A stretch of DNA of 64,000 nucleotides, from assembly GCA_029532415.1 (NCBI GenBank), contig JAQOTA010000058.1, forward strand, positions 496,001-560,000, written 5' to 3'. Below, one piece after another: positions 1 through 64,000 of this stretch. This stretch comes from Marasmius tenuissimus (taxonomy: Eukaryota; Basidiomycota; Agaricomycetes; Agaricales; Marasmiaceae). The notes beneath the pieces were generated by a model. The model did no database searches, was not told where the DNA came from, and saw nothing but the letters and a program-made list of their open reading frames with translations. Position 1 is the stretch's first letter. The number at the start of each line of letters is the position of its first letter. The position numbers and the translations under genes were made by a program.

Positions 1-30
1 CCAATAGACGTAGGCCCAATGGCAACCAAC

Positions 31-959
31 TCAAGAAGACTTCTGTTTTTTGTTACTCCCGTCTTCGGAACTCTCCTCGTCTTTTTTTGCCTCGAGCTTC
101 CGCTTTCGTTCATCTTTGGCTTTATGCCGCGCAGCCTGTGAATTCCATTCCTGTTGCAGGTGCTCTTTCAGCGTCGGTATGTTCTTCATTGACTTGTCAC
201 AGTGAAAACAAGTTAAATCCTCCTTGAGTAATGCTTCGTATTTCTTCGCGTCGAGCTTCGCCATCTAAAGTCGAACAACTGTAATGAGGAGGCCCGTTCA
301 GATGATGAGGGCCTAGCTAGAGGATACCTGGGAGAAATAGGAAGGTTCGCTGTCGAACCACGATAGCACATCGTCGACATGTAAGAAGAAGCCCAGTTTC
401 GGATGAAACGAGTTGTAGTGTTTCTTGTGTTTCAGTTTCTCGGAGCAGAGGTCAGCGGAGATGATGTGGAGGTGTAAGTGACTGAGATTTCGTTGGGTGA
501 GTGGTTCACGGCTCGGCTTGGTTTGGAGGACACATACTGCATCGATGGACTCGCGTGAAATCCTGTCCATATTAGCCTATAGTAACGGTAGAGTTGATGT
601 CAACGACCGTACAAGTGGAAAACAGAGAGAACTCTATACCACTTGAATCCGTATCGTCGCACCATTTCAGACTCGATATCTTTCTTAACCTCTTCCGAAT
701 CATCCTTCAACGCGGTAACAAGCTCTTTTGCGCGCGTCTTATCGCACGCAAGCAGGGTTTTCAAACTGTGAAGGTCCTTGAGAGATAGGCCAGAGTCCGT
801 CTGATCGTGAATACGAGGCAAGGCAAGAAAATGGAAGATAGCTTTGGGGTATGCATCGTAAATCGTGAGTGTCAGTTCAGTGTGGGTAAAAAGCACAGAG
901 TCTGGAAATTCCGACGGTGCCTTCGTGGCATAAGTTCGTAAGAGAGATAGGTTGGCCAT
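31..959 (-). CDS. hnt3: Aprataxin-like HIT hydrolase (Hnt3 family)
   Basis: Removes AMP from abortive DNA-ligase intermediates (5'-adenylate ends) in nuclear DNA repair. Seen: exon 1 (from ATG at 959) carries the N-terminal HIT half (YPKAIFHFLALPRI). A middle exon, after two short introns, gives GFHASPSMHHLHLHII, which holds the catalytic histidine triad HLHLH. The next exon carries LKHKKHYNSF, and the last exon (264 to 31) has the C-terminal zinc finger beginning CFHC with LKEHLQQEW. These are the family's landmarks in the usual order, and there is no FHA domain, as in other fungal members. The last junction is phase 0 (donor after SYFSQ, acceptor just before the ATG-like codon at 264). The donor of the first intron is uncertain: the only phase-compatible GT sites add about 8 residues before GFHASP. 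The Lys-rich tail (KKQK) could be a nuclear signal. A reader of single ORFs would miss this gene because no exon is long. Confidence 0.88.
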
Positions 960-1188
960 GGTTCAATGCTCAATGTTATGGATCGAGTCAAAAGTGTGTT
1001 ACTCGGATACTCCATGCCGTGTTTCGACGCGTGTGACGGGTCAGAAGAGACTGGCAAGCAATCCACTAGAAATACATTGTACTATCCACTAAGAAATACT
1101 CGACATACATGTAAGTACTACGTACAGTAGGCATATATAATCCCAGTCCCTTTGACGTGTGTAAAAGTGGTCAGGATAATAATAACCT

Positions 1189-4100
1189 CTATCTTCCGGT
1201 CTCTAAGAGCTCCCTCAATTCATCCGAAATCCCAGGAGTTGCAGGAGTGCTACTCTCCGAAGAAGTAGGTGCTCCTCGCTGTTTGAGTCCGTCGCTCCTC
1301 TTGCTCGCTGACTCGGCTTGTTTTCGATCAAAATCTGCGATGATTTGTGCGAAAGACAGGAAGAGGACTTCAGCTTGTGCGAGGGTGGTGTCGAGCTCGA
1401 TGGTCATGCTGAGATCATTACAGTACTGTGGACACAGATTGTTCAGCTAAACATTATAGAGTGGTTGTAGACAAGATGCTTTACCTTCAATATCTCATCA
1501 AACTGTTGTCCAGAAATCAGATCAGCCATCCAACGGAAGACAGAAACGGAACCCACCTCAATAAGGTATCGTAGGATAACATCTCTATGAGACGTCAAGA
1601 TGGCCAATGCGATGAACAGGACAAAGTTGGTGCTGTAGTAGTCGGTCCAGAGGACCTCCCATAGGCTCAATACATCGTCGAAGGGGAATTCGCGCTTGAA
1701 AGCGATGAGGACCCAGCTGGAAGTAGGTTGCATTTAGCAAATCACACAATGCACGAGCATTCTGGACATACCGGAAGCAGAAGAACAGATTCAAGCCGTC
1801 AATTTTCTCTGCATCGGGAATGAGGCGGCGAAACTAATGCAAAATGAAGTAATGAACACAAACCAAAGTGACGATAGAGTTCTGGATCCATGACTCCGAT
1901 GAGCTGCTGTAATGTTAATAGATGCTTTTTCATTCCGCTTTGGTCGCGTAGGAAATTCTGTTTCTGCGCAGCGCTTCTTATTAGATCCTGTCACCTGAAG
2001 GTATTCTTTTCTCACCATTCGATGCATAAACTCCACGAAGCACCAGAACGTCAACTCCTCATCAGCACCCATAACGACGTATATCGGGGCACACAGGTCC
2101 GACATCCCTTGCACATATCCTTGAAGAACGCCTGTAAAGATGTGAAAACGATGTAGTACGATACCACTTACCCAGCTCCTTCTCGTAGAAGTTGTAAGTC
2201 AATAAAATTCCAGCAAGGCGGTCAATATGCTCGTTACTCGGTGACTGTGCCCCGATATCTGATAGGTTGGGTGAGATGACTGATACGCGTCTGGTCCGCG
2301 CCTGTTCTTCGTTGAGTTCGTTTGCCTTCTCTGTGGATGGGGTGCCAGAGGGGGTTGAGAACAAGGGCTGGGTGCGATCCGTTCGTCGACAATCAACGTC
2401 AATACGATGTCGCTCCTGAAACATCATGAGCGATTTGTTTTCCTCCAAGAGAACCAGGTTTACCTCAACTACATCCTGTCGATCAAAAACTTCGGGTACA
2501 CCACACCACTCGTCCCGCAGCTCTTGATAGCGTTGCCTGGAATGAGTCATTTCGTGCTTAGATGAAGTGGCGTAACATGAAAATTTAGAGTCTCACTGTT
2601 TTTCTCGCCACTTCTCTTGTCGTTCCTCTTGAGTAACATCCCACTCCATAACACCCAGCACGAACGGCCACGCCTTCCTCCGTAAATCGCCCTTCTTTGT
2701 AATTCCTCTTCTGAATACCTCTCTCTTCATTTCCTCCACCCTGACCTTTGGCCGACCATCCTCCCCGAACCAGCTATCCCACAGCTCTTCAGTCACAGGA
2801 TGCGCCGGATCCCGAGAAGGCTTCGGGGTCGGAAGATTGGACGTATTTTGAAGGAGCTCAAAGATACCTAATGAGGTCTCTTCCGTATCCTCGTCAGAGC
2901 CCGAAGGTATCACCGCGATCGCTTCGCGTTTCCGTGCTCTTTCACCCTCCTCTGCCACAATTCGCGCCCATCTGGCCAGATAAACTCTTGCGCTGTCAAA
3001 TTCACCGACACCTCCCTTCTCTACCCAGCTTGCCCACTCCCCGTTGGCGTTGACGAGGCTTTTGACGGGGTCAGGAAGATGAGGAACGATTGGTTTTGCA
3101 AGAGGGTGGGAGAGAATGTTTTGAGCAGCGTGTCTCGTTGCCCGCGTGATATTGGAGAACGACTGGAGAAGAGCCATACGGGCCTGAGAGGAAGATTGTG
3201 GAGAGGAAGCTACATTACCTAGGGAGCGGTGGAGGACGGATGACTTGTATGAGTATGGATTGGGTGGCGTACCTGAGAGGGGCTGGGGTCGAAGATGAGA
3301 GGGAACGGGAGAATGGGAGTTCGCATAAGAGGACTGAGCCAGGATATCGTCCACGGCATCATCAGAATACACCTGTGTTGAATGAGTCTCTATGTCGGCC
3401 CGCGATGGATCGACCAGAAACAGCGATGGTTGGAGGGTAGACCGAAGGATATGGGCATACGAGCGAAGTCGATTCATGAGATCCTCTCCACCCCATGAGG
3501 TGGTGGAAGACTTGGGAGATGTGATGGGTGTCGAAGGTGGGTACGAAGTCACACTGCTTCTCTTGATATTGGGCGGAGCTGCGGGAGTACGAGAAGTATG
3601 CATCGTGAATGACCGCGATTCATCGTCGTGGAAGTAAAGGGTGGGGAGTGTATCTCCGTTGATTAGATTGATTCCAATGGAGCCATCTGCAAAGAGCACA
3701 CAGTTTGAACGAGTCAAATCTCAAGAGAATGCTAGACCTACGCCACGATGAGAAGCTTGGAGGGTACACCAATAGGGAGTAGACAGATGTTAGGGGTACA
3801 GAGAAAGCGTAAGTTTCCGGCCTCGGGGACGGAAGGTCGATGAGAACGACATCTAAACGAGATATCAGCACCTGCAAAACAATGAAGAGTTCGTTCACGG
3901 ACCTTCGTCTTCTTCATCCTTTCCAGCTTGCTCCTCGATCTTCACAAACTTATCCCATTCTGCAGCTCCCTTCTCGTTCAACAACGATTCTGGAATCCAG
4001 GCAAGTAGATAGGTGGGATTGACAGCTTCCTGAATGAACATTAGGATAGGGATCGTGTCGTGTATGTGCCGATTAACTCACTCGTTTCACCAGAGATACA

Positions 4101-4383
4101 AACCCAGGGATGTTGTCCCGTGCGTAGGCAGTGGGGTTGACATAGACCTTCGACTTGCTGTACACGAGTCTGTATTTGTCTTCTGGCTCCTGGGGGCTCA
4201 ATCCTGGCTCCAAAGAGCTCGATGTAGATTGAGGAACTCGTTTGATTTCAACCATAGAGCTGTCCTACAAAAGGGAGAGTCAGAGAGACATCGCCAGAGA
4301 GGAATCGCCGAGCTTACTGAGAAAGTCGAGAGGCTGCTCTGGTAGGAAGATGCAGGAGAGTCAGAGAGCTCTGAATCATTCAT
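1189..4383 (-). CDS. gyp7: Rab GTPase-activating protein, Gyp7/TBC1D15 type
   Basis: Accelerates GTP hydrolysis by Rab/Ypt GTPases in vesicle traffic toward the vacuole. Seen: start at 4383 (MNDSELSD), intron, then an N-terminal domain with YSKSKVYVNPTAYARDNIPG, typical of the Gyp7 family, across three exons. A long exon (about 3690 to 2593) holds the linker and the start of the TBC domain (GDLRRKAWPFVLGV). The TBC catalytic signatures follow in smaller exons: the arginine finger region RIDVDCRRTDRTQPLF (about 2400) and the glutamine finger GYVQGMSDL (about 2110). Then come LNLFFCFR, WVLIAFKREF and a C-terminal tail ending at 1189. Both catalytic fingers are present, so it should be active. 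It contains at least ten introns; exact boundaries of the 1.8-2.2 kb exons were not all fixed. Confidence 0.9.
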
Positions 4384-4872
4384 CGGCTGTCGTTACAGCT
4401 GCGGTCCTGTCTAAAGCTCTGCGCACAGGCCGAACGAACCTAACCGAGGAAAGTAATGGAGAGATGTCATTGAATTTATCACGTGGACACGGGCGCTCAC
4501 CGCTGACTGTAAGCCTCAAGCGCTCAGCGCTCAGTGTCAAAGCGGCAAGTGCCCAGAAAGCTTCAGTCGGCTTCATTCAATCGTGAAGACTGCTATCGAA
4601 TGGCTCTCCAATATCAATTCTCAATCTTCAAGTTCATGCCTGCAAGGCTCAGGCTTTCCTTATGCATGACTTGAAGGTAAATATCAGTTGCAGAATAACA
4701 CTCTAGTACACATCCTGAATTGGAATGGTTACTGCTGATGTACAAGTCCTCTCTAAGAACATCCCGATGCAGTACCCTCAAAATTGCATACACGTTTCAA
4801 TCAAAGCGAGTTTCGGGCGTGGAAGTGTGTGCAGTGGGCATCGCAAGAAGATATCATCGGTGGTGTAACAAG
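4384..4872. other. Intergenic stretch, no gene seen
   Basis: Lies between the start of the Gyp7-type gene and the stop of rps21, both on the minus strand. It should contain the Gyp7 promoter and the rps21 3' UTR. No ORF with family features and no repeat was seen. Confidence 0.5.
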
Positions 4873-5297
4873 TTACTTTTGGTACGACCATACATTACGA
4901 AGCACTAGATAATAGAGCTCGATCAGTGAATAAACATGCACAAGTAGAATGGAAACGTACGGCCAGCCTTCGTCGCCAGTCTGTTGAGGGAGTCGTCACT
5001 CTCTCCCTGCGAGCGGACCTGACCACAAAGCGCAAAAGTGGTGGTGGTGTTCAGGGCACGGCCATTGGCATCGACATCCACAACGCTGATTTGAACCGAA
5101 GCGTGGTCCTTCGATGTGATGAGTCGGTCTATGGTGGTTCCTCTTTCAGCGCGCCGGTTAACTTAGTTTTCTCGAGATACACTCACTAGTTGCGGAGCAT
5201 TTACGGGGAACGTAGAGATCGACGAGAACACCCTGTTTAACTGTTTAGTATGAAATCAAACCACTATCACGCTGGCGCATACCTGATCGTTTTCCAT
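4873..5297 (-). CDS. rps21: 40S ribosomal protein S21
   Basis: Component of the small ribosomal subunit, cytoplasmic. Four exons were joined: 5297-5283 (MENDQ), 5232-5187, 5128-4961 and 4904-4873. They sum to 261 nt, an exact multiple of three, giving 86 residues; the family is usually 81-87. Seen motifs: [51 protein letters not shown] and the terminal [10 protein letters not shown]. All junctions are GT-AG and phase-consistent. The small first exon and early introns are common in fungal ribosomal protein genes. Confidence 0.96.
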
Positions 5298-5924
5298 GAC
5301 GGCTAGAGGAGTTTTTTGTGACGGCGATGAGCGTTGTGTATGGTGTTGGTCCGTGGGAAGAACTTTGAAGAACTGCACAGTTGCTTTCCACTTTGTCCTT
5401 GCTTGTCACCACTCGGCTTACGAGGAGCCGTTTACGTGATGGTCATCCAGGCAACCTCCAGGTAAGTTCATGCAGGCTTTCGCTCGAAAACGCTCTGACA
5501 CGCCAAATCATAGAGATACAGTATAAAACGTTTTACTGAGCAACCACTGTTCTCTATCTGTCGCTACCATGTCTCGAGAGCGGTTTTCTCCGGCCCGGTT
5601 CTCTTCCAAGTACTTATGTCTATGGATCAACTCAGGCCCTTACACAAGTTTTCTCTTGGGTTTCTCATCGACCGCCCCCATGACTGGGGGTATCTACCCA
5701 GACGCGGAAGTGGCTCCCATCCTCTGTGTTCAAATTATAGTGAGGTGTCGTCACCGCAAGTACACCTTTCAATCCCGTGGACCCCAGGCCCAAGCCCTTC
5801 GCTATTTATATCGATACGTACTTGAACCACTAGAACTTTTTCCCGGGAGAGAATCTCACGCGGTTTGCTCTTAAGTCAATGGGCGAGGCCACTGTTTCCA
5901 ACAATTTCTGCTATCTCACCGAGT
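5298..5924. promoter_or_regulatory. Divergent intergenic region rps21 / FAH gene
   Basis: Between the divergent starts of rps21 and the FAH-family gene. A TATAAAA-like box lies at about 5521. A 101-codon open frame begins at 5569 in fair translation context but resembles no family and lacks an obvious partner exon; I treat it as leader or chance. Confidence 0.4.
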
Positions 5925-7169
5925 ATGCGGTTGTTACGCTCTCCTCTCCCTATCCTCGTCGCTTTATTGCATGTCGCCAACGCGGCACGTATCGTTCGCT
6001 TTATCTCGGACGATGGCCAGGAATACACCGGAGATGCTATTCTAGCCAATGACACCACCGACGCTTCCCAAAGTACCAGTGCCAGGGTCATTCAGGGCGA
6101 CGTCCTCACCAATTTCACCATCACTGAGGAAGTCAAGGTTTGGCCGGACATCTCTCTCCTTCAAACTGTCACTCAAAGGATTTCGCGCAGAACATCACGA
6201 AGCTCCTGTCTCCTATTTCTCCGGAGAAAATCAGGACGGTTCGTTGTGTAGGGTTCAACTATATCGCTCACGCTGAACAGGTATGTGGCTCGTACGCGCC
6301 ATTCTCCGAGATTGCTTGGATCTTAAACACGTATCTCCCTAGAGCGATCACCCCATTCCTGATTTCCCCATCATTTTCTTTAAACCTTGGACCGCACTGA
6401 GTGACCCGGATACTATCGTTCCAATCACACCCGGCTACCAGAATCAAACCAACTTCACGTCCGAAATGGACTACGAGGCTGAGCTTGTCGTGGTAATTGG
6501 AAAGCGCGCCTTCAACATCTCTGAAGACGAAGCACTAGATCACGTCCTCGGTTATGCGGTCGGAAACGATGTCTCTCATCGAAGTGGGTGTCATGGCGCT
6601 GTTATTATTAAGGGGGCGTCTGACCACCCTTTCGTCCGTTTCATCAGGCTGGCAAGTTGACCGCGGAGGACAACCACAACCTCAGTACTCCATGGGTAAA
6701 GACGCAGATGGGTAAGACGATACCTGAGTCTTTCGTTCACTAAATCTTGCTGATTTCTGTATCACCGTAAAGTTGGGCACCGTGGGGTCCTGCTCTCGTT
6801 ACGACAGATGTCATTCCAGACCCACAGACACTCCAGCTCACCGCGCGCAAGAACGGGGAACTGAAGCAGAACGCTACAACAGCTGATATGATTTTTGGCG
6901 TCAAGGAAATCGTGTCGTTCGTTTCAATGGGAATCACTCTCATGCCTGGGGACATCATTTTCACAGGAACGTGAGTGACCATGCAATGGAGGTGCCTCCG
7001 TGTGATACTGACGCGTTTCCGTCGCAGTCCCGAGGGTGTTCAGTTTGGGATGGCTAACCCGGTCTGGCTCACCGACGGCGATGTCGTGGAAGTCGGTCTC
7101 TCGGAGATTGGATCCATCACCAATACATACACTTTCACGAACGGCACCACGTCCATATTCCCCTTTTGA
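5925..7169 (+). CDS. Fumarylacetoacetate hydrolase (FAH) family protein with signal peptide
   Basis: FAH-fold enzymes cleave C-C bonds or decarboxylate oxo-acids using a divalent metal. Seen: six exons. The first begins at 5925 with a hydrophobic signal-like stretch (PLPILVALLHVANA), followed by IVRFISDDGQEY. Later exons give VRCVGFNYIAHAEQ, the metal-binding EAELVVVIGK, the conserved GYAVGNDVSHRSWQ region, GWAPWGPALVTTDVI, and GDIIFTGTPEGVQFGM. All five introns are GT-AG and phase-consistent (for example AAG/GAT at about 6138/6179). Stop is at 7167. The protein has several N-glycosylation sequons (NDT, NFT, NIS, NAT, NGT). Most FAH relatives are cytosolic or mitochondrial, so this copy is inferred to enter the secretory pathway. 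Its substrate cannot be told from sequence. Confidence 0.88.
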
Positions 7170-7247
7170 AGTGTATAGCTCTATTCTTAGTACTTAATTC
7201 CTGAGTCCTGACTGAACAATGATTCGTTGCCCTCCGTCGAACAATTG

Positions 7248-8864
7248 TTATTGGTCTGACACCCCAGGATTGAAGCCCTTGGGAAAGACTTGCCGTACGT
7301 TAACATTTATGCGTGTTGAGTGCAAGTAATCTTCGTAGGGCTTCCATTCGGTATCGTCAATGGATCCCACCATATGCCGTGGTAAAGTGTTCTCCAGTAT
7401 TCGGGGAACACCTGTACGACAGTTTGAGCCGGGATATAGACGAGGCGCGTGTGTACATACCATGGTATGCCCTGCGACACCGAGGACCGGACATGATCAC
7501 AACATCCCCGCTTCTCAAGAGGATGGGAATGGGGTCGGTGTCCCGTGTAGGACCCCCGATTAAGAAGACGGCAGCGTTTCCGAGGCTGGGAGACGACGTC
7601 AGATGCGAATTTTAGAGTGAGGAAGAGAAATCACGATATTGATACAAGAGGGGACGTTGCGCAGACCTCTGAACGATCTACGTGGGCCATAAGAGTATCC
7701 TGTGGCGGAAAAAGTAAGAAAGTTCACCAGCGGGTGGTCTGTTTTATGAATCCTACCTTAGTTTGATAGAAGTTGACAATACCAGCATCAGGTTCTATCC
7801 AAGGTAGGATGAGTCGTAGCCAAGCATACGGATGAATACATGAGCACGAACCGTAAGACTCGCCCCATGTTCTCCAGTCATCTTCGTTTCCCCAGTCAGA
7901 AGCATCCTCAGAAAAGACCTCTTGCCAAGGAATAGCGCGCACAGCGTTCTGACATACGTCCTTCAATCTAGGATGCACCTCGACCTTTCCTCTCGTGAAA
8001 TCATATTGCTTGGTCCCCCAGTGATAGAACCTATGATTTGATATTCGAAGAGGCGTCTTTCTATCATGGCTCAGAGTGCGTACCAGCCTATGTTCGCCCA
8101 GCGGAGTTTAGGTAGGAGATCGAGGCTGGTGGCAGTTGCTACTGTTGGTGATGGGGTCGCCGGTGGCTTGGAGATATTCGATAGGGAGTTGTAAGTGTCT
8201 GCGGAGGCCGGAGTGTTGTTGATCAGGACTCTTGGTTCATGCTTCACTTCAGTCTTCTGGTCAGGAGGTAGAAGCTGATGGCGAGGAGGGGTCTCGACCT
8301 CTCGACTAGGATCGTCTTTCGCTTGAACGGCGACATTCCAGATGCCTTCTGGCGGAAGAACATAATGCGTATCGAGATTTGTTTCGTTTGGCGGCAGTGA
8401 GTGCTCCGATAGTGACCATCGGACAAGTTCACGCTGCTTCTCAGGAGTCAAGAACGAAGGAAGTATTACAAGTCCTATTGGGAATGATAAATCCAAGTAT
8501 AGATCGACACAGTGAGGGTGAAGCCGTCATGACTCGTACCAGGTATGCGAGATAGAATGTATCCTTTCCCGCCGCTCTGTAGCCTTATTTCCCGGAATTC
8601 TTGGGCATCGGCACGTCCACGCCATACCCCGGCAGTCACCTCATCGGCTCTCTCCTCATTCAGAAGAGCAAGGTCCAAAACATTTGAAAGATCTGGCGGA
8701 GGAAACCTGGCTTTATAGCGCTTCTCTGCTGCACGGAACGGGGTCCATTCCTGGTCGTTGTCCTGAATCCTATTTTTTGTCGACTTGAGAAATAGTTTTC
8801 GAGCTTTTTTGTACGCAGAGCTGGTGGGATCGTGAAGGTCGGACTTGGGTATGACGGAAGACAT
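7248..8864 (-). CDS. abh1: ALKBH1-type 2-oxoglutarate/Fe(II) dioxygenase
   Basis: Oxidative demethylase of the AlkB family, acting on nucleic acids (DNA or tRNA). Seen: start at 8864 (MSSVIPKSD). An AlkB N-terminal extension is followed by LRWANIGWYA, then the exon with PDAGIVNFYQTK. Iron ligands lie in HVDRSE (about 7690), followed by PLVSISLGNAAVFLIGG (junction donor TC|gtgatt, acceptor cccag). SGDVVIMSG follows and the distal His is in YHGVPRILE. The 2-oxoglutarate-binding arginines are in RINVNVRQVFP near the C terminus. Complete catalytic set (HxD...H, NxNxRxxxP), so probably active. Its start is only 103 bp from that of the divergent LETM1 gene. Confidence 0.92.
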
Positions 8865-8967
8865 TCGGCAAGGAGAATACTATTCAAGCGCTCTAACAGG
8901 CGTAAATATCCCTCACAAATATTTCTCTGCTTATGACCAACACCTCCTCTAGTTTCTCTCCTGATAC

Positions 8968-11259
8968 ATGTCTTTAATATGGCTCCCTCGCCGGTCACCT
9001 TTACACTTATCTCGTGCTATTAGTCGCTCCCAACACGCTTCAATACCCCTCCTTTCGACCCGTACATATATCCTACATCCCAGATTAACTCCACCTCCAC
9101 CCGGTATCCCCGCACGACGTCTGCAAAGTACCCAGTCCTCGAAACAACAAGAAGGGACTAGCACTTCTGTTCCGGTAGATTCAGAAGCCAAGCCAAACGC
9201 CGTAGCCACCCCAGAACCAGTAAAGGTCCGTTACTCAGTCGAGCATGGAAAAAGGTCAAGCATGAAGCGGCCCATTACTGGCATGGATCAAAGTTGCTTG
9301 TCTCGGAGGTTCGAATCTCAGCGAGGCTACAATGGAAGATTTTGCACGGAGAGCAGTTGACGCGACGTGAGAGACGTCAGGTGTGTGCAGACGCTTTTAA
9401 CAGGAGGTCAATTGAGACTGACGAACGAAAATAATAGCTCAAACGCACGACCCAGGATTTGCTACGCCTAGTGCCTTTTGCAGTCTTTGTTATCGTGCCA
9501 TTCATGGAACTTCTGCTTCCTGTCGCGTTGAAACTTTCCCGAACATGCTTCCGTCCACCTTTGAAGACAAGTTTGCTGCGGTGGGTTTTTTTAATACACG
9601 TCAAAAAGTCGCGTATTGGCTAAACTCTTTCTCTTGCAGGAAGAAAAGCAGCGAAAACTGCTACGGTCTAGATTGGAGATGGCCAAATTCCTTCAGGAAA
9701 CCTTGCGAGAATCCCCGCTGAAGGCCAACGCTCATATTGTTGGTAGTGATGCTTTCAAAGAGTTCTTCCGCAAAGTACGTCCGGTGTCTTATGTTCACGG
9801 CAGCTTCACCTAATGGTAATATTCTCATAGCTTCGCGCAACTGGCGAATCACCCTCCGCTGCTGATATCATAAACGTCGCGAGGCTATTTGACGATGACC
9901 TGACTCTCGACAACCTTTCTCGTCCTCAGTTAGTCTCAATGTGCCGGTATATGGATCTCAACGCATTCGGAACGGATAACTTCCTCCGTGGTGCTATTCG
10001 CTCAAGGCTTTTGAACCTTCGACGTGACGATCAATCTATTGACTCTGAAGGGGTTGACTCATTGACGACGTCAGAGCTGCAGGGTGCATGCCAGTCGAGA
10101 GGTATCCGGACGACCGGTGTGTCCCTCGCAAAGCTCAGAGAGGAGTTGTCTGGATGGATCAATCTGCACCTGCATAATCGCGTCTCTGGCGTCTTGCTCA
10201 TCCTCGGAAGGGCATTCCACTTTGACAAGAAGCCCACAGACGAAGAGGACGGCAAGACAAACGTGATCAAGAGCTTGGAAAGCGTGCTTAGTGGCCTACC
10301 CGATATTCTCGTGAGTTCTTCACTAAACCAGATGTCATCAGTAGTCCTAACGGATTCTCCGCCAGCTTAATGAAGCCGAATTGGAAGTCGACTCTGAGAA
10401 AGCTACATATAAGCAGAAACTCGAGGTATTACAGCAACAGGAGGAGCTCATCGAGGACGAAGAAGAGCAAGAGCAGAAGGAGGAGGATGCTCGTCGTGCA
10501 AAACGCGAAGCCGACGAGCAAGAGGCCCGCACTGCTCAATCGCTTTTGCCTGATTCTGAAGTGAGTGTATTGTCACAACGGCGTATTGGAAATGATCCTG
10601 ACATTGATTTAGCTGAAACCAGAAGTGGCTGAGGATAACGCCCGTATGACGACTGAGCAGCTGACAGAATTGAGCGAGGCACTTGTCATTCTCTCGGCCA
10701 AGTCCAGTTGTCTGAAAGAAAGACGCGAGTTGAGGGCGCTCATGGAAGAGAACCTGCAAGCAGAGGAGGTAAATCAATGAATCCCGTAATATAAAACCTG
10801 CGCTTATACTACTTTTTAGGACCCCAAGTCTCCTTCTGGCGCTCTGACGAAACGTATCCGCTCTATGTTAACCAAGATTGACCAACAACTCGAGGAATAT
10901 GACACGCGTGTCGGTAGTTCGTTGCAAATGATTTCTCAGGATGCCCAAGGTCGTATCTCCGTAGAGGATTTGCAGAAAGCGTTGGCTGTTATTAAACATC
11001 GGCCGGACGATGAAGTTGGGCAAGCTGTGATCCAGAAGCTTGACGCTGACAAGGACGGCTTTGTCGAGCTGGAACACGTTTTGGGGCTTGTCAAGGAAGA
11101 GGGTTTGGGTACGTGATTGTTCTAACCTCCTTCTCACTCGAATTTACCCGTCGGAATGTAGGTGTCGTTCTGGACGATTCAGCGCAGTCCATCATCGGCC
11201 TTGGGAAAGAGATCAAGAACTCGAAACCTCGGAAGGAAGATATTGTGCAGGAGGCTTAG
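8968..11259 (+). CDS. mdm38: Mitochondrial LETM1/Mdm38 family protein
   Basis: Inner-membrane protein of mitochondria involved in K+/H+ exchange, volume control and ribosome-membrane contact. Seen: Arg/Ser-rich presequence from ATG 8968, then KVKHEAAHYWHGSKLL and EVRISARLQWKILHGE. The transmembrane exon (about 9437-9580) reads LVPFAVFVIVPFMELLLPVA. The ribosome-binding-like LETM domain follows (MAKFLQETL, FFRKLRATGESPSAADI, ATG-less exons to 10370). A long Glu/Lys coiled coil spans about 10380-10560, and the C-terminal EF-hand-like loop is DADKDGFVEL. At least eight short introns. Stop TAG at 11257. Length and domain order match full-length family members. Confidence 0.93.
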
Positions 11260-11495
11260 ATCCAAAAGCGCGCCCCCGCGTAGCACACCCTACTCGTTAG
11301 ACAGTTCCATGTATCGATAGTACCGGTAGATTGAAACCTAATCAGATAGACACGGTTTGTGGGTAATACATATCATCTCCAGATAATAAATAGCAGTCGC
11401 CCCAGTACTGGTAGTGCCAGATACACTATTATATGTAGAGAAAGCTCCATAAATCGGTCGTTCGAGATGTCGTGATTACTTTGGCTAGCCTACGT

Positions 11496-12251
11496 TCAGG
11501 AGTCGCTAAGCTCTGCATTGGGTGTCTTGCCACGAGATTGACTGGGTGTCGGCCTGTAGTCGGTATCCGGTTCGATGAGGCCGTAGTCTTCTTCGTCTGC
11601 TTTTTCTGCCCAGAACCTGCCGGCTTGGAGTGCGAGAACTCCAGTGAGGGTGACACTGCATATGAGGTGGCTAGATGCGAGATCCAAGATGGGCGTCCTG
11701 AGACCTTGAGGGATAGCATCGCTCAGTTGATGAGCGGGTAAAGATGTGAAGTGGGTGTAGAGAGCTGTTGGCAGAGATTGGTTGGATTTGGGTGAAAGCG
11801 AGATAGAGAACGCACTGGGTATGACAGAATAGGTGTACACAGCTACAGTAGTGGCAAACAAGACTAAAAAAACCACCATGAGCGTCATGAACGACCAGTA
11901 AGGATGATACGTGTACTCACAAAGACTCCCTCCATCAAACATGAGATTTCCAGCTCGTCCATCCTTGAAACTCCAGAGAATGGTGCTTCCACCGAGGAAA
12001 ATGATACATCCCAGCGCAATGCAGAGCCTCTGAGGAAATTTCGTGAGGAGGGCGTAGTAGGACGCAGCTATCCAAAAGTTCGTGTCATCCGCGGTGGGGG
12101 ATTTCCAAAGGGTTATCGAATCCGCAATCCAGTGGGTGAATAGAGAACCTTGAGGAGATAGAAGTGAGTATAATGTTGAATCAGCGCATGAAAGGGCCAT
12201 ACCGAGAAGAAAACTTGTAGCAGAGACAACGACCGCAGCTCGAGCACTCAT
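11496..12251 (-). CDS. shr3: ER membrane chaperone Shr3 family (amino-acid permease packaging)
   Basis: Shr3 helps amino-acid permeases fold and leave the ER. Seen: an N-terminal hydrophobic segment, then after a short intron (donor gtatgg, acceptor cctcaag) LFTHWIADSITLW. Further on ALGCIIFLGGSTILW, a FDGGSL stretch joined across a second intron (gtgagt...ttttag) to FLFATTVAVYTYSVIP, and a last hydrophobic segment (SHLICSVTLTGVLALQ). Four membrane segments and a charged C-terminal tail (YGLIEPDTDY) match the family. The region reads open without splicing, but removing the two introns restores the family pattern. Assignment rests on remembered family motifs, so it is less certain than its neighbours. 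Confidence 0.75.
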   Translation of the reverse strand: MSARAAVVVSATSFLLGMALSCADSTLYSLLSPQGSLFTHWIADSITLWKSPTADDTNFWIAASYYALLTKFPQRLCIALGCIIFLGGSTILWSFKDGRAGNLMFDGGSLCEYTYHPYWSFMTLMVVFLVLFATTVAVYTYSVIPSAFSISLSPKSNQSLPTALYTHFTSLPAHQLSDAIPQGLRTPILDLASSHLICSVTLTGVLALQAGRFWAEKADEEDYGLIEPDTDYRPTPSQSRGKTPNAELSDS

Positions 12252-12341
12252 GAGTCAACCGTAAACCGAGGAAGAATGTGATAAAAAACAAGGTCCCCAG
12301 AGCTCGCTTTGACTTAGCGCTTAGCGGTTATGTAATTCATC

Positions 12342-13089
12342 ATGTCTGCTTTGCACCAATACGCTCGCTCTGCTTTTTCTGCCAGCCTATTTCGACAATT
12401 TTCTTCGTGTTCTCTTCGCGCCCAGCAACAAGTTCCGTGGTTTGTCGACGTTGAATCAGAGCAGCCTTCGACAGCGTCAACGTCGCCCTCATACCAACGC
12501 GTCAATCGCGCTCCTCCGGTTCCCGAAGATGCACCTGTAGCTTTGCGTGGCCTACATTCCCAGCTTCTTCAGTCTCCTCACTAGAGCATTCGGAACTTTT
12601 GATTACGCGGGCCGCAGAGGTAAGGCCTGCTCTGGGTCCAGCACTCCCCTTTCGGCAGCCTCAAGGTCGACGACGACGAGGAGGTACAGACGCGGGTGAA
12701 TCCGTTTTTGAGATTCCCGGTTCATTGTGGAATTGGATGCTCTTTGCTCAGGTACGCTACCTGTCCTGGTCGTCTGATCTTTATCTGACTATTCCTTTCC
12801 ACGAACAGGTGAAGGAAGGAACAGAAAACAAAGGCGCCATAGAATCCGTTGTGCGTATTGTTCGTAAATCGGTACGTCAGGATATTCGCCAATTTTCTCA
12901 GTGTCCTGCTGTGGCTCAATTTCGCGCACGTAACAGCTCCTCGAAGTCAAGCCACCTCTCCCTTTGCCTCCCAATTCAAAACGAAGGATGCAGAATGGCT
13001 GGGCGCTGATAGACGGTGGAGACTTTGCAGTTCACGTCATCAGCAAAACAGCTCGAGAAAAATATTTCACACAAGGGGCCATGGAGTAG
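12342..13089 (+). CDS. Mitochondrial RsfS-like ribosomal silencing factor (MALSU1/Atp25 N-terminal type)
   Basis: RsfS-type proteins bind the large mitochondrial ribosomal subunit and act in its assembly. Seen: a presequence-like start (MSALHQYARSAFSASLFRQF), a variable Pro-rich part, SLWNWMLFAQVKEGTENKG, and the diagnostic C-terminal core NGWALIDGGDFAVHVISKTA with REKYF. Introns at about 12752-12809 and 12872-12938 are phase-consistent. Stop is at 13087. Oddity: around 12580 the reading frame changes within a stretch that would otherwise read continuously (QLLQSPH then LEHSELL). Either one base is missing, or a roughly 50-nt intron (12537-12586) removes this part. Transcribed divergently from shr3, 90 bp between starts. 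Confidence 0.8.
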
Positions 13090-13217
13090 GTACAGAGACT
13101 CACGCAAGTGGCCCCTTCCCATTTCCGAAGGTCAATCACCTGGTTGATCATCTCGAGGGAGAACCTCCAAGCTCTATACGGGGCTCCCTATTCCAATTAC
13201 ACTTGTATAATGTCGTT

Positions 13218-13250
13218 CTTACAGCTTCCTGACGTCGAATCCTGCGTCAG
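13218..13250 (+). promoter_or_regulatory. Upstream regulatory module of first small-protein gene
   Basis: CTTACAGC (13218-13225), then TGACGTCG (13230-13237), a 4-nt spacer and CTGCGTCAG (13242-13250). The same blocks, in the same order and nearly the same spacing, stand before the sister gene at 14213-14244. TGACGTC is the classical CRE/ATF bZIP site and TGCGTCA a variant half; binding by a bZIP factor is inference. Confidence 0.6.
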
Positions 13251-13358
13251 TATATTCAACCTCTCCAATAAAAAGACGGTTCTCTGAAAATTATTCGTCC
13301 AAACTCGAATTCAACTCAGCTATCTACCCACTTGCCCACTACCAGTACATATCTCACC

Positions 13359-13732
13359 ATGTCTTCTGTGCGTCTTATTCTGATATTTTGGACAAGGAGT
13401 ACTCACGGATGCGCCGAAGATCAATGAGCGTGATCTCGCCCAACACACATTTTACCCTGACGAGAACGCTGTGAAGAACCAACAGGCCGGCGTTGTTGAG
13501 GCCCGTCCCGGGATCATCGAGTCCTCTAACATAGACCCATTGAACGAGAACTCGAACAAAGGTAAGCTGACTGGGCTAGCCTTCCAGAATTGTGCGCTCA
13601 GTCAAGAGAATAGATGACGGATGGGCGAACGCTAAGTCCACCACTTCTGGTGAATCGTTGACGAGCAAAGCCACCAATATCGCTTCAGATGCTGCCACCA
13701 AAACCAAGGAGATGTTCACTGGGAGTAAATAG
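13359..13732 (+). CDS. Small hydrophilic protein, tandem paralogue 1
   Basis: Function unknown. Three exons: 13359-13367 (only ATGTCTTCT), 13420-13561 and 13614-13732. Together they make 270 nt, encoding 89 residues. The protein is hydrophilic with no membrane segment or signal peptide. It has a strongly conserved core shared with the gene at 14311: GVVEARPGIIESSNID, PLNENSNKDDGWANA, then SGES.TSKATN.ASD and KEM.TGS. The middle exon is exactly 142 nt in both genes, with the same phase, so they are tandem duplicates. The repeated Lys/Thr/Ser/Ala tail recalls stress-induced hydrophilic proteins, but I recognise no named family. Likely co-regulated through the shared upstream module. Confidence 0.85.
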
Positions 13733-14310
13733 TGCAACCGCGACGACACGGAAGTGATGATGGTGTATCAGAACAACCAAGTAGGCCACAGCGTAATACC
13801 CGTATTACTCATATAAAATCAATTGCCCCACAACGTACACGCGTTAAAGAGTAAAAAATAACTCAAGGAAAGGGTAATTGGTGTGGAAGTATCGGATGGA
13901 ATTCTACGAGCCTCATGATCGACTATTTTGTGGCCATCCTTGGATCCTAAGTAGAGGTGGGAATCTAAACGCACTAACCGCCGCTGCACTCAATCAGTAG
14001 CTCTCCACATCATGAGAACCCGTACCGTCAATGAAAATGGACGAAACAGTAACCTGGACTTATGAGATCGAATATTGAATAGTATGCGATGGTGCACGAG
14101 CCGGGACTGGAGTCATCGAGAGAAGAGTGGCTTTCTATTTGGTCCACCTTACCAATGGTCATACCACATCTCAGTACTTATCTCCCTCGCATGATGCTAT
14201 TTTGATGTTACTCTTACAGCGTTTGACGTCGTTATCTGCGTCAGAACCTTGAGGGAGCTCGTATAAAATGGCCATGTCCAAGGTCGTTCATCTCAATCCT
14301 CGTACACACA
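13733..14310 (+). promoter_or_regulatory. Spacer and promoter between the two tandem small-protein genes
   Basis: Holds the 3' UTR of the first copy and the promoter of the second. The shared module is at 14213-14220 (CTTACAGC), 14224-14231 (TGACGTCG) and 14236-14244 (CTGCGTCAG), followed by a TATAAAA box at 14262-14268, about 45 bp before the ATG. No other gene seen. Confidence 0.6.
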
Positions 14311-14739
14311 ATGTCTTCCGAACAAATTCGCTCTGGTAACCAAAACCCCGTAAGTTCACGTCGAGATCGTACAAAAGAACAAACTCACGATATCTGGTCT
14401 TCGGGCAGGTTTCCGTTCCGAACGAAATCGATGTCGGGCAAGCCAAAACTTACTCGAACCTCGATAAACAACAGCACGGCGTCGTTGAAGCTCGTCCGGG
14501 TATCATTGAATCATCAAATATCGACCCGTTAAACGAGAATTCGAACAAAGGTCAGCCTGTCTCCTTGTCCCAGGCCATGAAACACCAGTTGAACGAACGT
14601 TGTGGGCTTAGATGACGGATGGGCGAACGCAACGTCGACAACCAATTCAGGCGAATCCATGACATCCAAAGCGACGAATATGGCTTCAGACACAGTCAAC
14701 AAAGCCAAGGAGATGCTCACTGGGAGCGAGAGAAAATGA
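14311..14739 (+). CDS. Small hydrophilic protein, tandem paralogue 2
   Basis: Function unknown. Three exons: 14311-14349, 14409-14550 and 14612-14739. They total 309 nt, encoding 102 residues. It carries the same core as its neighbour at 13359 (VVEARPGIIESSNID, PLNENSNKDDGWANA, KEMLTGS). The N-terminal part differs (MSSEQIRSGNQNP here), so the conserved half is under stronger constraint. All introns are GT-AG. The two genes face the same way, 579 bp apart. No signal peptide or membrane segment. Confidence 0.85.
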
Positions 14740-15036
14740 GCAGGATAACGCGGTTTTTGGCAATTTGGAGGGTCTGTGAATGAAACAAAGCGGCGTACCA
14801 TATAACTGTATTTCTAGTCCACAATCAATCATCTGGTTTACACACTTGGTGGCGGACGGCACGCCGTCATCGATTGAATCCAACTTCAAGCTGCATTGTG
14901 AAAATAGAGCAACGGATCGAGGTGGAGATGCGTCCTTCGTAGCGTTGAGGGTTAATAATGAGATGAGTGGAATATATCCGAGAAGTTCACAGTCCATTTC
15001 TCTCTATACCTTACACGTTTTGATCAAATCCAGTCC

Positions 15037-15673
15037 TTACACCGTCCTGCGATCGGTCATCGTTCGAACTATGCATCCAGTTCCAGCAACCTCGGTAAGC
15101 TAACAAGAGTGTCAGTAGGGTGTGAGACGGTTAGGTTATTCATCATCGAACCTTCTCGTGCCATCCAAGCAGCACGCTTCCGCTGATATCTCCCCAGCCG
15201 GGCATTCCCATGCCCTTGTACAGATACTTCATTAACGTGTCTTGAGCATCTGGGGATAGGGACTTGACTACGTTTGTGATTTCAGTGGATTTGGTCGTGT
15301 TGAGAATCGTGAGGAGGGTTTGGAGGGAAATGTTCTAGGAGATGCGCTGAGAACGACACGAGCTCCAAAGGGTTGCATCAGGCACGTACTTTGGCTTCCT
15401 CGACGTGAGGACCATAAGGGGGGTTATCCAGCACCAGAGATAGAGCCCCAACAATATCGTTCCTATCCAAGCCATATCAAAATGAATATCGAATGATATC
15501 GAACGACCGTGCTGCGCGAACCTGGCAAGAGAACTTCGAACTGCTGTCTGTTTCTGCTTTGCTTCGTCTAGAGCTTGAGCGGGCCCTCTAGGGTCTTCCT
15601 CGTAGAGATCTGATTCACGTAGGACCTCCTCATCGAAAGCGTCAATGTCGATCTTGCGAAAGTTGACCTCCAT
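15037..15673 (-). CDS. arc15: Arp2/3 complex subunit 5 (ARPC5/p16)
   Basis: Smallest subunit of the Arp2/3 complex, which nucleates branched actin at cortical patches. Seen: start at 15673 with NFRKIDIDAFDEE and ESDLYEEDPRGP. After an intron comes GALSLVLDNPPYGPHVEEAK, then NISLQTLLTIL. SLSPDAQDTLMKYLYKGM and GSVLLGWHEK follow, and a last exon (15099-15037) gives LTEVAGTGCIVRTMTDRRTV. These are the family landmarks in full order, and the exons are phase-consistent. Starts 107 bp from the divergent SPF45 gene. Confidence 0.95.
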
Positions 15674-15780
15674 CGTCGATATAGGCTAAGAGTGTGGAAT
15701 GAAGGAGTGTTATTGATCACGTGCAGCCGACTCTTCTTGACCACCTACACAACACCAACTTCCAAGATACACCAACAATG

Positions 15781-18059
15781 TCGAGCGGGGCCGGAGGACT
15801 CTACGGGGGAATCCAGTTCTCAGCTGGTGGCTCTGCTTCAGTCACTACTCCTCTGTCTCGTCCAGATCCAACGCAAGATAATAAAGATACTTCCTCGTCC
15901 GTTACGCCCACACCCCAGCCGGGTCCCACACAACCTCAACAACAAGCCACGACATCAACAACCTCGAATCCAGAAACTCCTGCAGCGGGAACAGGAGTAG
16001 GATCGAAATCCACAGCCGGTACTCCTTCGTTGCTACACCTTTTTGCGTTTTCAGAGCTTCATTAAATCGAATTTTTACATGAATCTCTCCCTACACCAAA
16101 GGCTGGTCTGCCGCACTTGCATTTGCCCCAATTAGGCGAAACCAACAGAAGAAGGCGGTGCCGAGGCTTCCAATTGGCATTTCTCTCACTGCTGCTGGTA
16201 CTACGACCGCGACAGCAGCAAATGTGGCTTCGGGATCTGAGTCACCGGCGACGCTCTCCTCGACTGCCGTGGTTTTCGCTCCCCCGACGTTGGCTGAGCC
16301 GGCAGTCACGGTCGAGTCGGTATCCGTGACCGAAGAAACCCAACAACCTCAGAGGGCAACTTCAGGATGGGGTAAAAAGGTCAAGCCGCCTTCCATGGTT
16401 CTGGACGAAGACGTGAATGGGTTCAAAGCATCGCAGAGGAGGAAGGTTGGGAAAGGGAAGGGCAAGAAAGTGAGCTTTTGCTACAAACTTGGGAGCTAAC
16501 AACACGGTCTAAGAATTTCCAGAACAAACACGCCCCGGTCGTGCAGGCTTGGGATCCGATGGAACCGTACGACTTGCTCAGGCCGAATGACTACAACGAA
16601 TACAAGATCTGGCGACAAAAGGAGCGGATTGACAGGAGAGAACGCCGGGCCGAAGAGTTACGTTCCTCGAAACGAAGTCGGTACAGCGACTATTCAGATA
16701 GCGAGGGGGCACTCTCGGAGGATGATCGACCTCCTCGAAAATCAGGTGTTTATTAACTGTAACCAGCTTCACTTCAGTATACTCATTCACATGTCAGGGA
16801 GATTCGACAATCATGACTCTTTCGATCGTTGGTCGAGAGCAGACGACCGGAAAGAGGCGACCCGTGCCAGAACCAGATCTCGCAGCTATAGTCCTCTTCC
16901 AACCGCGAACCAAGCCGATCGTAATTTGACTGGAGATGAAGTATACCAACGTCGTCTTCAGATGTCCAGGGGCGGTGGAGGCGCAACGCAACCGCCGGAG
17001 ATGGTGGCCGCTGCACCAGTCCCCTCATACACCCCCCCATTCTCCACATCCGATGATACAGAAGATGTAAGTGGCGTACCTGGTCTACCGTCGTCTGCCC
17101 TGCCACCGCCCCCGCCACAGCTTGCTGAGAGCGGTGAAGAAGCGTACCTGCGACGTGTCGCGTTAAGCAAGCAGCAGACCGCTCGTTCACCATCTCCACC
17201 GCCTCTCGCCTACAATCCGTTTGCACCACCTTCCGTGCCTCCTCCGCCACCTCCCAGTGCTACCCAGACTGCGACGGATGAGAGGGCCAAAGCTGCTGCT
17301 GCGATCGCCGCCAGGCTGTCTGCTTTGAAGGACTCGGCAGCTGCCTCAGCACAGCCGACTGTGAATGCTCCCATTACGCCTCAGGTCTCGGAGCCTGGGT
17401 CATCGTCGCAGAGGTGAGTTCTGATCTACAACATTCGAATACAGCAAGGCGGCTGACTGTAATTGTATCAGCTTTGCCGAGCGGATGATGGCTAAATGGG
17501 GACATAAGGAAGGCCAGGGACTTGGTGTTGACGGCTCTGGAATCGTCAATGCGCTTACAGTGGAACAGATGAAGGCAGGAGGAAAAGGCAAAGGCCCATC
17601 TGGTCCTAACAAAGGGCCCAATGCTGGTTCTCATATGGGAAAGATTATCAATAATAACGAAGACGCCAGAGGTAAAGAAGACCGAGAACGTTTTGGGGAC
17701 CCCAGTCGGGTTGTGATGCTCACAAATATGGTCGGGCCGGAAGACGTTGGCGACGATGAGTTAAGAGGAGAAATCGGTACGCTCGACGTCAGCATTACTT
17801 GATATTGTTCTCACAACTTCTTGTAGGTGATGAGTGCTCGAAGAATGGAGTTGTGGAACGTGTGGTGGTGCACTTGGTCAATCCGACACCTGCAAATGAC
17901 ACAGACGCTGTGAGAATTTTCGTCGTGTTTGGAGGACCAGCAGGAGCATGGAAGACTGTTCGAGAACTGGACGGCCGATTCTTCGGCGGAAGAACCGTAC
18001 GTGCGCGGTACTTCCCTGAACGATTTTTCTTCCAACATAATCTGGATGTTTCTCTGTAA
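15781..18059 (+). CDS. Splicing factor 45 (SPF45/RBM17) homologue
   Basis: Nuclear pre-mRNA splicing factor that helps select 3' splice sites through its UHM domain. Seen: start [12 protein letters not shown], then [17 protein letters not shown] after the first intron. A basic/Asp-rich middle part reads [19 protein letters not shown], and Pro-rich stretches follow. A G-patch ([18 protein letters not shown]) lies at about 17470-17525. The C-terminal UHM/RRM begins [20 protein letters not shown] and ends with [14 protein letters not shown]. Domain order (Pro-rich, G-patch, UHM) is that of SPF45. The C-terminal RYFPE motif replaces the usual RNP1-like end, as in the family. At least five introns. 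Confidence 0.92.
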
Positions 18060-18246
18060 AATGCAATTGTATTCGAGTGACGACAACTCACTCCCCAGCC
18101 GGCTGCCTGAACGTGTTCGCAATTTCTGGAAAGACTTGGAACGATATGGAAAAAAAGCTTTGACGCGCGGCTGGCTGAACCTGTGTCAAAGGTAAGGGAG
18201 ATGAGCGCTTGATGACGTGATCAGATCACGTGGGCTGAAAGGTGTA

Positions 18247-18301
18247 GAAGGTTCTGTAAGTTTCTGCGATGTTCTGGGTTGGGACCAAGTATGGATATAA
18301 A
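18247..18301 (+). promoter_or_regulatory. Heat-shock element and TATA box of the Hsp70 gene
   Basis: GAAGGTTC at 18247-18254 is an inverted nGAAnnTTCn pair. Further TTC units follow at about 18262 and 18272. A TATAAA box lies at 18296-18301. This fits binding by heat-shock factor upstream of the ATG at 18388. Confidence 0.65.
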
Positions 18302-18387
18302 CGCGAAAATCGACGGCTCTTATTTTTCATCAGTTTCTTTCTTTCCCCCTACATCCATCCACTTCACGTTCATAGACGATTTCCATA

Positions 18388-20751
18388 ATGTCAAAAGCCA
18401 TCGGTATTGATCTGGGCACCACCTACTCGTATGTCCTCACTCTTGCTGTCTGTCATTCAGTCGCACTCACCTCTTTTCTTTCTTCAGATGTGTTGGTGTC
18501 TGGCAAAACGACCGTGTTGAAATCATTGCCAACGATCAGGGTAACCGAACAACACCCTCCTATGTGTCCTTCTCGGACACTGAGCGTCTCATCGGAGATG
18601 CCGCGAAGAACCAAGTCGCGATGAACCCACACAATACGTGCGTGTTTTTGTCATCATTTTGTTTGTATTCTTCAGCAGACTGATATTGTATCTTTCATTT
18701 GAATAAGTGTATTCGATGCTAAGCGTCTCATCGGTCGCAAGTTCGACGACGCAGAGGTGCAATCGGATCTCAAGCACTTCCCCTTCAAGGTCATCAGCAA
18801 GGGTGGAAAGCCCTATGTTGAGGTTGAGTACCGTGGTGAGAAGAAGGAATTCGTGAGTCAAAACAAATTTCCGCTCTCCGATTGTTACTGATCTGTTGTT
18901 TTCACAGTCTCCCGAAGAAGTCTCTTCCATGGTCCTTTTGAAGATGAAGGAGACAGCCGAGGCTTACCTCGGAGGCACCATCAACAACGCCGTTGTCACC
19001 GTCCCCGCATACTTCAACGACTCGCAGCGTCAGGCCACCAAGGACGCCGGAACCATCTCCGGAATGAACGTCCTCCGTATCATCAACGAACCTACGGCTG
19101 CTGCCATCGCCTACGGTCTCGACAAGAAGGTTTCGGGCGAGCGTAACGTCCTCATCTTCGATCTCGGTGGAGGAACCTTCGATGTCTCGCTCTTGACCAT
19201 TGAGGAGGGTATCTTCGAAGTCAAGGCCACCGCTGGTGATACTCACCTTGGTGGTGAGGACTTCGACAACCGTCTCGTCAACCACTTCGTTCAAGAGTTC
19301 AAGCGCAAGAACAAGAAGGGTATGTTCTTTCTCGATTCTCATTTGCGATCATGTAGCTGACCCTTTACTTACAGATTTGTCCACCAACCCCCGTGCACTC
19401 CGTCGTCTCCGTACTGCTTGCGAACGTGCCAAGCGAACCCTCTCCTCCGCTACCCAAACCTCCATCGAAATCGACTCTCTCTTCGAGGGTATCGATTTCT
19501 ACACCTCCCTTACTCGTGCTCGTTTCGAGGAGCTCTGCCAGGACCTCTTCCGAAGTACCCTCGAGCCCGTCGAGAAGGTCCTCCGTGACTCCAAGATCGA
19601 CAAGTCCAACGTCCACGAGATCGTTCTCGTCGGTGGTTCCACTCGTATCCCCCGTATCGTCAAGCTCGTGTCCGACTTCTTTAACGGCAAGGAGCCCAAC
19701 AAGAGCATCAACCCCGATGAGGCCGTTGCCTACGGTGCTGCTGTCCAGGCTGCCATTCTCTCTGGTGACACCTCTGAGAAGACTCAAGACTTGCTTCTCC
19801 TCGATGTTGCTCCTCTCTCCTTGGGGTGCGTAGTTTCTAGTCTTTTCTTCTTAAATTCAGTATACTGACATTCATGTTTTAGTATTGAGACCGCTGGTGG
19901 TGTCATGACTCCCCTCATCAAGCGTAACACCACTGTCCCCACCAAGAAGTCGGAGACTTTCTCAACCTACGCCGACAACCAGCCCGGTGTGCTCATCCAG
20001 GTCTTCGAGGGTGAGCGTGCTCGCACCAAGGACAACAACTTGCTCGGCAAGTTCGAGCTCTCTGGCATTCCTCCTGCACCCCGTGGTGTTCCGCAAATCG
20101 AGGTCACCTTCGATATTGATGCCAACGGTATCTTGAACGTCTCCGCATCCGACAAGACCACCGGTAAATCCAACCGTATCACCATCACCAACGACAAGGG
20201 TCGTCTCTCCAAGGAGGAGATCGAGCGCATGGTTTCTGAGGCCGAGAAGTACAAGGGTGAGTCTCTCCTATGCATACGCTTTTTTGACTTGTTGCTGACT
20301 TTGGTGTCCCACAGCCGAGGATGAAGCCGCCGCTTCTCGCATCCAGTCCAAGAATGGTCTCGAGTCCTACGCGTACAACCTCCGTAACTCGATCAACGAC
20401 GAGAAGCTCGCCGACAAGTTCGAGGCTGGCGACAAGGCCAAGCTCGACACTGCCGTCAACGAGACTATCCAATGGCTCGACAACTCGCAAGAGGCCTCGA
20501 AGGAGGAGTACGATGAGAAGCAGAAGGAGCTTGAGAGCATCGCCAAGTAAGTCTTCGGTTCACATCTTATCGCCCTCTCGCGAGCTGAGCATTCTCTTTC
20601 CAGCCCCATCATGCAAAAACTCTACGGTGCAGCTGGAGGTGCACCCGGTGGATTCCCCGGAGGTGCCGGTGGCGCACCAGGCGGCTTCCCTGGCGGTGCT
20701 CCTCCTCCCGGTGGTGCAGAAGACGGCCCCAGCGTCGAGGAGGTTGACTAA
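18388..20751 (+). CDS. ssa1: Cytosolic Hsp70 chaperone (Ssa type)
   Basis: ATP-driven folding chaperone of the cytosol and nucleus. Seen: [11 protein letters not shown] at the N terminus, split by the first intron before [19 protein letters not shown]. The ATP-binding signature [14 protein letters not shown] is at about 19160, and [12 protein letters not shown] at about 19630. The substrate-binding domain follows, with a Gly/Pro-rich lid tail ([13 protein letters not shown]) and the terminal EEVD that binds TPR co-chaperones. Seven introns, all short. EEVD and absence of a signal peptide identify the cytosolic class. Codon use looks strongly biased to C-ending codons, as expected for a highly expressed gene. 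Confidence 0.98.
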
Positions 20752-21152
20752 AGGATTTTAACATGAGGACTTTCCCAAGATTGATCATGTAGAACTACCT
20801 TTTTTCCATCTCTCGCTTGGTCGCTCGTATCGTTCTTGTGCATTTTACATATTTCGGATTCCCTACTAACGCACGCTCCAAAAGTAATGAATGATTCACG
20901 ATGTACTATACAATATAGTAGAAACGCAATTTGTATTTTTCTCTCTTTATCAAAACAACTTCGGGTCGAGTCGATCTGTTTCAAGCTTTACTTGAGCTAA
21001 GCCCATGAGCACCGAAAATAATTGAGTTTCATGGACCGACTTCGATCGATTTTTTCCGTTTACTTCGACTGTTGCTCAAAGCTAAGCTGTACATAGGACA
21101 TTGGTACATAGACTTTTCAATAGTAGATAAACCATAGAATGAGAGACTTATT
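20752..21152. other. Convergent 3' region between Hsp70 and phosphatase gene
   Basis: Both neighbours end here. AT-rich, no gene seen; expected to hold both 3' UTRs and polyadenylation signals. Confidence 0.4.
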
Positions 21153-24100
21153 TCAGTCCGTTCCGTTGACCTTGAGCGCGCCAGCCTTAACGCTCTCTGC
21201 TCCGCCTCCAACGGGGCGCTTCAGTTTGTTTGCCCCAGCTTCGACGATGAATCGGGCGCTGACGAACGCGTCCAGATTCGGAGTGCCTTGTCATTTCTCG
21301 TCAGCACTACGAAGTGTGATGGAGATCATGGACAAACGGTCACGCACTGATGTTCCTCATAGCGTAATATGTCGCGTTAAGGGAATGTGGGTCAATAGTG
21401 AGGGTGAAGAAACCGCGATAGAACCCTTCGCTCCATTGCAAGTTGAGGTTAGTATCCGTGTCAACGAAGACTCTCGAGATGGCATCTGCGTCTTGGGGCT
21501 GTCTGAGCGGGCCCGGAAAGGAACTCCCGGATGTCACAGCCGTTCCCGCAAACTCTACCCCAATTGCTCCCTCGCCAGTGACGGGATCGTACCTATGGGT
21601 TTTCATGTCGAGGGGGGCTATGAATCATTCGGAAGTAGACCACGGCAGTCCTAGTAACTTACGTAGTGGAATCGTTGGGGTCTGGGGAAGATATGGTTAC
21701 CTCATGAGAAATTGTGCTTATTCTTGTAGACTTACGAGCCAGATCCGAGACCCAGTTAGCGTGGCTATCTCCAGCGAGGATCACAGTGTTGCTGATGTCG
21801 TTTTCATATAGGTGATCGAGCACTCGTTGTCGGTTAGCCCTATATCCGTCCCAAGCGTCCTACATCCACGGACAACACAAATTTGATCGAAGGACGGCGC
21901 GATGAGAATGAGGCGGGACGTACAAGATCGACTACACAGTGCGGGAGCATTGCAGTTCAGTTGACAAGGAAAGCGATATGGCCAGTGCGGGAAATGGTAC
22001 ATACATGCATCGCTTTCGTTGAGCTGAGTGAATACGATCTGTTGACTATCGAGCCTCTGGGCTTTAGCTGGGGTCGATGACGAGAAGGGAATGCCTCACC
22101 CCACGACCCGCCAGACTGCCCCGCGATTCTTAGATTCTGAGAGTGTGTCGTAAAGCCCTAAGGAGTAAGTTAGTATTGGCCTTTGCTCCGTTCACAAAGA
22201 TGAATACTAACACGTCTCCTGTTCAGACCCCATCAAGGATCGATTCGAAAACGAGGCAAGAGAATTGACGACTGTGGAAGCATCATATGCACGAAGTCAG
22301 TAGAGAATAAGGCAGTCCCAAAAAGATCCGTGCGTGCGCACATTCTATGGTTCAAGTTTAGCACTCGACTTGGAACAGCTAATTATAGCGAGTGGTCCGA
22401 GCTTACCTGTGTTGTAATAGACCTATGGCAGCGTTAACAGTGCTTCATTGAACTCTCAAAGAGGGTCTCCCTTACGTCCGTGATATCCCTATCGTATTGG
22501 CCTGAAGGGATTGGATTTCTTCGCTTAACGGACCAAACAAGAAAGAGTCCGTTATTGGACGAGACGTACGAGTATCAAGCATGGTCAGGTCCAGTAATTG
22601 CCCCACTTGGAAGTTTCGCCAGATCCTCAATTGGTCTGCCGCATCAACTTGTCGAATGGGCATCCATTCGTGATACGCTCTGCCAGTGTGCATGAGAAGA
22701 ACTTGAATAAAGGAGCTGCGATGAATATGCAACAACCTTATGGCCGCCAATTTCCTATCAGTGAAACATGCCCCGGATGGCGAGAATGAACATCCAACGG
22801 CGGTATCGTTCGAATCCGCGGTTCCGGCCTGAGAGAATATGTCGATAGCAAGAAGTTAGTAAGGCCACGGAACACGAAGCGACCGTTGGCTCCCTTGCCT
22901 TCCATGAATTGTCGGCAACCTAGAGTCCGACGAAGAATGAGTACTATACAAAGACCTCATGCTCGTTCATATGTAACCTACCTCATGGTCATCCTAATCA
23001 CGGTGGTACTATCATGAAAACGGGTTTCGCCATTTGAAAGAACCAGTGGACATACCCTGTTATGTGTGAAACCTTCGTGAATAGATCAGAATTCATCATC
23101 GATGGTGTGACTCACCAGACAGTGATCCAAGGAGCATGTTGGTGGGCAAAGACGAGGCTTACATCGGTACGGTACTGGCTCAAACGCTGGCGATAGTCAT
23201 GGATGGTCGCCAGTTCGCGTCCCAGCGTGGCACGTCCAATTCTGTCACTGCGCTACGAGTAAGATAGAGGAGCTGTTTATAAGATGGAAACAAGAGAGAC
23301 CCATTGCCTGGTAATTCGTATATCTGCGATTTTTGTGTCAGAAGATTGTTCGGGTCTTTGGAAAGATGACAGCCGTTACATAGTCACCAAGGTGAACGAA
23401 CAAGTCCGCGGATGTATTGTGAGCTGCGACCCCATACGCATTGAAGTATCCTATAAAGCCCAAGGTGGCTGAGTTTACGGTCGAACGATTTGGAAAAGAG
23501 AAATACAAACCGGCCTGGTATTGAGAACAAGAGAAAACTGCTAAGGTCAGAGGTTTCCCATCGTTCACGCTACTTGCGGGTGCTGTGATCGAGTAATTGA
23601 AAATTGGGATGGTGATATGCTGACGGTGTATATTCTGTCACTTACTGTCCGGATCTGCAAGCGTACGAGTGGCTCCTACGGGACTGGAGGAAGTCGGGTT
23701 TGCACAGTCCGAGAACTGGAAGGAATATTTTGTATCAGGTTCGAGTCCCTTGGCTTCTACCTTGACGGTCCAATCGACATCGTAGCTTGTGAAAGCTTCC
23801 CCTGATGCTACCGGATTCCCCTCAAGCTGTCCGTTGGGGAAGACTTTGTATGAAAGGCAAGCCGGTACGCTCTGGTCCGGCAGGGAGGTGGTGCCATCAG
23901 GTGAAACCGGCTCCGCCCTTGTCCAGAGAATGACCGATGTGTCGAAGGGATCGCCCTGTGCACAGGTCAGTGGACCGCGAACAGACTGCACACAAATCGA
24001 TAACATACGCTAGCCACTACGAGCACAATGCATCAGTATATCGAGTATGTGAGGCACAATCTTGATTATGGGGATCTGACCTGAATGAGTAAAGTTCAAA

Positions 24101-24470
24101 CCCCCCGTCCAGATGAATGGACTCTAGATTCGATTACATGTCAGAATGCTATCAGAGAACATGGGAGGTAGATCGGCCTATACATTACTAAAATCACTTC
24201 CGTAGAAGGAAGGATAGTGTTCGTCAACAAAACCAGACGCGTCTTGTGTTTGTCTCTTGGCGTGAGCTAACCCCCGCCGCTGAATCGATCGAGTATCGTG
24301 TGACAGCTTCAAATACTTCGTTAATAGATATTCGAGGAAATGGGGAAAGCAGGTACCGTCAGATCTCCACTGAACGGAGAGCGATACACTAAATTTCTGT
24401 CCAGGAGCTCGGTGGCCCCAACAGAGGCGATAGCCAGAGCGACCGCGTAAATGAAGAATGCTGAACGCAT
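21153..24470 (-). CDS. PhoD-type alkaline phosphatase/phosphodiesterase, intact copy
   Basis: Metal-dependent phosphoesterase with a signal-like N terminus (MRSAFFIYAVALAIASVGA), so probably secreted or vacuolar. A 24-exon model sums to 1857 nt (618 residues). Exons on the minus strand: 24470-24357, 24279-24184, 24123-24081, 24016-24009, 23955-23646, 23582-23511, 23450-23381, 23323-23301, 23247-23116, 23056, 22993-22982, 22919-22899, 22828-22737, 22679-22570, 22523-22476, 22422-22407, 22271-22212, 22157-22100, 22045-22005, 21931-21924, 21859-21736, 21681-21663, 21592-21348, 21286-21153. Motifs: VASGDPFDTSVILWTRA, HLGDYIYE, WDDHEVADNSW, AYHEWMPIRQ, LDLTMLDTR, QQIVFTQLNES, LAGDSHANWVSDLA, GEGAIGVEFAGTAVTS. 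One exon is a single nucleotide, two are 8 nt, and one intron is GC-AG. No frameshift or stop is needed. Tandem with the decayed copy upstream. Confidence 0.9.
23056..23056 (-). other. Single-nucleotide exon (G on minus strand) of the intact PhoD gene
   Basis: The preceding exon ends ...GTC TG at 23116 and the next coding exon is exactly GATGACCATGAG (22993-22982). Direct joining would give TGG ATG ACC. Inserting one G restores TGG GAT GAC CAT GAG (Trp-Asp-Asp-His-Glu). A G lies between an acceptor (cataacag) and a donor (gtatgt) at 23056, making two ordinary introns of 59 and 62 nt. Confidence 0.75.
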
Positions 24471-24520
24471 GGAAGTCCCTGGGTTTCCAAAAACTGCCTG
24501 AGCAAACCGTACACAAATCA

Positions 24521-24526
24521 TATATA
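24521..24526 (-). promoter_or_regulatory. TATA-like box of the intact PhoD gene
   Basis: TATATA (both strands) about 50 bp before the ATG at 24470. The 24471-25231 spacer otherwise shows no convincing gene; a 128-codon frame on the minus strand there looks like chance. Confidence 0.4.
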
Positions 24527-25231
24527 GTGGTGACCCCAGCTTGACGTGGGTAAGAAGAGGACGATCAGCATGGGCCATGAGCAATACGAAGCAGATGATC
24601 CAACTTGAAGGGCGCACGTTCGTTCAAGGCGAGGTAAAAATAGAAGAAGGAATCTCGACGGTCCCGAGGCCCGAGGCGTAGCTCGAAGGTTTCTGCAGAA
24701 AAGTAGATCAGTGTGCTTAAAGTAGGCCAGGGCCATACTTGGCCACCGAGCCACCATGGTCATTAAAATCGAGTGCGCATCGAACGAGGGAACGGCCCGA
24801 CACGGCACACTTTGCGTTGGGCAATCATCTGCAATCATCCAGGAACAACTTAGGAAGTCACGTTGAATGCGAGCCGCCACTGACGACATCGAAGACGAAC
24901 GCATACCGGCGATAAGTCAAGATCAGACTATGAGTTCCCATGAAGGAGGTTTAGGTGGAGCCTTACTCTGATTCGGAATGAGCTGGGCCTGTACCAAAAT
25001 TGCGGCAGTGGAGTCCCGTTTGGTGGTCTACCCAGCCAGTAGTCGTGACCCCTTCATCCAGACCTCGTGAACAAAGGAGGTTTCGAGGATGCAGACTGCT
25101 GTGCGATGCGACAGGCAGAAACATCAACCTGGAGCAATCTGCTCGAGAAGTTGACCCAAGCGTAGGTGCTTTGATTCCTGAATTCCAAGAACAAGCAACA
25201 ATTTGTGAGATACGAGCACACCAAGGGCATA

Positions 25232-28200
25232 CTACCAGCGTGAGCTCTTTGTATCAGTACGCATCTGATTCGACTTCGTCCCGTTGATTTTCAAAGTGCC
25301 AGCTTTGACATTCTCTTCGCCGCCCGCAACGGGCCGCTGGAGCTTGTTCGCTCCCGCTTGAACGACGAAATGGGCGCTGACGAACGCGTCCAAGTTGGGG
25401 TAGGCTGTCAGAAAACCAGTCAGATTAGTTCCGAGAGCTGCGCATGAATTTCAGTAGGAAGATACGCACAAATGTTCCGCATGGCATAGTATGTTGCCTT
25501 GATGGATTCCGTGTCAATCGTGAGGGTAAAAAAGCCACGGTAAAAGCCTGCACTCCACTGAAGGTTCAAGTTGGTATCTCCGTCGACGAGGTCCCTGGAA
25601 ATGACATCTGCGGCTGCGGGTGGTATTTTACCAAAGGAAGACGAAGACGTGACTGCCGTTCCGGCGAACTCTACACCAATTGCTCCCTCTCCGGTGACGG
25701 GGTTATATCTCCGAGAGTAGAGTCGAGATGTGGAGGGATTAATGCAATCACCGGACTCTGACTTACGTGGTCGAATCGTTGGGTCCTGTAGAGTGTGGCG
25801 TGAGATTTCAAGGTTGAACCGGGGTTTCCGATATAAGTTTAACGTGATAACTCCCTGGCAAGGTCCGACACCCAATTCGCGTGGCTGTCGCCCGCGAGGA
25901 TGATGGTGTTGGTGATGTTGTCGCCGTATAGATGATCCAATACGCGTTACCTGTTTGCGCGGTAATCATCTCAATCATCCTAGTTGAACGGGGAAATTTG
26001 ATCTCATGAGTGAATCTAGTACTCAGTAATCGACATGGGACGGACATACAAGATTAACTGTAAGGAGAAGCTCATTTCAACATAGAGACGTGCAAAAATA
26101 GAAAGCACGTACAGCTGCCGTTCTGGTTGAGCTGGGTGAAAACGATCTGTTGCCTAGGAGGTAGACGATGGGACATGAGGAAACCTCTCAGCATCAAAAT
26201 CGATGCATGGGCCCGTACCCCACAACGCGCCAAAGTGCCCCTCTGCTCGGACCTCTGATAGAGTTTCATAGAGTCCTGTGATGAGGTACTGGGTCCTTTG
26301 TTCCCACCGGAGAAATCATCACGTACAAGACTCCTGCTCAGTCCCCATCAAGGTTCGATTCGGGAACGAGGAAATGGAATTCACGACTGAAAAAATATTA
26401 AGCGATGGCACCGGGGAAGTTCCCCCCTCCACATTCTACATGATGCCAAGTGAGCGCGCGAAGGGTCAGCGAGCAGTCGCCAACCTCACCTGTGTTGTAA
26501 TAGACCTAACTCGGATTGTCAGCGATAATGTTTTACTTTCTCACTTAAGAGACTCATACGTCAGTGAGATCCTTATCGTATTGACCTGGGTGGGGGTCGA
26601 AGGATACTTATCTCGGTCAGTGATTGAACAAATGGGGCAATCCTCCCCACTTACGGGTGTCGAGCATAGGATTAGTTTGGGTCCAATAACGAACCCAATC
26701 AAGAGTTCCTCCATATTCTCAGTTGGTCTTCCACGTCGACCTGACGAATAGGTATCCATTCGTGGTATGCTCTGAGCGCCCGTGAGCCAAAGCCTCGGAT
26801 TGTTAGGCTCTGAGAAAGATCACGAACCTGACAGCTGCTGATTTTCTATCGGTGAAAGATGCCCCGGAAGATGAGAATGAACAACCTGCGGCGGCATCAT
26901 TGGAGCCCGCGGAACCAGCCTAGCGAGTGAAGAATGAGGGTACTCAGGTAAGTACATGCCACCGGTTCTAGGGTCGTTGAAATACCTGCCTTCCACGGAT
27001 TGTCGGCAACCTAGTACAAAACCTTGGACAATGATACCTTACCACTGTATGGATAATGGATATCGCGGACATACCTCATGGTCATCCTGGCAATCAGACG
27101 GCGAAGCTTGTATCAACGAAAGTTGCTAACTACAAGTGGAAGTACCCTGCCGACAAAGTCAGCCTCGGCGGGAGGAACATGGTGGAAACTCACCAAACAG
27201 TGATCCAAGGAGCATATTGATGAGCAAGAACGAGGCTCTCGTCGGTGCGATACTAGTTCAGACGCTGACAGTAGTCGTGTATAGTTGCTAATTAACGTCC
27301 CCTTGTTTGCCTTCCGGTCAGCGCACTGTGGGGTCAAGTGTGAGATACCTGAGAGGGCTGAGAAATAGAAGATACCTCTCGTCCGAGTAATCGTACTCGT
27401 AAATCCATCACAGAACATCAATGTTAACGTTGTCTATTCGAGGAACCAACAGTTACCTACGTAGTCGCCGAGGTGGACAAAGAAATCCGCAGAAGTATTA
27501 TGAGCTGTGACTTGAAATAGCCTGAACATTGGTAGTAAATAGTACGCATCGAAAAACGGTGAGGCCACATACCATTCTGGTATTGAGAACAAGAAAAAAT
27601 GGCCAAGGTCACAGGCTTCCCATGGTTGACGCTGCTTGTGGGGGCTACTATCGTGAGACTGAGGACTGTAAAATACGGCTACTAGACGTACTATCGGGAC
27701 TGGGAAGCGTCCGGGTAACTCCCACGGGGTTGAGGGAGGTGGGATTGGTACAATCCGAGAATTAGAAGAAGTATTTGGTGTCGGGCTCCAGTCCCGAGGC
27801 TTCCACCTTGACAGTCCAGTCCACGTCGTAGCTGGTGAAAACCTCTCCAGATGCCACGGGACTCCCGTCAAGCTGCTCGTTGCGAAAGACGCTAAACGAG
27901 ACACAAGCCGGAATGCTTCGATCTGGCAGGGCATTGTGGCTGCCCAGTGAAACCGGTTCCGCCCTTTTCCACAGAATGACAGATGTATCGAAGGGGTCCC
28001 CCTATCGTGAAGATCAGCGAGATAGGGAATGTGGCCCGGACATGACAAACTTACGCTGGCCACTGTGATACAATTTGTCAAAGCTACCTGATCAAACGAT
28101 GAACCAATCACTGACCTGAATGGGTGTATTTCACACCTCCGCTCCAGATGAAGAGCTAGTACAGAGATGGACGTACTTACGTTACTAAGGTCCGCCCCGT

Positions 28201-28458
28201 AGGGAGAATGATAACGTTCGTCGAAAAGTAGTCGCATCTTTGTTCTGCCTTTTGACATGATCTATTCCTCTTCGTTGAATGGCTTGAGTATCGTGCGATA
28301 GCTTCCAAGTCTGTCGTCAGAAGATCTTTTGAGCAAGTGAGGTGGTCTTCCTTATGATTACCTCTGAACGGAGAACGATAAACGAGGTTCCTGTCGAGTA
28401 GCTCAGTGGCTCCCGCAGAGATGGCCACAGCTGCATGGATGATTGTTGCTAAACGCAT
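25232..28458 (-). pseudogene. PhoD-type phosphatase, decayed tandem copy
   Basis: Same strand and exon order as the gene at 21153. It keeps the N terminus (ATELLDRNLVYRSPF from ATG 28458), VASGDPFDTSVILW, the DDHE exon (27086-27075), C-terminal GEGAIGVEFAGTAVTS and NLDAFVSAHFVVQAGANKLQ. Lesions seen against the sister: about two bases missing near 28222 after TTF; an in-frame TAA at 27762-27764 where the sister has CAG; about ten bases missing near 27508-27513 (the NAYG part after GYF); and an in-frame TAA at 25947-25949 where the sister has CAA. The original stop codon is also lost, so the frame runs on to 25232. The splice architecture survives, including the 1-nt exon (27146), both 8-nt exons (28062-28055, 26057-26050) and the GC-AG intron, which suggests recent decay. 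Confidence 0.85.
27146..27146 (-). other. Single-nucleotide exon retained in the decayed PhoD copy
   Basis: The preceding exon ends ...GTT TG at 27195. A G at 27146 sits between acceptor (gtcggcag) and donor (gtactt). The following exon GATGACCATGAG is at 27086-27075. Introns would be 48 and 59 nt. Same position in the gene as 23056 of the intact copy. Confidence 0.7.
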
Positions 28459-29810
28459 CGAGGTCCAAGAGAAAGACGTTCGGACGTGGCTATCGTTAGC
28501 CTCCAGTTATGCATTATGAGCTTAGGCTAAACCTACAGGCCATATGGCACTGCGAGCTAACTGAGACGCGGGTATTCGACCAAAGTTTGGCATCGTTGCG
28601 CATGCTCGGCCTTCCAATCGAAATTGGACGTGCGAGTACCACCAATGTTCCTAGGCGTGCCACTGTGGCGCTCCTGAAGCTGCCACAGAAGCAACCTGAT
28701 CGGTAGCGAGTAGCGAGTCGGAACATTGATCCTGAACGGGTCTATGCAGTGGGAAACGGGTATTGGGATTGGGAGATGGTATTGGCCGTTTGCATCCGTT
28801 CGGCTTCTGGGCCAAGCGTGTGGCAAAGACGCAGAGTACCGGCTCCTTCTTGAAAAAAAAAACTCACTGTAAGTACTAAGGATCGCGCCCAAGACGAGCC
28901 AAGGGCACAGAAATCTGGGGTACTGAAGCAAGTACTGCGAGATGTACTTTATCAGTGAGGGCAGAGGGCAGGTCCCGGTAACTAGATTTACTACCGTACG
29001 GCCCGGCTAATCTTCGGTCTGCAACTGGTCCCTGGACTTGAACAGCCGAGCTCTTTGTAAGCACCACTTACATAGTAATAGCCAGCTTTGCCCCTTACAC
29101 ATTGGCGATCTGACAATGAATGAGATCAACCACCTGCTTGGGCGGCTTGATTTCCCATTCATATTGATTCGCTCAGATTCCCGAGCCCCCGATTCTTGTA
29201 TATCCATTCTATGGTCTGGAATGCGCCGAACAGACCCCACTGGGGCCCATATTCCAGACTCGCATTTTGCGCTCAAGATGAGTCCACGATGGGTCCACCG
29301 GCCACCACACATCGGTGGCACAAGTGGTTGAACACCGTTGCCCATCATGTATTATCGAAGTCACGGCAAGTTCGGACAATTTCATAATAAAACAATCTTA
29401 TTCACTCCTTGACATTCGTTGCAGGAGCGCTCCGTCCACGCTCAGGTGTGGGTTGATCGAGGATTTCTGAACTTCTGTGTCCTGCATGCCGGTGGCCCCA
29501 GCGTTCTCCCCGCGGGGAACGCGATGAAGACCGCAAACGAATACAGTACACAGACTTAGGGTTCCCTCAGATCCCGCCCAGGTTGACGGATTGATGCGAT
29601 GTCTATGTACCACGGGGGCCATGATCTCTGGGCGCTTTGTACGGAAGCGTGCCGGCTTCTTTGACCTCTCCCATACATATATATTGCCATGATGGAGGCG
29701 TCATGTAAAAAGTTGACTTCCCGTCCAGTTTGGTATACCGCCCTTTCCCAATCAAACATCAATATCTCAACTCACATCGTCCCACCTCAGTTCCAAACTT
29801 TGCCTGATCA
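28459..29810. other. 1.35-kb stretch without a recognisable gene
   Basis: Between the start of the decayed phosphatase and the zinc-cluster regulator, transcribed divergently. Several short open frames occur on both strands, but none shows family motifs or a coherent exon chain. It should contain the promoters of both neighbours. No terminal repeats or transposase motifs seen. Confidence 0.45.
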
Positions 29811-32687
29811 ATGGCTTCAAGAGCTTCATTCAGCAATGTTTTCGCAGATGACTCTAGCGACAGTGGAGACACGTTCCATAGAGACAGTGTATCAGTCCGC
29901 TCGAATCACATCAGACCGTATGTTGCGCAACTACTTAGCTCAGTTTTTCTCATTGATCCAACCTCCGTGCGTCGCGTAGAAAAAGTGGGGCATGCGTCCA
30001 TTGCAAGTCTCTCAAGGTGACAGTAGCCGACTTTTCGTCCTGTTCTGCTAGCTCATCTCCCTGTGCATAGGTCCGCTGCGAGCTTTTACCTGGAGAAACT
30101 TCATGCCAGCGCTGCCAAATGTGCGGTATAACATGCCAACCTCGGAGTCGTAAGAAACGCAAGCCTGCCCCGTACGTCGCATACATCACTGATTCTTGGG
30201 TCGCTCTGATGCGATGTCAAGAACGCATGAGGATTTGCAAGAACGAGCTCATGCTCAAGATTATCAAATACGAGAGTTGCTGCTTCGATACGACAAAGTG
30301 AAGGAGGATTGCAAAGTGCATGAGTGGATTCAACGCGCAGTCAAAGATTACGGTTCTACTCCAGGTCAATCCCCGCACCAATTTAAACCCGACCCGCAGC
30401 CCATCTAACAATAACTTTCCATTCAGGAAGCCTCGTGCACAAAGGCGACCCCTCTTGGAGCCGTACACCCACACCTCCTGTTTTTACATCTGTCTCTCAC
30501 ACCGCTCCAGGTACGCCGACTCTCCTTTCACCGAGCCTGGATTGACTGTGCGCAGATGTTTCGCATTTCTCAGCTGCCCCCGAAATTGTCAAGCATTGTT
30601 CCTTGACCCAACGAGACATATCAGAATTGTTCATAATGTAAGTACTATTGATGCCCTATTACCCTGGGTGATTACGACTAAGCTGACCATCTGGACAGTT
30701 ATTTCGACAGAGTAAACGTAGGTCCTTCTGGCGATCACTGGAACAAGACTTGATGCGGTATACAGCCATTCTTCTCCATACTCGATCCTGAGCTTCATAC
30801 ACCTGCGAAGCTCATCCACAGTTCACCCTTTTTGTTTACTGTTAGTAAGTCGGAAAGCAGTGACATGGTGCTGCCCTTTGTGCTGACCAAGGCGCTTTTT
30901 CAGTTTGCGCTATTGCTTCTCGCCACTATACCTCCAAGCCAGGACTCAACTCGATCGCCCAGGATATTGCTCGCGATGCTGCGGGGAAAGCATTAGTCGG
31001 AGGTCAAAAAGGTGTCGATATATGCCAGGCATACCTCCTTCTTGGGGTTTACCCCGTGCCCAAGAAGAAGTGGACTGAAGATCGCAGCTGGTTGTTCCAG
31101 GGCGTTGCAATAAGGTTCGTACACCAGAACCTATGCGAGTGTGTGCTTCGACAATGCTTAATGACGTCTTCCGCGCAGAATGGCGATCGAATTGGGACTC
31201 GACCAACCACCCCCTCCACACTGCGATCCACGAGAGTCATTAAATCGCATGCGGACTTGGTTAAATTGCTACTGTGTTGATGGATCTCATGCCATACAAT
31301 TTGGCAAGATGCCCATGCTTCGTCTGGATGATTACTTGGCACGGACATCACAGGAATGGTATCGTTCATCTATGAACATACCTTACGATGTCCATCTGGT
31401 TGCCTACGTCCAGATGATTTACATCATGTCCCCTTGGCGGGCGGTTATTAATGAAGGAGACTTGAACACAAAAATTGCAGAGGTGAGTCTCACAAGTTGG
31501 CACATCCCGGTATCTTGCGAATCAAGGTTTTAGGGTCTTGACATTGTGGGTACCGCAATAGCAACGGAGAACAGCCTATCCCAAGAAATGGCCCGCTGGG
31601 TTGTCCGCTACGCAGATGAATACCGCCAAAATCGTGAGTGCATGAATTCTGACTTGCCGCCAAACCTCTGACCAGTTCGTGGTACATCAGCGCTACCAAT
31701 TTGTCTCTATCGCGGGAATACTACCCAGATGTGCGCGTGTTTTTTGTCACCGGTGCTTTTATGTGAACTCACCGTTGTTCTCCGTTTTTCCTTACCGGCA
31801 GGATTACTGCCTATCTCCGACTTGTGGTTCTTGCCGTCGGGTTTCAACATGCCTTCAAATCTGGAATCTCGCGTCAATCGGAAATTCTCAGGCGTTCGGT
31901 CGATGCTGCCCGGACAGTCATACAAATCATGATAGAGAGACTCTACCCCACTGGAGATTTGCGATACTCTATGGAAGCTCATTTCCTCTATGTCGCTTTC
32001 GCCGCTGCGTATCTCGTCAATGTGAGTAACATACAGCCCACTAGTCTCAGGGCACACCGTCGAGGACCTACTAAAATACTTTCCAGCTTCTCCGCCCCAA
32101 GTTCTTACCGCTTCTCGACGAGGCTACTCAGACCGAGATCATTGACATAGTCCAACGCCTCATTCACATCTTATCATCCAAAGAAGTGGCGCTGGACGGC
32201 CGGCATACCCCAGCCCTCTACGCCCGCTTTCTTTCCTCGTTATTGGCAAAGTACAATGTGGATCCGCGTGCGAGGGTAGTCTCCTTAGACAGCGATGGTA
32301 CAGCAATGTACGCTCAATATGATCCTCAACGACGCGCTTCACCTCCAAATTCTTATTCCTGGCCGGACATCAGCTCATCTAGCTCTCCTGTCGATTCTTA
32401 TACTCACCACAATCCTGGGGTAGTTTACCAGCAAAGGGGTGATGCAGAGATGGATTTTAGCCTCGGTCATTTCGGTGAGCAGTCATAAGTTCCATCTTCA
32501 TATTTATTGTGTTTACGTCCTTGCCCTCTCAGTCAAGACAGTGGGTGTTTCCAACTCACTGCCTTCATCCTTTGGGTTTTCTGCTGCTCAGCAGTCGCCC
32601 TTCGGTGCCAATCTCTCTTATGACGTCGAGACTAGCTGGGCTCCAACGAATTCCTATCATCCCTTCCACGACTGGAGCCGTCGATGA
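29811..32687 (+). CDS. Zn(II)2Cys6 fungal transcription factor
   Basis: DNA-binding regulator, nuclear. Exons were joined from ATG 29811. After a first intron (gtatgt...cgcgtag) the zinc cluster reads GACVHCKSLKVRCELL and SCQRCQMCGITC. The spacing is C-x2-C-x6-C-x8-C-x2-C-x6-C, the classic binuclear cluster, followed by a basic SRKKRKPAP. A coiled coil comes next (EDLQERAHAQDYQIRELLLR), then the fungal-specific regulatory domain: LFIIYFDRVNPFF, DICQAYLLLGVY, AIRMAIELGLDQPPP and WLNCYCVDGSHAIQFGKMP. Later exons give LITAYLRLVVLAVGFQHAFKSG-like sequence (junction CAG AT|G ATT ACT, about 31729-31802) and a Ser-rich tail to the stop at 32685. It resembles basidiomycete PrtT-like regulators in the middle domain. 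Target genes are unknown; a link to the neighbouring phosphatase pair is only possible. Confidence 0.88.
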
Positions 32688-32926
32688 TGTTGAGGATCAA
32701 TCGCCGGACTTTTTTTCTCTTGTACATCTCTGTAGCCATACCCAAGTACTCAACTGTATCACTGATCAACAAATCGTCTATTATAACTCGTGTATCAATT
32801 CCTCGTCCAAAGCTCTTTGAGCTCACCAGCACTGTCGAGCGCGCGTTGAACCGGCGACACCGCCACTGAATGACCAAATGACAAATTTGGTCTTCGTTAT
32901 CGCTCCTCATTACAACGCCGTCACCG

Positions 32927-35646
32927 ATGTTCACTGAGAATTCCCCGGCATCGCTGAGGTTGGTAATGCCCTCCTGGTTCCTCGTTTCTAGCATTGATCA
33001 CGAAGTGTAGGGCTACTTACGATCTTCTTTTCAACTCTGGAGGATCGCTTTCAAAGATTAGGGATGCAGCTCTGAACGACCGACTATTCCCCAACCACGA
33101 TGGAATTGAAGTACCTGGGAGAAGTATAGCGTGGAAGGTACTGTGATCCTCGACACCGCTGTAGGTTCTCGTCATTTAACAGTGTACAAAGCTATTTCTT
33201 ATTTCAGACGAGCCATTAAGGAACTCTTCGTTAGGCGCTAGCCCAGATTCCCTTCTTGCCTCGCTACGCAGGTCCAGGAGACGCTACGCGGATGAGCTGA
33301 CAGAGCAGATGCGTGCACCAGACGGAAGCTTTGTGGAAGGCTTCGTACCACCCGACCCTTCCTCACCCACCAAGCGCGATACCCCAAGAACCACCAATCT
33401 CGAGAAGAACAACCCTCTCAGTCTCCACACTGATGTACGTTTTAGATGATTCGCCCGTTACTGTATTCGGGATTAAGTTTCGATGATAGAACCCATGGAC
33501 GGAATGGTTTGCGGCTATAGAGTTGCGAAAGACCATAGCTCAGGATGTTGAGAGAACGTGAGTCCGTGCAAGTGTTTCCATCGCGTACATCTCGTGACAC
33601 GGTTGAAAGGTTCCCTGAAATTGACTTCTTTCGTCAACACGATGTCCAGGATCAGCTCACCAATATCCTATTTCTCTATTCCGCAACACACACCACAACG
33701 GGTTATCGACAAGGTTAGTTTGATCGGACCGCAGTCTGCCTGTGTCGTTACAGTGACTCTCATCAGGAATGCACGAACTTCTCGCGCCCATATATTTTGC
33801 TCTCGCGTACGACTCGACGGCCGGTGAAAGTCTTGAAAGTTCCGCGGGGCGGGAGATCTGTGCTCGGGCTTGGGTGGCTGCAGACGCCTGGACTCTGTTT
33901 GAATGCATCATGAAGTCAGTTTCTGTTTGGTATGAATGGCGAGAAGCCACGGCAACATCTCCAAATCTGCCCTCCCCACTCTCCCACCATGTTAACCTAA
34001 ACGTGCAATCGGGGCAAACCGAAGTCAAGCCGTATGTTGCCCCGATCATACAAGCCTGCAATAGGGTACAATCGACTCTCCTCAAATCAGTAGATCCTAT
34101 ATTATGGAGGCAAATACAATCAACTGGCATAGAGCCTCAGATATATGGAATGTGAGTGCTCCTCGAACTCTAGATCTATCTGAACTGACGGTGCGCCCCA
34201 GTCGATGGCTGAGACTCCTCTTCACACGAGAGTTCGCGTTACCTGATGCTCTCAAGTTATGGGATGGCCTTTTTGCGTGCGACCCAACATTTGGGCTGGC
34301 ACCGTGGATATGTGTCGCCATGTTGATCAGAATTCGGAACCATCGTGAGTTTGAAATGGGTATAATGCATTTCTTTACTCAAGCAATAATCCAGTTATTC
34401 CCGCTGATTACACTGGGCAACTTACTGTCTTGCTCAAGTATCCTCCTCCACCCTCAGACGGCGAGACTGGCATTACTGGGCCACATCATACAAGTCACCT
34501 GCTCAAACAAGCCCTCGCCCTCCAAATGTCACCCAACCCTTCCACTGGTGCTAGTGTGGTGACAGAGAACCGAAACTTTCTGGGCATTCCTATTGAAGTC
34601 CCTGAGCCTGCTCCCCCTCCTACGCGAAGACGTCCTGCACCCCAGCTGGATAAATCCTCTCCTCGTCCTGGACCTAGCGTTCACACGAGGCAATCCTCCA
34701 GCCCCCAGATGGGATACCCTGAGATGTTTGCTCGCGGTTTGATGGAGCGGGGAGAAAGTTTTGGGATAAACAAGACATTGATGGGCGCCGTTTCGGAACT
34801 GAGGGTAAGCGTCGATCATATCGTAAATCTGCATCGCAGGAACTGAAGTCACTCACCCAGCGTAACATCCCCGAACTTGCAGCGTCGTTTGTACGACCCT
34901 CCCCGAGTTCTAGTCCTTCGGTGTTCCCCTTGATGGATGAAAGGTCGTCGATAGATCGACCTCCCTGGGAACCGAAACCACGCTCGCAGGTCGAACGGGA
35001 AATAACACATCTGCAAGCAACGAATAAGCGACTAGGTGAATCCTTGACATGGGTTGTCGATGCACTTTTGCAGGACGAGAGCGAGTCAGCCGATTCCTCC
35101 CAAATCAAGCGTCGAAAACAAGGGGCGTTAGAAACCCTGTCCTATATTCGAGACGTTCTCAACGGCGGGGTTGATGATCTGGAGGAAGAGCGGTTGTTCA
35201 GTGACGAAGAAATGGTGAAGCGGAAAGAGAAAAAGCTTCGCAGCCAAAACGAAGCATCGTTGACTTCACCCAGCCGAGATTCTCAAGGCTATTTTGCGAC
35301 CATGTATACCCCGAGAGCACCAGCACCAGCTCCTGTGGTCGATTCCAGCTCCAAGTCTGATTTCCACAAGCCACGGACACCTCAGTACCCTGTAACACCG
35401 TCACCCACATCCTCCCCCGATACGAACGTCGGTGGAGTGCGCCTTGCACCTTGGAATTACACGCAATCCGGATTTTCTGGAAATTCGTCTGCCTTGCCTT
35501 CCACATCGCTTCCGAGACCACCTCCTCGTACATCGAGCAGTATCCGCCGACCGAGTCCGGTTCCTGTTACACCCGAACCCGGCTCTGGGGAGCGAATTTC
35601 AAAGAGAGCAAACGTCAGTCCAGATCCGTTGGGGGTGCTATCGTGA
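32927..35646 (+). CDS. TBC-domain Rab GAP, TBC1D5-like
   Basis: GAP for Rab GTPases, in TBC1D5 proteins linked to retromer and autophagy. Seen: start at 32927, exon 2 after acceptor gtgtag giving YDLLFNSGGSLSKIRDAAL and GRSIAWK. Then comes SLRRSRRRYADELTEQ, and a TBC domain with DVERTFPEIDFFRQHDVQDQ, YRQGMHELLAPIYFALAYD and IRWLRLLFTREFALPDALK, the latter characteristic of TBC1D5. A long Pro/Ser-rich and coiled C-terminal half follows (stop at 35644). The arginine (DVERT) and glutamine (YRQGMHEL) fingers are present. One junction, at 33138-33207, does not keep frame with the obvious GT-AG intron; see findings. Confidence 0.87.
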
Positions 35647-35907
35647 ATCGCTGGTCGCTGTTGTAGCTTATATCTATTTACTTAATAGCAGTCTGCATGT
35701 ATAGAATCTGTAAGTTAGGAATCATGTAACTTGTGTACTTTCACTCATACGAGGGCAGCCGGGCCGAAAACACATGCATGAATTGAGCTGATCGTGCCCG
35801 CAAAAAGTTGCCGAAATCACCCGCGTCTGATTGGCTGGCTGGACAGTCATTGGCCGGAATCGCTCGCTCCGCCAAACAATTCCCTTTCTCCCTCACCAAC
35901 ACCCATC

Positions 35908-38414
<2,507 letters not shown>

Positions 38415-39321
38415 ATGGATATCATTCTCAAGAAGGCGACCGTCACCTGTACACTCATGTAATACTGGAAAAAGTAGGGCACATGGACATAATATAGCTT
38501 TCAGAAACCAAGTGCAGCCGTTCTGTGAGCAAAAGCTAGAGTGTCTTCTTATCTCATGGTCGTTAGAGATCCAGTACTTCCGACTATGGACTCGCAATGC
38601 TCCGGCGACGGATGTGGAATCAGAAAGAGATTTCATTTGATAATCATCACGGTAAGAAAGAGAGGGTGAAAGGGTGACAGACAACAGAAAGAGAGCAACA
38701 AATGAAAGTTCCACAAAGTTGTATGTGTGTCGATGGAAATAGGGCACCGAGAGGCTTGGAGAAAATGAGCGGGTGGCAAGTATGGCGTAAAGAATGTGAG
38801 GATAATCGAGGGTAGGGAGATTCGAGTATACGAGCGCACGGTGCCGTTGGGCAGGTACTTAGGATACAGAAGAAAGATAAGAGAAAGGAAACGCAAGGAG
38901 ACTGATAGCAGAGGACGACCTGTTCTCTCCCCAAATCAGGGTACCCCGTTCCTGCCTACTTCATCCAGACTACGATGTGCTTGCAAATCGTGGAGCACGG
39001 AAGGGTCGACTAGACGATAGATACAGGGTTGGCGGTGCAAGGAGAAATCGGGGATCAACCAATCAGTCAATGGTGCCAGATGGATATGCAGTGGTATAAT
39101 TAAACATACCTGGAAGTACGCTCTTCCTTCGCACGTGGGGAGATTGGTGAGCTCCCGAATGATGATTCATTTCTGTTCCCACGTCATATGTTTGCTAGAA
39201 GAAAAAACCGAAAAAGAAAGGGAGAGAGGCACGCATAAATGCACATAGTTCCAATAGATACACAAGAAAAACAACGCAGGATGCGAGGATATGGGGGAAG
39301 AAGGGCGATTGTGATTTAGAA
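38415..39321. other. Convergent intergenic region sdh1 / PP2A B56 gene
   Basis: About 0.9 kb between two convergent stops. Purine-rich on the plus strand in places. No coding features recognised; probably 3' UTRs. Confidence 0.45.
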
Positions 39322-41502
39322 TCAGTGAATGCGGCGACTCACATCCAATCCTGGATCTGCCATAGGTACTCTCTCAATGCCGTGCTCATCAAGATCGACG
39401 CCACCTATACCTCCCATACCGGGTCCCGCACCGACGATGTCATCGATCGATGCTGCGTTCAGCTCCATACTCAAATCTAGTATATCAGTGTCGTCCTCAG
39501 CTGGGGGTGGGGGCGGCGGGTGTGGGATATCGCTTGGTAGAGTCCCATTGGGCGACTTGCTAATGGCGATGGAACGCATCTTCTGCCATTGTTCGTATCT
39601 CCGAACAGCAGCTTCTTGTTCCCTGAAAGAAAGGAAAGGCGACGGAGAAATTTCAGCACAGATCACAGTAAACGTCATTCGGTTTCGATACGCACTCGGA
39701 TTTCCGCTGCTTATAATGTTGCATTGCTTCATCGAAGAGATCGGGATTAATCTCCATGAATAGCTTCAACGCGTTGTAGACCATTCCGTGGATTGTCCTG
39801 ATAGAGAAAGATTGTCAAATTAGTCGGTGTGAATGATGGAATGGAGCTTATCGCTCACCGATTCCAATGGCTCTTCGAATTGGTGTACAACGCAGGGAAT
39901 ACGATAGGCAGTACCACCGCCAAGTTATCGCTCATCAAGTTCACGACATACTCGTTATTCCAGTACAGCAGTGCCCGTTCTGCCACCTGGAAGTGCTGGC
40001 TGTTGATACACCTGGCCATCTGCTGGAATAGGGGAACTTGTATCTTCTGGAATTCTGCGGGGTCGGTGACGTCGAGGATCTCTTCGACTTCATTCAAGAA
40101 CATAACCTCCTTGGGAGAGTTGACTTTGGGCCAGAACTTCAAGAGCCCGATCATGACATCTTGCGCTAGTGCCGAATCCTTCTCGAGGAATTGCACAACA
40201 CAGTATGCAAGCTGTGGGTGATAGAGGGAGAGAGATTTGACTTTGTGTAAAGGGAGAAGAACGCGTGTGAGGAAGATTTTGTGTTCCTCTTTCAAGGGCA
40301 AAGCGAATCCGTTGATGATAGAGCCGAGAATTTCGAGGAGTTCGGCGATCCCGTTGTGTCTTTCCGTCTCGTATATGAAGTGGAAGAAGACATTGTTGAT
40401 GGATCGCCGGATGAACGCGCGAAGGTTCAAGAATTTTCCATAAATTCGGTGGAGCGTTGTTTTGAGGAAATCACGTTCACGTGGATCCTCGGAGTCGAAA
40501 AGTTCGAGCAAGTTGAGAACAAAGGCTTGGTCAATGTATCGCTTGGCGAGGTTGGTGTTGAAGTCCGGGCTTTCAACGAAGCGAAGGAAAAACTCATAAA
40601 CAATTTGGAGGTGAGGCCATGCAAGCTCGAGAACAGGCTCGTCTTCTTCGGGGTCGAAAGCATCGCCGGTGGGGTTGACAGGAGGGGGTATGGAACGAAA
40701 GAGATTGGCCGCAAACTGTAAGGGGCATGCAGATTAGAACAAGTTGACGTTGTAACGAAGCGAACTGACCATGTTGACGACCTCTGGGTATACGTTGTCT
40801 GTGATCACACCACGTTGCGTGGTGATGTATTCGAGCATCTCATGGAGCGTTTGAGCTTTGATCTGCTTGCCCTTGAGCTCTGAACTAGCGTCATTGAAGT
40901 CAAAAAGAACACGACATTGGTGCAACTTTTTAAGAAAGAGTTGAGGACGTTCAGTTGGGGGAGTTTCTGAGGGAGAAAAAAAGCTCAGCCGGATGCTGTC
41001 AGCGCAGCAAATAAGGGCTCACCTGAGAATGGAGCAAGACGCTCTATTTCGACCTTTTCTGTGACCACAAACCGACTGCTGCGCTGCTTCCTGGGAGGCT
41101 TCCCAACCATGGGAATGGTGTCTCTGGGGCCGGTACGAAGACGATTGATTGGGGTAGCGCGAGGAGGGGTCGCGGGGTCGGACTGTTGCTGAGCATTCTG
41201 TTGCCTCTGATCTTGAGACTGGTCAGGACTGACAACAAGTATCGGAGGTTGTAAACTTGGAGAATGAGAAGAAGCAGATGAAGCTGCTGGCTGAGGTGCT
41301 GGTTTTGGGGGAGGAGGAGGAGGTGCAGCGTTACTGGCACTGCTGCTGGCGCTGTTGTTCGAATTGTTGCTATGTTTTGGCTCCTTCTTGGATGAATCGG
41401 AGCTCTTTCTACTCAACTGTTCAATATTGAAGGCCTAGTCAGATCTGTTTCTGTTTTCTGAGAATGAAAAAAACGAACCGATAATTTCTTGAAACCCTTC
41501 AT
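39322..41502 (-). CDS. rts1: Protein phosphatase 2A regulatory subunit B56 (B')
   Basis: Targets PP2A to substrates in mitosis and stress signalling. Seen: start at 41502 with [14 protein letters not shown] joined across the first intron. A long Ser/Pro/Gln-rich N-terminal region follows, then the HEAT-like core: VDACTL-type start lost in small exons, then [20 protein letters not shown] (via exon 40511-39855), [20 protein letters not shown] and [19 protein letters not shown]. It continues with [37 protein letters not shown] and [17 protein letters not shown]. The acidic C-terminal tail after [14 protein letters not shown] ends at 39322. Full-length organisation. Its start lies only 76 bp from that of the divergent gene at 41579. 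Confidence 0.95.
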
Positions 41503-41578
41503 GTTCATCATTTATGTAGGTGGAATCGATGAACCAAGGCTTGGGAGTGTGACCAAGCGTGACACAAGCTCTTTGCCC

Positions 41579-42747
41579 ATGGCAGCCATCTATACCGTTT
41601 ACACTTCACCAAACCATCCGCCAATTCCCAATCACCTTCCAACTCTTATTGTCACTCCTCATGGCCAGCCTTCAAATATTCTGTATTCCTATCTTCACAC
41701 AAATTTCAACGCAGAGAACTATCTCTTGACCCCGTCTCCTCAGGGCGACCTCTGCGTTGCCAAACTCTTCCCACCTCGTCCTTCCTCCAACGGAAAGGCT
41801 TCAGCCTCTGATCCGGGTCACTCGTCGCCAGCTTCCGCTCGTGTTGTTCGCTGCGAAGCTTCTCGCAATCTTAAGTGGTCGATTGCCAACACCGGTGTCA
41901 TTTCTCCCATTTACAAGCTATCGCTTCCTTCCCCCGACTCTCCGGATCTTCCACTCTTTCAGATCTCAAAGCCAAACCCTAATGCTGCTTTTTGGAGCAT
42001 GTTCTACTTTGCCTATGCCGGTCACAACATCCCCCCAAAGCGTATAGAGTTCGGCAAGATTCAGAAGAACCCACCTGGTCCCAATGGAGGCGGCACCAGA
42101 ATTAGCATCACGGGCAAGTCTCCCGAGGAGAAAGCTGTTTGGCAGACTCTAGGGGAAGGAAATGAAGACTGTGTCGAATGGGTCGTCCTCTGTGCTGCGC
42201 TAAACCTACTTGAGTTAGTGATCGCTGTTTCTAATTCGAGGCTCGTGACTGATGAATGTTTCATCGTGACCCTAGCGACGAAATTTTGAAAGCAGCAGAG
42301 AAAACTCCGGGCGCTCCAGGTGGCCCGACTCCCGTATCACTTCGTGATCCAGGACCTGCTTCTGCTGGTCCCCCGCCTCAGCGACCTCCCCCTCAACATG
42401 CTCATTCCATGCCTCCCCCTGGTGGCCGCGGCGGCCCACCACCCAATATGCAGGGTCCACCTCTGGGAGCCGGACGCGGTTTCCAAGGGCCACCGCCCCC
42501 CGGACATCCGGGTCCTGGGCCAATGCCCCCTCAAGGTTACGGTCCTGGTCCCGGTCCTCAAGGTCCTCCTAGAGGTCCTCCAGGGCCCCCTGGGGGCCAG
42601 CAGATGCCTCCACACATGATGCGGGGAGGTCCTCCTCCAGGCCCCGGACAGATGCCTCCTCCGGGGCCAGGATACGGTCCCGGTCCTGGTCGCGGGGGTC
42701 CACCCCCGCAACAAATGCAACCGCCTCAGCAGGCTAGGCGATTCTAA
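41579..42747 (+). CDS. Conserved-looking protein with Pro/Gly-rich tail, function unknown
   Basis: I recognise no named family. Two exons: a first from ATG 41579 (MAAIYTVYTSPNHPP) to about 42211, joined after GA|gttagtg...ccctag to DDEILKAAEKTPGAPGG. Stop TAA at 42745. The N-terminal part (about 210 residues) looks globular: NILYSYLHTNFNAENYLLT, RCEASRNLKWSI, NAAFWSMFYFAYAGHNIPP and TLGEGNEDCVEWVVLCAALN. The last 150 residues are almost wholly Gly/Pro with Arg, Met and Gln (GPGPGPQGPPRGPPGPPGG), a low-complexity tail that may drive condensates or bind RNA or WW/SH3 domains. The long in-frame opening upstream of 41579 has no ATG and overlaps the B56 promoter. Confidence 0.8.
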
Positions 42748-43433
42748 TCTTTACGTTTCTTTAGTGATGTATCTCGGGTTCGTTTTGTATACCACCCATC
42801 ATCGACTTTCTCCGGACAAAGTTTCTTCCGTTTCGTCGTTTTCTACGGGCCCTGGGCCCCTTTTCCAGACTCCCGATTGTTGTTTGAATCGATACCCTTC
42901 CGAATTCACATTCACTCAGTCTGATCTCTTCTCTATTCTCACTCTATCCCAATACCGTTTCCTGACGGTTCACATTTAGCGGGTTTTATGTTGGCGTCCA
43001 CTATATCGAATATCGAGTCTTGAGGTCGTTCCTCACATTAATTTATGTAAGATTCCAGCTTGCTTCTTCCTTCACGAACCACAGGTATTCATTCATACCC
43101 CAAAGCTCTGTATATAATGTCCAGGCTGTCTATTACTCGCCCGGCTGTTGCAATCGTTCATGATTATGCATGCAGTATGAGTACCAAGGTACCGAGCCTT
43201 GTACTTGACAACTCGATAACGTTCAATCCCTCCGCCGGACGCAGAGTTAAACGTAACGTTGGGGACCACGGGTCGCCATCCAGCTTGCGTTGCTCAAATC
43301 AGAAGTCGCGATTGCCAAGTCCCGGTTACGAATGGCCGCAGAATCGAAGAATTCAATAATGAACGGGATATAATGACTACTACGACATTTTGACACGTAT
43401 ACATACTCAGAGTCTTCGGAAATACTCGACTTC
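42748..43433. other. Convergent 3' intergenic region
   Basis: Between the Pro/Gly-rich protein gene and citrate synthase, which converge. Short open frames on both strands show no motifs. T/C-rich on the plus strand near 42760-42960, consistent with a 3' UTR. Confidence 0.4.
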
Positions 43434-45584
43434 TCAAGCGCTACCACTCTTTGCAAGCTGTTCAATGGCTTCAAGCGAGTATGCTGTAGAGGACAACAAT
43501 TAGTACTCCAGTCTCCCGTGTCATCAAACAGCGACCACACGTACATTTCGGCCTTTCGAGGGGCAGTCCAAGCGCTAAGGGATAATTCAGCACGCTGAAT
43601 GGGTCAATTCAGGCGGAAGCTTACCTCTGGCCCAGACCAATTGAGTGACGCAACCAAGTGCTGAAAGCACAGAAGAGTGAGTTGGATGGCGTGCGAAAAA
43701 AGATAACACGCTTTACCTCGAGAGACACCGAAAATGACGGTGTAGTACTTGAACTCGGTCAGTCCGTAGTGGTGTAGCACACAACCTAGACAGGATGTCG
43801 GTCACTTGTCGCGTCGAATACGTAGAGGTGACATACCGGATGCGGCATCAACGTTCGGGAACGGATTCTTAGTCTGATAGAGCAATCTCAGCGCTCACAT
43901 CCGACCCCGATAAGCTGGTTATTCACGCACCTTGCCGTGTTCCTTGAGAACGTCAGGAGCAACTTCATAGGTCTACTTAAACGTGAGCCAGAGCATAGAG
44001 TGATGGAAATCTAGGCGACAGACCTGCTTGACCAGCTGGATAATAGGGCTCTTCAGCAAGTCGGGTCGGGATTCGCAGAAGTCCTGAAGAGCGATGAAAC
44101 GAGGGTCAGGGCTTCGAAGAACACCATGTCCGTAGCTGGCAGAGAGGATTGTTAGAGCATTGCACAATCTCCGTGGTCGTAACGCACCCAGGTACGACTT
44201 GTCCAGACTTGAGGGTCTTCCACAAATATTCTTTGATGACGTCGTGCGTAATGTTGTCACCAACTTCCTTCAGCATCTGTTGTTGCCACCTGAGCACTTC
44301 TTGGTTGGCGAGCCTATGACGCAGTGTCAGTCGAGAACGTAGGATAAAGTTCAGATTCCAGTTACCCATGTAGCGGCCCGGCGAGAGCAAACAACGCTGC
44401 TGCATAGGAGAGATAAGGGTCCGACAGGGTCGAGCCGACGAGGTCTGGAGGATGATGGTCCGTGAGCAAAAAGCAAGGCGTTATCGGGAGGTTGAGAACA
44501 TACGAGCCGTGTGGGCGGAAGCATTTCCTCCTTCATGGTCACCGTGGATTGCAATGTATAGTCGAAGGTACTCGGTCAAATCTTGATTGTTACCATAGCC
44601 GAGCATGTTGGTGTAATTGCCAACCAAATCGAGGTTTTTGTCAATTCCGGGCAACGGGGTGCCAGGTTTGTAGACATTGCGGTAAATGCGTGCAGCTAAG
44701 GCGGGCAAACGCGCGACGAGGTTAATGCAGTCATCAAGTGTGTGGGTCCAGTATTCAGACTTCTTGATGCCCTTTTCGTACGCCTGTTGGAAGGAGCTAT
44801 CATGGTTCAAGGCGGCGACACCCATTCCAAGCTGGGTCATAGGGTGAAGAGTGGATGGAAGTCTTTTGATGGTTAGTTTAAGCTTGAAGTTTGGCGGGCG
44901 ATGTATAACTTACGAGTCGATCAGCTTCTCTACATGCGCAGGAAGGTCTCCCTTCTCCGCCAATTCCCTCGATAACTCGCGTGTTTGTTCTGTGGTCGGA
45001 ACTTGTCCAGTGAGGAGTAACCAAAGCATACTTTCGGCAATGATCTCCTTCCCTCCTTCAGCTGGAGGAAGTTGACGCTGGCAGTCGGGAATGGAGAGTC
45101 CGTGGAAGCGAATGCCCTTGAGAAGACGCCGTTGAGCGATCGAACTTCGGATAGCACTTTGGAATTGGGTACCTCCTCCGGATCAAGGACTGACGAGTCC
45201 CATAACATAGCACGAAGTCCACGCATGCCTCCGAGCACATTGGCAACCTATAGGACGTGAGTTGATACAGGACCAGCAACGATGTGGCAGACATACCTTC
45301 ACATCGCCGATGACACTATCGGCGTGTTGCTCTTTCTAGACGCGAATCGTTTGGATGTGGTCATGAAACAATCAAGCCCGAGACTTACGAGACGCTTTAA
45401 GTGGGCCTGCTTGGCCGGAATCACCTCTGCAATCGTTTCCTTCAAAGACTTTACGTTCGCGTTGAGCATAGACCTCTGAACATGTAGCTGTGATGTTACG
45501 TACCTTGGTGGACGCAAGTCGCCGACCGAGCGCGTTGGAGGACGACCTCGACAGAGACCGAGCAAGGGCTGTTCTGGAGAGCAT
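43434..45584 (-). CDS. cit1: Mitochondrial citrate synthase
   Basis: Condenses oxaloacetate and acetyl-CoA in the matrix, first step of the TCA cycle. Seen: start at 45584 with an Arg/Ser-rich presequence ([20 protein letters not shown]) and [16 protein letters not shown] after the first intron. Then [59 protein letters not shown], the active-site [14 protein letters not shown] (about 44540), [16 protein letters not shown] with the second catalytic His, and the end [16 protein letters not shown]. About eleven introns, several exons under 60 nt. The last junction (AAA T|gtacgtg...ctacag|CA TAC) is clear. Complete and probably active. Confidence 0.97.
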
Positions 45585-45864
45585 GATTTAGATGATGGTG
45601 GTTGAAGACCAAGCCTGAATACACCCGTGAATGAGAATCGGTAGTATGCGGAGGAAAACGCGGAGTTAGTGGGGAAATCGGGGCGGGGACCCCAGTTTAC
45701 CGAGTTCCGAGGGCGGTCAGGTGCGGCCAGTCACGTGAGTGACATGTGAAATAAACTTGTACACACGAATCAGACACGTATTCGAGATTCCAGACCGAGT
45801 GGCCAGCACATCTCCGAAGTCGACTTCACGCACCTCTCTACATTAGAAAATCGCCGTCCTACAA

Positions 45865-46757
45865 ATGGCGTCCGTCCTAGTTCCTGTTGCATACCTCGCC
45901 GTTCTTGTCACCGCTCTTTTGGTCTTCAGTCACTTCTACAGGAAACGACTTGCATGTAAGGACTCGTTCGACCTCGTGGAAATCCGTTAATGACGCGTTT
46001 CCTTCATCTAAAGCGCAACCATTAGAGCCCTACTTCCCGTCACACCCTGAGCGAAATGCCTACGTTACACTCCTTCAGAAAACCGATCCCCCCACGCCCG
46101 AGGTCATATTGAAATCGGCATTGGTTCGAAGAGCAATGGCGGACGTTCAACGTGTTCTTCGTATCCGCGAAGACAAACCTGCCTTGCAGAATCTCCTTCA
46201 AAAAGGCTCCATTGGCGACGAACTATGGAACAGTCTCTTGGCCGCAGAAAAGGAACTGGAGGGAGAAATCGTAGAGGTGGTGAACGAGGCCAACTCATTC
46301 GTCGAGGGCTGGGGCCCCGTCATCTTCCAGACCGCCAATGAGATGCTTGCAAATGAGAAGATGCGTCAGATATTTGAGTCCACGGCAGAAAGGAAAGCGG
46401 AATTAGGTGAAGATGTCCCTCTCCTCCCTCTCCTTCTCTGTTCCACAAGGTCTCACCTTCCTCACATGGATAGCGGCGAAATACGGTCTTAAACTCGAAA
46501 CTCCTTCTCCCGAGACTCTGATTCAGGTTCAAACTCAAGCGCAAGCATCCACTCCTCCCACTCCAAGTCGCGCTGCAGCGGAACTAACAAATACTCTCTC
46601 TCCGTCAGTCAGAGCCGGAGTTGAAAGTGCAGCGTCGAGCGACGCTGAATCACAGAAGGGTTCCTCACCACGTTCCAAAGCGGTGAGTTCACACTCTCAG
46701 TCCCTGAATCATACTGAACCCATGCAATAGGCTAAAAAGGGTGGAAAACGGAAGTAG
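45865..46757 (+). CDS. sec66: Sec63-complex subunit Sec66/Sec71
   Basis: ER membrane protein of the Sec62/63 post-translational translocation complex. Seen: start at 45865 with one N-terminal membrane anchor (VLVPVAYLAVLVTALLVFSH), intron after LAS, then QPLEPYFPSHPERNAYVTL. The family core follows: LKSALVRRAMADVQRVLRIR, EDKPALQNLLQKGSIGDELW and FVEGWGPVIFQTANEM. A Ser/Thr-rich tail ends in KKGGKRK, which could be an ER-retrieval-like basic end. Three short introns. Divergent from citrate synthase with 280 bp between starts. Confidence 0.92.
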
Positions 46758-47020
46758 TGGTGACGAGCCGGTCGCACTTTGTACTTCATAGTTCATTGAA
46801 TCCATCCGATTCGCCTTCACTGGGCTTCTGAGATCACTCCGTGACCCTTGAGCAGTCCGAGATGAGTCGTTATTGCATACATACGTACATAAGCAGACAA
46901 CCGAGAATTTACTGTAATTGAGCGCGAGTGAAAAAAACAGAGAGTACTACACCGATGAGAAAGGAAATCAAGAGATGTGCAATGAATTCAGAATGAAGTT
47001 CCATGAAATCGAAATCCCAA

Positions 47021-51298
<4,278 letters not shown>

Positions 51299-52429
51299 CG
51301 TATCGTTCTAGGGTTGCGTCGATTAAGATAATGGTGGAGTTGGGCTGCAAATAGAGACTCACCATAACCTGAGGGTCACGAGAAAGCACGGGCTATTAAC
51401 TGGGAGGTCTGTATCAAAGTGATGAACGAGCGAGATTGAAGTGAGGTAGAGGTTGGTGCACGGAAGATGGCGTTCGCCTTCGCTGACGGTGACTCCAGGA
51501 ATGACAAATTAGGGCCTGGACAGCTTGCAGGCCATTGCTGACAAATGCCGGCTCGGCACCGCCTCTGGACAAAATTATTTTCTTGCTGTCAGCGTTCGCG
51601 TCGCTTCTCTTTTCACTTTCTGAATCTCTGACACGCAATACGAGCGCATCTAACGTCAAGCAAATCGATAGAATGAGGGTCCTTAATGAGGTGTTTTTCC
51701 GTTCTTCTGTTACTTCTTGAGCTCACACGATCCTTAAATTGTCTCGATAGGAAGATCCTCGCGATCCTTCACCAGCCTTTTCGCTGGGCCACTGTCGGTA
51801 ATGAGTCAAAATCGTGTAAGAGCAAGTCAACAAGTCTGTGTTGTGTTCTGTGGGTCTCGTTTTGAGGTCCATTGAGCTTGGGAGTTTTTCCCTACCGACT
51901 TCTGGCACTGCCGCTTGAGCAAGAACAATGGTCACCGACTGGTCAACAGTGTGCTTAGATGGTGTGCCGTTTCTGCTCTTTCTGGCGAACATTCTCTATC
52001 GTACACTCGTGTAGTTGCGTGTCACTGTACCTAAAGACATAATCAGATAGAGCCCTCATTTTTTTACAAGTAGTGCCCCACTACTGTCCATGTTTCACGT
52101 CATGATTGAGCACGAGCGCGGCGTTGTGGGAATTCCGTCAGTTGAATTCATTACGACCCGCTTACTTTCCCTTTGCCCTACTCATCCATCTATCTCGGTT
52201 TGAAAGCTACTCACGTCGTTTTTCCTCTGGCAGACGTTTCTGTCGAGCTATTACCGTAGTATCTTCAGCGGTTAGGGCCTTGAATCTCGGAGCAATCGCT
52301 ACGCTTGCCTTACCAGGGTTCATCAGGTCTTTGCCTCATGTCCAGAAACTCGCTTCATCACATATATTGTTTAACGCACGGAGACACCTCTGACTCAGTC
52401 TCCCTCACACTGCCCTTCGCATTCGCTGC
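51299..52429. other. 1.1-kb region between ubp15 and the large charged protein
   Basis: Contains the divergent promoters. On the minus strand an uninterrupted 89-codon frame (51992-51723, MFARKSRNGTPSKHTVD) ends in a stop and could be a small gene. A second frame (51659-51414) lies behind it. Neither shows a family motif and no sound exon chain was found, so I do not call a gene. Long 5' leader for the 52430 gene is likely. Confidence 0.4.
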
Positions 52430-55400
52430 ATGAAGAGTTTCTTCCAGCGTAGAAATGATAACCCACAAGAGGCCAGGTCTGCTCCTAAGGATCCATATAA
52501 GCTCTGGATTCCTCGACCAGAGCCTGTCTTTCCCAGGAGAACATCAGACAAGACCGTGGAGCAGAGCGCTGGGAAGAAGTCGAGTGGAAAGCATCGAAGT
52601 TCAAGCCGTGCACCTCGTCAGCATACCTCGGCAATTCCCAGCGATACACATGGACCACCCAACACGAATATCTCATCTTCCCAAGCACCACCCACAACGA
52701 CCAAATCATCTACCACCAGGAACCATACAAATCCCCCGCATCCATCCCTTTCCTCTTCACAATATCCGTCTCTAACACCCGCAGAGAACTCTGATGCCAC
52801 CCATAAACACATTGTCGATGGCGCAGGGCCTCCATATAAGCATTACGCTCCCTCAATACGTGGCAACATAGATCCCAGTGCTCCCGCCGCGCCTTCGAAT
52901 TCTTTTCCAGGTGTACCGACGTCAACTGTTCAACCACCCATGGCGAGCGATTTCCGGCCTGTCCAGGATGTCTATCCCTCCCGAAAGGACAAGGCACGAG
53001 ACGAGGTTGACAGAGAGCGCACGAGGACGAGGGATCGCAGTGGGAGAGACAATGAGCGAGACGAGAGATACGAAAGAGAGAGAGCGGACAGAACAAGAGA
53101 GAGGGAACGGGATAAAGAGAGGAGAGAACGAGGCAAAGAGAGAGAGAGGGAAAGGGATCGCCCACGGGATCGGTACAGAGAGTTTGAAGAACCTCAAGTC
53201 GATACTCTGGAAAGAGATCAAGAGCGAGAGAGGAGGGAAAAGGAAAGGAGAGAAAGAGAAAGAGAACGTGAACGTGAACGAACACGAGCGCGGGAGCGAG
53301 AACGTGAACGAGAGAAGGAAAGGACACGGATTGAGAGGGAGAAGGAAAAGGAGAGGGAAAGAGTTGAAAGGGAGAGAGAGCGGGAGAAAGAAAGAATTGA
53401 AAGGGAGAGAGAACGGGAGAAGGAACGAGAGCGCGACAGAGCTTGGGAACGAGAAAGGAATCGACCAAGGCCACAAGATCGTTCACGGGATGAACGTGAT
53501 AGGGCACTCCAGGACGAGTTCAAAGATCGTGTTGAACGAGAAAGGGCCAAAATGAAGGAATTCCTACGCGAACGCGATACCACGAGCAGAGTCCGAGAGA
53601 CCACGGAGCGAGAACGGGACCCATATCGTGAAACAGATCGGCGACGAGACACAGAGAGAACACGAGGCTACCATAGTCGACCTTCCTCCGATCGTGAGCA
53701 AGACAGGCCACCCATAATAACAAGCAGACCGTCCGATAGAACTAGGACACGGGAACCAGACGCTCGCGATTACTACAAAACTATTCACAAGTCAGCGGGG
53801 CGAGAGTCCAGTGATGAAGGTGAAAGCTCCGACCCCACAAGGCAGGCTTATAATTCTAGTAAGCGGCGAACCAGGGCAAGGGATATACCAGACCAGACGG
53901 TAAGTTATGATTCTCAAACGAGGGGGGCCATGGATTCACACTTAATTTAGATACCATATACCTCCAATACCTCCAATGCTACCCCCATGCCGTCAACAAC
54001 GTACCCTGTCGCCCAGCTACCCAATTCCAATAATAATGTCAAAGGCACCAGTCACACGACCCAGAACACGCTGCAGAACACTTCCTTTCCGAACGCAGGA
54101 ACAAAGCCGCCATCGGTTCCCCAGCAAACGAATGGACAGCTGACCGCTACTTTGTACAATCCGACGCCGTCCGTGCCACCTGTCCCACAAACTTCACAAA
54201 CGAAAACCACGACGTCTAACATGACGTACCCGCAAGCCGTTTCCCAAAGTCAGAGCCAGCAGAGTGCGAAACTTCCCATTACATCTATGCCAGCAGCACA
54301 TTCCGCCGCCCTTCAGACCGCCGTTCCCGCGTATCCCACCTCCAAACTCGCAACTGCAGCACCGAACAGTTCACACCTAGCTGAGCCGATTGCGAACGGG
54401 GGGCAGCAGAACATGAGGTCGACCGCCAATGTCCAGTCATCACAAGCGCCTGCTGTATATGCAAGCCAAGACCCGTCACACCCTGGACCAGCAGTCCCTG
54501 TCACCCAGCAACAGATCCCCCAGTATAACAGCTTGAGGAATCACGCACTCAACAAACTGCAGAATGGCAATGAGGGTATAGGGACATCCTCCGAAAGCGA
54601 GAATGATCAAAGGAGAAGTGAACGCCGAGTGAGGGGTCGAATTGTCTTTCTGTATGATCCAAATCTCAACGTTCTCTCAGACCCGGCGACGACGTGACAA
54701 GCGAGATGAAGGGGAACGTCTTTCTTCGATTGCAGAGCAGCGACCTTCTGGAAGGGCTTATGAGGTCTGTCACACATGATGTCCCGTTAGATCCAACTGA
54801 TAGCCTGTCTAGACTCAACAAACCCGCCAGTTTAGTGGTGACAGTCGGTTAACTGGAGCCCCCTCTAACACAGTACCTGTAAGTATCTACCTATGCATAA
54901 CGTTATCATTCATTCTGATTTGAAGGACCTTGTAGACGGCGACAACTGCAGCTCGCGAGAAAGCACGGATAGACCGTCCGCATGTAGGGACATCGTCCAA
55001 ACCTAATTATCCAGAGCCCCCTACAAGCGGATTGGCCCCGGGGACTTCCAACAAGCTACACACCGAAACCACGCCCCCGCAATCCCGCCACGATGGATGG
55101 GGTTTCCCTGATCAGGCTACAGTGGCTCCCAGTCTTCTCCCGAGACGAGACTATGTCCTTCCGATTAAACCAATGGACAGCCCTGCGTTGGGTCCAAATG
55201 CGCAGGTAGTCTCATCCTTTCCCTGTTGCATGATCTTTCCTTAATCGTGGCTTTCAGCAATCAGTTCCTCGGACACTAGAAGCTAGCGATCCCGTGTCAT
55301 GGAGACCTCCAAGCCGCGCTCAGGGTCTCAATCCCCCGCTCCAACAGATGCCTGCACCCAATCATTCTCCACAGCACAATGTATATGCAAAATGGACACC

Positions 55401-58400
55401 CCCGACGCCCTCCAAAGTCTCCCCGACCATGCGGACCAGTGAACATTCGAGATCTGCATCACACGGTAACTCGAGCTCGTCTCCTTATAAAGGGCCAACA
55501 ATCGTCAATGAATCACCTGCATCTGGCAACATTCGGCGAGCAGGAGAGTATAACGCCCCTTATATGCAGCAAAACGCTTCTAATGTACGTGTTTTGATCC
55601 CCGCGAAAACTGCTGATATTTATGTAACATAATAACAGAGCCAGCTTCCGGGTGCCAGGCACGTCAATGGAGACGTCACCACCGTACCACAGAATTACGC
55701 CTTGGGGAACAAGATCACCGACTACCAAGCGATTCGCGAGAAAAGTGCTGGGAAGGTTTCCGAACTGGTGGCTGGGGTTGAAGCCCGTGTTTCCCCTGCC
55801 AGTGGCTCAGGCATGAAGCACGTAACTCCCCCTCAGCAGGGTCGAAGTTTTTCTTCGAGTTCTGCGTATTCTAAACAGGTGGCTCCGGCATCTGGACCCA
55901 CTGAAGTGATTGCCCCTCTTAACAATACGGGAGGTTCATCGCCCTCCTTCAACGTGTCGCTGAGCAACAACGATCGTGGCCGAGTTATCTCCCTCTCCGC
56001 ATCGAAGGAAGGATCACCCAATGTGCCTGTTCAGTATATGCCCCAGCCAGCATCACATTCTCCCGTTACCTTCTCGGCACCTCAGGTAGCCAACGGCGGA
56101 AGAGCAAATCCCATAATCGACGCCAAACTCGCGAAAGCTGCTGCTGCACCCGACAACTCTATCTACTCAAGTGTCAATGGATATGCTCACACCACGCAAC
56201 ATCAACCAGACGCAGGCCCGACGGGGAAGTCTGAAAGGATCCCTGACCCTAAGGAGAAGCCATATTTCACCCTACCTGAGACTGCAGGTGCTACGAAGGT
56301 CGACAAAAATCATCGTGTTGTCGCCCAGAACGCACTTGGCTTGCAAACAGCCCCGGTCGGCATGTACAACCCGACGAGCTCGCACAATCATCTACCGGCA
56401 AATGGAAATCTCAGTCAGTCTGAGAACTTTCCCCGGTACCCCTCAGACGCGGAGAGGTACAATAATGGGCCGTCTTTACTTTTCCAGGCTGATGCGCCAC
56501 CTGCACCTCCCGCTGAGCCCAGCCGAACTGTCCCAAGAGGTGAACCGTATGTCAATGTGCGACCTCCCAACATACCATCCCAAGTGCCCCCACGCCCATC
56601 AAGTACCATGCCATCACAGCTATCTTCACGTCCATCAAACACTATGCCAGCACACGTACCCCCACGCCCGTCGAGTACTATGCCATTCCAGCATCCAAAA
56701 TTAGCTGAACTACTGACGGACAATTCAGCTCTCAGCCGTCCAGTGCCAGCGACCAGGACGTCCGTGTACATGGGGGGGCCAACCACGAATGGTCTATCGA
56801 CAATGCAAAGCCAGCCACCGTACCGAACTGACCCTCCCTCTACTTTGCCGCCGTCCGTTCCACAAACTATGCCAATCCCTAGCCTCCCCGGGATGCGGCC
56901 ATCCGAGTCGACTCAGCCTGATCTTGCCTCAATTCCTTACCAGCGCACGGTATCTTCGTCCACGCAAGCTTTTGGTAACCCCCGTACATCCCCGCAGTCC
57001 TTCCCGAAACAACCGCCACCTTCTCAGGAGATCACTTCTACAAATATGGTTACAACGAGTAGCAGAACACGACCCTCTGATCCCTTTTATGGTCACAGTG
57101 CGGTTGGACGTTCGCATCGTCCTGACAATGCTCCTGTTGCTACCCATTCACGGACGATGTCAGCCGCTGCAGCAATACAACCTCAGCTTGCACCCGGAAA
57201 TACCAGAACTTCAGATGCCTATGGTCGAAGTCAAACACATACTTCGGGTTATCATACCGATCCGGGTGGGAGGATGTCTTCCAGACAGGGATATTCATCT
57301 GCCTCTACGCAGGCGATGCGCACCTCTCCTAAAACTACAGTACAAAAGCCCCCAGTACACGACTCGCCCACTGATCATTCAGGACTTTCGTCCAGTCGGC
57401 CTCCTGAAGCTCCGCTCCGAGGCAACGTGCCTCCACAGCAGAGTCACAGTGTCCCTGATGCAGCCCCCGCGCAAGTGCCAGTAGCAGGCCCAACAATGAC
57501 TCATCCCTCTGTCCCTCAGGGTTTTTTCCCTTACTCATCTTCCTCCTATCCCCATACTTCCACCGAGGCTGATCCAGCGACCTCAAACCGCCTGCGGAAT
57601 ACGAGTGCTTCACATCAACCCAATGAGACTCAACCCAATTCCAATCCCAAAGGAGCACCTTCTTCCTATTATGCTGCTCCGATTGAGGCTGCCAGACACC
57701 CTTCCAACCCTTCTTCAATACCTCCTTATCCAAACGCTACGCAAACCAACCAGTACGCCACGGCTTCGACTGCGCAGCCAGAAAAGGGTTACATTTCATC
57801 AGCCTCCCAGAAGCTACCTATGGACCGCAGCTCATCACGTCCACCATCCGAAGAAATACTGAAAACCCCTTCGTCTCTAGCCATTTCGCTGAAACCGACG
57901 GTTTCCCGAACCTCCATCCCGACATCTGTTCAAACCCAGTCGGAACATAGAAAGAAAGGCTTCTTGAGTAGGTTTAAACCGAAGACTTCTCAACCACAAG
58001 AACCCTACCAGATCTGGCACCCTGGCGATTCAGCCCTTGAAGTTTCCGGAAAGCACTCGAGTCCTGAGAACGTCGAATCGGACCGCAAACCGTTATCGTC
58101 AAGAGTCAAAGTCCCTCCCCCGATCAATGTTCAGATACCAATCGGCACGACCACCGAGAGAAAGAGTCCCAGTGCCAAGCCGTTCACACCTTTCCGGTAT
58201 CTGACAACAAAACGCAACCGTACAATGTCGGTAGTATCTGTAGAAGCTAATAATGGAACTGCGGTACGTGCCCAAGACCTTGTGTCACTGTGCGTCACTA
58301 ACGACGCCCTCAGACCAACACGGTGGGATCGCCTACAGCTTCCATGCACAGCAGTCAACCCCCCTTTCATCCTCCATCGAGACGGGATACTCGCATGGCC

Positions 58401-58553
58401 ACACAAGAATGGCGGGATGCCGGAGGCTCAATACGGGACAGATACAACAAGATACAGCGTCCCGGCGTTGTTTTCGATGTCAAACACGAGCCCTCGCAGG
58501 ACAAACAAAATTTGGGATATAGCAAGGCGAAATCTAGGAGTAGAAAGCGGTGA
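52430..58553 (+). CDS. Very large low-complexity charged protein, function unknown
   Basis: No family recognised. Starts at 52430 (MKSFFQRRNDNPQEARS). The first exon has a Ser/Pro-rich part and then, at about 53000-53650, a very long Arg/Glu alternating stretch (EREREREREREKERTRIERE type), expected to be a single charged helix. The second exon group (53951-55630) and a long exon (55631-58265) are Ser/Pro/Thr/Gln-rich and apparently disordered. The last exon ends with a basic tail (SKAKSRSRKR, stop 58551). Junctions at 53900-53950, 54638-54683, 54765-54811, 54882-54936, 55205-55258, 55584-55638 and 58264-58313 keep frame. Total about 1,900 residues. The first 35 residues (DPYKLWIPRPEP) and a segment near the C terminus (EPYQIWHPGDSALE) look alike. 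Possibly nuclear, but this is inference. Confidence 0.78.
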
Positions 58554-58887
58554 TCTTTCAGGCTATCTTGGATATAGTGAATGGTTTTGTTATTTTTGCA
58601 CATAGGTATTTTGCTTTCAAGGTTCTGGATATGTAGGAATTAATTTAGTCAGAAATCATGGACTCAGTTAGATAGACCACTGTAGTCAGATATGTATATG
58701 TATCTTCTATGTATGCTCTCGATATGTAGCCGTAATAATGTCTACGGGAATTTATGAACTACCAAGAACGCTGGGTCGACCGGGGACGAGATAGGACGCG
58801 GAACGCGTGACCGGCGCACGCCCCTTCGTTGAAGTGTGACCGTCGCGTCGACCTTGCCTTGTCAACTCTCCTTCTCACCCCCTCGCG
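58554..58887. other. Intergenic region before pri2
   Basis: Holds the 3' UTR of the large charged protein gene and the pri2 promoter; no gene seen. Confidence 0.4.
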
Positions 58888-60753
58888 ATGTTTAAAGCCG
58901 CTGAGCGCAAACCCGTCGTTAGCAATGATACTTCACTGCAAGTGGAAAATCATGGGACTAGTCAATATCCCTTTCGCCTTAATTTGTATGTCTTCAGACG
59001 TCTGTTACATCTTCCGAACTCACGCGTTCTCTGGTCTAGCTACGATAAACCCCCACTGTACGACGTGACAATTGAAGATTTCGAAATATGTGCCCTCGAC
59101 CGTCTTCGCATTCTCGCGGAAATCGAATCCTCAGCTGCCCGGAATCGCACTTGGGATGAGACCAGAACTGTCACCATCTCCCAGTGTGCAAAGTATCTTC
59201 CCCTCAATGCCAACTCAGCCCATGTAGATCACAATTCCGAACGAAAGAAGGATCATTTAGGACATTTCGTACTGAGGCTTGCTTTCTGCCGTTCGTGAGT
59301 CTCGTTGACCGCTTTTGTCCAATCAGCGTGCTAATGGGTCCTATAGTGAAGATCTGCGAAGGCGATTTGTCAAGGCCGAAAGTACGCTATTTAGGATACG
59401 CTACGAGACCGACGATGGACAGGAAAGACGCCGATTTCTGAGTTCGAGAGACTTCGGTTGGAGGGCAGTACGTGATAACATCGTATGCGTGAATTCTTAG
59501 AGGGAGCTTACAGCTTTCAGGTGGACAATTCGGAAAAAGAAGAGCTCGGAGCAGAACTGAAGGCGTGCTATCAAGGCTTCAAGAATGAGGAGGAGAAGGA
59601 ACGCGCGTTTGTGAAGGAGAGTTTCTACAAAGTACGCCAGCTTGGTTGCCTACAACATTCCTTTACTCACTCGAGATACAGGTTAGATGGACACGCGTTC
59701 CTGATTTGGTTGAGAAGCGTAAAGTGTTTCTCAAGGGAGGGTGGGCTTACGTTCCTTCGCGCGACCAGTTAAGTATAGTTTTCCAAGAGTTCCAGGAGCA
59801 CCTGGAGAAAGCGCTGCAAGTAAGGTCTATTCTTACGCCACATGTTCTCCGCTAACCAACCTTCGTGGCAAGATGACGGCGAAAGCTCTGCCCACCCTGG
59901 AGGAGGACAATCGCCTGGTCCCCATACTCAACAATCTTTCACAAGGATTCGTTGCCGGTGTTTCATCGGAGTGGACAGCACCCTCAAACGAAGGAAGCGG
60001 AGACGAAATCAGAGCCGACATGGTCGACGATATTGCTCAGAAGCATTACCCGCTTTGCATGTGGAATATGCATCGCAACCTGAAAAAGGACCATCACTTG
60101 AAGCATTTCGAGCGTTTGACTTATGGGCTGTTCCTAAAAGTGCGTGTAGTACGGCTCCTTGTCATAGGCTGCTACTGACAATGATTGCAGGTCCTTGGGC
60201 TCTCCATTGACGAGGCCATCATTTTCTGGAAAAGGTCCTTCGCAGGTAGTCATATCAAGGAGGACAAATTCAATAAAGAATATAAATACAACATTCGACA
60301 CTCATACGGTTTGGAAGGAAGGAGGGCAAATTATCCCGCTAAGAGGTGATTCCGGGTCAATCTCCATCTGATGATGCTAATACATGCTCCCCTAGTTGCC
60401 AGCAGTTGCTCATGGCAGAGAGTTCTTCGTATGGGTGCCCGTACCGATACTTCCAACCTGAGAACCTCCAAAGTGCCTTGTTGTCAGCGTATTCTTCCCA
60501 GGGCCTGACATCCAGTGACCTTCCGGAGATTATGCAGACTGTAAATTCGCGACACTACCACGTTGCTTGCACTCGAGTGTTCGAGATAACGCATGCGAGG
60601 AGTGGGGTGAAGAAGGGTGAAGGGGTTGGAGGCGGTGAGAGTGTCACACATCCCAATCAGTACGCGACGAGGAGTATGGAACTTGACAAGCAGAAGAAAG
60701 AGAATGTAAAGGCAGAGATGTCCCAGATGGGCATGGATGTAGACCCTGCGTAG
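58888..60753 (+). CDS. pri2: DNA primase large subunit
   Basis: Partner of the catalytic primase subunit in the DNA polymerase alpha complex; its C-terminal [4Fe-4S] domain helps start RNA primers. Seen: start at 58888 (MFKAAERKPVVSN), then YPFRLNLYVFRR, DFEICALDRLRILAEIE and DHLGHFVLRLAFCRS. After introns comes WTRVPDLVEKRKVFLKGGWA and the iron-sulphur domain. Cysteines are in HYPLCMWNMHRNLKKDHHLK, SCQQLL (after the intron at 60347), YGCPYRYF and HYHVACTRVFEITH. The region RHSYGLEGRRANYPAKS precedes the second one. All four expected cysteines are visible. Seven or more short introns. Stop at 60751. Confidence 0.94.
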
Positions 60754-60920
60754 TGGCGTTAGAAGCCCGAAGATAAACGGAGAGGCTCCTGATTTACGTT
60801 CTGTAATTTCGTGTGCTTTTTGTATTTGTGCTTGTATCATAAGCTGTTAATATTCCTGGGCGCCAACCCTGACCTCGCGCATCCTATCCTCTACGTCCAT
60901 TACGACCGTACGACTCCCTC

Positions 60921-61741
60921 ATGAGCCAGCGAAAATCCTCTTCTAAAGCCAAACCGGAGAGCAGTAGCCAATCTGCTGCTCTGCAACAATATCAGGATAC
61001 TGATGGTCATTTCTCTCTAGTCAGGTAAGAACCCATTCCTCTATTCTCACCATTACCCCTCATCGTCTCTTCCAACAGAAACTTCCGACTGGCCGATCTA
61101 GTAACGATAATGAATGGTGTCTGTGGAACATTCTCTATCTTTTCGTCCGCGCGCTACCTTTTGAACAACGACCCCGATTATCTATGGTCCGCTCTGGCAT
61201 TCCCCCTTGCTGGGCTGATGTTCGACTTTATGGACGGGAAGGTTGCGAGGTGGAGGAATTCGAGCAGTCTCTTGGGACAAGAGCTCGATAGTTTGGCCGA
61301 CTTGGTGCGTTCGCAATGACGATACAGCTGGCTAGGAACCTCACACGGCTATAGATATCCTTTGGAGTAGCCCCTTCCCTTTTGGCATTCACCGTTGGGC
61401 TCAGAACCTACCTCGACACTGTGGCTCTCACCGGATTCGTATGCTGTGGATTGGCTAGACTCGCACGCTTCAACGCTACCGTCGCTCTCGTTCCGAAAGA
61501 TGCTACCGGAAAGTCTCAGTATTTCGAAGGTCTACCGATTCCGTCATCCTTATTTTTGGTGGGAATCCTTGCCTTCTGGACCAAGATGGGCTGGATAGAA
61601 GGTCAACAGGGCATTCCCGGAGGCACGGTCACTCTCTGGGGTGAACCTGGAGGCAGAGGGGAGATACACCTTGTCTCCATTGTATTCGGCTGCTGGGCTG
61701 CTGCCATGGTCAGCAAAACGTTGCGCATACGCAAGCTGTGA
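60921..61741 (+). CDS. cho1: Phosphatidylserine synthase (CDP-diacylglycerol-serine transferase)
   Basis: ER enzyme making phosphatidylserine from CDP-diacylglycerol and serine. Seen: start at 60921, a Ser/Lys-rich leader, first intron, then [20 protein letters not shown]. The CDP-alcohol phosphotransferase signature is [20 protein letters not shown] followed by ELDSLAD, with the D-x2-D-G-x2-A-R-x8-G-x3-D-x3-D spacing. A second intron follows, then [29 protein letters not shown] and [17 protein letters not shown]. Several membrane segments. Stop at 61739. All catalytic aspartates are present. Confidence 0.95.
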
Positions 61742-61986
61742 TATTAACGGACATTACCATCTAATTTTACCTCACTTACTATCTTTTTGTCTGGTAGTTG
61801 ACGTCTTTTATATGACATACAAGGATTGCTTCTCGTGTTTTTGTTGGATTTTTTTCTTCAGCTTCTCGTTTTGAATACACGCATGGACCAGGGTCAGATT
61901 TTAAAAGCACGTGTGACGCGATGTGACACACGCGATAGACGCGTCGCAGTCTCCCATTGTTCTCTTTTCAACTCTCCTCCACGACG

Positions 61987-63311
61987 ATGGTCTCTGTATC
62001 TGCTGGCGATGTGCAAAGACTCTTTCTGCAAGCCGTGTTGTCACGTGGCATACTCTCTGAAAATGTTGCTCGAGCCATTTGGCTACAATGTATCGAAGCA
62101 GTGAAGAGTAATGTCGATTTTCTCTACTCGACCCCGGACGTGTTTTTCAATGGATAATTTCTCTCAGACGAAGACGCTTCAATCAATGTTCCATACACAA
62201 ACACAGAGACCTCGTGGGACTCGTTTCTTGATAACGTGAACAAGACCCTCAACGATCTCGAACTGGAGTTCAAAGCCATTCAAGATGAGATCACTGGCAA
62301 ACGCCTGCTCTCAATTGTAAGTTCTTTCCAATCGCACAATACCGCCTCACTATCTCACTCAAACTCTCACTCAGGTCAACCGAAAGGATGACGAGGCTGC
62401 GCAGCTTGCTACTGAATTCACCGCAAACGAGATTGTTTACTTCAAAGCTATCGTCAGTCGCATTGTTCAGGCCCCTGTGTGTTTGAGCCAACGTTTCTTT
62501 GCTTTTTTGTAGGTCGAGCAAATCATACTAGCTCGCAACGAATCGTTTTCTATGTCGTCGATGGCCGCTCTCGGAGAGGTCACTGCTCTGAAAGGCAAGA
62601 TCAACATGACAAAGACTCAGGCGGAAAACGTCCTAGCGAGTTTCGTGGCGAAAGGCTGGCTTTTGAAGAGCAAGTAAGTTCAACTCGGACCTTCTCGTTT
62701 CTTCTCGATTTATCCAAGGTTCTTTTTCGCAGGCGAGGAAGATATTCACTATCGCCCCGAACGTTGCTCGAACTGTATCCGTATATGAAAGCCTCTTACC
62801 CTAACGAATTGATCGAGTGCACGATATGTCATGAAGTGAGTGTACGCAATCCCTGTTGCTCGACTCTTTAACATCTTTCCTATAGGTCATCACGAGGGGA
62901 ATGGCGTGCCATACCCGCAACTGCTCCGTCAGAATGCATTTCCATTGCTTCAAGACTTTCCGCAACCGCAAAGGGGAATGCCCACAGTGCAAGGCGGAAT
63001 GGCCAAAGGAAGCCACTGACCGTCCTCTTGTACCCGTTGGTGAAGCTGCCGTACGGGATGGTGAAGACGGAAAGCGACGAGTTAGGGTCCGGGACAACAG
63101 TGATGGTGAAGACGAAGATATGGAGCCTTCGCAGACACAATCGCAGAGTCAAAGTGGCCCGAGTCAAACTCAGACTCAAAGGAAAAAGGGAAAGTCCAAA
63201 AAGATGGTGGTAGACGACGATGACGACGAGGAAGAGGAAGAGGACAACGATGAACCAAACGACGACGACCCTCAAACTACGCAGCGTAGGCGTCGCAGCT
63301 CCAGGCGCTGA
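61987..63311 (+). CDS. nse1: SMC5-SMC6 complex subunit Nse1
   Basis: Nse1 is the RING-like E3 component of the SMC5/6 genome-stability complex. Seen: start at 61987 (MVSVSAGDVQRLFLQAVLSR), winged-helix-rich middle, then GRYSLSPRTLLELYPYM and a C-terminal RING-type finger (CTICHEVITRGMACHTRNCS, MHFHCFKTFRNRKGECPQCK). The long acidic/Gln-rich tail ends RRRRSSRR (DDDDDEEEEEDNDE). Five or so introns. The tail is longer than in most relatives. Stop at 63309. Confidence 0.93.
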
Positions 63312-63366
63312 GCAATTGCGGTCTTGTACGTTCCATGTATATATAGGTCTATCTATAATGTAACTA

Positions 63367-64000
63367 TTAAGCGTCGGTGTGCCCACCGCGAGTAATTACA
63401 GATACAGGAGAAACTCTAACTTCGTCCTGATTAGGAATTTCGCCTTTATCGTTGAATCCAAATAAGCCCTTCCCCCAGATCAAGCGACGTTTGCGGTCTT
63501 TCCGGCCCTCACCAAATTCTTCGTTCCATTTACGCAGCTCGGCAAGGGTTCCCAGCGCCTCTGATGATGAAGGTGTGATCTCCTTGAGTGCCTTGTCAAA
63601 GTTTCGCTTTGAGAGGACCCGCGAGTGCTGCTGAGAGGAGTCTTCCGCTTCCTCCGATGACTGTTCAGCATCCGCAAACGAGGCAGTAGCATCTGGCTCC
63701 TTCGCCTCAGTTTTACTGGACTCAACCTCTGTTTCCGTGGTTGATGTAGATGTCGCAGGCTCAGCAGAAGTGGTTGGTGCCCACGGGAGATGAACGTGCT
63801 CCTTCACCGCATCTAAAGCAGCGGATACACATAAATCTATGGGGGAAAAAGTCAGGAATAGTGTCGTTAGATAGTATGAACGATACTCCTCACGTTTCAG
63901 ATCCGACCCAGAGAAGCTCTCTGTTCGCTTCGCGAGAGCCTGAACATCCACATCTGGATCCAAAGTTTCATCTCGCAAGAGAATTTTGAGAATTTCTACG
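63367..64000 (-). CDS. AAA+ ATPase (Msp1/spastin-like clade), C-terminal part, cut by window edge
   Basis: Only the C-terminal part is inside. Seen: VEILKILLRDETLDPDVD, then LAKRTESFSGSDLK joined over an intron (donor gtgagga, acceptor cccatag, about 63897-63838) to HLCVSAALDAVKEHV. A Ser/Thr/Glu-rich linker follows, then FDKALKEITPSSSEALGTLA and ELRKWNEEFGEG near the end. These are sensor-2 and C-terminal lid features of the meiotic AAA clade (Msp1/ATAD1, spastin, fidgetin). The nucleotide-binding motifs lie beyond 64000, so the exact member cannot be fixed. The C-terminal WGKGLFGFNDKGE tail is distinctive. Confidence 0.8.
   Translation of the reverse strand, partial: VEILKILLRDETLDPDVDVQALAKRTESFSGSDLKREEYRSYYLTTLFLTFSPIDLCVSAALDAVKEHVHLPWAPTTSAEPATSTSTTETEVESSKTEAKEPDATASFADAEQSSEEAEDSSQQHSRVLSKRNFDKALKEITPSSSEALGTLAELRKWNEEFGEGRKDRKRRLIWGKGLFGFNDKGEIPNQDEVRVSPVSVITRGGHTDA

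Follow-up and report, generated by a model that had tools for sequence, protein, structure and literature searches.

The closest described counterpart of the exon reported here lies in CYP621A of Fusarium, where a nuclear exon of 1 nt, contained in AGGGT, is supported by 18 SRA reads (Nelson and Syed, PMC12940212, February 2026). It was likewise noticed through a phase mismatch, nearly all gene models being wrong at that point, and its interval of 139 nt in F. graminearum leaves short flanking introns, as in our gene (PMC12940212). In plants, the 1-nt exons of Arabidopsis APC11 (PMC4674806) and of VPS55 (PMC8831610) are described as essential to the reading frame, widely conserved and missed by annotation, features that they share with the present case. 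The APC11 exon is an A rather than a G, was proven by cDNA and minigene mutants, and was argued by Guo and Liu to be spliced by intron definition and stepwise removal (PMC4674806); that of VPS55 is in part alternatively spliced (PMC8831610). Single-base exons have also been reported in rnl of an Ophiostoma relative (PMC12308204) and in placozoan cox1 (PMC5436844), but both are mitochondrial, and the former lies between group II introns and is not spliceosomal. Stwintrons, in which neighbouring U2 introns are removed successively in fungi (PMC12403724, PMC8469720), resemble the intron pair described below; in a stwintron, however, an element needed to splice the external intron is itself interrupted by the internal intron, whereas our introns are complete and have a coding base between them. 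Very short exons and introns of 45-55 bp are likewise found in basidiomycete nuclear genes, the P450 genes of Phanerochaete chrysosporium (PMC1184071), the shortest exon given there being 6 bp, as against 1 nt here. The literature searched, which leaves most subscription papers outside its coverage, yielded no nuclear 1-nt exon in a basidiomycete, a weak negative, and in the portions of other basidiomycete papers that were checked the term 'microexon' appeared only as a mapping option.

The gene described here shares with CYP621A a nuclear, spliceosomal and fungal setting, the AGGGT context and a predicted G exon within a conserved motif. CYP621A is an ascomycete P450 with SRA reads for two species (PMC12940212), whereas the present gene is a basidiomycete phosphatase gene known from DNA; the G is the third base of a Trp codon here and the central base of a Gly codon there; and, unlike in CYP621A, the arrangement occurs in three copies in one genome and probably in several orders of one class. 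A preliminary description of this DNA had stated, correctly, that a 1-nt exon is known from plants, and its further statement that no fungal case had been described has been superseded by CYP621A. The kind of exon is thus already known, from APC11 and VPS55 in plants and, since 2026, from Fusarium; this is apparently the first single-nucleotide exon of a basidiomycete, likely old and broadly misannotated, and what lends it added interest is that it is probably ancient, falls within a conserved motif of an enzyme and has been misannotated so widely.

The gene lies in a 64,000-nt stretch of DNA (the window), which is part of a 71-Mb fungal genome, and its 25-exon coding sequence was found by script to contain no internal stop (Table 1). 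Searches run with a 619-aa version of the protein, 2 residues shorter at the start of exon 9, matched PF09423 (PhoD; 335.8 bits) and PF16655 (PhoD N-terminal domain; 70.3 bits) and gave alkaline phosphatase D as the closest solved structure (2yeq_A, E 7.7e-73), with which the protein aligns through HLGDYIYE, WDDHE, LDTRQY and GD-HA. Profile and conserved motifs thus place the product among the PhoD phosphatases (PF09423, PF16655); the hydrophobic N-terminus resembles a signal peptide, so that the protein looks like a secreted phosphatase. We take WDDHE to be the metal-site motif of PhoD, an assumption that leans in part on the alignment. The phosphatase activity of Bacillus PhoD involves Fe and Ca at the active site (PMC4223295), and the passages of that paper that were searched do not name the WDDHE residues as ligands.

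Table 1. Coordinates of the predicted gene, of its exons and introns around the WDDHE codons, and of the neighbouring copy (positions within the window)
Feature	Position	Strand	Description
PhoD-like phosphatase gene	24470-21153	minus	25 exons, CDS of 1866 nt, 621 aa; built by hand, checked by script
Exon 9	23247-23116	minus	132 nt, ending ...ATC ACT GTC TG
Intron 9	23115-23057	minus	59 nt, gtgagt...cataacag
Exon 10 (putative)	23056	minus	Lone G, third base of the Trp codon in V-W-D-D-H-E
Intron 10	23055-22994	minus	62 nt, gtatgt...gattag
Exon 11	22993-22982	minus	12 nt, GATGACCATGAG, encoding DDHE
Exon 12	22919-22899	minus	21 nt, encoding VADNSWK
Exon 17	22344-22342	minus	3 nt, AAT; second ultra-short exon of the gene
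Degenerate tandem PhoD copy	about 28470-25277	minus	12-nt exon at 27086-27075
G of the tandem copy	27146	minus	Between cggcag and gtactt

Base 23056 is immediately preceded by an AG acceptor and immediately followed by a GT donor, and the intron on either side of it is of workable length. The preliminary description had all coordinates and lengths right here (exon 9 ending at 23116, the G at 23056, introns of 59 and 62 nt, and the exon at 22993-22982); its gene model of 24 exons and 1857 nt was replaced by the rebuilt one of 25 exons and 1866 nt, which is still divisible by three and free of stops. In both intact genes, that of the window and a paralogue on contig C34, we enumerated the joins that lead to an AG acceptor from a GT or GC donor, the search for donors beginning 30 nt inside exon 9. 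Within this range two single-intron joins were in frame and free of stops, one GT-AG and one GC-AG, and each of them removed V-W. The claim that no ordinary GT-AG pair joins the exons in frame was therefore too broad, since one such pair exists, yet this pair deletes V-W. When the true outer sites were kept, the G was the sole middle exon yielding VWDDHE in both intact genes, and ITVWDDHE was obtained, among the splice models enumerated, only by including the G at 23056, which bears out the earlier claim that this base restores Trp-Asp-Asp-His-Glu. The enumeration and the alignments agree that the base is needed for the reading frame and for the conserved motif; that it is spliced into the mRNA in vivo is inferred. 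A transcript with the one-base exon would contain ATCACTGTCTGGGATGACCATGAG between exons 9 and 12, whereas GTCTGGATGACC or ATCACTGATGACC would be contrary to it.

If the interval between exons 9 and 11 were merged into one intron it would measure 122 or 130 nt, as compared with 50-73 nt for the remaining 44 introns of the two intact genes. The sites at which introns 9 and 10 are spliced are of average strength or better, ranking 29th to 48th of 48 when the weakest is placed first. AGGGT is present exactly once in the interval of each of the three gene copies. The chance of an AGGGT that leaves at least 45 nt on either side was 0.7, 0.7 and 0.4% under a first-order Markov model (4000 draws each), and 3.0, 3.8 and 1.6% when the density of AGGGT across the window was taken as the basis. 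In the two intact genes the remaining 44 introns are free of AGGGT, and AGNGT is matched in them 7 times.

Three copies of the gene were found in the genome: the window gene, the degenerate tandem copy in the window and the intact C34 paralogue. A genome search with the C34 protein gave 29 matches, all inside these three copies, such searches scoring the best candidates only. The exon pattern is conserved in all three, each presenting TG/gtgagt, the lone AGGGT in mid-interval and ag/GATGA[CT]CATGAG. All 25 exons recur in the C34 paralogue, 22 with their length unchanged, and this gene reads ...atatatag/G/gtatgt... at L009:2435. Its exons 2-23 are 72% identical in nucleotides to those of the window gene, with a dN of 0.124 and a dS beyond estimation, while the intron interiors of the two genes are 54.7% identical, compared with 52.9% for shuffled sequences. 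A lone AGGGT kept between introns that cannot be aligned is the pattern expected of selection on an exon, and the sequence comparison indicates an exon older than the gene duplication in this genome. The exon matches of the tandem copy show 71-93% nucleotide identity; the donor of its second intron (gtactt) departs more from the consensus, which counts against the exon. As controls, two further PhoD lineages of the same genome carry the motif contiguously in one exon, as F-DDHE at C12:1495354-1496061 and as Y-DDHE at C20:70559-71383. The preliminary description had proposed a comparison with related PhoD genes; ag/G/gt was recovered in the three genomic copies, and its occurrence in other species is suggested by protein models only.

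Homologues were collected by three protein searches, two with proteins of this genome and one with a Hysterangium protein, giving 136 distinct sequences that are the best-scoring part of thousands. Eleven came from short jgi or lgn contigs (2.0-9.7 kb, one uninterrupted frame each) and 125 were gene models or named database entries; judging from their uninterrupted frames, the short contigs are most simply cDNA. Among these 136 homologues, xWDDHE was intact in 11/11 short-contig proteins and in 36/125 gene models (Fisher p 3.6e-6, with the grouping by source label made after the sequences had been displayed). Measured along the C34 protein as reference, with P0136 included, the WDDHE junction was disrupted in 87/125 gene models, and the two junctions flanking the 3-nt exon in 86/125 and 84/125, as compared with 0/11 short-contig proteins in each case. 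The remaining junctions were disrupted in 1-43 of 125 models (14/121 at one junction), and the 322 stretches away from junctions had a median disruption of 0.8% and a 90th percentile of 30%, some divergent stretches being high. The closest homologue listed, from the Marasmiaceae agaric Marasmius fiardii (76%), reads xWDDHE. The 36 clean models of the 125 may carry the correctly annotated exon or may have no extra intron.

The manner in which the gene models fail is itself informative as to the missing base. Sorting of 124 models by regular expressions, with P0006 moved on re-reading, gave 36 clean models, 21 that had lost V-W through a donor in the Val codon, 9 with one residue between VW and DDHE, 16 with VW-V-[SCRG], that is, TGG followed by a GT donor (15 sorted and P0006, in which VW-V-R comes first and exon 11 is read in the wrong frame), 2 with VW-[MT]-[IT]-M-R, 13 that skip the 12-nt exon and 27 otherwise broken. 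The two VW-[MT]-[IT]-M-R models, P0112 (VW-T-I-M-R) and P0131 (VW-M-T-M-R) from Lactarius and Phellinidium, are one base short, having the product of a straight TG/GA[TC]GA[TC]CATGAG join. Lactarius indigo reads VWTIMR and a short-contig protein 87% identical to it reads VWDDHE, a comparison between related species, as pairs of short-contig protein and gene model reach about 90% at best in BLASTP; both members of the pair P0032 and P0060 are clean. Exon 9 ends in another frame in Marasmius sp. AFHP31 (P0136, ...PMDYCL-DDHE) and Agrocybe pediades (P0104, ...TMDHGL-DDHE), which fits an upstream shift of the frame together with a straight join of exon 9 to GATGAC. Armillaria fumosa (VWVRADDHE) and A. 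novae-zelandiae (VWYDDHE) have proteins that are 94% identical; back-translated, the former is most simply explained by use of the second donor, after TGG, and the latter by use of the first, after TG. The pair thus presents both donors, so that the base between them would be separate from both exons. On their own, the VW-V models could also reflect retention of a single ordinary intron that follows an uninterrupted TGG.

Taken as a whole, the explanation in which base 23056 is a constitutive single-nucleotide exon is very highly probable, and the exon in the PhoD WDDHE codons is well supported by the paralogues and by the pattern among homologues. The best-surviving alternative, which we regard as very improbable, is a single intron of 121 nt whose TG-AG boundary is non-canonical or slipped (TGG/TGAGTC...TTAG/GATGAC), by which TGG would be formed without base 23056. 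This boundary also yields WDDHE and TGG/TGAG is found in all three copies, but an intron of this size would far exceed the remaining 44 in the two genes, and neither the AGGGT retained in mid-interval in 3/3 copies with diverged introns nor the occurrence of VW-V-[SCRG] models beside a 94% identical relative using the other donor would be explained. Still less probable is that the GT inside the Val codon serves as donor for a 127-nt intron, giving a PWIT-DDHE protein without V-W. No other GT-AG single-intron join in the range enumerated is in frame and free of stops, this one is present in both intact copies, and 21/124 annotated homologues are modelled in this way; against it, 0/11 short-contig proteins have this form, the solved homologues 2yeq and 9uya keep W before DDHE, an intron of 127 nt is roughly double the normal size, and the models resemble a gene finder's detour round a missing base. 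Least probable of all is an assembly error or a dead gene lacking one base in exon 9 or 11, as the adjoining degenerate copy with its in-frame TAA in exon 5 (27764-27762) might suggest, given the matching arrangement in the intact C34 paralogue, the dN of 0.124 with synonymous change beyond estimation, and the signs of a one-base deficit in models of several species.

Failed models of some sort span Agaricales, Russulales, Polyporales, Hymenochaetales and Gloeophyllales. The models from Cantharellales (5/5) and Phallomycetidae (3/3) were all clean, compared with 28/116 elsewhere, and the exon may therefore not be universal in the class; the lineage was checked for one species of each group. 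As read from the proteins, the single-nucleotide exon is probably common to several orders of Agaricomycetes. It is likely, taking the following as one claim, that it arose once in Agaricomycetes, later than the branching off of Cantharellales and Phallomycetidae and probably through an intron gained one base away from an existing intron, that it has since persisted in at least five orders (Agaricales, Polyporales, Russulales, Hymenochaetales and Gloeophyllales), and that most public gene models of this phosphatase family in these are wrong at WDDHE. Among the best 120 matches listed for each intact protein none exceeded 80% identity, and no transcript of this species was seen. A scan for other genomic DNA bearing the exon found no relatives in viral contigs, and the 80 loci kept of 290 relatives on genome contigs were all prokaryotic by title; WDDHE was present in 80/80 of these, but the retrieval patterns included WITVWDDH, and this biased count was not used as evidence.

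The proposed splicing of the single-nucleotide exon relies on ordinary components. The G would be flanked by two introns of unremarkable size (59 and 62 nt), neither of which lacks any part of its GT or AG, and each would be recognised across its own length (intron definition) and removed one after the other. Simultaneous recognition is improbable because the first AG occupies positions -3 and -2 of the second donor, and U1 on this donor would overlap the acceptor machinery on the first AG, which points to successive removal. Calculated U1 pairing was stronger at the first donor (-9.2 and -11.1 kcal/mol) than at the second (-6.2), and the second donor is left unharmed when intron 9 is out first (-6.5). 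These values suggest that intron 9 is removed before intron 10, leaving TGG/gtatgt, the order being a guess from the better U1 match. The joined mRNA would read ATC ACT GTC TG/G/GAT GAC CAT GAG and encode I-T-V-W-D-D-H-E in the PhoD active-site region. The preliminary description held that the spliceosome must define a 1-base exon; this is not required, as sequential intron definition suffices with introns of normal length and sites of average to strong rank. A stwintron was considered and rejected, introns 9 and 10 each having an intact GT and AG (their branch points are candidates only). The exon would persist because an mRNA that lacks it is frameshifted within a conserved motif. Its origin may have been the gain of an intron one base away from an older one; for CYP621A, Nelson and Syed propose that a base was lost and a cryptic AGGGT then adopted (PMC12940212).

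With the present case the range of single-nucleotide exons comes to include basidiomycetes, and it suggests that such exons, rather than being accidents, can remain stable through several fungal orders. It would account for the 89/125 sampled gene models without an intact xWDDHE, and annotators are advised to permit exons of 1 and 3 nt. The gene also offers a natural system for examining the splicing of two introns that have room for one base between their sites.

The window gene is rich in other micro-exons, with 8-nt exons at 24016-24009 and 21931-21924 in addition to the 12-nt exon at 22993-22982 (all on the minus strand), and all three have equal lengths in the C34 paralogue. The 3-nt exon 17 is AAT in the window gene, GAT in the C34 paralogue and appears as ag/AAT/gt in the tandem copy. 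The donor of intron 12 (22898-22829, minus strand) is of the GC type in the window gene (gcaagg); the tandem copy reads gcaggt at the matching place, but the C34 paralogue has a GT donor.
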